NCBI GenBank assembly: GCA_029261235.1
Contig: JAJDBS010000260.1
Location: 1 to 36,530 of the forward strand
From: Nitrospirales bacterium
GTDB lineage: Bacteria > Nitrospirota > Nitrospiria > Nitrospirales > UBA8639
DNA length: 36,530 bases
Direction: 5' to 3'
Shown: positions 1-36,530 of the stretch, piece after piece
Layout of the letters: every line of letters begins with the position of its first letter
Position numbering within the stretch: position 1 is the first letter of the stretch
Made by a program: the position numbers and the translations under genes
The notes under the pieces: generated by a model
What the model saw: only the letters and a program-made list of their open reading frames with translations
Told to the model about the DNA's origin: nothing
The model's database searches: none

Positions 1-183
1 CGAGCAGTTCAACGGGGGTACTTTCATAAGCATGTGGTGGAGACGATGCTTGATGAACATGTCTCTGGGGCTAATAATTGGCACTATCGATTATGGAATT
101 TACTCATGCTGGAACTGTGGCATCGGACCTATATAGATGGAGACCGGAGCCTCCCTTTTGTTGCACCGCTTGGCAATGTTTAA
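1..183 (+). CDS. asnB: Asparagine synthase (glutamine-hydrolysing), C-terminal end only
   Basis: The window opens inside this gene; 60 codons remain before TAA. The residues include HKHVVETMLDEHVSG followed by NLLMLELWHRTYID, the typical carboxyl end of class B asparagine synthases, where the synthetase domain closes with the L-x-x-L-E-L-W-H-R block. The family transfers amide nitrogen from glutamine to an activated aspartate or a similar carboxylate. In bacteria with PEP-CTERM/exosortase systems a paralogue usually lies in the exopolysaccharide locus, and a PEP-CTERM gene follows about 1.5 kb downstream here. Which paralogue this is cannot be told from the C-terminus. The 5' part, including the Cys nucleophile of the glutaminase domain, is outside the window. 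Confidence 0.85.
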   Translation, partial: RAVQRGYFHKHVVETMLDEHVSGANNWHYRLWNLLMLELWHRTYIDGDRSLPFVAPLGNV

Positions 184-308
184 ATCTAGATGTTTCCAGA
201 TTTTGTGTGAGTGTCAGGTTCATCGGTCTTACTTCAAGGTGTTCTTGGCAAACTTCCTTCCTGTGCAAGCCATGGATGAACATTTCGTGATGCTTTAGGC
301 CAGGATAA

Positions 309-1020
309 GATCAGATAGCGTTTTTGGAAAATGGCGATACCTTGCCGTGTGAAGTCCGATCAATACGGCTATCCCCCTTGCTGGAGGGCGTTGAGATTTG
401 CGACAAGAGCATCAGTGCAAACGCACTACTCACGGAACGGGAGCTGGCCCACTATCTCGCGGATGAGCCGGGTGCCCATGACCACTTTCACCGTCAATGC
501 CAACCAGAAATATTTGCTTGAAGTGACGGCCTGCTTTTTTATCCGTTGTGCGAACCTACACAATAGTATCACCACCGATGGGGCCCATGGCCGGCTCGAA
601 ACCCGTAAGATCTTTATAATCACCGAGCTGAATGGCTTTCTGAAATTTCCGCATGTCCGGAAAGCCTTTATGGCGGAACGGTCCACTTATCGACGAAAAT
701 AAGTGGCAAGGACCGATCCGATCTTGCCTATGGCGTCACCGGTAAACCTCCGAATTTAGCGACGGCCCAGTAAGGACTAGACACCTGGGGGCATCGAACA
801 ATCCAAAATAGTTGTCACTCCATCATTGACTGGAACTATGATGAGAATGCGAAGCCGCATTTGATGTGGGCATGGGACGGAAAATAGCACTCGCCTTCGG
901 AGGTTCGTGATCGGCATCAGCAAACGTAAAGGGGCGTGCAGTGTCGCACAAAAGATTCTAGAGCTGACGATGAACACGCGATTGGTCTTCGATTACCTGA
1001 GGATGACCCAGAGTTCGTGA
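309..1020 (+). pseudogene. Degenerate ISAs1-like transposase remnant
   Basis: At least three reading-frame fragments line up in the order of an ISAs1-type DDE transposase. Near 330-520 one frame reads SPLLEGVEICDKSISANALL, then ELAHYLADEPGAH. A second frame, about 478-700, reads TFTVNANQKYLL, then TTDGAHGRLETRK and FPHVRKAFMAER. The frame shifts again and gives SGKDRSDLAYGVTG near 685-750. The last piece, 892-1020, reads RFVIGISKRKGACSVAQKI and ends NTRLVFDYLRMTQSS before TGA. Matching blocks in intact family members are the HGR-x-E-x-R segment, the AYG(I/L)T segment and the terminal arm. Several frameshifts and stops, plus loss of the N-terminal third, mean it cannot make an active transposase. 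No terminal inverted repeats were identified. The exact IS family is my recognition, not a database result. Confidence 0.72.
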
Positions 1021-1378
1021 GTGTTTTCAAGGGCTTGATGGGGAGAACAAATGTTCCGCGAACAGGAAACCCACAAGAAGATAAAGGCAGCATAGGGATG
1101 GCAGAAATTTCACTTAACGAGCCGTCTAACAATTGGCGACCACCTCTGTTATTAGATGTTGGCTTGACTCCACATTTTCATTCCTATCTCACACCCCGGC
1201 ATTCATATTTTTTGAGGACGAAAGTTGTCCTATCTAAGATCTATGTTAGATTTAAGACTGCTAGCGTCTGGTTGAATTCGAGGGTGATCTGCTAAAAGCC
1301 ATGACTGGAGAGGGGATTCTAGCAATGAAATGTGTTACCTACTTGAAATTATCATATGAATCGTCCTCCTTTTAAATC
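1021..1378. other. Non-coding stretch after the transposase remnant
   Basis: No reading frame here has a convincing start, ribosome binding site or family resemblance. The longest frame crossing it (936-1295) overlaps the transposase remnant in another frame and looks like a shadow. It is probably decayed IS or accessory DNA. Confidence 0.4.
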
Positions 1379-1413
1379 AAAAGGAGTCAGAGAGCAGAAG
1401 GGACTCTTTTTTT
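1379..1413 (+). terminator. Candidate rho-independent terminator
   Basis: A stem pairs 1379-1388 (AAAAGGAGTC) with 1402-1411 (GACTCTTTTT): ten pairs including one G.T wobble, with a 13-nt loop. The 3' arm runs into seven T residues (1407-1413). The A-rich 5' arm would also let it work on the other strand. No gene ends immediately upstream, so it may have belonged to a gene now decayed. Confidence 0.45.
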
Positions 1414-1727
1414 GTTTAACCGGACAGCGGTGACCAAAGAAATAAGAGCGATGATATGTCTCATTATTAACAAGATGGTCAATCGCCTCGGATGAAGGTG
1501 ATTCCATCACTTAAGAAGACACGATCTGGAGGCGGCCTTAATCGGTTCTGATGAAGCATAAGGAATAACTCCTGGACATTTTGAGAGCCTACATGGTGCA
1601 GAGGAGTGGCCATTATTTAGGACTTACAAAGGTTCATACTCCTCACCCTTCGAACTAATTCCATTGGGTGGCTATTTATTCCCAAATATAACGTTTCTGA
1701 TAGGGAACTCAAAGATAGGGCTTAGGC
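1414..1727. other. Intergenic stretch upstream of the PEP-CTERM gene
   Basis: I see no coding frame, repeat or clear promoter. It presumably contains the leader of the PEP-CTERM gene that starts at 1728 or 1755. Confidence 0.35.
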
Positions 1728-2411
1728 ATGAAATTCATTTCCACAAGAGGTATCATGAGAACATTCCTTGGATTACTTTTGGTGATGGTACTATGCGATG
1801 TTCCTCTCGCCACGGCCGTCACCATTGATGTAGTTGGAGGGAAATTACATGCCGCTTTTGATGTAGATGTTAATGGGACTCTGTATGACGTAGAGTTTAT
1901 CGACGGCACCTGTGTCGAGGTATACGGTACATGCCTCACATCGGCATTCCCTTTGGCTTTAAGTCTTATAGGGAAGCCCCTCATGCCAGCTACATTTCCC
2001 GATTTTTCAAGTGTTACAGGTACAGCCATGATTGCACTTCGAGATCAGATTTTTAACAGTCCCGTGTTAGCAATGTTTGACACAGACCCCTTTTAAACCA
2101 GGGGGTGCACTCACGTCGAAATATGCGACATACGTACTCCATTTCATGCACAGCCCGCGGGTGGTGGGCGTTCCTTTATGTTCGCATATGTTGTTCGCAA
2201 CTGGCATGCAGGTATTGAAGACATCGTATATTCCACTTTGGGAACTACATTCGATACAAGAGAATCGGCGGGTTCGACATGGGCGCGATGGACTCCGGTG
2301 GCCACTCCCGTGCCAGAACCAAGTTCTAGCCTCTTATTAGCAACGGGCATCGCTGTCCTTGCTGGCTATCGGTGGTGGAAGCGTCGACGAGAACGGACAC
2401 AAGCTGGGTAA
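1728..2411 (+). pseudogene. PEP-CTERM sorting-domain protein interrupted by one in-frame TAA
   Basis: One frame runs from ATG 1728 to TAA 2409-2411 with a single internal TAA at 2094-2096. The N-terminus is a Sec signal peptide (hydrophobic TFLGLLLVMVLC, cleavage likely after LATA). The middle is a small secreted domain containing MFDTDPF just before the stop. The C-terminus is a textbook PEP-CTERM tag: VPEP at 2310-2321, a hydrophobic helix SLLLATGIAVLAGY, then the basic tail KRRRER. Such tags are cut by exosortase and direct proteins to the cell surface with exopolysaccharide. The TAA is one substitution from TTA (Leu). With Leu the text becomes DTDPFLTRGC, which flows naturally. ATG 1755 has an AGAGG upstream and is an alternative start. 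It is either a fresh pseudogene, a sequencing error or a readthrough site. Confidence 0.75.
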
Positions 2412-2783
2412 CTTCCAGGATGGGTGTGTTCTTTTCCACTTTCAGCATACATTCAATCAGTTGAAGTAAATTCTGAATATTCCCTCGTGATCTTGGTAGA
2501 ACGTTTTGGTCTTCTTCATCACGGGAGAGTCATAGTGACGTTTTCACGAGGTTCTAGTCCGTCCTATTTGTGCTGCGGAGGAGAGTCGGTTTTAGGATTT
2601 CTGCGCATCAATCATTACTATGGGTATAGGGGGATCTATCTTGAGTGTAGCCAGTCAAAACGCGTTGACAGGTAAACATCTTGCCCTTGTGCCCCCTCAA
2701 CATTCGTATTAACGTGCTGTTCTGTGTTGCCGGGTTTTGCCACGGTAGGCTCTTTTGTTTCGGCAAAAGGACCACAAGCCAGC
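2412..2783. other. Intergenic stretch between the PEP-CTERM gene and the intron-like RNA
   Basis: No supported gene. A minus-strand frame at 2608-2829 lacks any family signature and runs into the intron-like sequence. A small hairpin, CTTTTG/CAAAAG near 2751-2768, lies about 15 nt before the proposed intron 5' end. Confidence 0.35.
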
Positions 2784-3437
2784 GTGCCGAGCATGTCCAG
2801 CAGCTTGAGGGTGGAAGTCCCTTTGACAATCTGATGGAGGTGAAGTCCTAGCGAAGCGCAAGGGCGTTGTTGTGAGGCGGGGTCTGAAGGCCGCGTGGAA
2901 CAAATGCGTGGCCGATGAACAAGATTCAGATACGAGGGAGTCCGTGCAGGACGAGTGAGCTGGTTTTCACGAAGTCCCTATACATCAGGGGGACGGGATC
3001 TCAATCTGCCAGTCGTGCGCAGAAGGTGGTTGAACTTACCTCGGAAGACTTCTCGTCTGCCTTGACAATAAGACTGAAAACTGAGTAATCGGTTTAGATC
3101 GGGTGGGAGGAGTCAGCAGCGAGCAGAGTAGTCCTGCAAAGGATGAAGCCCTGAGCGGTGAGAAGTGGTGAGTAAGCAGCGAAATTCATGGTCGACAAGC
3201 GGCTGAACACCCAGTGAACCCTGGCCTTCCCGACAGCGGGTACGGGCGAAGCCGGAAGGGCTGTCGACGAAGTGTCGAATCGCTTGCGGTGAACTACCCA
3301 GGTGAAAGCCCGTCGAGGGGTGACCAATTGAGTCGTCTGTATTGGTTACCCCTCGCATAACGCGCCGAACCGTTGTAGCGGATCCGTGCGTACGGTGGGG
3401 TGACAGGGAAAGCGGGTGACCGCATCCCTATGTCGAT
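2784..3437 (+). ncRNA. Probable ORF-less group II intron RNA
   Basis: The stretch has no credible protein on either strand but looks like a bacterial group II intron. It starts at a GTGCC that resembles the GUGYG 5' end. It then has domain-I-like hairpins such as AGGG-TGGAAGT-CCCT (about 2809-2823) and a GAGGTGAAGTCC element. Near 3313-3355 there is a 14-bp hairpin (GAGGGGTGACCAAT pairing with ATTGGTTACCCCTC), a candidate reduced domain IV. Next comes a domain-V-like hairpin with ACCGT/ACGGT ends (about 3367-3397). Last is a domain-VI-like hairpin closed by GCGG-GTGA-CCGC, ending near TGTCGAT at 3437. The reverse transcriptase/maturase gene usually inside domain IV is absent. If real, it would need a maturase in trans or is dead. 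Boundaries are approximate and assignment rests on motif recognition only. Confidence 0.55.
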
Positions 3438-3688
3438 CTGGCACCCTACTGACCTCATTAGAGAGGACGGCCGCCAGCCTGAGGAGAGCGAACCAACTCG
3501 CCACGATCAAACTAGGTCCGCTGTCGAATACGAACGCCCCTCCCTTGGGCCAGCTGGCAGGAATCGGACCAGGGGAGACAAACAGTTCAGTGTTTCACAG
3601 AAAGAACGGGGAACCATAATTTATGTATGAATTTGAATAATGTCTGTGGAAGAAAGACTTTTGTCGGGAATGGACTAGGCATTATTCA

Positions 3689-5668
3689 TCACTTGACCTT
3701 ACTGCCTGTCTGAACTTCTTCCTGAACGGTCAAAAGACTAAGAACCTCCTTCTCTCCGGCGGCGAGGACCATTCCTTGAGATTCAATGCCCATCAATTTA
3801 GCTGGTTTGAGGTTGGCTACGACCACAATGGTTTTTCCTATTAATTCTTCGGGCGCGTATTTCTTCCCAATGCCGGCGACAATTTGACGTTTTTCTGTTC
3901 CGATATCTACTTGTAATTTCAAGAGCTTCGAAGACTTCGGTACACGTTCGGCTTCAAGAATTTTGGCCACTTTTAGTTGGACTTTTTGGAATTCATCGAT
4001 ACCGATGAGCGGAGTATCGCTATCAGTTGAAGCAGATGGTGATTGTGGAGTCGCCTTGTCAATTTTCTTTTCAGTGGTGGGCGAGGCGGTTGGTGACGAT
4101 GCGGGTTGGTGCGCACTGGTAGATGGCAGGTCTTTTTTGGGGAACAATGATGTGCCTTTCGTGACTGGATGAATGTAGTCGTATTCGCCCCAAATTGGAC
4201 CCTTGCCTAGGGTGGGTGTTGAGATATCGACCGTCAAACCTAATCGGGTCTTCATCGTTTCTGCAGTATGAGGCATAAACGGAGCAAGGGCTAACGTCAG
4301 GAATCGTAGAGATTCTACGAGATGGAACAAGACGGTCTGTAGTCGTGATTTTTTTTCAGGATCCTTCGCTAAGATCCAGGGTGCTGTTTTATCGATGTAT
4401 TGATTGGCCATTTGGACTAACCCCAATATGGCTTCTAAAGCACGATGAAACTCCAATGCGCGAAGGTGCTGTTCAATTTTTTCAGAAAGCGCTGAGGCCG
4501 TCTGTTGAAGTGAGTGATCTAAGTCAGTTTCAGTTTGAGGATCGGAGCGTGGGACCATATGTTGTGAGAAATTCCCCAGCATGGCCAACGTCCGAGAGAC
4601 CAGGTTCCCCAGGTCATTGGCGAGTTCCGCTTGATATCGGCTATGGAAGGAAGACAAAGAAAAATCGCCATCTTGGCCAAAGGGCACTTGGCGGAGTAAG
4701 AAATATCGAAAGGCATCTGTGCCGAATTCTTTGATCATGGCAAATGGATCAACGACGTTCCCACGACTCTTAGACATCTTTTCGCCGTCCACTGTCCACC
4801 ATCCATGGGCGAAGATTGATTGTGGAAGTGGGCGTTCCATGCCCATGAGCATGGTCGACCAATAGACGGCGTGTGTTGTGAGAATATCTTTTCCCACTAA
4901 ATGGACAGACGCAGGCCAGAATGCTGGCGCGTTTGCATGAGTCCCGAGATAGTCCAAGCCAGAAAAGTAATTCACTAAGGCGTCGAACCACACATAGGTC
5001 ACGCAGTCTTTGTCAAAGGGTAATTCGATTCCCCATGAGAGTCGTGACTTCGGTCGAGAGATGGAGAGGTCTTCAAGTGGTTTTTGAAGAAAGCCTAAGA
5101 CCTCGTTGCGTCGAGAGTCAGGCTGGATAAATTCGGGATGTACATGGATATGTTTTTTCAGTCGATCTTGGAACTGGCTCATACGGAAAAAGTAATTTCT
5201 CTCGCTGACCTGTTCGACTGGGCGTTGACAATCTGGGCAGAGGCCTTGTTCCACATCTTTTTCGGTCCAGAATCGTTCGTCGAATGTGCAGTACCATCCG
5301 GTATATTCGGCTTGGTAAATCAATCCCTTGTCATGCAGTGTTTGTAAGCAGCGCTGGACGACCGCTTGGTGCTGTGGGTCAGTGGTTCGAATAAACCCAT
5401 CGTATGAAATGTCTAGCTTCGTCCACAGATCCTTGAATGTGGGCATCAGTCGATCACAATGGGCTTGGGGATCTATTTCAGCTTTTGCAGCCGCTTGTTG
5501 TACTTTTTGCCCGTGTTCGTCCAACCCAGTGAGAAAGAATACATCATCGCCTCGTAAACGATAAAAGCGAGCCAAGACATCTGCGGCGATTGTGGTATAG
5601 GCATGGCCGATATGTGGGACATCATTGACGTAATAAATCGGGGTGGTGACATAAAACCTGTTGGGCAT
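3689..5668 (-). CDS. metG: Methionyl-tRNA synthetase
   Basis: Charges tRNA-Met with methionine, using ATP, in the cytosol. At 659 residues it is normal for the long bacterial form. The class I signatures are HIGH at residues 19-22 and KMSKSRGN in the second half of the catalytic domain. The zinc-knuckle region has the CPDC pair typical of the single-knuckle type. After the anticodon-binding helical domain, a Ser/Thr/Pro-rich linker leads to a C-terminal EMAP/Trbp-like tRNA-binding domain (IDEFQKVQLKVAKILEAE ... GMVLAAGE), which makes it a dimer in relatives. The start is ATG 5668, with AAGGA 11 nt upstream; an upstream in-frame TTG at 5692 lacks support. It is last in the tmk-holB-metG run. 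Confidence 0.97.
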   Translation of the reverse strand: MPNRFYVTTPIYYVNDVPHIGHAYTTIAADVLARFYRLRGDDVFFLTGLDEHGQKVQQAAAKAEIDPQAHCDRLMPTFKDLWTKLDISYDGFIRTTDPQHQAVVQRCLQTLHDKGLIYQAEYTGWYCTFDERFWTEKDVEQGLCPDCQRPVEQVSERNYFFRMSQFQDRLKKHIHVHPEFIQPDSRRNEVLGFLQKPLEDLSISRPKSRLSWGIELPFDKDCVTYVWFDALVNYFSGLDYLGTHANAPAFWPASVHLVGKDILTTHAVYWSTMLMGMERPLPQSIFAHGWWTVDGEKMSKSRGNVVDPFAMIKEFGTDAFRYFLLRQVPFGQDGDFSLSSFHSRYQAELANDLGNLVSRTLAMLGNFSQHMVPRSDPQTETDLDHSLQQTASALSEKIEQHLRALEFHRALEAILGLVQMANQYIDKTAPWILAKDPEKKSRLQTVLFHLVESLRFLTLALAPFMPHTAETMKTRLGLTVDISTPTLGKGPIWGEYDYIHPVTKGTSLFPKKDLPSTSAHQPASSPTASPTTEKKIDKATPQSPSASTDSDTPLIGIDEFQKVQLKVAKILEAERVPKSSKLLKLQVDIGTEKRQIVAGIGKKYAPEELIGKTIVVVANLKPAKLMGIESQGMVLAAGEKEVLSLLTVQEEVQTGSKVK

Positions 5669-5757
5669 AATGTAATGATTCCTTTTTCTCAAATGAGGAA
5701 CAGCATGGACCTGTTCATGGGCAACGTGTGAAACCTGAGTACTCTTTAGGGATAGCC

Positions 5758-6777
5758 TTAGGCGGAGGCATGTTCCAGTTGGTCGTGCAGATGAAAGAAA
5801 AATTGTTCCAAGCCAATTTGCATGTTGAGGTTACGCTGTTGCCCACGTTCAAGCTGGTTCAATTCCTGTGAAAGTTCTATGATCGCTGAAGGAGTGATTC
5901 GCTCTGCCAATTGGCGAAGTGCGGGTTCTTGATCACGATAGAGCATAGGAGAATTTGATTCCTCTAAAGTCAGCAAGAGCAAATCTCTGAGCCCTTGCTG
6001 AAACCACTGAATGGCTTCCGAGACTTGCTGGGACTTCACGAGACTGTCGCTGACCTCAAAGATCTGTGTGGCAGAGGTGAGATGTTCTCCAAATAATAAG
6101 GTCCAGTATTGGCGAAGCTTGACTTTCAATTCCTCAGCGTCGAGGTGAAGGGCTTGTCCTAACCGACCTTCCGAAAAGGTGGCGACCAGCTTGGCGTCGG
6201 TTGGTTCCATGGATGCATGCTTCATAAGATATTCATACACATCTGTGAGCGGGAGAGGGGAAAACCGCAGAGCAATACATCGAGATCGAATAGTTGGCAA
6301 GAGGTGTTCTGGACGACTTGAGATGAGCAGGAAAAGGCAGTGATCCGGTGGATCTTCCAGAGTTTTCAGTAAGGCGTTGGCCGCTTCTGTGGTCATGGAA
6401 TCAGCGCTATCAATGAGGCACACTTTGTGCGACCCAATGAGCGGGCGATAAATCACCAAGTGTTCGATGGCACGAATTTGATCGACTTTTATTTTGGGGT
6501 TTGGCTTCTTGGCATCTTCTGGCTCAATAATTAAACAATCTGGATGGATGGCTTCCTCCACTTGATGACATGATCGACAGGTGCCACATGCGTCAGGTGG
6601 CGACTCTTCGTGAGGATGTTCGCAGTGGATAAATTGAGTGAGGGCCTTTGCGGTTTGCCGTTTTCCAATAGCGGTTTCGCCATGGAAGAGATAGGCATGT
6701 CCGAGGTGGTTTGTTGTTACAGCCGTCTGAAGCCATTTGATAGGTCGCTGATGGCCAATAATTGTGCTAAATGGCAT
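5758..6777 (-). CDS. holB: DNA polymerase III subunit delta'
   Basis: Clamp-loader subunit that, with the tau/gamma and delta subunits, opens the beta sliding clamp on primed DNA. The 339 residues follow the AAA+ clamp-loader plan: IGHQRPIKWL near the N-terminus, a P-loop-like GETAIGKR at 33-40, and a zinc module with Cys 52, 64, 67 and 70 (CGTCRSC). The sensor segment NALLKTLEDPP and the SRC motif (TIRSRC) that supplies the arginine finger follow. The P-loop has Arg where ATP-binding paralogues have Ser/Thr, consistent with delta' not hydrolysing ATP. It begins 10 nt after the tmk stop and precedes metG, so the three are probably co-transcribed. Confidence 0.93.
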   Translation of the reverse strand: MPFSTIIGHQRPIKWLQTAVTTNHLGHAYLFHGETAIGKRQTAKALTQFIHCEHPHEESPPDACGTCRSCHQVEEAIHPDCLIIEPEDAKKPNPKIKVDQIRAIEHLVIYRPLIGSHKVCLIDSADSMTTEAANALLKTLEDPPDHCLFLLISSRPEHLLPTIRSRCIALRFSPLPLTDVYEYLMKHASMEPTDAKLVATFSEGRLGQALHLDAEELKVKLRQYWTLLFGEHLTSATQIFEVSDSLVKSQQVSEAIQWFQQGLRDLLLLTLEESNSPMLYRDQEPALRQLAERITPSAIIELSQELNQLERGQQRNLNMQIGLEQFFFHLHDQLEHASA

Positions 6778-6787
6778 ATTGTGTCAA

Positions 6788-7522
6788 CTATTTCTTGGGT
6801 AGAGATTTCTTTGATAAGGCGGAACGGTCCAAAAGCAAAGATTTTTTCTTGTGGATAATTTTCTCAGTTGTCGATTGAATTTTATTGGCCATTGCCTGAG
6901 GCGATTGCGTAGCATCAATCGTTTGGATTCGCATGGGATCTTCTCTTCTCAAGGCTAAAAACCCCCGACGGACGCGTTGATGGAAGCTGAGCGATTCGCG
7001 ATCGAGTCGATTTTGATCCTTTGCCCGTTGCCGTCTTGCCAACCCAACTTTCACCGGAAGATCAAGGAAGAATGTGAGATGAGGCTGAAGTCCATTTGTG
7101 ACAAAGTTCTGGGCTTCATTGAGGAATGCTTTATCAACACCTCGTGCATAGCCCTGATAGGCCAAGGTGGAGTCAAAAAACCGATCACAAATCACGACTG
7201 CCCCCTTTGCCAATGCCGGTTGAATCACATGGGTGATATGTTGTGAGCGAGCAGCCAGAATGAGCATGGATTCACAAGATGCCGTAATGGATTCCGTGGG
7301 GCCCTTGGATTTGGATGAGGTCAGTAATAGCTTGCGAATGGCTTCCGCCAAGGGGGTCCCACCGGGTTCACGGGTTTCAAGGACCTGGTAGCCCTGTGTC
7401 CTCAGTGATTGAGCCAGTCGTCGGCATTGAGTCGTCTTCCCAGAGCCTTCGGTGCCTTCGAAGCTGATAAATACTCCGTGTCGTGAACGTGGCTTTTGTG
7501 CTCGTGGTCGTTTGGATTCCAT
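6788..7522 (-). CDS. tmk: Thymidylate kinase
   Basis: Phosphorylates dTMP to dTDP for DNA synthesis. It also feeds dTTP to the dTDP-rhamnose genes found downstream in this window. The 244 residues include the P-loop EGTEGSGKTT at 22-31, the TREPGGTPLAE substrate loop, the DRFFDSTLAYQGYARG block and a LID segment rich in Arg and Lys (RRQRAKDQNR). About 15 basic residues precede the fold and a basic tail (KKSLLLDRSALSKKSLPKK) follows it, so it is longer than the usual 205-215 residues. GAGG lies about 9 nt before the ATG. It is first in the minus-strand run with holB and metG and divergent from the DUF502 gene. Confidence 0.95.
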   Translation of the reverse strand: MESKRPRAQKPRSRHGVFISFEGTEGSGKTTQCRRLAQSLRTQGYQVLETREPGGTPLAEAIRKLLLTSSKSKGPTESITASCESMLILAARSQHITHVIQPALAKGAVVICDRFFDSTLAYQGYARGVDKAFLNEAQNFVTNGLQPHLTFFLDLPVKVGLARRQRAKDQNRLDRESLSFHQRVRRGFLALRREDPMRIQTIDATQSPQAMANKIQSTTEKIIHKKKSLLLDRSALSKKSLPKK

Positions 7523-7577
7523 TAAAAACGCCTCGTCATCTCCATAGTCTAAGTCATTGAAATTTTAAAGAAAAGTC

Positions 7578-7606
7578 TTGCCGGTGTCATGTTGGAATTG
7601 TAAGAT
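7578..7606 (+). promoter_or_regulatory. Candidate sigma-70 promoter for the DUF502 gene
   Basis: TTGCCG (7578-7583), a 17-nt spacer and TAAGAT (7601-7606) match the -35/-10 consensus at four of six positions each. This would start transcription about 60 nt before the DUF502 protein. It lies in the 155-nt divergent region shared with tmk. Confidence 0.4.
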
Positions 7607-7665
7607 ACTGAAGGTATTTCTCGACCCACCTTTTTCAAGGTATCCAAACTGACAAGGACTGAGGT

Positions 7666-8328
7666 TTGTCATCTCCCATGAATACCTTTCAAGCTTCACT
7701 TAAACGATATTTTCTCACGGGGTTACTTGTCATCACGCCCATTTGGGGCACCATTCTGATTTTAAAAACTCTGTTTGTCACTGTGGATAGTATTCTCGGG
7801 ACCGCGTTAGCCGACTTGGTCCTTCCTGATTATTATTTCCCAGGCCTCGGAATCATGGCCTTGGTGCTCCTCATATTGTTTGCTGGTGTGTTGGCCACGA
7901 ATTTTTTTGGGAGACGGATGGTGAGCCGCTGGGAAGAGTTTTTGGATCGAGTCCCCATCGTGCGGGGTATTTATGCCACATTGAAGTCCATGATGGATAT
8001 TTTGTCGTTTAAACAGCGTGAAAAATATGACAAGGTCGTCATGATCCAGTTTCCCAAAAATGGAAATTATTGCCTAGCATTTGTGACCGGGGACACCCGT
8101 GAGGAAATTCAATGCCTGGCCCCAGAACCCCTAGTGCACGTGTTTGTGCCAACATCACCTAATCCGACATCAGGTTATTTTTTGCTGGTTCCAGAAACGG
8201 AAGTGATGCCAGTAGACATGAGTGTGGAAGAGGCAATGAAACTTATTGTATCCGGTGGGTTCTATTCTCCTCAAGAGAAGGCTTCTGGCATTGAAATTGC
8301 TAAAAAAACAAGTACAATGGCACTTTAG
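7666..8328 (+). CDS. DUF502 family inner-membrane protein
   Basis: A 220-residue protein of the DUF502 family, whose function is not settled. Two transmembrane helices are visible: YFLTGLLVITPIWGTILIL near residues 15-33 and GLGIMALVLLILFAGVLA near 57-78. A soluble C-terminal domain follows, containing the conserved RVPIVRGIYATLKSMMDIL block and GNYCLAFVTGDT. The start is either TTG 7666 (AAGGA 7 nt upstream) or ATG 7678, which would shorten it by four residues. It precedes glmU by about 60 nt on the same strand. The gap holds a short GCCC/GGGC hairpin followed at a distance by T residues, which may partly separate the two. Confidence 0.87.
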   Translation: MSSPMNTFQASLKRYFLTGLLVITPIWGTILILKTLFVTVDSILGTALADLVLPDYYFPGLGIMALVLLILFAGVLATNFFGRRMVSRWEEFLDRVPIVRGIYATLKSMMDILSFKQREKYDKVVMIQFPKNGNYCLAFVTGDTREEIQCLAPEPLVHVFVPTSPNPTSGYFLLVPETEVMPVDMSVEEAMKLIVSGGFYSPQEKASGIEIAKKTSTMAL

Positions 8329-8387
8329 CGGTCACCAAAATTTTCTGCCCCATAAAGGGCGCATGATTTTTTCCTTAGGCGGAGTTG

Positions 8388-9884
8388 ATGAGTAGTCAAA
8401 ATACCACATCAGTGATCATTCTAGCGGCAGGGCAGGGTACTCGAATGAAGTCCGAGATACCGAAAGTGTTGCATTGCGTCGCGGGACGTCCGATGTTGGG
8501 CTACGCGATGCTTTTAGCGCGCCATGTTGCCACTACAAATGTTGCAGTTGTGGTTGGTCATGGGTCGGATAAGCTGCGTACGTATTTACAACAGGAAGCA
8601 TTACAATTCGAACCGTATCTTGTTGTGGAGCAAACGGAACAATTAGGGACAGGGCATGCCGTTCAACAAGCGTATCCTGCCCTGACTGCTGCTTCTCCTC
8701 CGCTGGCTCATCAGTATGTGATTATGTGTGGTGACACCCCTTTACTCACCGCGGAAACTCTCTCAGCATTAGTGGAGTATCATCAAACAGAGCGCGCGAC
8801 GCTCACCTTGTTAACCACTCACTTGTCAGATCCGAGCGGATATGGGCGGGTCCTTCGCGGTACAGAAGGAACGGTGTGCCGCATAGTTGAGGATCGAGAT
8901 GCCTCACCAGAAGAGAAACAGGTATCTGAAATTAATGTTGGCACCTATGTCGTGGAAGCTCAGTTTCTTGAAACAGCTCTTGGGAAATTGAGTCCTCAAA
9001 ACGCGCAGGGTGAATATTACCTGACCGATATTATCGAGATGGCCGTGAAGGATAGACAGAAAGTGGTTGCCTGGGTGACGAAGGATTCTCTTGAAACCAC
9101 TGGAGTGAATAATCGAGTGCATCTGGCCTTGGCAGAAAAAGAAATGCGCCGCCGCATTTGTGAACGGTTGATGTTGGATGGGGTGACGATATTGGATCCT
9201 GATCGGGTGGTGGTTGATCATCAGGTGACTGTCGGCCGGGATACCGTCCTCCACCCAGGCGTCGTCCTCGAGGGCCAGACTGAGGTAGGCGAATGCTGCA
9301 CGATTCGTGCGAATTCACGACTATCGAATTCTGTGGTGCATCGAGGCGTTACGATTCAAGATGCCTGCGTGCTTCAAGAGGCCACGGTTGAAGACGAAGC
9401 GGTGATTGGTCCAATGGCTCACCTGCGTCCAGGGACCGTGATTCATGGAAAGGCCAAGGTCGGAAATTTTGTGGAACTTAAAAAAACCGAGGTTGGAGAA
9501 AATTCAAAGGTGAATCACCTCAGCTATCTTGGAGATACATGGATTGGCCGCAATGTGAATGTTGGTGCGGGAACCATTACCTGTAATTATGACGGCTATC
9601 GAAAAGCACAAACCGTCATTGAAGATGATGTCTTTATTGGAAGCGATGTACAACTTATCGCTCCCGTCACAATTGGGAAGGGTGCACTCATCGCTGCTGG
9701 GACGACTGTCACGAATAACGTTCCTGCTGATGCGCTAGGTATATCTCGTGTATTACAAATTACGAAAGAAGGCACGGCAGCACGTCGTCGGGCGTTGTTG
9801 GATCCCTCGGTTCTTCAAAGCGGTCAGGTTGAAGAGAGGCCTTCAGCAGCGCCGATTCTTCAGAAAGAGCAAAAATCATCATAA
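8388..9884 (+). CDS. glmU: Bifunctional UDP-GlcNAc pyrophosphorylase / glucosamine-1-phosphate acetyltransferase
   Basis: Carries out the last two steps to UDP-N-acetylglucosamine, the precursor of peptidoglycan and lipopolysaccharide: acetylation of glucosamine-1-phosphate, then uridylylation. The N-terminal half has the nucleotidyltransferase signature LAAGQGTRMKSEIPKVLH and GTGHAVQQA. The C-terminal half is a left-handed beta helix of hexapeptide repeats (for example IGPMAHLRPGTVIHGKAKVG) with the diagnostic NVGAGTITCNYDG. Both halves are complete, and the 498 residues slightly exceed the usual 450-460 because of a C-terminal tail. The start is ATG 8388, directly after TTG 8385, with GGCGGAG just upstream. 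glmS follows, so the hexosamine pathway is grouped. Confidence 0.96.
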   Translation: MSSQNTTSVIILAAGQGTRMKSEIPKVLHCVAGRPMLGYAMLLARHVATTNVAVVVGHGSDKLRTYLQQEALQFEPYLVVEQTEQLGTGHAVQQAYPALTAASPPLAHQYVIMCGDTPLLTAETLSALVEYHQTERATLTLLTTHLSDPSGYGRVLRGTEGTVCRIVEDRDASPEEKQVSEINVGTYVVEAQFLETALGKLSPQNAQGEYYLTDIIEMAVKDRQKVVAWVTKDSLETTGVNNRVHLALAEKEMRRRICERLMLDGVTILDPDRVVVDHQVTVGRDTVLHPGVVLEGQTEVGECCTIRANSRLSNSVVHRGVTIQDACVLQEATVEDEAVIGPMAHLRPGTVIHGKAKVGNFVELKKTEVGENSKVNHLSYLGDTWIGRNVNVGAGTITCNYDGYRKAQTVIEDDVFIGSDVQLIAPVTIGKGALIAAGTTVTNNVPADALGISRVLQITKEGTAARRRALLDPSVLQSGQVEERPSAAPILQKEQKSS

Positions 9885-10017
9885 ACACTCTTTTCCCCCT
9901 CTCGATTGCCCGTGCGAAGATCTTCATGTCAGCTTAAGTTTTTCTATGAACTCACCGAAATATCATATATCTTTATACAATGTTCTATAAATTAACCAAA
10001 TAAGGACGTGTAGGCGT

Positions 10018-11847
10018 ATGTGTGGGATTATTGGGTATGTTGGGCGCGAATCTTCCGTGCCGATTTTGTTATCTGGGTTACGGCGACTGGAATACCGTGG
10101 ATATGATTCCGCCGGTATCGCCATGCAGCACAATGGAAATCTTGAAATTCGACGAAGTGAAGGCAAGCTCGTCAATTTGGAAGCGATACTCCAGAAGGAT
10201 CCGCTTGAAGGCCACACAGGTATTGGTCATACGCGGTGGGCGACACATGGTCGGCCATCTGAACAAAATGCGCATCCCCACCGTTCCGGAGACGTGGTCC
10301 TTGTTCATAATGGCATTATCGAAAACTTTCTGACCTTACGACATCGCTTGGAGTCGGAAGGACATCGATTTGAATCAGAAACGGATACCGAAGTGATTGC
10401 CCATTTACTGTCTTCCGCCGTCAAGCGTGGGAGTCGTTTAGATGAGGCTGTTCGGCAGGTGGCGCATGAGTTACATGGCAGTTATGCCATTGCGGTCATG
10501 TCTCTCACTGAACCCAATCGCATTGTTGTCAGTCGTTCAGGGTGTCCGTTGGTCATTGGATTGAATGAAACAGGTGCGTTTTTGGCTTCAGATGTCACTC
10601 CGTTATTGGAACATACCCGAGAAGTGGTGTTTTTAGAAGATGGTGAAGTGGCCATATTGGAAGAATCCGAAATTAAGGTTTTTAATCCTGAGGGGCAGCC
10701 AAAGGATTTTCAGGCAGAAACTATTCATTGGGATGCGGAAGCTGCTGAAAAAGGCGGCTATCCAAATTTTATGATGAAGGAAATTCATGAACAGCCTCAA
10801 GTCATCATGGATACACTTCGAGGGCGTTTTAATTACGAAACGGGAGAGGCCGATCTTTCTGATTTGGCCATGACGAACGAAGAGCTGTTAGGGGCAAGAA
10901 GATTTTGGATTGTGGCGTGCGGCACATCCTGGCATGCCGGGTTAGTCGGAAAATATCTTTTTGAAGAGATGGTTCGTCGACCGATTCAAGTCGACATAGG
11001 CTCTGAATTTCGTTATCGCGAACCGATGATTGAACCCAATGACCTGTTTATTGCCATTTCACAGTCTGGTGAAACGGCTGACACGTTGGCGGCCGCGCGA
11101 GAAGCCAAGCGGCGTGGAGCACGTGTTTTGGCAATTGTGAATGCTGTGGGGAGTACATTAGCCCGTGAAGCCGATGGGGTGATTTATACGCGCTGTGGCC
11201 CAGAGATCAGCGTGGCGTCAACCAAAGCCTTTACGGGGCAAGTGATTGCTTTGTATTTATTGGTTTTGCACGTTGGACGTGTACACGAGGTGTTGAGTCC
11301 TGAAGAAGGACGGTGGTGGCTTGATCATTTTCTTTTGCTGCCTGGCCAAGTCGAGCATATTTTAAAACAGGAAAGTACGATTGAATCTATCGCCAAGCAG
11401 TATGCGCAAAAACGAAATTTCTTGTACTTAGGCCGAGGTGTTAATTATCCCATTGCTTTAGAGGGCGCCCTCAAACTCAAAGAAATTTCCTATATTCATG
11501 CGGAAGGGTATGCGGCAGGAGAAATGAAGCATGGTCCGATAGCCTTAATTGATAGCGACATGCCAGTCGTTGTCCTTTCCCCCAAAGATCGTCTGTATGA
11601 AAAGTCTGTGAGTAATTTGATGGAAGTGCGAGCAAGAAATGCCCCTGTCATTGCTTTTGTCACCGAAGGCGATCATGCATTAGATCAGGTGGCTGATCAT
11701 GTGTTTGCCATTCCTGACGTCCATCCTTTACTGACACCCATTCTGTTTACTGTCGGTCTTCAACTCTTGGCCTATCATATTGCCGTTCAGCGTGATTTGG
11801 ATGTCGACCGACCTCGCAACCTTGCCAAAAGTGTGACTGTGGAATAG
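10018..11847 (+). CDS. glmS: Glutamine-fructose-6-phosphate aminotransferase (isomerizing)
   Basis: Makes glucosamine-6-phosphate from fructose-6-phosphate and glutamine, the committed step of amino-sugar synthesis. The 609 residues are full length. The N-terminal glutaminase domain begins MCGIIGYVG, with Cys2 as the nucleophile after Met removal, and has HTRWATHG and HNGIIENF. Two SIS domains follow (GTSWHAGLVGKYLFEE, SQSGETADT, VASTKAFT), and the C-terminus is the hallmark DVDRPRNLAKSVTVE. AAGGA lies about 11 nt before the ATG. The 130-nt gap to glmU has no clear terminator, so co-transcription is possible. Confidence 0.98.
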   Translation: MCGIIGYVGRESSVPILLSGLRRLEYRGYDSAGIAMQHNGNLEIRRSEGKLVNLEAILQKDPLEGHTGIGHTRWATHGRPSEQNAHPHRSGDVVLVHNGIIENFLTLRHRLESEGHRFESETDTEVIAHLLSSAVKRGSRLDEAVRQVAHELHGSYAIAVMSLTEPNRIVVSRSGCPLVIGLNETGAFLASDVTPLLEHTREVVFLEDGEVAILEESEIKVFNPEGQPKDFQAETIHWDAEAAEKGGYPNFMMKEIHEQPQVIMDTLRGRFNYETGEADLSDLAMTNEELLGARRFWIVACGTSWHAGLVGKYLFEEMVRRPIQVDIGSEFRYREPMIEPNDLFIAISQSGETADTLAAAREAKRRGARVLAIVNAVGSTLAREADGVIYTRCGPEISVASTKAFTGQVIALYLLVLHVGRVHEVLSPEEGRWWLDHFLLLPGQVEHILKQESTIESIAKQYAQKRNFLYLGRGVNYPIALEGALKLKEISYIHAEGYAAGEMKHGPIALIDSDMPVVVLSPKDRLYEKSVSNLMEVRARNAPVIAFVTEGDHALDQVADHVFAIPDVHPLLTPILFTVGLQLLAYHIAVQRDLDVDRPRNLAKSVTVE

Positions 11848-11938
11848 TCAAAGAGACTAGGGTTTGGTTTCATTCTTCTTTTTTCCGCTAGCCGTAACAG
11901 TGTGTTAACTGGATTATCCTCATCCAAAAGATAACCAT

Positions 11939-13036
11939 ATGATGGACACGATGATTGTGACCGGGGGTGCTGGGTTTATTGGAGCGAATTTTGTTCGCAT
12001 GATTTTAGCCGAGACCAATGCACGAGTTGTCGTCGTCGATAAATTAACCTATGCCGGTCATCGAGAAAACCTGGAGGACCTGTGGGATAATTCTCGGTTG
12101 AATTTTATTCAAGCTGACATTGCTGATGAAGTCGAAATGGCCAAGGCGGTGGAGACGTATGGTCCTCAATGGGTGGTGAATTTTGCGGCTGAATCGCATG
12201 TCGATCGATCAATCGACAATCCCTATCCTTTTATTCATACGAATGTGACGGGGACATTGGTCTTACTCGATACGGTCAGACGCTTTCTAAGCAAAGCTGA
12301 GGCGGGCCAGCGGGAACGGTTTCGATTTCTACATGTATCCACTGATGAAGTCTATGGAACGTTAGGCGCAACAGGTTTGTTTACGGAAGAAACCTGCTAC
12401 GCTCCGAATTCTCCCTATGCAGCGTCAAAGGCCAGTGCAGATCATTTGGTCAGGGCATATTTTCATACCTATGGTGTTCCCACGATCGTGAGCAATTGTT
12501 CGAATAATTACGGCCCCTATCAGTTTCCTGAGAAACTCATTCCTCTTATGGTCTTGAACGCCTTAGAAGGCAAATCTCTGCCGATTTATGGGAACGGCCA
12601 GCATATTCGCGATTGGTTATTTGTCGAAGATCACTGCGCAGGGATCTTGCGCGCACTGCAGGATGGTACACCTGGTGAAAAGTATAATTTAGGTGGTCGA
12701 TCTGAACATTCAAATGTCGAGGTTGTTGATGCAGTTTGTCGTATCCTGGACCAACTTGTTCCCTGTGAGTCGAATCCTGTTCTTGCTGAACGTGGAATCC
12801 GACAGTATGTGGATCTTAAGACGTTTGTGACAGATCGTCCTGGCCATGATTTTCGCTATGGAATCGATATCGCAAAGATCCAATCTGAATTGGGATGGGC
12901 CCCTAGCCACACGTTTGAGGCAGGTTTACAGCGAACCATTCAATGGTATGTGGACAACAGAGATTGGTGTGAAGCCGTCACCAATCAATCCTACCAACGA
13001 GAAAGACTTGGATTATCAGAGACAATGGTGAATTAA
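11939..13036 (+). CDS. rfbB: dTDP-glucose 4,6-dehydratase
   Basis: Second step of dTDP-L-rhamnose synthesis, making dTDP-4-keto-6-deoxyglucose with bound NAD. The 365 residues are an extended SDR: the Rossmann motif TGGAGFIGANFVR near the start, HVSTDEVYGTLG carrying the Thr-Asp-Glu catalytic triad, then SPYAASKASADH, with the Tyr-x-x-x-Lys pair. NCSNNYGPYQFPEKLIP and the C-terminal RPGHDFRYGID are further family marks. Two consecutive ATG codons begin the gene (11939 and 11942). It opens the rfbB-rfbA-rfbC-rfbD set with gaps of 30 and 10 nt and an overlap, so this is almost certainly one operon. Confidence 0.97.
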   Translation: MMDTMIVTGGAGFIGANFVRMILAETNARVVVVDKLTYAGHRENLEDLWDNSRLNFIQADIADEVEMAKAVETYGPQWVVNFAAESHVDRSIDNPYPFIHTNVTGTLVLLDTVRRFLSKAEAGQRERFRFLHVSTDEVYGTLGATGLFTEETCYAPNSPYAASKASADHLVRAYFHTYGVPTIVSNCSNNYGPYQFPEKLIPLMVLNALEGKSLPIYGNGQHIRDWLFVEDHCAGILRALQDGTPGEKYNLGGRSEHSNVEVVDAVCRILDQLVPCESNPVLAERGIRQYVDLKTFVTDRPGHDFRYGIDIAKIQSELGWAPSHTFEAGLQRTIQWYVDNRDWCEAVTNQSYQRERLGLSETMVN

Positions 13037-13066
13037 CTGTCATTGGCTAGTTTCTGAGGAGCGCAG

Positions 13067-13969
13067 GTGCATTCGTCAGGCAGAGATCATCACATGGCAC
13101 GATTAAAAGGCATTATTTTAGCAGGTGGCTCTGGGTCACGACTTTATCCTCTCACGCATGCTGTGAGTAAGCAACTGGTACCGGTTTTTGATAAACCGAT
13201 GATTTATTATCCCCTGTCGACTCTCATGTTGGCCGGCATTCAAGATATTCTTGTCATCACCACCCCACATGAACAAGATGGGTTTATTCGGTTGTTGGGC
13301 GACGGCAGTCATTTGGGATTGAACATCATCTATCGGACACAGGCCAGACCCGAAGGGATTGCTCAAGCCTTTGTCATCGGTCGAGACTTTATTGGCCAGG
13401 ATCGGGTGGCGCTTATTCTCGGAGATAATATTTTCTACGGACATGGGCTGTCAGGGTACTTGCAAGATGCTGCTGCTCAGATGGAGGGTGCTCAAGTGTT
13501 TGCCTACCAAGTGCGTGACCCAGAACGGTATGGAGTTGTGACATTTGATGCAGAGGGACAAGCCACAAGTTTAGAAGAAAAACCGGTTCAGCCAAAATCG
13601 TCTTTTGCCGTAACTGGGTTGTATTTTTATGATAATCATGTCGTGTCTATCGCTGATGCCCTCCAACCTTCAGCCAGAGGTGAATTAGAAATTACCGATG
13701 TGAATCGTACGTATTTGGAGGCCAATTCCCTCCAAGTTAGAGTGCTCAGTCGAGGCATAGCCTGGTTAGATACGGGGACGCATGAGTCGCTCATGCAAGC
13801 TGCCCAGTATATCCAAGTACTACAAGAACGGCAGGGTTTGATGGTGGCCTGTCCAGAAGAAATTGCGTACACCATGGGATATATTCAAGCTGATGATGTT
13901 GGACGGTTAGCAGCGGGGATGAAAGATAATGCCTACGGACAATACCTGCTAAGCTTGGTAAATAGCTAA
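13067..13969 (+). CDS. rfbA: Glucose-1-phosphate thymidylyltransferase
   Basis: First step of dTDP-rhamnose synthesis: dTTP plus glucose-1-phosphate to dTDP-glucose. The signature [16 protein letters not shown] lies near the N-terminus, followed by [16 protein letters not shown], the metal and sugar-binding segments [10 protein letters not shown] and [11 protein letters not shown], and [12 protein letters not shown]. The drawn start is GTG 13067, which has a strong GAGGAG about 7 nt upstream. ATG 13094 would give [12 protein letters not shown], closer to the usual family N-terminus, and would shorten the 300-residue product by nine. It lies between rfbB and rfbC. Confidence 0.95.
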
Positions 13970-13984
13970 ACCGAAGGGATGTTG

Positions 13985-14539
13985 ATGAATATTCTGACGA
14001 CCAAGTTGCCAGGTGTGCTCATTATTGAACCCGTTGTCTTCCGAGATGAACGCGGATGGTTTCTGGAAACCTACCATGCTCCAAAATATCAAAATGGAGG
14101 AATACCGTTATCGTTTGTACAGGATAATTGTTCTTTGTCCGTTCGTGGAACGCTTCGAGGTTTACATGCACAACTTTCACGACCTCAGGGTAAATTGGTG
14201 AGGGTGATCAAAGGAGAAATTTTTGATGTTGCGGTGGATATTCGGCCTGATTCTCCAACCTTTGCTTCTTGGGAAAGTGTGTTATTGACGGCTGAAAATT
14301 TCAAGCAACTCTATGTCCCACCTGGGTTTGCTCATGGGTTTTGCGTCCTATCTGACATTGCTGAGGTTGAATACAAATGTACTGATGTGTATGTACCAGG
14401 AGATGAGATTGCTATTGCGTGGAATGATGAACAAATTGGTATTGACTGGCCTATGGCGTCTCCAATTCTTTCTCAGAAAGATGCGGCTGGGCAATCATTG
14501 CAGATGCTGGTTGGGCAACTTTCTGAATTGCCCATATGA
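13985..14539 (+). CDS. rfbC: dTDP-4-dehydrorhamnose 3,5-epimerase
   Basis: Third step of dTDP-rhamnose synthesis, epimerising C3 and C5 of the keto sugar. The 184-residue cupin-fold protein shows [32 protein letters not shown] (with the catalytic-base His), [20 protein letters not shown] and [15 protein letters not shown]. An ATG at 13979 lies in frame, but the GAAGGG just before it leaves a proper 6-nt spacing only to ATG 13985, so the latter is preferred. Its TGA overlaps the rfbD start as ATGA, implying translational coupling. Confidence 0.95.
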
Positions 14540-15381
14540 AATTTCGCAAGGTTGTTGTCACTGGCGCGCAAGGGCAATTAGGCCAGGCCTTACAAGAGGC
14601 GTTTGTTGAACATGAAGTTGTGAGTCTAGATATTACTGATCTAGATATCAGTCAACTTGAACCGGTCCGAAAGACCTTGGAGCATATCCGCCCTGATATC
14701 GTGATCAACGCCGCGGCGTTTACACAAGTCGATCAAGCGGAAAACGATCAGGAATCGGCCTACCGTGGAAATGCGTTAGGTCCAAGAAACCTCGCGCGGG
14801 CCACAGAAGAAATGGGAATCCCTCTCGTACATTTCTCCACGGATTATGTCTTTGATGGATCTCAGTCTCGCCCCTATCATGAGTTTGATCGCACCAACCC
14901 TCGCTCGGTTTATGGGCAAAGTAAGTTGGCTGGGGAGGAAGAAGTACAAAAGAATAATCCACGAAATTATATCATCCGAACGGCTTGGCTCTATCATGTG
15001 GTTGGGAAAAACTTTCCTCTCACGATGTTGCGATTGGCCAATCAGGAACAGGTTCGGGTGGTGAGCGATCAATTCGGATCTCCGACATATGCTCCACATT
15101 TGGCTAAAGCGGTCTCTTGTTTAATTGAAACCGAATCATATGGAACCTTTCATTTGGCTGGATCTGGAGGAACGAGTTGGTATGATTTCACGCAAGCGCT
15201 CTATCAGGCTTCTGACATTCAAACCGCCGTGGTGCCCATCACGTCTGCAGATTATCCCTTGCCCGCTCCTAGACCCGCGTATTCGATTCTGACATCTTTG
15301 CAGGATCCAGCCATTTCCTTACCACCATGGGAGGTAGGGGTTCGGGATTTTACCACTCAACTGAAAGAGAGCAAGACGTGA
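14536..15381 (+). CDS. rfbD: dTDP-4-dehydrorhamnose reductase
   Basis: Final NAD(P)H-dependent step to dTDP-L-rhamnose. The 281 residues show [13 protein letters not shown] (Rossmann), [25 protein letters not shown] and [13 protein letters not shown] with the Tyr-x-x-x-Lys pair. The start ATG overlaps the rfbC stop. The product is the donor for rhamnosyltransferases, none of which lie in this window, so the glycan that uses it is encoded elsewhere. Confidence 0.95.
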
Positions 15382-15428
15382 TGGCGCTCTGCTTTTTCAA
15401 ACACATGAAATGGAGCCTGCTCTAACGT

Positions 15429-16241
15429 ATGGGATATGTCGAAGCAATAGTCTTAGCCGTCATACAAGGGCTTACCGAATTTTTACCTGTCTCCTCTTCT
15501 GGCCATTTAGTTATGGCGCAGCATTGGTTTGGGCAATTTAGCGAAGAAAATTTGCTGTATGATGTGATGTTGCATATGGCCACGGTCACTGCGATCCTTC
15601 TCTATTTCAGGCAAGACCTTTTGACGCTAGCAAAAGGGTATGTGGGGCTGCCCACCGAGGCGGGGAGTATGTTCCAGGGGTGCGAACGTCAGACCATTCA
15701 TTATGTATTATTGGCCTCCGTGCCCACGGCGATCATTGGTTTAGGTGTGCAGTCTATTGGCATTGAAACGTTGGCACAGCCATCGCTTGTGGCTGTCATG
15801 TTTTTAATCACCGGTGTGATCCTGTGGGTGACTCGAGACGGGACTTCAGATCGAACGGCGAAGGACATGACACCTAGGGATGCGCTCCTGATTGGAATCA
15901 TTCAAGGTGCAGCCGTCTTCCCTGGAATTTCTCGTTCAGGTTCCACCATCGCTGGAGGCATGTTCTTGGGGTTGGACCGGGAGCTCGCGGCGCGTTTTTC
16001 CTTATTGATTTCAATGCCAGCGATTGTTGGGGCCACTCTCCTAGAACTCATCAAAGTCTTAGGTGATACCCATGATGCACTTGAAGTCTATTTGGTGGGA
16101 ATGGCGGTGGCGGCGCTGGTTGGATATTGGTCGATCGGGGTCATTCTTCGGTTGGTCCGTCACAATAATTTTTATTTATTTTCGTATTATCTCTGGCCAC
16201 TGGGAACGAGCATTCTCCTCTGGGGAGTATTCAAATCCTGA
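15429..16241 (+). CDS. uppP: Undecaprenyl-diphosphatase
   Basis: Dephosphorylates undecaprenyl pyrophosphate to recycle the lipid carrier for peptidoglycan and surface glycans; also known as BacA, because overexpression gives bacitracin resistance. The 270 residues are mostly membrane helices, with the two active-site loops QGLTEFLPVSSSGHLV near the N-terminus and PGISRSGSTIAGG in the middle. It starts 47 nt after rfbD and fits the envelope-precursor theme of the preceding genes. Confidence 0.96.
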   Translation: MGYVEAIVLAVIQGLTEFLPVSSSGHLVMAQHWFGQFSEENLLYDVMLHMATVTAILLYFRQDLLTLAKGYVGLPTEAGSMFQGCERQTIHYVLLASVPTAIIGLGVQSIGIETLAQPSLVAVMFLITGVILWVTRDGTSDRTAKDMTPRDALLIGIIQGAAVFPGISRSGSTIAGGMFLGLDRELAARFSLLISMPAIVGATLLELIKVLGDTHDALEVYLVGMAVAALVGYWSIGVILRLVRHNNFYLFSYYLWPLGTSILLWGVFKS

Positions 16242-16400
16242 TAGACGTATTCACGAGATTGTTGTCCTGGGGCACGTCCTATCTTCCGGTAGGTTCTCTT
16301 TATTGAGCATATCTCTTGTCCATCTCGATTCAGGATGGAAATCCCTCTGTCACATATTTCCTCCCAGGCTATCCAAAAACGCTGACTTTGCATGGCAACA

Positions 16401-16433
16401 GTCGCATGAGGAAGGTGAAATTGGCCATGCGAC
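16401..16433 (+). promoter_or_regulatory. Perfect 8-bp inverted repeat upstream of the CPBP protease gene
   Basis: GTCGCATG (16401-16408) pairs exactly with CATGCGAC (16426-16433) around a 17-nt purine-rich loop, ending 24 nt before the ATG at 16458. It could be an operator or a leader hairpin. There is no T-run, so it is not an obvious terminator. Confidence 0.3.
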
Positions 16434-16457
16434 ATCTTTGGTCGACCCATAATTGAG

Positions 16458-17912
16458 ATGCCTCAAAATTCTCATCTCCTGCTGGACTCTGAGTCTGACT
16501 CATTCAAAGAACTTCATTTTTCTTCTTACCTGACTGCGCTGTGTCTGATGGTGTGCCTGTCTGGGTTTGCTCTGCTTCTGTGGAGTGTCTCTTCTTCTGA
16601 TGTCATGCCGGAATCATTGACGGCGAGTCGTGATTTAGAGCGACTGGCCAGTCGCATATTGGGTTTGGAGACACAGCTCTCTGATCTCTCGAATGTTGAG
16701 AAAAGTCTCTATCATTTTTGGTGGGATGATCGTCACACTCAAGAACAACTTCGCCACTGGTATGCAGAAATTCCGCAAGATAGACGCAGTCGATTAGATC
16801 AACTGTATATGGGAATTTTCGATGGCGAAGCGATGTTGAGAGCAAATCGACTGGAGTCGAGGCAGGTAGGGATGCCTCTCATTCAACAGACTGTAATATT
16901 TCAGCAGATACTCGATGCCGTATATTTTGAGAGAAATGCAACAGGTGTGGATTATGCTGGTTTACAAGCGCGGTTAGCTGAAGAGGTCCCCGCCAATTGG
17001 TTTTATTTTCAATTGGCGCGACGGTTAGCCGGTCAATCTGGTGATCAGCACTTACGAGAAAATTTCCAACTCCAATTTCAACAATTAACTGATCTTCAAT
17101 TGTGGAAGTGGCGAGGGTTGATCATTGTTGAATGCATTCTAGGAGGAATAGGATTGATGTGTTTCGTCTATATGGTCATCATGCGGTTCAAGTTGTGGCA
17201 GCTCCAGAGTGAAGGAGCGAGCATTCAGCGGGAATTAACTTGGACTTTTCATGAAGGCGTGGCTGCGTTAGTTCGAGGAGGAGCGTTGTCAATTCTTCTC
17301 ATTCTCCTCCTGGCTGCCGTTCCGCATGGAATGACTATTTTGGAGGATTACGGTTCCCTTTTACTGTATCTCCCTACTGTGGCAATGGCCATTGTCTTGC
17401 TGTGTTGGCCAAGAGAACAATCGCTTTTAGGTGTGCTTGGTTGCCATAATTTTTTTCAACGAATTAAATCTTCTCTCCCGCTTTTATTGAGTGTCATGGC
17501 CTTAGGACTCGCGGGTGAATGGCTTATCATGCTTGGCGGTGATGCGTTTGGGATATCCGTCCATTGGACAGAATGGTTTCTTCCGCAATTGGTCTGGGGT
17601 AGCCAGGTGGAATTACTGAAAACTTCACTTGAAGTGGTTGTCTTTGCTCCATTTTTTGAGGAGATAATTTTTCGAGGAATTGTTTTTTCAACGTTACGTG
17701 CAAAATTTGGTTTTTCTGTCTCTCTGATTGGGAGTGCTGGAATATTTGCCTTGGCTCATGGATATGGGCTAATCGCCTTTCTCTCAGTTTTTTGGAGCGG
17801 AATCTTGTGGGCGTGGTTGTATGAGAGAACAGGAAGCATCGTTCCTGGCATGTGTGCCCATGCTATCAATAATGGGCTCGTCGTCTACTTTCTCGTGGCG
17901 CTTTTTCGATAA
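16458..17912 (+). CDS. CPBP-family intramembrane metalloprotease with large N-terminal domain
   Basis: A 484-residue membrane protein whose C-terminal third is a CPBP (Abi/CAAX type II) domain: FFEEIIFRG with the paired glutamates at 401-402, FALAHGYG, and a final CAHAINNGLVVYFLVAL helix. These supply the family's Glu-Glu-x-x-x-Arg and His residues. The N-terminus has one helix near 29-46 (LCLMVCLSGFALLLW), then about 160 residues of soluble, probably extracytoplasmic, helical sequence, then several more membrane helices. That N-terminal domain is not typical of small CPBP proteins and I do not recognise it. The substrate is unknown. The gene follows uppP by 216 nt and converges on an SDR gene 11 nt away. 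Confidence 0.85.
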   Translation: MPQNSHLLLDSESDSFKELHFSSYLTALCLMVCLSGFALLLWSVSSSDVMPESLTASRDLERLASRILGLETQLSDLSNVEKSLYHFWWDDRHTQEQLRHWYAEIPQDRRSRLDQLYMGIFDGEAMLRANRLESRQVGMPLIQQTVIFQQILDAVYFERNATGVDYAGLQARLAEEVPANWFYFQLARRLAGQSGDQHLRENFQLQFQQLTDLQLWKWRGLIIVECILGGIGLMCFVYMVIMRFKLWQLQSEGASIQRELTWTFHEGVAALVRGGALSILLILLLAAVPHGMTILEDYGSLLLYLPTVAMAIVLLCWPREQSLLGVLGCHNFFQRIKSSLPLLLSVMALGLAGEWLIMLGGDAFGISVHWTEWFLPQLVWGSQVELLKTSLEVVVFAPFFEEIIFRGIVFSTLRAKFGFSVSLIGSAGIFALAHGYGLIAFLSVFWSGILWAWLYERTGSIVPGMCAHAINNGLVVYFLVALFR

Positions 17913-17923
17913 GACGCGACGCA

Positions 17924-18733
17924 CTAAGTTGTGCCTCTCTCAATACCATCCAATGCTTGGAAGAGATCTGGGAAACGAAAGGTGTATGCTAACTCGGTTT
18001 GCAATTTCTGAATTGATATCTGTTTACCCGGGTTTGGTGATGTCGTTAGAGCAGGAATCGGGATTTGCCATGTTGATGACGCAACAGCACAAATTTCATT
18101 CCAGGTTCGTGGACAACCGTCACTCGCTAAATACGTGCTTTCATCGGAAGCCTGTTCGATGGCTTGTAGACAAATCGCGGCGGCGTCTTCGACGTGAAGC
18201 AGATTGACCCATTTTCGCGTGTTCTGAATCTTCCCTTTTCTGATCCAATCAAACACATGGCGTCCTGGTCCGTAGAGTCCTGCTAGGCGAATAAGCACGG
18301 CTCCAAACGTCGTGCGTAGATACTCCTCTGTCTGGACACGTGGGAGATCTGTTTGGAGCGGAGAGTCTTCGGTAATGGGATGACCCTCTGGTACATAGGC
18401 AGAGGTGCTCCCCATGACGAGCAGTCGACCAGTCTGTCGCGTGCGAGTCATCAGAAATTCTTTAACAAGGTTAATGGGCAAAGCAGGAAAACACCAAAGA
18501 AGGTGTGCAGGGTCGGGGATGGTTGACCACGTGCTGGCTTGTGTGAGATCAAACTGTAAGCGGTATTTGGGAGAGATGTCGCGCAATTGTTCTTGAGGGT
18601 TGCGGCTCGTGGCAAAGACGTGCCACCCTTTCTCGAGAGCTTGTTGATAGACACGAAGGCCGGTATAACCTGCCCCGAGAATGACGAGTGGGTGGGGTTG
18701 CGGTGCCGAGTGTGGTGTGAGAGAAGAGGTCAA
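17924..18733 (-). CDS. NAD(P)-binding SDR-fold epimerase/dehydratase-like protein
   Basis: A 269-residue Rossmann protein of the extended/atypical SDR group. LVILGAGYTGLRVYQQAL gives the nucleotide-binding glycines near residues 16-33. ATSRNPQEQ suggests an NADP-type second strand, and VMGSTSAYVPEG and IRLAGLYGPGR match SDR core blocks. The usual Tyr-x-x-x-Lys is not evident after the Ser, so it may be an atypical member of the YeeZ kind. No ATG is available near the N-terminus; the start is a TTG at 18733 without a good ribosome binding site, so the start is uncertain. It is last in the minus-strand group that begins with thiD, about 70 nt after the carbonic-anhydrase-like gene. Confidence 0.8.
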   Translation of the reverse strand: MTSSLTPHSAPQPHPLVILGAGYTGLRVYQQALEKGWHVFATSRNPQEQLRDISPKYRLQFDLTQASTWSTIPDPAHLLWCFPALPINLVKEFLMTRTRQTGRLLVMGSTSAYVPEGHPITEDSPLQTDLPRVQTEEYLRTTFGAVLIRLAGLYGPGRHVFDWIRKGKIQNTRKWVNLLHVEDAAAICLQAIEQASDESTYLASDGCPRTWNEICAVASSTWQIPIPALTTSPNPGKQISIQKLQTELAYTFRFPDLFQALDGIERGTT

Positions 18734-18802
18734 AATGGTGGATCTTAGGAAGTCGGATAGATATCGAAGGATGTAAGGCTTTGACGATTTTCACCGTCCA
18801 AT

Positions 18803-19327
18803 TCAGAATGATCGTTCTTGGTCTGAGATATAATATTGTGCATAACGAGAATAATTTGATGCGGACTCTTTGATCCAGAGTAACTCTTCATCTGTTAGTG
18901 CACGTTTCACTTTAGCTGGAGATCCCATGACGAGGCTTTTTGAGGGGATCTGAGTATGTTCCGTGACCAAACTGCCTGCTCCGATAATGCAGTCTTCTTC
19001 CACCACTGCGCCGTCCATGATGATTGAGCCCATGCCAACGAGCACCCGATCATGAATTGTACATCCATGCAAGGTGACACGATGTCCGATCGTAATATCA
19101 TCTCCGAGTGTTAAGGGATGCGTATCATGTGTGACATGGAGGAGAGAAAGGTCTTGGATGTTGGTCCGATGCCCGATTCGAATAAAATGCACATCTCCAC
19201 GGACAACGGCATAAAACCAGATGCTAGAGTCTGAGCCAATGACCACATCTCCAATGACCATGGCCGTGTCTTCAATGAAGGTATTGGCTGCGACAACGGG
19301 AGCGACACCCCGATAAGGCTTCAACAT
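18803..19327 (-). CDS. Gamma-carbonic-anhydrase-like hexapeptide protein
   Basis: A 174-residue left-handed beta-helix protein of the YrdA/PaaY gamma-CA family. It shows IGDVVIGSDSSIWFYAVVRGD, then LLHVTHDTHPLTLG and IGHRVTLHGCTI, which supply the three His zinc ligands, and the tail GSPAKVKRALTDEE. Some relatives hydrate CO2, but many have no proven activity. The start ATG 19327 is chosen because AAAGGA lies 9 nt upstream and it gives the usual MLKPYRG beginning; a longer frame to 19402 would overlap the preceding gene. It sits 52 nt behind the small membrane protein. Confidence 0.9.
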   Translation of the reverse strand: MLKPYRGVAPVVAANTFIEDTAMVIGDVVIGSDSSIWFYAVVRGDVHFIRIGHRTNIQDLSLLHVTHDTHPLTLGDDITIGHRVTLHGCTIHDRVLVGMGSIIMDGAVVEEDCIIGAGSLVTEHTQIPSKSLVMGSPAKVKRALTDEELLWIKESASNYSRYAQYYISDQERSF

Positions 19328-19379
19328 GAGTGCAATCCTTTGGTTGAAGACCGAATGCTGCGTATCAATCGACGGCCTT

Positions 19380-19877
19380 TCAAAACTGAATGAGTATGGC
19401 ACAGATGACCAAAACAGTCAGCGCGCTTAGGATGGTGAGATAGATATTGACGCTTCGGTCCGCGGTCCAGTCGGTTTGCCAATTTTGGGGGAAAAGCGCC
19501 TCTTCGTTTGCTTGCCAACCCTTATCATAGAGACCAATGGCTCTTTCCAGTTCTATTAATTGTTGCTTGGCCATCCGATGTCGTTCTGAATGCTGGACGA
19601 TGAAATAGGCGAATAGCCCAGAGAATAATCCCACACCTGAAATCGCGAGCCATCGAATAGCAGGCGGTGTGCCTTCCCAGATGGTCAAAGGCAGCAGGGC
19701 AACAAGCGAGAGGACTAAGAGGGTGCTGGCAAAAGCTGTCAGCTGTATCATTTGTTCACGTCGTTTAAAAATTTCATCTTTGAAAATCGGATAGAGTATC
19801 CGGAATATTTCCAACGTTTTATCAGTTGATTCCATTGTGGTAAGACGAGAATCGTTTGTTCGCTTGGTTTTGCTCAT
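19380..19877 (-). CDS. Small membrane protein of unknown function
   Basis: A 165-residue protein I do not recognise. Two adjacent transmembrane helices lie near 34-53 (TAFASTLLVLSLVALLPLTI) and 62-82 (WLAISGVGLFSGLFAYFIV). A cytoplasmic-looking charged helix HRMAKQQLIELERAIGLYD comes next, and a third helix closes the protein (IYLTILSALTVLVICAILIQF). This resembles other small membrane proteins in which a soluble helical part separates a TM pair and a terminal TM. Its ATG overlaps the TGA of the preceding hydrolase gene as ATGA, so the two are probably translated in a coupled way. Confidence 0.75.
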   Translation of the reverse strand: MSKTKRTNDSRLTTMESTDKTLEIFRILYPIFKDEIFKRREQMIQLTAFASTLLVLSLVALLPLTIWEGTPPAIRWLAISGVGLFSGLFAYFIVQHSERHRMAKQQLIELERAIGLYDKGWQANEEALFPQNWQTDWTADRSVNIYLTILSALTVLVICAILIQF

Positions 19878-20677
19878 GAGGAGCTGTTCAGATAATGCAC
19901 CATCCATTTGGCCAGATGATTCGTCATGAGCCGAAATTCTTCAGGTTGGCCAAATTGATGGCCCGCTCCTTCAATTAATTTTAGTTGTTTTGTCGTGGTG
20001 AGTGAGGTCAGTAATCGGTCAATTTGCGGTCGTGGAATGACTGTATCTTGGTCACCATGAACGATTAACGTGGGTATTTGTATGTGAGGCAGGACAGCAT
20101 ACGCATCATACGTCAGGCATTCTTCATAAAACCCATAATGCAAGGGAATCGGCGAGCCATCACCAACCATATTGGGAATGTGATTGGTCGTTTTCCAGTT
20201 TGTCATAGCTTCTTGTCCAAATCCCAGACGCAAGGATTCTGCAAAATCGACGACTGGGCATTTGAGTCCTAACGCAAGGAGGCCGTCTAGCCTGGGAGTT
20301 GAGAGAATCGAGAGTAATCCACCAAAACTTGATCCAACGAGTCCGAGTCGAGCTAGGCCACGTTCTTGCAATATTTCAAAAGCTGCATCGAGTTGGTCCT
20401 CACATTGCTTCAAACTTAGGTTGGAGAACTGCTCTTGAGTCTCTCCCATGCCATACCAATCAAAGCGAAACGTCGCAATTCCTTGAGGAACTAGGAGTTC
20501 AGTCAGTCTTCGATTGGTGCGGCTCTGTTTATCAGACAGAAATCCATGACAGAGAATGACGCACAGATTTGTTGGCGTGGAAGGAGCAGCTAATATACCA
20601 GTAGTGGAGAGACCAGAGGAATGCAAGAACTTCACGGACGTTTCAATGATCTGCATTTTTTCGTTGACAGTGTTCAC
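19874..20677 (-). CDS. Alpha/beta hydrolase
   Basis: A 267-residue serine hydrolase of the alpha/beta fold. VILCHGFLSDKQS holds the oxyanion-hole segment, GSSFGG carries the nucleophile (Ser117 by the drawn start), VHGDQDTVIP the acid and GAGHQF the His. The lid is short. The sequence resembles bacterial acyl esterases of the cytosolic type; the substrate cannot be deduced. The drawn start is GTG 20677, 6 nt after the thiD stop. ATG 20656 is also possible, and neither has a clear ribosome binding site. It is coupled to the membrane-protein gene downstream. Confidence 0.88.
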   Translation of the reverse strand: MNTVNEKMQIIETSVKFLHSSGLSTTGILAAPSTPTNLCVILCHGFLSDKQSRTNRRLTELLVPQGIATFRFDWYGMGETQEQFSNLSLKQCEDQLDAAFEILQERGLARLGLVGSSFGGLLSILSTPRLDGLLALGLKCPVVDFAESLRLGFGQEAMTNWKTTNHIPNMVGDGSPIPLHYGFYEECLTYDAYAVLPHIQIPTLIVHGDQDTVIPRPQIDRLLTSLTTTKQLKLIEGAGHQFGQPEEFRLMTNHLAKWMVHYLNSSS

Positions 20678-20683
20678 GGGTTT

Positions 20684-21475
20684 TTACTTTGGCAAAAAGT
20701 AGAAATGGTCCGTTGGCCCATGGCCTTGTCCAAGCGAGAAGCCATGGCGTATGGCTTCCGTCGTGTAGGTCTTGGCCGCTTCAATGGCATCAGCCATAGG
20801 CTTTCCTTTTGCAAGCTGTGCAGCAATCGCTGATGCCAAGGTGCAACCGGTGCCATGTGTATTCTTCGTCTGAATATAATCTGCTTTAAACATTCGAAAA
20901 AATCGACCGTCATAGAGGAGATCTGTGCCAGGTTGCTCGTGCAAATGTCCGCCTTTAATCAACACATGTTGACAACCAAGTTGATGAATGGTTTTTGCTG
21001 CGTTTCGAGCCTCGGCAAGAGTCGTAATCGTGAGGCCAGATAACACTTCTGCTTCGTGAATGTTAGGCGTGATCAACGTAGCCTGAGGGCACAGTTTCTC
21101 CTTAAGCGTAGAGATTGCATCCTCTTCAAGGAGTCTGTGGCCACCTTTCGCCACCATCACTGGATCTACAACAAGATGTTCTATATTTTGAGTTGCCAGT
21201 GTATGACTCACCGTCGTGATAATTTCTGTGGTAGCCAGCATGCCAGTTTTGATGGTCTTGACCGAGATGTCGGAAAATATTGCATCAAGTTGGGCTTGAA
21301 TGATGGAGGAAGGGAGATGAAAGACTGATGAAACTCCGCACGTGTTTTGGGCTGTAATCGACGTGAGGACCGACATGCCAAAGACGCTGTTTGCAGACAG
21401 AGCCTTAAGGTCGGCTTGAATGCCAGCGCCTCCGCTAGGATCAGAGCCGGCGATCGTCAGGACAGGTTTTTTCAT
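20684..21475 (-). CDS. thiD: Hydroxymethylpyrimidine / phosphomethylpyrimidine kinase
   Basis: Phosphorylates HMP twice to give HMP-pyrophosphate for thiamine synthesis. The 263 residues are a complete ribokinase-fold enzyme: TIAGSDPSGGAGIQADLKAL at the N-terminus, VVDPVMVAKGGHRLL, the LIKGGHL strand and NTHGTGCTLASAIAA with the catalytic Cys and anion hole. It is first in its minus-strand group and divergent from the hybrid kinase gene, with 194 nt between them. No TPP riboswitch was recognised in that leader. Confidence 0.96.
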   Translation of the reverse strand: MKKPVLTIAGSDPSGGAGIQADLKALSANSVFGMSVLTSITAQNTCGVSSVFHLPSSIIQAQLDAIFSDISVKTIKTGMLATTEIITTVSHTLATQNIEHLVVDPVMVAKGGHRLLEEDAISTLKEKLCPQATLITPNIHEAEVLSGLTITTLAEARNAAKTIHQLGCQHVLIKGGHLHEQPGTDLLYDGRFFRMFKADYIQTKNTHGTGCTLASAIAAQLAKGKPMADAIEAAKTYTTEAIRHGFSLGQGHGPTDHFYFLPK

Positions 21476-21613
21476 GATTGGGTCCAGTTCGTCACAAAGG
21501 AAAAAATGGATTGAAGTCTACCATGGCCTTTCCGTGGTATCAAAAATGAGAGGTGCTGAGATTGAACGACGCGCATGGTCTGTCCATTGAGGACATGGCA
21601 AAAGCGCATAGAT

Positions 21614-21633
21614 AGAGGAATTTCCTCTTGACA
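21614..21633 (+). promoter_or_regulatory. 15-nt palindrome abutting a perfect TTGACA box
   Basis: AGAGGAA-T-TTCCTCT (21614-21628) is a perfect dyad and its last base starts TTGACA (21628-21633), the exact -35 consensus. A matching -10 is weak: CATTGT at 21651-21656 with a 17-nt spacer. If used, transcription would begin near 21663, almost at ATG 21670, which would favour the downstream ATG 21709 as the real start of the kinase. Confidence 0.35.
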
Positions 21634-21669
21634 TAAGTTTGTAGATCTTTCATTGTGGACATGTAACTG

Positions 21670-24600
21670 ATGAGTGGGTTCCGTTTTTTCAACCCAAACA
21701 CCTCTTTCATGGATCCTAATCTCCCCGCGAGTACATCTTTCCGCGAGCCGCTTGAAATACTTCGAAAACAAATCGGAGATCTCCATCTGTCTCTCCGTTT
21801 GTCTCAGTATCAGACGGATGTTCCCCTAGAGGAGGAATTCGTTGGCTTGCAAGAGCTCGTTGATCATGCCGTGTTTGGGATGTATCGCAGTTCAGTCGAG
21901 GGGAAGTTTGTCATGACAAACCAAGTCATGGCTCAATTTTTCGGATATACCTCTCCTCAAGAAATGATTCAGGGTGTGAGCGATATTGGAAGCCAACTCT
22001 ATGTGGAACCACACCGACGAAACGAGTGGGAACAGTTTTTCCATCATGAAGAAATCGTTGGCCCTGTCGTATGGCAGGGGCGTCGAGCCAATCATGAATT
22101 CCTGTGGTTGGAAGAATATGCGCGAGTGATACGAGATAGCCAAGGCCAGCATATAGGATATGAGGGAGTGTTGTTAGATGTGACAGCTCGATATAGCCAA
22201 GCGTTGTTACCTGAAGCCGTTGGGACGAAGATTAAAGCTGTGAGGGAAATAGATGTACCTGATAGCCGAAAGACGAAGGACCAGCTCCGTTGCGAACTTG
22301 CTGAGGCCCAACATCAGATTGTGACATTGCGCGAACAGCTTGATCGTTTTCAGGTTGCCACAATGGGCTCTCAAGAAGGTCTATGGGAATGCCAGCCATT
22401 GCCTGATACATCCTGGGAGTCTCCAGAGACTCCCTCTTGGTACTCTGCGCAATTCATGGCTCTCTTAGGTTTTGAAGAACATGAGTTTCCTCCGGTGTCA
22501 GGATCATGGGCATCTTGCATTCATCCCGAAGATGTTCCCCGTGTGTTTCAAGCCCTGAGAAATCATATTGAAAATCATGTGCCCTATGATGTGGAATCTC
22601 GCCTGAAGACGAAACAGGGTGAGTATCGATGGTTTAAAGGAAAAGGCCAGGCCATTTATGATGAGCAGGGAACATTTGTTCGCGGCGGAGGAACCATTCG
22701 AGATATCACGGAGCAGAAAGAATCAGAAGCAGCTGCTAAACGAAAGCATGCGTTACTGACGACGGTGGTCGAGGGAACAAGCGATATCATTTTTGTCAAA
22801 GACCATGAAGGTCGATACTTGTTAGTCAATACAATGGGAGCAGCCATTCTAGGATCTTCTATTGATAAGATCATCGGAAGAACAGATACGGAAATATTTC
22901 CAAAGGGAGACCACGTTCTTTTTACCCAGCATGATGAGGATGTGATACGCAGTAAAACTCCTCAATCATTCGAAGTGGATGTGGACGATGCAGGGGCAGT
23001 TGTCCGAACCTTTTTGGTGACTAAAGAAATTTTTGTACAAGCGGAGGAAGGGCTTGAAGGGCTGTTTGGCATTGCTCGAGATATCACATTCCGAAAAGCT
23101 ACGGAATTAACGATTCGAGAACGAGAAAAACGATATCGAGCGATTATGGAGAATGCGTATGATTTAATCATAGAAGTGGATGCATCGGCGAACTTCTTAT
23201 ATGTCAGCCCGAATTTTCAAGAGATCTTAGGTTATGCCCCTCCTGCATTACTTGGAACGAGCATTTTTTCTCTTGTCCATCCTGATGACCGAGAAATGGT
23301 TGTGAAAGAATTTACTGAGGGGATGCTTGTCTTAGGGACGGGGCGCTCGATCTATCGCTATCGTCATCAGAATGGAGCGTATCGTTGGTTTGAAAGCACG
23401 GGGCGTATATTTCATACGACACGTGGGGACATTCGTGGTGTGATCGTGACTCGTGATATTACCGATAGAAAAAAGTCAGAAGAAGCCTTAGAAGCCATTG
23501 TCCAGGGAACCGTTGCTCCTGGAAGCCCAAATTTTTTCAAGAATCTCGTTCGTCAATTAGCGAATGCTCTTCAAGTGCCAATGGTGTTTTTAGCGGAACG
23601 TGTTGAAGAGAGTTTTCCGATTGTGCGCGGGGTGGCCTTTTGGCATGAAGATCGATTTGAAGAGGATTTTGATTATAATTGTTTGGACGGACCTTGTGAG
23701 AAAGTGTTTGAAGGACATCCCGTGTATTTCTCTCAAGGGGTTCAAGCGCGCTTTCCTAAGAATCCAACTGTGAAAACGCTTAATCTTGAGAGCTATTGTG
23801 GGACGCCACTGTTCAATTCCGAAGGGTGTATTGTTGGCAATTTGGCGATCATGGATCAAAAGCCTCTGAGCTTGAATGCACAGGACCAGTCTTTATTGAA
23901 GGTGTTTGCAGCTCGAGCAGGGGCTGAACTCGAACGGAAGAGGGCACAAGATGCCTTACAAGACAGTGAAGAACGATATCGAGCTCTCTACGACGAAGCC
24001 CCACTTATGTATTTCACGGTTGATGTCGATCTTGAAATTTTATCGGTGAATCAATTTGGTGCCAAGATGTTGGGATATGAGCGTGAGGATCTTGTGGGAC
24101 AATCGGTGAAGATGTTGATTGATCCCGATGATCAAGAAATATTTTGCCGAGAGATTGAAGAGTGCTTTGCCTCAACGAATCAGGCTGCACAAAAAGTCTT
24201 TAGGAAAGTCAAAAAAAATGGAACACGGTTGTGGGTGAGAGAGACCTCGCGATCTATACTAGGCCCGAATCAAGAACGGATGTTATTGCTTTCTTGCGAA
24301 GATATTACGGAGCAAAAGCGTGTTGAAGTGGCCTTGGCCCAAAGTGAAAAGCAGCTTCGACATACACAGAAAATGGAAGCGATTGGGACTTTAGCTGGAG
24401 GGATTGCCCATGATTTCAATAATATTTTGGGGGCGATTTTGGGTTATGCGGAACTTTCGCTGACACAGGCCAAGCAAGAGCCGAAGTTAACGTCCTATTT
24501 AGGGGAAGTCTTAACCGCAGGCAATCGAGCAAAAGAACTGGTGAAGCAAATTTTGGCCTTTAGTCGTCAGTCCGATCAAGAACGTGAGGCCGTTGATCTG

Positions 24601-25494
24601 AACAAGATGGTTGAAGAAGCGCTCAAGATGGTGCGTGCCACGCTTCCGACCACGATTGACATACGATCGACCTTAGCCAAGGATTCTGCAGTGGTATTTG
24701 CGGATGCTACGCAAATGCACCAAGTCATTATGAATTTGTGTACCAATGCTGAATTTTTTATGCGAAAAAATGGAGGCGAGCTGGTTTTGAATGTCAGTTC
24801 AATTGACTTGACTACGGATTTGAGTCGAGAGTTTTCAAATTTAAAACCAGGCACGTACCTTAAAATGACTATTCAAGATTCAGGACAAGGAATGTCGCCT
24901 CAAGTACTAGAAAGGATTTTTGAACCATTTTTTACAACGAAGAGTTTAGGTGAAGGGACGGGGCTAGGATTGGCCGTCGTGCATGGAATTATTGTCGGTC
25001 ATGAAGGACATATTGCCGCCTCGAGTGTCGTTGGGCAGGGTACCATTTTTACGGTGTTGCTGCCTCGATTGGATGTCGTCCTTCCTGCTCAAATGGAAAA
25101 TGCCGTGGAGTGGCCACAGGGAAAAGGGAACGTGTTATTCGTTGATGATGAAGACGTGTTGGCAAGATGGGGAGAGCAAGTGCTCACGCATTTGGGCTAT
25201 ACGGTTATCACAAAAACAAATCCCCATGAAGCCGTTGAGCTTTTTCACAAGCATCCAGATCAGTTTGATGTGGTGGTGACGGATCAAACGATGCCGACAA
25301 TGAGCGGTGAAGCGTTGGCAACGGCATTGCGAGAGATTCGTCACGATATTCCTATTGTCTTGTGCACGGGATTTAGTCATACCATGTCTGAGGAAAAGGC
25401 GAATCAACTTGGGCTCAAGGGATTTTTGATGAAGCCAGTCAATGGGGCATTGCTTGCGAAAACCCTGCAGGAGGTCCTTGAGAATCGTACATGA
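21670..25494 (+). CDS. Hybrid sensor histidine kinase, five PAS domains, GAF and receiver
   Basis: A 1274-residue cytoplasmic sensor with no membrane helix. Domains in order: PAS about 60-177; a coiled-coil link about 205-232; PAS_3-type about 235-352 (ending IRDITEQKESE); PAS about 360-478; PAS about 484-604 (ending TRDITDRKKSEE); GAF about 607-755; PAS about 762-884. HisKA follows with phospho-His914 in GGIAHDFNN, then HATPase (ATQMHQVIMNLCTNAE, GQGMSPQVLERIFEPFF, GTGLGLAVVHG). The receiver, about 1153-1274, has phosphoacceptor Asp1205 (VVTDQTMPTMSG), Thr in CTGFS and Lys in LMKP. Signal unknown. The start could be ATG 21670 or ATG 21709. It faces a single-domain receiver gene 418 nt away, a plausible phosphotransfer partner. 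Confidence 0.93.
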   Translation: MSGFRFFNPNTSFMDPNLPASTSFREPLEILRKQIGDLHLSLRLSQYQTDVPLEEEFVGLQELVDHAVFGMYRSSVEGKFVMTNQVMAQFFGYTSPQEMIQGVSDIGSQLYVEPHRRNEWEQFFHHEEIVGPVVWQGRRANHEFLWLEEYARVIRDSQGQHIGYEGVLLDVTARYSQALLPEAVGTKIKAVREIDVPDSRKTKDQLRCELAEAQHQIVTLREQLDRFQVATMGSQEGLWECQPLPDTSWESPETPSWYSAQFMALLGFEEHEFPPVSGSWASCIHPEDVPRVFQALRNHIENHVPYDVESRLKTKQGEYRWFKGKGQAIYDEQGTFVRGGGTIRDITEQKESEAAAKRKHALLTTVVEGTSDIIFVKDHEGRYLLVNTMGAAILGSSIDKIIGRTDTEIFPKGDHVLFTQHDEDVIRSKTPQSFEVDVDDAGAVVRTFLVTKEIFVQAEEGLEGLFGIARDITFRKATELTIREREKRYRAIMENAYDLIIEVDASANFLYVSPNFQEILGYAPPALLGTSIFSLVHPDDREMVVKEFTEGMLVLGTGRSIYRYRHQNGAYRWFESTGRIFHTTRGDIRGVIVTRDITDRKKSEEALEAIVQGTVAPGSPNFFKNLVRQLANALQVPMVFLAERVEESFPIVRGVAFWHEDRFEEDFDYNCLDGPCEKVFEGHPVYFSQGVQARFPKNPTVKTLNLESYCGTPLFNSEGCIVGNLAIMDQKPLSLNAQDQSLLKVFAARAGAELERKRAQDALQDSEERYRALYDEAPLMYFTVDVDLEILSVNQFGAKMLGYEREDLVGQSVKMLIDPDDQEIFCREIEECFASTNQAAQKVFRKVKKNGTRLWVRETSRSILGPNQERMLLLSCEDITEQKRVEVALAQSEKQLRHTQKMEAIGTLAGGIAHDFNNILGAILGYAELSLTQAKQEPKLTSYLGEVLTAGNRAKELVKQILAFSRQSDQEREAVDLNKMVEEALKMVRATLPTTIDIRSTLAKDSAVVFADATQMHQVIMNLCTNAEFFMRKNGGELVLNVSSIDLTTDLSREFSNLKPGTYLKMTIQDSGQGMSPQVLERIFEPFFTTKSLGEGTGLGLAVVHGIIVGHEGHIAASSVVGQGTIFTVLLPRLDVVLPAQMENAVEWPQGKGNVLFVDDEDVLARWGEQVLTHLGYTVITKTNPHEAVELFHKHPDQFDVVVTDQTMPTMSGEALATALREIRHDIPIVLCTGFSHTMSEEKANQLGLKGFLMKPVNGALLAKTLQEVLENRT

Positions 25495-25912
25495 TGGTTC
25501 TCTGTCATCTTTGCCTTTCCTCTCGAGCCAACGCTGAATAGTTTCCCACCGTTTTTTTTCTATAGAGTCACATACTCGATCAATGTCGATCGTTAATTGC
25601 TGCACAATTTGTATGAACCCGTAAGTGTTTTCCGGGACACTGTAGGCCTCTCTACTATTGCAATGACACTCAGTCGTTACCGGCATACTCAGGTTCTGTG
25701 AGGCTACACATGCTCTATGAGATATTTTAACGACTCACTGATTGGCATCAAATGGGCCCTAACGGCGTGTGAGCAAGACAAGGCTACTATTTAGCGCGGA
25801 GATGCTTGGCGGGAGAGGATAGGCGTGACGTTGCTTACCTCATTCTACAAATGTGGAAAATACATTCTGAGCATTTTCCTATGAACATGAGGGGAAGTGG
25901 TGATCCGACGAT
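25495..25912. other. Intergenic stretch between convergent kinase and receiver genes
   Basis: I see no supported gene, repeat or clear terminator. A minus-strand frame starting at 25686 runs deep into the kinase receiver coding region and is treated as a shadow. Confidence 0.4.
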
Positions 25913-26380
25913 TTACGTGGGAGAAGATTTGACAGAAAGTGGAGGGTGTAAATCGAATTTCGCGACCCAATCAACGGCATAACAGAGTTCCTGGAAATCC
26001 AAAGGCTTTTCGAATACACGATACACCCCGTTTTTAAACGCACGAAGACGGACAGGGCTGGATAGCTCCGCAGTCATAAGAAAGATGGGGAGAATCTCAT
26101 TGGGAAACTCGTGCTTCACGTGTTCAATAAATGTGAGCCCATCCATCTCAGGCATATTGTTGTCAGTGATGATGATTGAGATAGGTTCTTGCCGCAACAT
26201 GTCGAGCCCCGTTACCCCATTCATGGCCTCTAGACACTCATACCCTCGTCGTTCAAGAAATTCCTTGAGACAGGAACGGTGGAGCTCATCATCGTCAACG
26301 AGTAAAATACGCTCCTGATTCAGCGTCGTCACTGGTGAGAGCGTTTCTGTCGAAGAATGAGTGAGACTAAAAAGATCCAT
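25913..26380 (-). CDS. Single-domain response regulator
   Basis: A 155-residue protein made of one receiver domain with short ends and no output domain. The acidic cluster is LLVDDDE at 27-32, the phosphoacceptor is Asp73 (ITDNNMPEMDG), the switch Thr is 103 (LMTAE) and the conserved Lys is 125 (FEKP). Stand-alone receivers act as phospho-shuttles or bind a target protein directly. Its convergent neighbour is a hybrid kinase, so pairing is plausible but unproven. A structured leader lies 43 nt upstream of the start codon. Confidence 0.92.
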   Translation of the reverse strand: MDLFSLTHSSTETLSPVTTLNQERILLVDDDELHRSCLKEFLERRGYECLEAMNGVTGLDMLRQEPISIIITDNNMPEMDGLTFIEHVKHEFPNEILPIFLMTAELSSPVRLRAFKNGVYRVFEKPLDFQELCYAVDWVAKFDLHPPLSVKSSPT

Positions 26381-26422
26381 GAGAATCGTGTCCTTGTCGT
26401 GAGGTCTTGCTTAACAGTTGGT

Positions 26423-26514
26423 GGCGGAGGGACCATTGGGAAGGTGGCTGATGAGGAAACAAGATTCCGGGTGCGGTCGGTTTCATCGTTTCCTTAAAGA
26501 CCAGTCCCTCCGCC
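26423..26514 (-). promoter_or_regulatory. Structured leader upstream of the response regulator
   Basis: GGCGGAGGGAC (26423-26433) pairs perfectly with GTCCCTCCGCC (26504-26514), eleven GC-rich pairs. A second perfect stem is nested inside: AGGAAAC (26454-26460) with GTTTCCT (26488-26494). The element ends 43 nt upstream of the receiver ATG on the same strand. There is no T-run, so it is not a standard terminator. It may be a 5'-UTR structure, a small RNA or a repeat. Confidence 0.35.
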
Positions 26515-26527
26515 GTGGACGATAAAA

Positions 26528-26836
26528 TTATTGTATGACCTTCGAATGGCCATTATATTCTGACAATGGCATCTCCCGCTGTTTGCGAGATAGAGGCCAT
26601 CTGGTTTCTGCTTCAATGTGAAGCCCGCGATGCTCACCAAGTAAATTTTCTAACACTCAATATTCTCCTTCAATAGTGACGAGTGTTCCATCCAGCGCGT
26701 ACTTCTCATTCCAGCTTGGCAGGGCGTTCATGAAATTCCTACGAATGGCTTTCATGGTTTCTCTCGCTGAGGCAAAAAGAACGTCAATGAGGTCTATCCC
26801 AAGATTGAAGGTGGAAATATTTATGAGATGCATCAT
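26528..26836 (-). pseudogene. Short conserved-looking reading frame split by one TGA
   Basis: On the minus strand one frame runs from ATG 26836 to TAA 26528 with a single TGA at 26659-26657. The first part is 59 codons (including LIDVLFASARETMKAIRR and LPSWNEKYALDGTLVTIEGEY). Directly after the TGA the same frame continues from GTG 26656 for 42 codons (VLENLLGEHRGLHIEAETRW and on to VIQ). The composition looks protein-like, and a TGA that was TGG (Trp) would give a single protein of 102 residues. I do not recognise the family. Alternatives are two tiny adjacent genes, a degraded gene or chance. There is no strong ribosome binding site before 26836. Confidence 0.35.
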
Positions 26837-27071
26837 GTTTCACTTGATTATGCAAAGCGTATTCCAGAAGGGAATATATGGAAAAGTATAAATAAAACAA
26901 CTTGTTATGAAATAAACGAGATGAATGACCAAAATGATCATGGAGGAGAAAGCCTACAGCATTATAGAAAACGCCTTCAGGAAAACCGTTGTCGATTAGG
27001 TGGACCTAAGACCGCGAAGAAATATGTAGCCTCGATAATATGGCGAGATTTCAAGATGAAAAGAAGGGGAG

Positions 27072-27100
27072 TTGATTGTAGTACTATATAGTACTATGCT
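27072..27100 (+). promoter_or_regulatory. Sigma-70 promoter of the marR operon
   Basis: TTGATT (27072-27077), a spacer of exactly 17 nt and TATGCT (27095-27100) give a good -35/-10 pair 54 nt before the marR start. The spacer is occupied by the palindrome described separately, so repressor binding would block RNA polymerase. Confidence 0.6.
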
Positions 27101-27108
27101 ATGTAGTA
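27079..27108 (+). promoter_or_regulatory. Candidate MarR operator: 18-bp perfect palindrome plus overlapping half-site pair
   Basis: TAGTACTATATAGTACTA (27079-27096) is a perfect 18-bp dyad. It overlaps a second inverted pair, TACTA (27092-27096) and TAGTA (27104-27108), separated by 7 nt. The dyad size fits winged-helix MarR dimers, and the position over the -35/-10 spacer fits autorepression by the gene that follows. Confidence 0.6.
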
Positions 27109-27153
27109 TTAAATTCTTGTTGTCTCTGAGTAGCAAAAACCGGAGGAGTTTGA

Positions 27154-27699
27154 ATGCCAATCCGTGATTACAAAGATGATTCCTATTTAAGTCTCCTTCG
27201 CCCGCTGGTGGAGGCCTATCTCGCTTTTTATCGAGTAGGAAATCGGCATATTCAATCATTGGGATTAACTCCTGCGCAGTTTGATGTCATTGCGGAATTA
27301 GACGAAACAGAGGGGCTCACGTGCGCAGAATTATCAGAGCGTACTTTGACGACCAAAGGAACACTGACAGGCGTACTCGATCGCTTAGAAAAGAAAGGGT
27401 TGATTCAACGTGGACCAGTTGGAGGGGATCGCCGAGCGACAATGGTCAAGCTTACAGCAGAAGGCGTGGCATTGTTCCAAGAAGTTTTTCCAGCACATGC
27501 GGTATACATGCGTCCGTTTTTCGCTCAAGCATTGGATGCATCAGAAGTGCAGGTGGCAAAGCAGTTACTCCGTCGAATTCGAGATAGCTTTAATGATCCT
27601 AAGAGACTGTCGAGCACTGGATCGTCCTCAACGGAGCATTCATTGAACGATGACGACGCAGTACAGACAACAAAGAGTCCAGATCGAAACATTCGCTGA
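27154..27699 (+). CDS. MarR-family transcriptional regulator
   Basis: A 181-residue winged-helix regulator. The N-terminal dimer helix (SLLRPLVEAYLAFYRVGNRHI) precedes the DNA-binding domain: LTPAQFDVIAELDE, the recognition helix region TTKGTLTGVLDRLEKKGLI and the wing GPVGGDRRATMVKLTAEG. A polar, probably disordered tail of about 30 residues follows. It has one cysteine, Cys57, in the GLTCAELS segment, which could be a redox or electrophile sensor as in other MarR proteins. GGAGGAG lies 5 nt before the ATG. The palindrome in its own promoter suggests autoregulation together with the five genes downstream. Confidence 0.93.
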   Translation: MPIRDYKDDSYLSLLRPLVEAYLAFYRVGNRHIQSLGLTPAQFDVIAELDETEGLTCAELSERTLTTKGTLTGVLDRLEKKGLIQRGPVGGDRRATMVKLTAEGVALFQEVFPAHAVYMRPFFAQALDASEVQVAKQLLRRIRDSFNDPKRLSSTGSSSTEHSLNDDDAVQTTKSPDRNIR

Positions 27700-27813
27700 A
27701 AGAGAAAGACTTGTCGCCAAAAAAAAGGTTCTTGAAGTTTGGCTCACGGATGTTTGGTGAGTGAGAGTCGTGGGGCGAGTTATTCGCTGAAAGACATGAA
27801 GGGGACGAATAGC

Positions 27814-28260
27814 ATGAAGGCGCACTACTTAGGACATGTAGTGTTTTACGTCAAAGAGCTTGAGCGATCACTCAGGTTCTATCGGGATATTGTGGGGTTT
27901 AAGGAAGTGGGAATAGCCTTAGGTGGTAGAGCCGTTGCCTTGACGTCAGGGAGAACACATCATGAAATTCTTCTCATTGAAGTGGGAGAAGCACCAGCTC
28001 CACCATCGGGTATGAGGCGAGGGTTCTATCACATTGGCATCAAGGTCGGTGACAGTCTTGAAGAACTTCGTACAGCAAAAAAAGAGCTTGCCGAAAATGG
28101 AATCACGATTTCCGGCATGAGCGATCACACGGTTTCTCAAAGCCTGTATCTCCATGACCCGGATGGAAATGAAGTTGAACTGTATGTTGATGATCCGAGC
28201 ATCGACTGGAAGCAAGATCCACGAGCGGTGTTAGCTCAAATCAAGCCCCTCAATATGTAG
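27814..28260 (+). CDS. VOC-family protein (glyoxalase / extradiol dioxygenase-like)
   Basis: A 148-residue single-module vicinal-oxygen-chelate protein with paired beta-alpha-beta-beta-beta units. The likely metal ligands are His8 (GHVVFYV), His73 (FYHIGIKV) and Glu122 (DGNEVELYVD), all intact. Ring-cleaving catechol dioxygenases and glyoxalases share this layout, and small VOC proteins of this kind occur in MarR-controlled quinone-response regulons of other bacteria. The start is ATG 27814, because AAGGGG lies about 9 nt upstream and the fold begins there; a longer frame to 27739 adds sequence without family resemblance. Confidence 0.9.
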   Translation: MKAHYLGHVVFYVKELERSLRFYRDIVGFKEVGIALGGRAVALTSGRTHHEILLIEVGEAPAPPSGMRRGFYHIGIKVGDSLEELRTAKKELAENGITISGMSDHTVSQSLYLHDPDGNEVELYVDDPSIDWKQDPRAVLAQIKPLNM

Positions 28261-28352
28261 AGGAAAGAAGAATAGTGTTGAGCGGAAAATGAGAAAGTCA
28301 AAGAAGTCTGTTCCTAACTGAAGTGATAAAAAACATGAAAGGAGACGAGAAC

Positions 28353-28772
28353 ATGGCTGTGCAAGTGTATGGAGTGAATCATGTCGTGCTTGAAGTGGAT
28401 GATGCGCAAAAAGCGGTGGAATTCTATTCTGATGTGTTCAATTTGAAAATGCTGAGAGGCGGGGAAGGTGCCGCCTGGTGTCAACTCGGTGAACATCAAT
28501 TTCTTGCCATTTTCGAAGTGGAAGAAGTCACACCTGATCGAATGAAACATTTTGGGATAATGGTTCGTGATGAAGCACAGGTTGAGGAGGTCCGTCAAAA
28601 ATTAACGAAGAAATATGGACTGAAAATAGCGTCTGAAGATGGCTGTGATTTTCGAGATCCTTGGGGCAACCGAATTCAAGTCGTCGATTTGCATGATGAA
28701 TCCCTGGTGTGGTTGCTCCCATACCGTGAAATTCAGGACACGGGAATAAGCTTTGACGCGAAGAGTTCGTAG
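28353..28772 (+). CDS. VOC-family protein with altered third metal ligand
   Basis: A 139-residue VOC module. His10 (VNHVVLEV) and His66 (KHFGIMV) are in ligand positions, but the third ligand position, Glu in the preceding VOC protein, is Gln109 here (WGNRIQVVDL). It may bind metal differently or act as a binding protein, as some bleomycin/fosfomycin-type VOC proteins do. AAAGGAG sits 8 nt before ATG 28353, which fixes the start. It follows the first VOC gene by about 90 nt in the same operon; sequence between the two differs enough that this is not a recent tandem duplication. Confidence 0.88.
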   Translation: MAVQVYGVNHVVLEVDDAQKAVEFYSDVFNLKMLRGGEGAAWCQLGEHQFLAIFEVEEVTPDRMKHFGIMVRDEAQVEEVRQKLTKKYGLKIASEDGCDFRDPWGNRIQVVDLHDESLVWLLPYREIQDTGISFDAKSS

Positions 28773-28793
28773 TCGGAAATGGTGTTGTATCGA

Positions 28794-28816
28794 CCCTCTC
28801 ACTATCAGGGAGAGGG
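28794..28816 (+). repeat. Small intercistronic hairpin
   Basis: CCCTCTC (28794-28800) pairs perfectly with GAGAGGG (28810-28816) around a 9-nt loop, between the second VOC gene and the pirin gene. No T-run follows, so it is more likely an mRNA-stability or intergenic repeat hairpin than a terminator. Confidence 0.35.
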
Positions 28817-28882
28817 CTCGGGCGCACGTCGCTTGTTGCAAATGGAATCTTGGGGAACAGAAAGAATAAGGGTGAGGTGAAT

Positions 28883-29764
28883 ATGATGACGACACAACTA
28901 AGAAAAGTGAAAACAATCATCGAACCGATTCCTGTTGTCGAGGGGGCCGGTGTGCGTCTCAAGCGCAGTCTGGGAGGAGAAGCGCTGAGTTATCTTGATC
29001 CCTTTTTGCTCTTTGATCATTTTGGGTCTCCCAAAGCAGAAGATTATGAAGCAGGATTTCCGATGCATCCACATCGCGGAATTGAAACGGTGACCTATAT
29101 GTTGGCCGGAGAAGTGCAACACAGGGACACTCTGGGAAATTCTGGAAGCATTGGAGCCGGTGATGTGCAATGGATGACGGCGGGAGGTGGGATCCTCCAT
29201 GAAGAAATGCCCCAAGTCCGTCCAGAGGGCAATGGAGGATTTCAGCTCTGGGTCAATCTTCCAGCCAGGCTCAAAATGTCTCAACCGCGCTATCAAGATA
29301 TCCCATCGCAAAAAATACCTGAGGTCACGACAGGGGATGGAGTGAAAATTCGAGTCATTGCCGGAAACGTAGATGGAACCGAAGGCGGCATCACTGGCAT
29401 CGCGGCCCACCCGTCCTATTTAGATATCCGGATTCCTCCTGGTCGATCATTCATACAACCCATTCCTCAAGGGCACACGGCTTTTGCCTATGTATTTGAA
29501 GGATCGGTGGCATTTGTGGAGGATGAGAACGGTTCACAGCAAACGATTGCCCAGACTACTCTGGCGGTGTTGGAGGATGGAGATCTGGTCAAGATTGTGG
29601 CTGGCGAAGAAGCCGCTCGGTTGTTACTCATTTCCGCCAAACCCTTGGGTGAACCAATTGCTCGCTACGGTCCCTTTGTCATGAATACCAGGGACGAAAT
29701 TGAACAGGCGTTACGAGATCTCAAGCAAGGGACCTTCATCTGGCAAGAAGAGGTTCGATCATGA
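28883..29764 (+). CDS. Pirin family protein
   Basis: A 293-residue bicupin. The N-terminal cupin holds the pirin metal site: His62 and His64 in FPMHPHRGIETVTYML, His106 and Glu108 in GGGILHEEMP. The C-terminal cupin has IPPGRSFIQPIPQGHTAFAYVFEG. Pirins of this type can show quercetin dioxygenase activity or act as redox-sensitive regulators. The start is the first of two ATG codons at 28883/28886, with GGTGAGGTG upstream; an in-frame TTG at 28850 is less likely. Its TGA overlaps the next ATG (ATGA), so it is translationally coupled to the hydroquinone reductase gene, supporting a joint role in aromatic or quinone chemistry. Confidence 0.95.
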   Translation: MMTTQLRKVKTIIEPIPVVEGAGVRLKRSLGGEALSYLDPFLLFDHFGSPKAEDYEAGFPMHPHRGIETVTYMLAGEVQHRDTLGNSGSIGAGDVQWMTAGGGILHEEMPQVRPEGNGGFQLWVNLPARLKMSQPRYQDIPSQKIPEVTTGDGVKIRVIAGNVDGTEGGITGIAAHPSYLDIRIPPGRSFIQPIPQGHTAFAYVFEGSVAFVEDENGSQQTIAQTTLAVLEDGDLVKIVAGEEAARLLLISAKPLGEPIARYGPFVMNTRDEIEQALRDLKQGTFIWQEEVRS

Positions 29765-30699
29765 CGCTGGCCCAATTCCCTCAAGAACAAACTGAAGATG
29801 GTCACTATGATCGCCAAGAAGATGAATTCCGTGCTTGGGTGACGGATGATGGGAGTTCCGACTATCCCTCCGCCAAAGGACGCTACCATTTGTATGTCTC
29901 ATGGGCCTGTCCATGGGCGCACCGTACGATTATTGTTCGGAACCTCAGACAATTGGAACATGTGGTAGGCATGACGGTCGTCGATCCCATTCGGGATGAT
30001 CGCGGATGGGCGTTTCGGGAGGGACCAGGGCATAGCATTGATCACATCAATGGGTTCAAATTTATGAGTGAGGCCTACATTGCCACTCACCCAAGTTTTC
30101 AATCGCGAGTGACAGTGCCGGTGTTGTGGGACACCGAAACCCGGAAAATTGTCAGTAATTCCGATGACGATATCATGCGAATGTTCAATGAAGTATTCAA
30201 ACCCTTCACGGAGAGCTCCATTGATTTGTACCCCACAGATCTACGGCAGGAGATTGATAAACTCAATGTGTTGATTTATGAGAAGGTGAACAATGGCGTG
30301 TATCGGTCAGGCTTTTCCACAACTCAGCAGGCGTATGAACAGGCGGTGACTGAGTTATTTGACGCACTCGATCACCTGGAAAACCGGCTTTCCACTCAGC
30401 GATATCTTTTTGGCCAACGGATCACCGAAACCGACTGGCGCTTGTTTGTGACACTCATTCGTTTCGATGCGGTGTATCATGGCCACTTCAAATGCAATAT
30501 CCGACGTATCGTGGATTATCCCAATCTCTTTGGGTATCTCAAGGATTTGTATCAGCAACAAGGGATTGCAGAAACGGTAAATTTCGATCACATCAAGCGC
30601 CACTACTACGTCACGCATGATGACATTAATCCCACGGGGATCGTCCCGTTGGGTCCCGATCAAGATCTTCTCGCTCTTCATGGACGAGAGCGATTATAG
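29761..30699 (+). CDS. yqjG: Glutathionyl-hydroquinone reductase (Xi-class GST)
   Basis: A 312-residue member of the YqjG/ECM4/PcpF group, which reduces glutathionyl-hydroquinones with glutathione. YHLYVSWACPWAHR carries the catalytic Cys50 in the CPWAHR motif. VVDPIRDDRGWAF, VPVLWDTETRKIVSNSDDDI and the C-terminal helical block FGQRITETDWRLFVTLIRFD are all diagnostic. It is full length. The overlap with the pirin stop implies coupled translation. If the host makes glutathione or takes it up, this enzyme would complete a quinone-detoxification pathway with the VOC proteins and pirin. Confidence 0.95.
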   Translation: MTLAQFPQEQTEDGHYDRQEDEFRAWVTDDGSSDYPSAKGRYHLYVSWACPWAHRTIIVRNLRQLEHVVGMTVVDPIRDDRGWAFREGPGHSIDHINGFKFMSEAYIATHPSFQSRVTVPVLWDTETRKIVSNSDDDIMRMFNEVFKPFTESSIDLYPTDLRQEIDKLNVLIYEKVNNGVYRSGFSTTQQAYEQAVTELFDALDHLENRLSTQRYLFGQRITETDWRLFVTLIRFDAVYHGHFKCNIRRIVDYPNLFGYLKDLYQQQGIAETVNFDHIKRHYYVTHDDINPTGIVPLGPDQDLLALHGRERL

Positions 30700-30750
30700 A
30701 GGGCAGAGCATGGTTCCTTATTATCAATACCTGAATAAAAAGGAGAGTGA

Positions 30751-31101
30751 ATGATGAGTATTAATACCCGGGTTCAAGCCGTCATTGATGGGATATTGAC
30801 AGGGAAAATTCTCGAAACCTTTGATGCCTACTACGCGGACGATGTGGTCATGAGTGAAAACCAAGCAGAAGAGCGTGTGGGGAAAGCAGTCAATCGTGAA
30901 TATGAAATAAAATTTCTCGACAATATCCTGGAGTTTCACGGCGGGCAAGTTGGCCGAGTGATCGTTGATGGCGATCATGCAGCGGTGGAATGGTCGTTTG
31001 ATATCACATTTAAAGATGGCAATCGAGTGAAGATGCAGCAAGTGACTGTGCAAACATGGAAAGACGGGAAAATCATTCGAGAAGACTTTTATCACGGATG
31101 A
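30751..31101 (+). CDS. NTF2/SnoaL-like protein
   Basis: A 116-residue cone-fold protein of the nuclear-transport-factor-2 superfamily: a helix with FDAYYADDVVMSEN, then the strands GKAVNREYEIKFLDNI, HAAVEWSFDITFKDGNRVKM and WKDGKIIREDFYHG. Family members are isomerases, hydrolases or ligand carriers. The small pocket fits an aromatic or steroid-sized ligand, but no substrate can be named. AAAGGAG lies 6 nt before the first of two ATG codons. It is the last gene of the MarR-headed operon; about 260 nt separate it from the fumarase gene. Confidence 0.85.
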   Translation: MMSINTRVQAVIDGILTGKILETFDAYYADDVVMSENQAEERVGKAVNREYEIKFLDNILEFHGGQVGRVIVDGDHAAVEWSFDITFKDGNRVKMQQVTVQTWKDGKIIREDFYHG

Positions 31102-31223
31102 GAATCATGACGTTGGTGTCTTGCAAAAAATGCAGGTTAAGAAGTAGGGTAGGGGGTTGCCAAGCCATTATTTTTATCATGGACAAATGAGTCCACAACA
31201 GCCTTGAACATGAGAGGCTATGG

Positions 31224-31342
31224 GGTCGGTTCAAAAGAGCCGTCCAGCAAGGCCACAGCCAAATTCAGCCGCGGAACGTACGTTTTGTACGTGAGCACAG
31301 GAATTTGGTGGGAACGCTGCTGGCCGCTTTATTCAACAGACC
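31224..31342 (+). repeat. Long covarying hairpin repeat, copy 1
   Basis: The 80-bp core (31244-31323) starts CCAGCAAGGCCACAGC and ends GAACGCTGCTGG. Nested pairings are CCAGCA/TGCTGG; CCAAATTC (31259-31266) with GAATTTGG (31301-31308); and CGTAC (31277-31281) with GTACG (31287-31291) around GTTTT, followed by TGAGCAC. Imperfect outer arms (31224-31243 with 31324-31342) extend the hairpin. It ends 20 nt before the fumarase ATG. The second copy is at 35076-35198 on the other strand. Confidence 0.85.
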
Positions 31343-31362
31343 AACATTAGAGGAGTAGGTTC

Positions 31363-33024
31363 ATGGGAAGTTTTCAGTATCAGGAATTGTTTGAACATGC
31401 AGCCGACACGACCACGTATCGAAAGCTTACATCGGATTATGTGTCCACCAGCACATTTGAAGGCCAGGAGATTCTCAAAGTCCAACCAGAAGCGCTGACC
31501 TTGTTGGCTCGTGAGGCAATGGATGATGTCACCCATCTCTTGCGATCGAGTCATCTCAAGCAATTGGCTAAAATTTTGGATGATCCTGAAGCTTCAGGAA
31601 ATGATCGATTTGTGGCCATTGAACTCCTGAAGAATGCGAATATTTCCGCGGGGCGAGTGTTACCTGGATGCCAGGATACCGGAACGGCCATTGCTCTTGG
31701 ATATAAAGGCCAACAGGTGTTTACCAGTGGGGACGATGTAGAAACCCTCTCCCGAGGAATATTTGAAGCCTACGATCAACGAAATTTGCGGTATTCGCAA
31801 ATGGCGCCCCTCGACATGTACACCGAGAAAAATACGGGAAACAATTTGCCAGCGCAGATTGATCTCTATGCACAGAGGGGATCTGACTATCGGTTTTTAT
31901 TTATAGCCAAAGGTGGCGGGTCAGCCAACAAAACCTTTCTCTATCAAGAAACCAAAGCCTTATTGAATCCCACGTCGTTGATGAAATTTGTGGCGGAAAA
32001 AATACGGACATTGGGGACCTCGGCCTGCCCGCCTTATCATTTAGCGTTAGTGGTTGGAGGGATGTCAGCAGAGTTCACCTTGAAAACTGTGAAGTTAGCC
32101 AGCTGTCATTATTTAGATGACCTCCCCACGTCAGGCAATGCGCAAGGTCGTGCCTTTCGAGATCTAGAACTAGAAAAACAAATTTTTCAACTCTGTGCCG
32201 AAACTGGCATCGGTGCGCAATTTGGTGGGAAATATTTTGCACATGATGTCCGTGTAATTCGCCTACCACGCCATGGAGCTTCGTGTCCTGTGGGTCTGGG
32301 TGTATCTTGTTCAGCAGATCGACAAATTCTGGGAAAAATTAACAAGGACGGCGTCTTTCTCGAACAGCTCGAAACCAATCCCGCGCAATATCTTCCCGAG
32401 GTATTGGAAAACGATTTAGAGGGAGAAGTCGTCAAGATCGACTTGAATCGACCGATGCCTGAAATCCTAACTGAATTGCGCAAACATCCTGTAGCCACCA
32501 GACTTTCACTCACAGGTCCTATTGTTGTTGCGCGAGATATCGCCCATGCTCGACTAAAAGAACGATTGGATTCAGGGAAGGGCCTTCCCCAATACCTGAA
32601 AGACCATGTGGTGTACTACGCGGGTCCTGCCAAAAAACCCGAAGGCCTTGCCTCAGGTTCTTTTGGCCCCACCACCGCAGGACGCATGGATTCGTACGTG
32701 GACCAGTTTCAAGCTGAAGGTGGGAGCATGGTCATGTTGGCCAAGGGCAATCGTTCCAAGCAGGTGCGTGAAGCCTGTGGAAAGTATGGTGGGTTTTATC
32801 TCGGCTCCATCGGCGGCCCTGCCGCTCGTCTAGCCGAGCATAGTATTAAAAAAGTGGAAGTCTTGGAATACGAAGATCTTGGCATGGAAGCGGTCTGGAA
32901 AATCGAAGTAGAAGACTTCCCTGCCTTCACCGTCATCAATCACGAAGGCAAAGACTTTTATGCAGACCTGGACGACAAAAAAGCCTCGGGCCTTATTCAA
33001 GTAGGTGACTCGGTGAAAAAGTAA
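31363..33024 (+). CDS. fumA: Fumarate hydratase, class I
   Basis: Iron-sulfur fumarase converting fumarate to malate, in the TCA or reductive TCA cycle. The 553 residues are the fused one-chain class I form. The three [4Fe-4S] ligands are in place: Cys103 (LPGCQDTG), the Cys of [16 protein letters not shown] and the Cys of [11 protein letters not shown]. The C-terminal beta domain shows [31 protein letters not shown] and [22 protein letters not shown] precedes the ATG by 8 nt. The long hairpin repeat lies just upstream, so the gene probably has an independent or modified leader. Confidence 0.96.
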
Positions 33025-33049
33025 CGATTTTATAATGGAACTGTAAACC

Positions 33050-34186
33050 GTGAAATTCCGAAAAAGAAAAATGTGGTTGAGTATGGTGGCAACTCACGCT
33101 CTCTGCTTAGGGATCTTTTTTTGTGGTTTTGCTATTTCCCAAGAAGCTTTTGCGCAATTGTACTATTCTCCACATGAAGATATGGATACGACCACCGTGG
33201 CATTCAGCCCAGATGGAAAATATTTACTTTCAGCCGGTTTTCATGGAGACATTCGGTTGTGGAGAAGGGACAGTTGTGAATTGCAAGGTATTGTGTTGGT
33301 TCATGACCCGCGGATTCCACCAAATGAAGTGCAAAAGGAGTTTCCAGAATACCTTGGTTTTGGACGTGGGATTCTTTCTCTAGCTTGGAGTCCAGATGGA
33401 GCCAAATTTGTCTTTGGTCTTCGAGACCGTACAGTTCGTTTGTATTCTTTTAATCCTGAGAGTTCTCAAGATCGCTTGTTTGAAGAACTTCATGTTTATG
33501 ACGGACATTTAGGAGGAGTAAGGGCTGTTGCCTATAGCCCCGATGGCGAGTGGGTTGCATCAGGTGGGCACGATGAAAGTGTTCTGTTGTGGAACGTCGA
33601 ACAAGAGGGAGGCAGTGTTAGGAAATACTGTTGTCACGCTGGAATGGTGAATGCTGTAACGTTTAGTCCTGATGGACGGTATGTTCTGTCCGGTAGTACG
33701 GATTCCAAGGTTCGAGTTTGGGATATGCATACTGGGGAAATCATAAAGGAGTTTCAATCAGAGGGAGAAGTTTATTCAGTTGGATACAGTTCAGATGGTC
33801 TTTATATTGGGGCGCCGGAAGACTCATATACGGAAATTTATGGTAGGCACAACCCCATAATTTTGTGGAACCTGACTCCTGGAAAAGAGCAAAGACAATT
33901 GTTGGGTCATGTCTCCCCATCCTGGGCAGTAGACTTTAGTCCGAATGGTCGTCACCTTGCTTCCGCAGGGCAAGATGGAAAAGTAATGATTTGGGAGGTC
34001 AGTACAGGAAAAGTTTTTCAAGAATTGACGGATCCGAAAGAACAGCATTCTTTTCGGTCTATTTCCTATAGCCCAGATGGAAAGTATATTGTGGCAGGAA
34101 ATCAATCCGGTCCTCTACCGTTATGGGATGTTGAAACAGGTAAACTTGTTCGCGAATTTGGAAAATGCCATCAAAATATGAAATAG
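33050..34186 (+). CDS. Exported WD40-repeat beta-propeller protein
   Basis: A 378-residue protein with a Sec signal peptide (basic KFRKRK, hydrophobic VATHALCLGIFFCGFAIS, cleavage after AFA). Seven WD40 repeats follow, each with an F/Y-S-P-D-G turn and a W-x or equivalent end. Examples are AFSPDGKYLLSAGFHGDIRLW, VAYSPDGEWVASGGHDESVL, VTFSPDGRYVLSGSTDSKVR and VDFSPNGRHLASAGQDGKVM. Seven repeats close one propeller, so it is likely a complete periplasmic or surface scaffold. The start is GTG 33050 with only a weak GGA upstream; ATG 33071 is an alternative. It follows the fumarase by 25 nt, but no functional tie is evident. Confidence 0.88.
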   Translation: MKFRKRKMWLSMVATHALCLGIFFCGFAISQEAFAQLYYSPHEDMDTTTVAFSPDGKYLLSAGFHGDIRLWRRDSCELQGIVLVHDPRIPPNEVQKEFPEYLGFGRGILSLAWSPDGAKFVFGLRDRTVRLYSFNPESSQDRLFEELHVYDGHLGGVRAVAYSPDGEWVASGGHDESVLLWNVEQEGGSVRKYCCHAGMVNAVTFSPDGRYVLSGSTDSKVRVWDMHTGEIIKEFQSEGEVYSVGYSSDGLYIGAPEDSYTEIYGRHNPIILWNLTPGKEQRQLLGHVSPSWAVDFSPNGRHLASAGQDGKVMIWEVSTGKVFQELTDPKEQHSFRSISYSPDGKYIVAGNQSGPLPLWDVETGKLVREFGKCHQNMK

Positions 34187-34281
34187 AAGGAATTGAGTAT
34201 TGTGTTGTGCAAAGCTAGGGTATGGGGGCGAGTTTTTTGATGAGAGTTAAGAGCATTAAAAAGTCCATTTCTTTTTTATTT

Positions 34282-35055
34282 CTATCCTTCCGAAGTCGTG
34301 TTTTTTTCGAAGTATCCGACGTTTAATTTTCGGTGAAACAGCTCTAGGATCATGCTGTTGCTAATCTGGGTAGTAGCTGGATCATATCGATAGCCCTCGT
34401 CGCGGAGAAAGGCATGGGCGTTATTAAACTCATGCCATTGAAAGTGCACGTTGTGGTCGGCGAGCGCGTTGTAGATTTCTGCTCGGCCTTCGCGGGGGAT
34501 ATGTGGGTCTTGTCTTCCCCAACCCATCAGTAGTTCCCCTTGTATTTTCCCCACTCGGTCTAGCGTATCATCGTGCTTGTCTTTTCCTAAGCTATGGGTG
34601 TGGATATCCGTAGCGTAAAAACATACTCCCGCTAACACATCCTGGTTCATGGCTGCTCGAAAGGCTAAATGCCCTCCCAGGCAAATCCCCATAACTCCAA
34701 GTTTTCCGGTGCAATGTTCAAATGTGCGGAGATAGTCCAAGGCTGCGCGGGCGTCGGCATCGTAGCTTGAGAGCGTCTTCGTGATTTTGTGCTGATTGCC
34801 ACGGTCGGTGTCCGGTTTGTCATAGTTGAGAACGGTGCCGAGTGGCTCCAGTTCATGATAGACCTCAGGGACGAGTACCACAAAACCATGCCCGGCTAAG
34901 AAAGTCGCGATCCGTCGAATGGGCCCGGTAACCTGATAAATCTCGGAATACAACACGATCCCAGGGTATCGACTTTTCGGAGCTGGTCGAAAAATATAGC
35001 TGCGCATCGGGCCGGTCGCGGTGGGAAGATCAACGGTCTCGGTGTCTGCAATCAT
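34282..35055 (-). CDS. Dienelactone hydrolase family protein
   Basis: A 257-residue alpha/beta hydrolase with a cysteine nucleophile: MGICLGGHLAF carries Cys125 in the G-x-C-x-G-G elbow typical of dienelactone hydrolases. The acid lies in the MGWGRQDPHIP segment, and NNAHAFLRDEGYRYDP gives the His. True dienelactone hydrolases act in chlorocatechol breakdown, but many paralogues have other substrates. GTG 35058 and ATG 35055 are adjacent candidate starts with GGAG upstream. Its leader begins about 20 nt inside the second copy of the long hairpin repeat, in the same relative orientation as copy 1 before the fumarase. It converges on the WD40 gene. Confidence 0.9.
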   Translation of the reverse strand: MIADTETVDLPTATGPMRSYIFRPAPKSRYPGIVLYSEIYQVTGPIRRIATFLAGHGFVVLVPEVYHELEPLGTVLNYDKPDTDRGNQHKITKTLSSYDADARAALDYLRTFEHCTGKLGVMGICLGGHLAFRAAMNQDVLAGVCFYATDIHTHSLGKDKHDDTLDRVGKIQGELLMGWGRQDPHIPREGRAEIYNALADHNVHFQWHEFNNAHAFLRDEGYRYDPATTQISNSMILELFHRKLNVGYFEKNTTSEG

Positions 35056-35075
35056 CACAAGCAGTCTCCATTCGC

Positions 35076-35198
35076 GGGAATGATGAAAAAATCCACCAGC
35101 AGCGTTCTCGCCCTTTTGACGTGCTCACGTACTGGAAGTACGCTCCGCGCGTCAAAAGTGCTGTGGCCTTGCTGGGTGAACTTTTTGACCATTCCCGT
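35076..35198 (-). repeat. Long covarying hairpin repeat, copy 2
   Basis: On the minus strand the 80-bp core (35175-35096) again begins CCAGCAAGGCCACAGC and ends GAACGCTGCTGG. The inner stem is CTTTTGACG with CGTCAAAAG (35150-35158 and 35113-35121), different in sequence from copy 1 but still fully paired. The CGTAC/GTACG hairpin is kept with a different loop, and TGAGCAC is invariant. Outer arms near 35076-35095 and 35176-35198 (GGGAATG with CATTCCC, plus A/T runs) extend it. It ends about 20 nt before the dienelactone hydrolase start. Confidence 0.85.
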
Positions 35199-35383
35199 CA
35201 GTTGCTGACCATACAATTTACAGGAGTATTGACAAGCTATTCTGAGAAATATTAAACAGCTCTTTCGCAGGAGATTCAGTACCTTTTTGCTGACTGTGAT
35301 TATACCTCATTATCGTGAGCAGTCGTGAAAAAGAGAGAGGAGATCTTCAGATTGATCTTGGTTTATCTTGTGCCATGACAGCT
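35199..35383. other. Intergenic stretch between hydrolase leader and FAD dehydrogenase end
   Basis: No supported gene or motif. The plus-strand frame from 35315 overlaps the dehydrogenase gene and has no recognisable content. Confidence 0.35.
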
Positions 35384-36530
35384 CTAGAATTTCAGGCTGT
35401 CGGCGCACCGTTCCCCGTCCATGGCCGCACTCATAATCCCACCTGCGTAGCCGGCACCTTCTCCACAAGGAAAAAGGTTTACGAGTTGCGGATGATGAAG
35501 ATGATCTTTGTCACGCGGAATGCGCACAGGGGTGGAGGTGCGCGATTCTACTCCAACAAGTACCGCCTCATGGCTCAGATAGCCACGCATCTTCCCGCCA
35601 AATGCTTGAAAGCCAGCTAGTAAGGCTTCACTGATCATGGGCCCGAGAACTTGTCGCATATCAACGGGTGTGATGCCGGGTTGATAGCTGCAATTGGGCA
35701 GTGACGAGCTGAGTTTGCCGGCCATGAAATCGGTGAGCCGTTGAGCAGGGGCGACTTGAGATTGACCACCAAAGACCCAGGCCTGATTTTCGAGTGTCTT
35801 CTGAAATTCGAGCCCAGCTAAGGGACCATGTTCTTTGTAGGGTTCAAAGTCCTGGAGTTCAAGTCCAACGACGATGCCGCTATTGGCGTAGGGATTATTT
35901 CGTTTGCTGGGGCTCCAACCATTAGTGACCACCTCCTGCTTTCCCGTCGCGCAAGGGGCGATGATGCCACCTGGGCACATGCAAAATGAATAGACGCCTC
36001 TGCCAGGGATCTGTTGAGTCAGGTTGTAGCTAGCCGCGGGCAGGTATTGGCGTGTGCTGTGTACTTCTGCAGGAGTGCGGCAATGATACTGAATATGATC
36101 AATGATGTCTTGAGGATGTTCGACTCGTACCCCCACCGCAAATGGCTTGGCTTCGACAAGGATGTGTTTACGGTGGAGCAGTTCGTAAATGTCTCGAGCG
36201 GAATGACCAGTGGCCAAAATGAGATGCGTGATGGGCATCTCTGTTGTGCTCGATTCGTTTTCGAGCACAATGGAAGTGATCGTTTGATCGCGAGATTGAA
36301 AATCAATGAATTTGCTGTTGAAGAGAATTTCCCCACCATATTGTAGAATTGTTTCTCGAATCTGTTGAATGAGCTGAGGTAATTTATTCGTGCCGATATG
36401 CGGATGGGCATCGACCATGATGTCTTGGCTGGCACCGTGAGCGACCAGCGTTTGTAGGATCTTATTAACATCACCTCGTTTCTTGGACCGCGTGTAGAGT
36501 TTGCCGTCGCTGTAGGTGCCTGCGCCACCT
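35384..36530 (-). CDS. FAD-dependent dehydrogenase (COG2509-like), 5' end outside window
   Basis: A flavoprotein oxidoreductase truncated by the window edge. The frame stays open to 36530 and the visible N-terminal part reads GGAGTYSDGKLYTRSKK, then DAHPHIGTNKL, a characteristic run in this family. ILATGHSARDIYELL marks the second FAD-contact region. Two Cys-containing segments follow (YSFCMCPGGIIAPC), and the C-terminal FPCGEGAGYAGGIMSAAMDG completes the FAD site. The dinucleotide-binding GxGxxG at the true N-terminus lies outside. An ATG at 36418 is internal, not the start. The substrate is unknown; the family is often annotated as uncharacterised NAD(FAD)-dependent dehydrogenases. Confidence 0.88.
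   Translation of the reverse strand, partial: GGAGTYSDGKLYTRSKKRGDVNKILQTLVAHGASQDIMVDAHPHIGTNKLPQLIQQIRETILQYGGEILFNSKFIDFQSRDQTITSIVLENESSTTEMPITHLILATGHSARDIYELLHRKHILVEAKPFAVGVRVEHPQDIIDHIQYHCRTPAEVHSTRQYLPAASYNLTQQIPGRGVYSFCMCPGGIIAPCATGKQEVVTNGWSPSKRNNPYANSGIVVGLELQDFEPYKEHGPLAGLEFQKTLENQAWVFGGQSQVAPAQRLTDFMAGKLSSSLPNCSYQPGITPVDMRQVLGPMISEALLAGFQAFGGKMRGYLSHEAVLVGVESRTSTPVRIPRDKDHLHHPQLVNLFPCGEGAGYAGGIMSAAMDGERCADSLKF

Follow-up and report, generated by a model that had tools for sequence, protein, structure and literature searches.

Two related hairpins at the locus

The window, the whole stretch of 36,530 nucleotides of a Nitrospirales contig analysed here, contains two copies of a long hairpin repeat, W1 and W2, on opposite strands. 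W1 precedes a fumarate hydratase gene and W2 a dienelactone-hydrolase-family gene, whose start codons lie 17 and 18 nt, respectively, beyond the matches to our covariance model R1. A site 17–18 nt ahead of a start codon is an odd location for a terminator. R1 was trained on 22 sequences that include W1 and W2, so the scores of these two copies, listed below with the other features, provide no independent test.

31152..31343, + strand: W1, approximate full element (from the joined flanks of relatives; low left-end score)
31222..31345, + strand: W1 hairpin, right half of the element (R1, 116.6 bits, E 4.4e-26; fold z -3.6)
31312..31323, + strand: block GAACGCTGCTGG of W1, at the position of the insertion-sequence motif GGCGTTCTCG (other strand)
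31363..33024, + strand: fumarate hydratase gene, context only (Pfam PF05683 E 1.8e-82, PF05681 E 2.8e-75)
34282..35055, − strand: dienelactone-hydrolase-family gene, context only (Pfam PF01738 E 1e-31)
35071..35075, no strand: 5-bp target-site duplication at the right end of W2, TTCGC on the + strand
35074..35197, − strand: W2 hairpin, model match covering the right half and two flanking bases (R1, 133.8 bits, E 2.3e-30; fold z -7.5)
35076..35263, − strand: W2, full 188-bp element (end analysis; empty site in G001)
35096..35107, − strand: block GAACGCTGCTGG of W2, at the same motif position, where W2 reads AGCGTTCTCG (9/10)
35264..35268, no strand: 5-bp target-site duplication at the left end of W2, TTCGC on the + strand

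The original prediction placed 80-bp cores at 31244-31323 (+) and 35096-35175 (−); these coordinates are correct, and the blocks that it described as shared match exactly. The cores are identical at 60/80 positions, and their inner stems pair as CCAAATTC/GAATTTGG and CTTTTGACG/CGTCAAAAG. The stems are as described, but the claim that every base had changed under perfect pairing was overstated, as two T-A pairs are the same in W1 and W2. The folds of the 120-nt segments were compared with dinucleotide shuffles, and for each copy 0/200 shuffles were as good. The element extends beyond the 80-bp core: the whole unit measures ~190 bp, and the hairpin occupies its right ~123 nt. Read inward, the ends of W2 are AGAGCTGTTTAATA on the left and GGGAATG on the right. 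The left end of W1 is eroded, and its target duplication is not clear.

Relatives carry both sites in an empty state. For W2, empty sites occur in G001, where the window flanks 35073 and 35264 fall at locus positions 1501 and 1503, and in G005. For W1, the flanks are joined in G007, G006 and G010, the left one stopping at 31154-31175 and the right one restarting at 31344-31346. A hairpin match is absent from all 22 relative loci that cover the W1 and W2 regions. The closeness of both copies to start codons, their strong folds and the covariation described below could point to a structured non-coding RNA or a riboswitch-like leader. We consider this very unlikely, since relatives lack the hairpin at both sites and a scan of the whole window returned no Rfam match above the gathering score at W1 or W2. 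For the folded RNA named in the original prediction, the same two results leave a free-standing RNA gene unsupported. Furthermore, the right neighbour of 71 copies in this genome lies in sense orientation in 31 cases, in antisense in 37 and was not called in 3; this split indicates no leader preference. Nor do W1 and W2 keep a conserved position ahead of orthologous genes, their sites being empty in relatives. Within the window, the gathering score is exceeded by a single Rfam match, which identifies a group II intron at 2866-3034.

A probable mobile element family and insertion sequences with matching ends

A covariance model was built and searched in this genome and its relatives. It matches 117 places in the genome of origin and occurs in 55/59 searched Nitrospirales genomes, the genome of origin included, so the further copies anticipated by the original prediction are present. 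These genomes belong to nitrite oxidisers of central environmental importance. Our analysis used the family of the window copies (f1, 131 hairpins) and a separate set (f3/f4, 27 hairpins). A typical f1 element measures 189-193 bp, has the ends GGGNNTGTTGAAWA and is gene-less, with no transposase gene of its own; its left ~66 bp are weakly conserved, and its right ~123 bp form a single long hairpin. A search for the end pattern in G026 gave 121 matches compared with 1 in the control, and the left end is present in 114/131 f1 copies compared with 8/131 in a control span.

The predicted ends are flanked by exact 5-bp duplications in 17/43 well-delimited copies, among 71 fetched, from the genome of origin (shuffled-flank control: mean 0.5, maximum 3), and none of these 43 has a duplication of 6 bp or more. 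Among full-length copies from own-family genomes, 60/114 carry 5-bp duplications. In all of these counts, left ends were chosen without a bonus for duplications. The f1 duplications have no obvious target motif. In a second family of the order the ends are instead CAGGNTGCGGAAAAA, and the duplication, of YTAR type, is 4 bp long; it is seen in 10/30 rows of the f3 lineage, equal to 10/14 of those with a clear left end. The hairpin is thus found with two types of ends and duplication length.

Relatives also carry insertion sequences with ends matching these elements and with a DDE (IS5-like) transposase. In G002, the 1228-bp insertion sequence L227 has the ends GGGACTGTTGAATAA and the target duplication TATAG; in G053, the 1316-bp L196 has the ends CAGGCTGCGGAAAAA and the duplication TTAG, as in the short elements of the G053 lineage. 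The L196-type partner transposase of the f3 lineage contains PF05598 and PF01609 and passes the IS5_4 cut-off (NF033581, 278.9 bits against 140). In the f1 partner, both Pfam domains score above cut-off; because it falls below the NCBIfam cut-offs for IS1182 (149 bits against 270) and IS5_4 (133.7 against 140), we call it IS5-like only. A target duplication accompanies 1/4 f1 insertion sequences with both ends, namely L227. No match to the f1 (L227-type) transposase was found in the genome of origin, G009 or G026, and an active partner in these genomes is therefore missing or different. A search for exact f1 end pairs 1-3 kb apart returned no f1 insertion sequence among the matches listed; in G053 the approach was successful. 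In G018, one pair 2.8 kb apart (L213) shows the right-end sequence of the short element on both sides. A further 18 PF01609 loci from five genomes were considered and rejected as partners, with L124 alone having loosely similar ends, GGGCTTGCTGAAAAAAG, and no target duplication.

With a length below 500 bp, terminal inverted repeats, target-site duplications and same-ended insertion sequences, the family has the features of miniature inverted-repeat transposable elements (MITEs), and the mobilisation by a transposase suggested by the original prediction fits these data. Both window hairpins would accordingly belong to non-autonomous DNA transposons of ~190 bp of the order Nitrospirales. An IS5-like DDE transposase from a same-ended insertion sequence would act in trans, cutting at GGGNNTGTTGAAWA, and insertion would create the 5-bp target duplication.

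The type of mobility that the original prediction favoured, a REP-like hairpin moved by a RAYT (Y1/HUH) transposase, is hardly credible. The copies are numerous, mainly intergenic and palindromic, as such repeats would be. REP/RAYT insertion, however, is not known to leave a target duplication, and the Nitrospirales element is bounded by terminal inverted repeats next to target duplications of 5 or 4 bp, while its same-ended insertion sequences encode a DDE transposase. The element is also ~190 bp long, compared with the 20-40 bp described for REPs, whose hairpin foot bears a GTAG or CGTC tag (PMC3733652).

Covariation, fixed positions and the insertion-sequence end

Covariation is usually read as a sign of a functional RNA. 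Within a transposon it offers a natural test between structural selection and arm-to-arm copying during replication, with many copies whose target duplications allow a ranking by age. RNAalifold recovered almost no structure from the 131-sequence alignment. The structure was therefore taken from the folded consensus, and changes at its pairs along the tree were compared with a tree-aware null; because the structure is tied to that consensus, slid-partner controls were used, and in these co-change was near the null. Pair-keeping changes on both sides of the f1 stem number 10 on internal branches (null 1.2, 0/1000) and 30 on terminal branches (null 10.0), and in f3/f4 the counts are 11 against 0.9 and 18 against 1.9. 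The tree-aware null is therefore exceeded in two separate sets, and neither outcome that the original prediction had set against itself, a lack of further copies or covariation no higher than phylogenetic background, came true. Pair-breaking changes on both sides are also above the null in f1 (3 against 0.9; 17 against 9.4), and number 4 against 0.7 on the internal branches of f3/f4.

Template switching at the quasi-palindrome, a mechanism described for RNA hairpins (PMC8794818), could copy one arm onto the other, so that pairing arose by mutation and required no function. We regard this as possible but doubtful. It agrees with the excess of co-changes on terminal branches, along which no selection for mobility is expected, and with the equal retention of pairs on internal and terminal branches in f3/f4 (26:20 vs 45:35, p 1). 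In f1, by contrast, internal branches retain pairs more than terminal ones (63:63 vs 165:316, p 0.002). Most co-changes are isolated single pairs rather than blocks. Moreover, a C·C mismatch is retained in 123/131 f1 and 22/27 f3/f4 copies, and the blocks flanking the internal loop are conserved on both sides; wholesale correction would erase both.

The fixed blocks are invariant, as originally described, but they are not simply unpaired RNA motifs, the right-hand one being similar to a motif at the insertion-sequence end. This motif, GGCGTTCTCG, begins 19 nt past the start of GTTGAA in 75/131 MITE right ends and also in L226 and L227; the match in W1, which reads AGCGTTCCCA, is inexact. The C·C mismatch spoils the internal copy of the terminal repeat. 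The inner arm tracks the right end and not the left, with variable bases equal in 40/44 vs 0/44 comparisons, 34 of the 44 belonging to one type.

These observations could also mean that the hairpin serves transposition, the transposase recognising the right end in a cruciform or folded single-stranded state, with its terminator-like appearance a by-product. Most of the right terminal repeat recurs in the paired inner arm, and one insertion-sequence lineage has the right-hand block at an equal offset. We nevertheless hold this reading to be rather unlikely. The ends are shared by L196, L226 and L227, none of which matches the hairpin model, so such elements do not need the fold, and the hairpin goes with two different end and duplication types.

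We consider it probable that the family is an IS5-like MITE with a terminator-like hairpin, bidirectional and under selection, as its right end, a reading for which the sequence evidence covers ends, duplications, empty sites, same-ended insertion sequences, covariation and position bias. Selection would maintain pairing while the sequence drifts, except at positions that hold the transposase recognition sequence, of which the inner arm presumably must not carry a mirror copy.

Terminator-like features and known systems

The foot of the hairpin carries A-rich and T-rich tracts, and A4 and T4 tracts flank both sides of 111/131 f1 and 23/27 f3/f4 hairpins. The right ~123 bp could thus form an intrinsic terminator in both directions. 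A terminator scan listed neither W1 nor W2; the scan accepts loops of 3-8 bases, a limit that rules out so long a stem. Of the f1 copies that lack a left end, 11/17 sit flush against a preceding stop codon, vs 12/114 of full-length copies (Fisher p 3e-6); the corresponding bias in f3/f4 is not significant (7/14 vs 3/13, p 0.24). Copies would decay after insertion, with the hairpin half tending to persist directly behind a stop codon, where these stripped copies may act as transcription stop signals, probably for the preceding gene. That the flush genes are transposases was rejected by eye, and we take them to be diverse ordinary genes. Conserved orthologous terminators were likewise rejected, with one weak pair (L012/L174, 42% identity) among 34 flush genes. 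If truncated copies are working terminators, bacteria would offer a clear example of transposon remnants turned into gene punctuation.

More speculatively, the selected unit might be the hairpin itself, a mobile two-way terminator that spread across the order on at least two transposases (5-bp and YTAR-type ends), shields host and element from read-through at each landing site, and then loses its transposon half and is kept as an ordinary terminator of unrelated genes. Nitrospirales would in that case draw many gene terminators from one transposon family.

Bacterial MITEs moved by IS elements include Chunjie of Geobacter uraniireducens and QMITE2 of Coxiella (PMC10969869). As described there, such elements are similar in size (~180-235 bp), terminal repeats, target duplications, copy number (tens or more), intergenic location, REP-like truncated copies and transcripts predicted to fold. 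By the same descriptions, the Nitrospirales family differs in a fold that covaries above a tree-aware null, in the sharing of this fold across an order and in a hairpin with two kinds of ends and duplication length. SPRITE of Streptococcus pneumoniae, described as rho-independent-terminator-like, is also dispersed with a terminator-like hairpin (PMC10969869); the likeness is one of description, and we claim no relationship. The f3 lineage resembles the IS5 family as described in PMC11677980 in its 4-bp CTAA/CTAG-type target and its PF05598 and PF01609 transposase with matching ends, whereas f1 elements have motif-less 5-bp duplications and a transposase below the IS5_4 and IS1182 cut-offs. Finally, intrinsic terminators of Bacillus cereus are reported to carry pairs of disrupting and compensating mutations in their stems (PMC5381666). 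The compensatory stem changes are alike, but there they concern terminators in closely related strains of one species, whereas here they accompany a dispersed transposon family.

The repeat and its insertion sites

The repeat belongs to a real, large and order-wide MITE family of an IS5-like mobile system, with a covarying, terminator-like right end. Two copies, W1 and W2, lie in the window, and the hairpin forms the right part of each element:

31222-31345, + strand: hairpin of W1
35074-35197, - strand: hairpin of W2
35076-35263, - strand: full W2 element, with target duplication GCGAA, among the lower-scoring rows of the 71 own-genome copies fetched

The invariant blocks named in the original prediction were recovered exactly at their places in both copies. 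The two cores are identical at 60 of 80 bases, and each copy folds better than shuffled sequences. In W1 the left end has been lost and no target duplication is seen. Elsewhere in the window, a group II intron RNA (RF02001) was matched at 2866-3034 with 84.8 bits.

Both sites are empty in relatives, which shows insertion. For W2, the window flanks 35073 and 35264 align to positions 1501 and 1503 of the locus in genome G001, and in G005, which lacks W2, 59 bases separate flanks spaced 236 in the window. Three further genomes (G007, G006 and G010) lack W1, passing from window 31154-31175 to 31344-31346 with 10-31 bases between. The hairpin model had no match in the 22 relative loci of the W1 and W2 regions.

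In the own genome, the central 12-mer GTACGTGAGCAC is present 97 times with at most one mismatch (47 exact); its reversed pattern gives 7. The covariance model, trained on 22 copies (alignment A1, including W1 and W2), gave 118 matches there at E ≤ 0.01, one being the opposite strand of another; this count of at least 117 places comes from scoring 150 of 1309 candidates, and its weakest matches are partial. Across the order Nitrospirales, 55 of 59 genomes, the own genome counted, contain matches. A pattern scan of a species-genome collection found at least 80 loci; among the matches listed, 77 bear the title Nitrospira, Nitrospirae, Nitrospiraceae, Nitrospirales or Nitrospirota, and a single isolate titled Nitrospinota accounts for the other 3. 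The same kind of scan found no match for the repeat in viral contigs.

Element ends and related insertion sequences

Conservation extends in part to the sequence left of the hairpin. The whole unit begins about 66 nt 5' of the hairpin with GRGNCTGTTGAATA and stops with the right arm of the hairpin, which in reverse reads GGGNNTGTTGAAAAAAG. Among the 43 own-genome copies in which both ends score well (out of 71), 17 are flanked at their predicted ends by an exact direct repeat of 5 bp (shuffled flanks: mean 0.5, maximum 3) and none by a repeat of 6 bp or more. In a larger set of 131 hairpins from the own family, f1, the left end was recognised in 114, while a downstream control span gave 8 of 131; an exact 5-bp duplication is present in 60 of the 114. 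Genomes G026 and G034 together hold 14 copies of 189-190 bp bounded by exact end patterns.

A second family of the order surrounds the same hairpin with other ends. In this family, f3 (G053, G057 and G049), the core lies within elements of 197-201 bp that are bounded by CAGGNTGCGGAAAAA and have a duplication of 4 bp, present in 10 of 14 rows with a clear left end; it is CTAG, CTAA or TTAG in 8 of 30 rows and ATAG in 2 of 30. In f4 (G047), three end patterns recognised a left end in none of 8 copies, and this end may be of another type. A further variant of about 198 bp occurs at L216, where the left end is GGGACTGTTGAATA and the right end GGGAGTGTTGAAAAATGCCGCCAGCGGCG; L222 is similar, some hits in G016 and G018 also belong to it, and it is perhaps a sister MITE subfamily. 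Four G053 loci (L197, L199, L200 and L201) hold long hairpin variants with a model match of about 192 nt and a different but conserved middle.

G053 also contains a 1316-bp insertion sequence (L196) with f3 ends and the duplication TTAG, whose transposase belongs to the IS5 family (NF033581, 278.9 bits against a cut-off of 140). A distant relative of this transposase led to insertion sequences with f1 ends, one of the four having a target duplication:

L226 (G012): 1224 bp, no duplication
L227 (G002): 1228 bp, duplication TATAG
L229 (G015): 1226 bp, no duplication
L230 (G033): 1220 bp, no duplication

The f1 transposase contains PF05598 and PF01609 and falls below the NCBIfam IS5_4 and IS1182 cut-offs, so we call it IS5-like. 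It has matches in 9 of 59 genomes, several as broken pieces only, and none in the own genome, G009 or G026. The transposase at locus L228 in G046, a genome of f3, is of the f1 type and 90% identical to that of G012, which hints at transfer between families.

L196, L226 and L227 have no match to the hairpin model. In L226 and L227, which as close relatives count as one case, and in 75 of 131 MITE hairpins, GTTGAA is followed 19 nt on by the start of the motif GGCGTTCTCG. L230 has the variant GGCGTTCGCG and L229 none; at this place W2 reads AGCGTTCTCG and W1 AGCGTTCCCA. The motif suggests that the right-hand invariant block belongs to the transposon end.

Covariation within the hairpin

From 203 model matches we retained 132 f1 hairpins (131 distinct) and 27 from f3/f4 (26 distinct), omitting 44 that were opposite-strand, carried insertions, were long variants or were further identical copies. 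Sequences were aligned with MAFFT without structure, pairs were taken from the folded consensus, and parsimony on a FastTree phylogeny was used to place the changes. For f1, both-sided changes that keep the pair numbered 10 on internal branches against a null of 1.2, a level reached in 0 of 1000 null runs, and 30 on terminal branches against 10.0; in f3/f4 they numbered 11 against 0.9 and 18 against 1.9. Single pair-breaking changes in f1 fell below expectation (60 versus 91 internal, 300 versus 367 terminal). Both-sided pair-breaking changes exceed the null as well, at 3 versus 0.9 and 17 versus 9.4 in f1 and at 4 versus 0.7 on the internal f3/f4 branches; some of the clustering of changes is therefore not structural. 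Sliding the partners by 1-3 columns gave values near the null, the largest excesses being 8 versus 4.8 and 3 versus 1.1. A count on A1 agrees with the tree test (covariation score 0.230, versus 0.103 shuffled and at most 0.073 slid).

Kept and broken pairs stand at 63:63 on internal and 165:316 on terminal f1 branches (p = 0.002). The larger kept share on internal branches would be expected under selection on copies that continue to transpose; f3/f4 show no such difference (26:20 versus 45:35).

A C·C mismatch in the outer arms is retained in 123 of 131 f1 and 22 of 27 f3/f4 copies. Its right C is a terminal-repeat base, and the inner arm carries C in place of the G that would complete the mirror image; we infer that the mismatch stops the inner arm acting as a second transposon end. 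The variable NN bases agree with this: among the 44 of 131 f1 copies with all three sites readable, the inner arm matches the right end in 40 and the left end matches the right end in none, although 34 of the 44 are a single type (AA) and thus not independent. What is kept is pairing inside the hairpin, rather than sameness of the two transposon ends.

The loops appear to be preferred sites for nested palindromes. Five own-genome copies (L004, L005, L006, L022 and L027) carry a second hairpin of about 31 bp, CCTGCCT...GAAGCCGCTTCGGCAGGCATG and variants, in the right-hand loop at the identical point GA|GAAC, and L021 has a different palindrome, CCTGAGCCTTGTCGAAGG, in the left loop.

Position relative to genes

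According to a simple gene caller, copies are mainly intergenic. For 19 of 37 own-genome copies with an antisense right neighbour, the stop codon of that gene falls -3 to +2 nt from where the model match ends. A second count, with ends set individually and a window of -4 to +6 nt, placed the f1 right end at an antisense stop in 11 of the 17 copies whose left end is not recognisable versus 12 of 114 full-length copies (p = 3e-6); the left end lies at such a stop in 1 of 114. In f3/f4 the right end does so in 7 of 14 copies without a left end, 8 of these 14 being f4 with its possibly different left end, versus 3 of 13 full-length copies (p = 0.24), and the left end in 3 of 13. For f3 the bias is readily explained by the stop codons that YTAR contains. 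In G009, flush stops are rare at recently inserted copies (2 of 18 antisense neighbours), and both of these copies lack the left end. The favoured reading for f1 is that hairpins stripped of the left end persist where they end a gene. At six G009 loci (L142, L146, L156, L158, L161 and L165), the upstream gene stops 87-94 nt 5' of the element's left end.

An A tract and a T tract are both present in 111 of 131 f1 and 23 of 27 f3/f4 hairpins, a composition that would fit a terminator. W1 and W2 were not listed by a terminator scan whose loops of 3-8 bases are too short for this stem. Their model matches stop 17-18 nt 5' of a start codon in sense (31345-31363 and 35055-35076), and the terminator-like hairpins precede a fumarase gene and a dienelactone-hydrolase-family gene, respectively; this placement may be chance.

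Among the papers listed by searches of the open-licence literature, none concerned such a repeat family in Nitrospira, which is weak evidence of absence with subscription papers outside its scope. As a kind of element, the MITE is already known; what is new is that the hairpin covaries, that one hairpin is combined with different ends and that stripped copies lie at stop codons.
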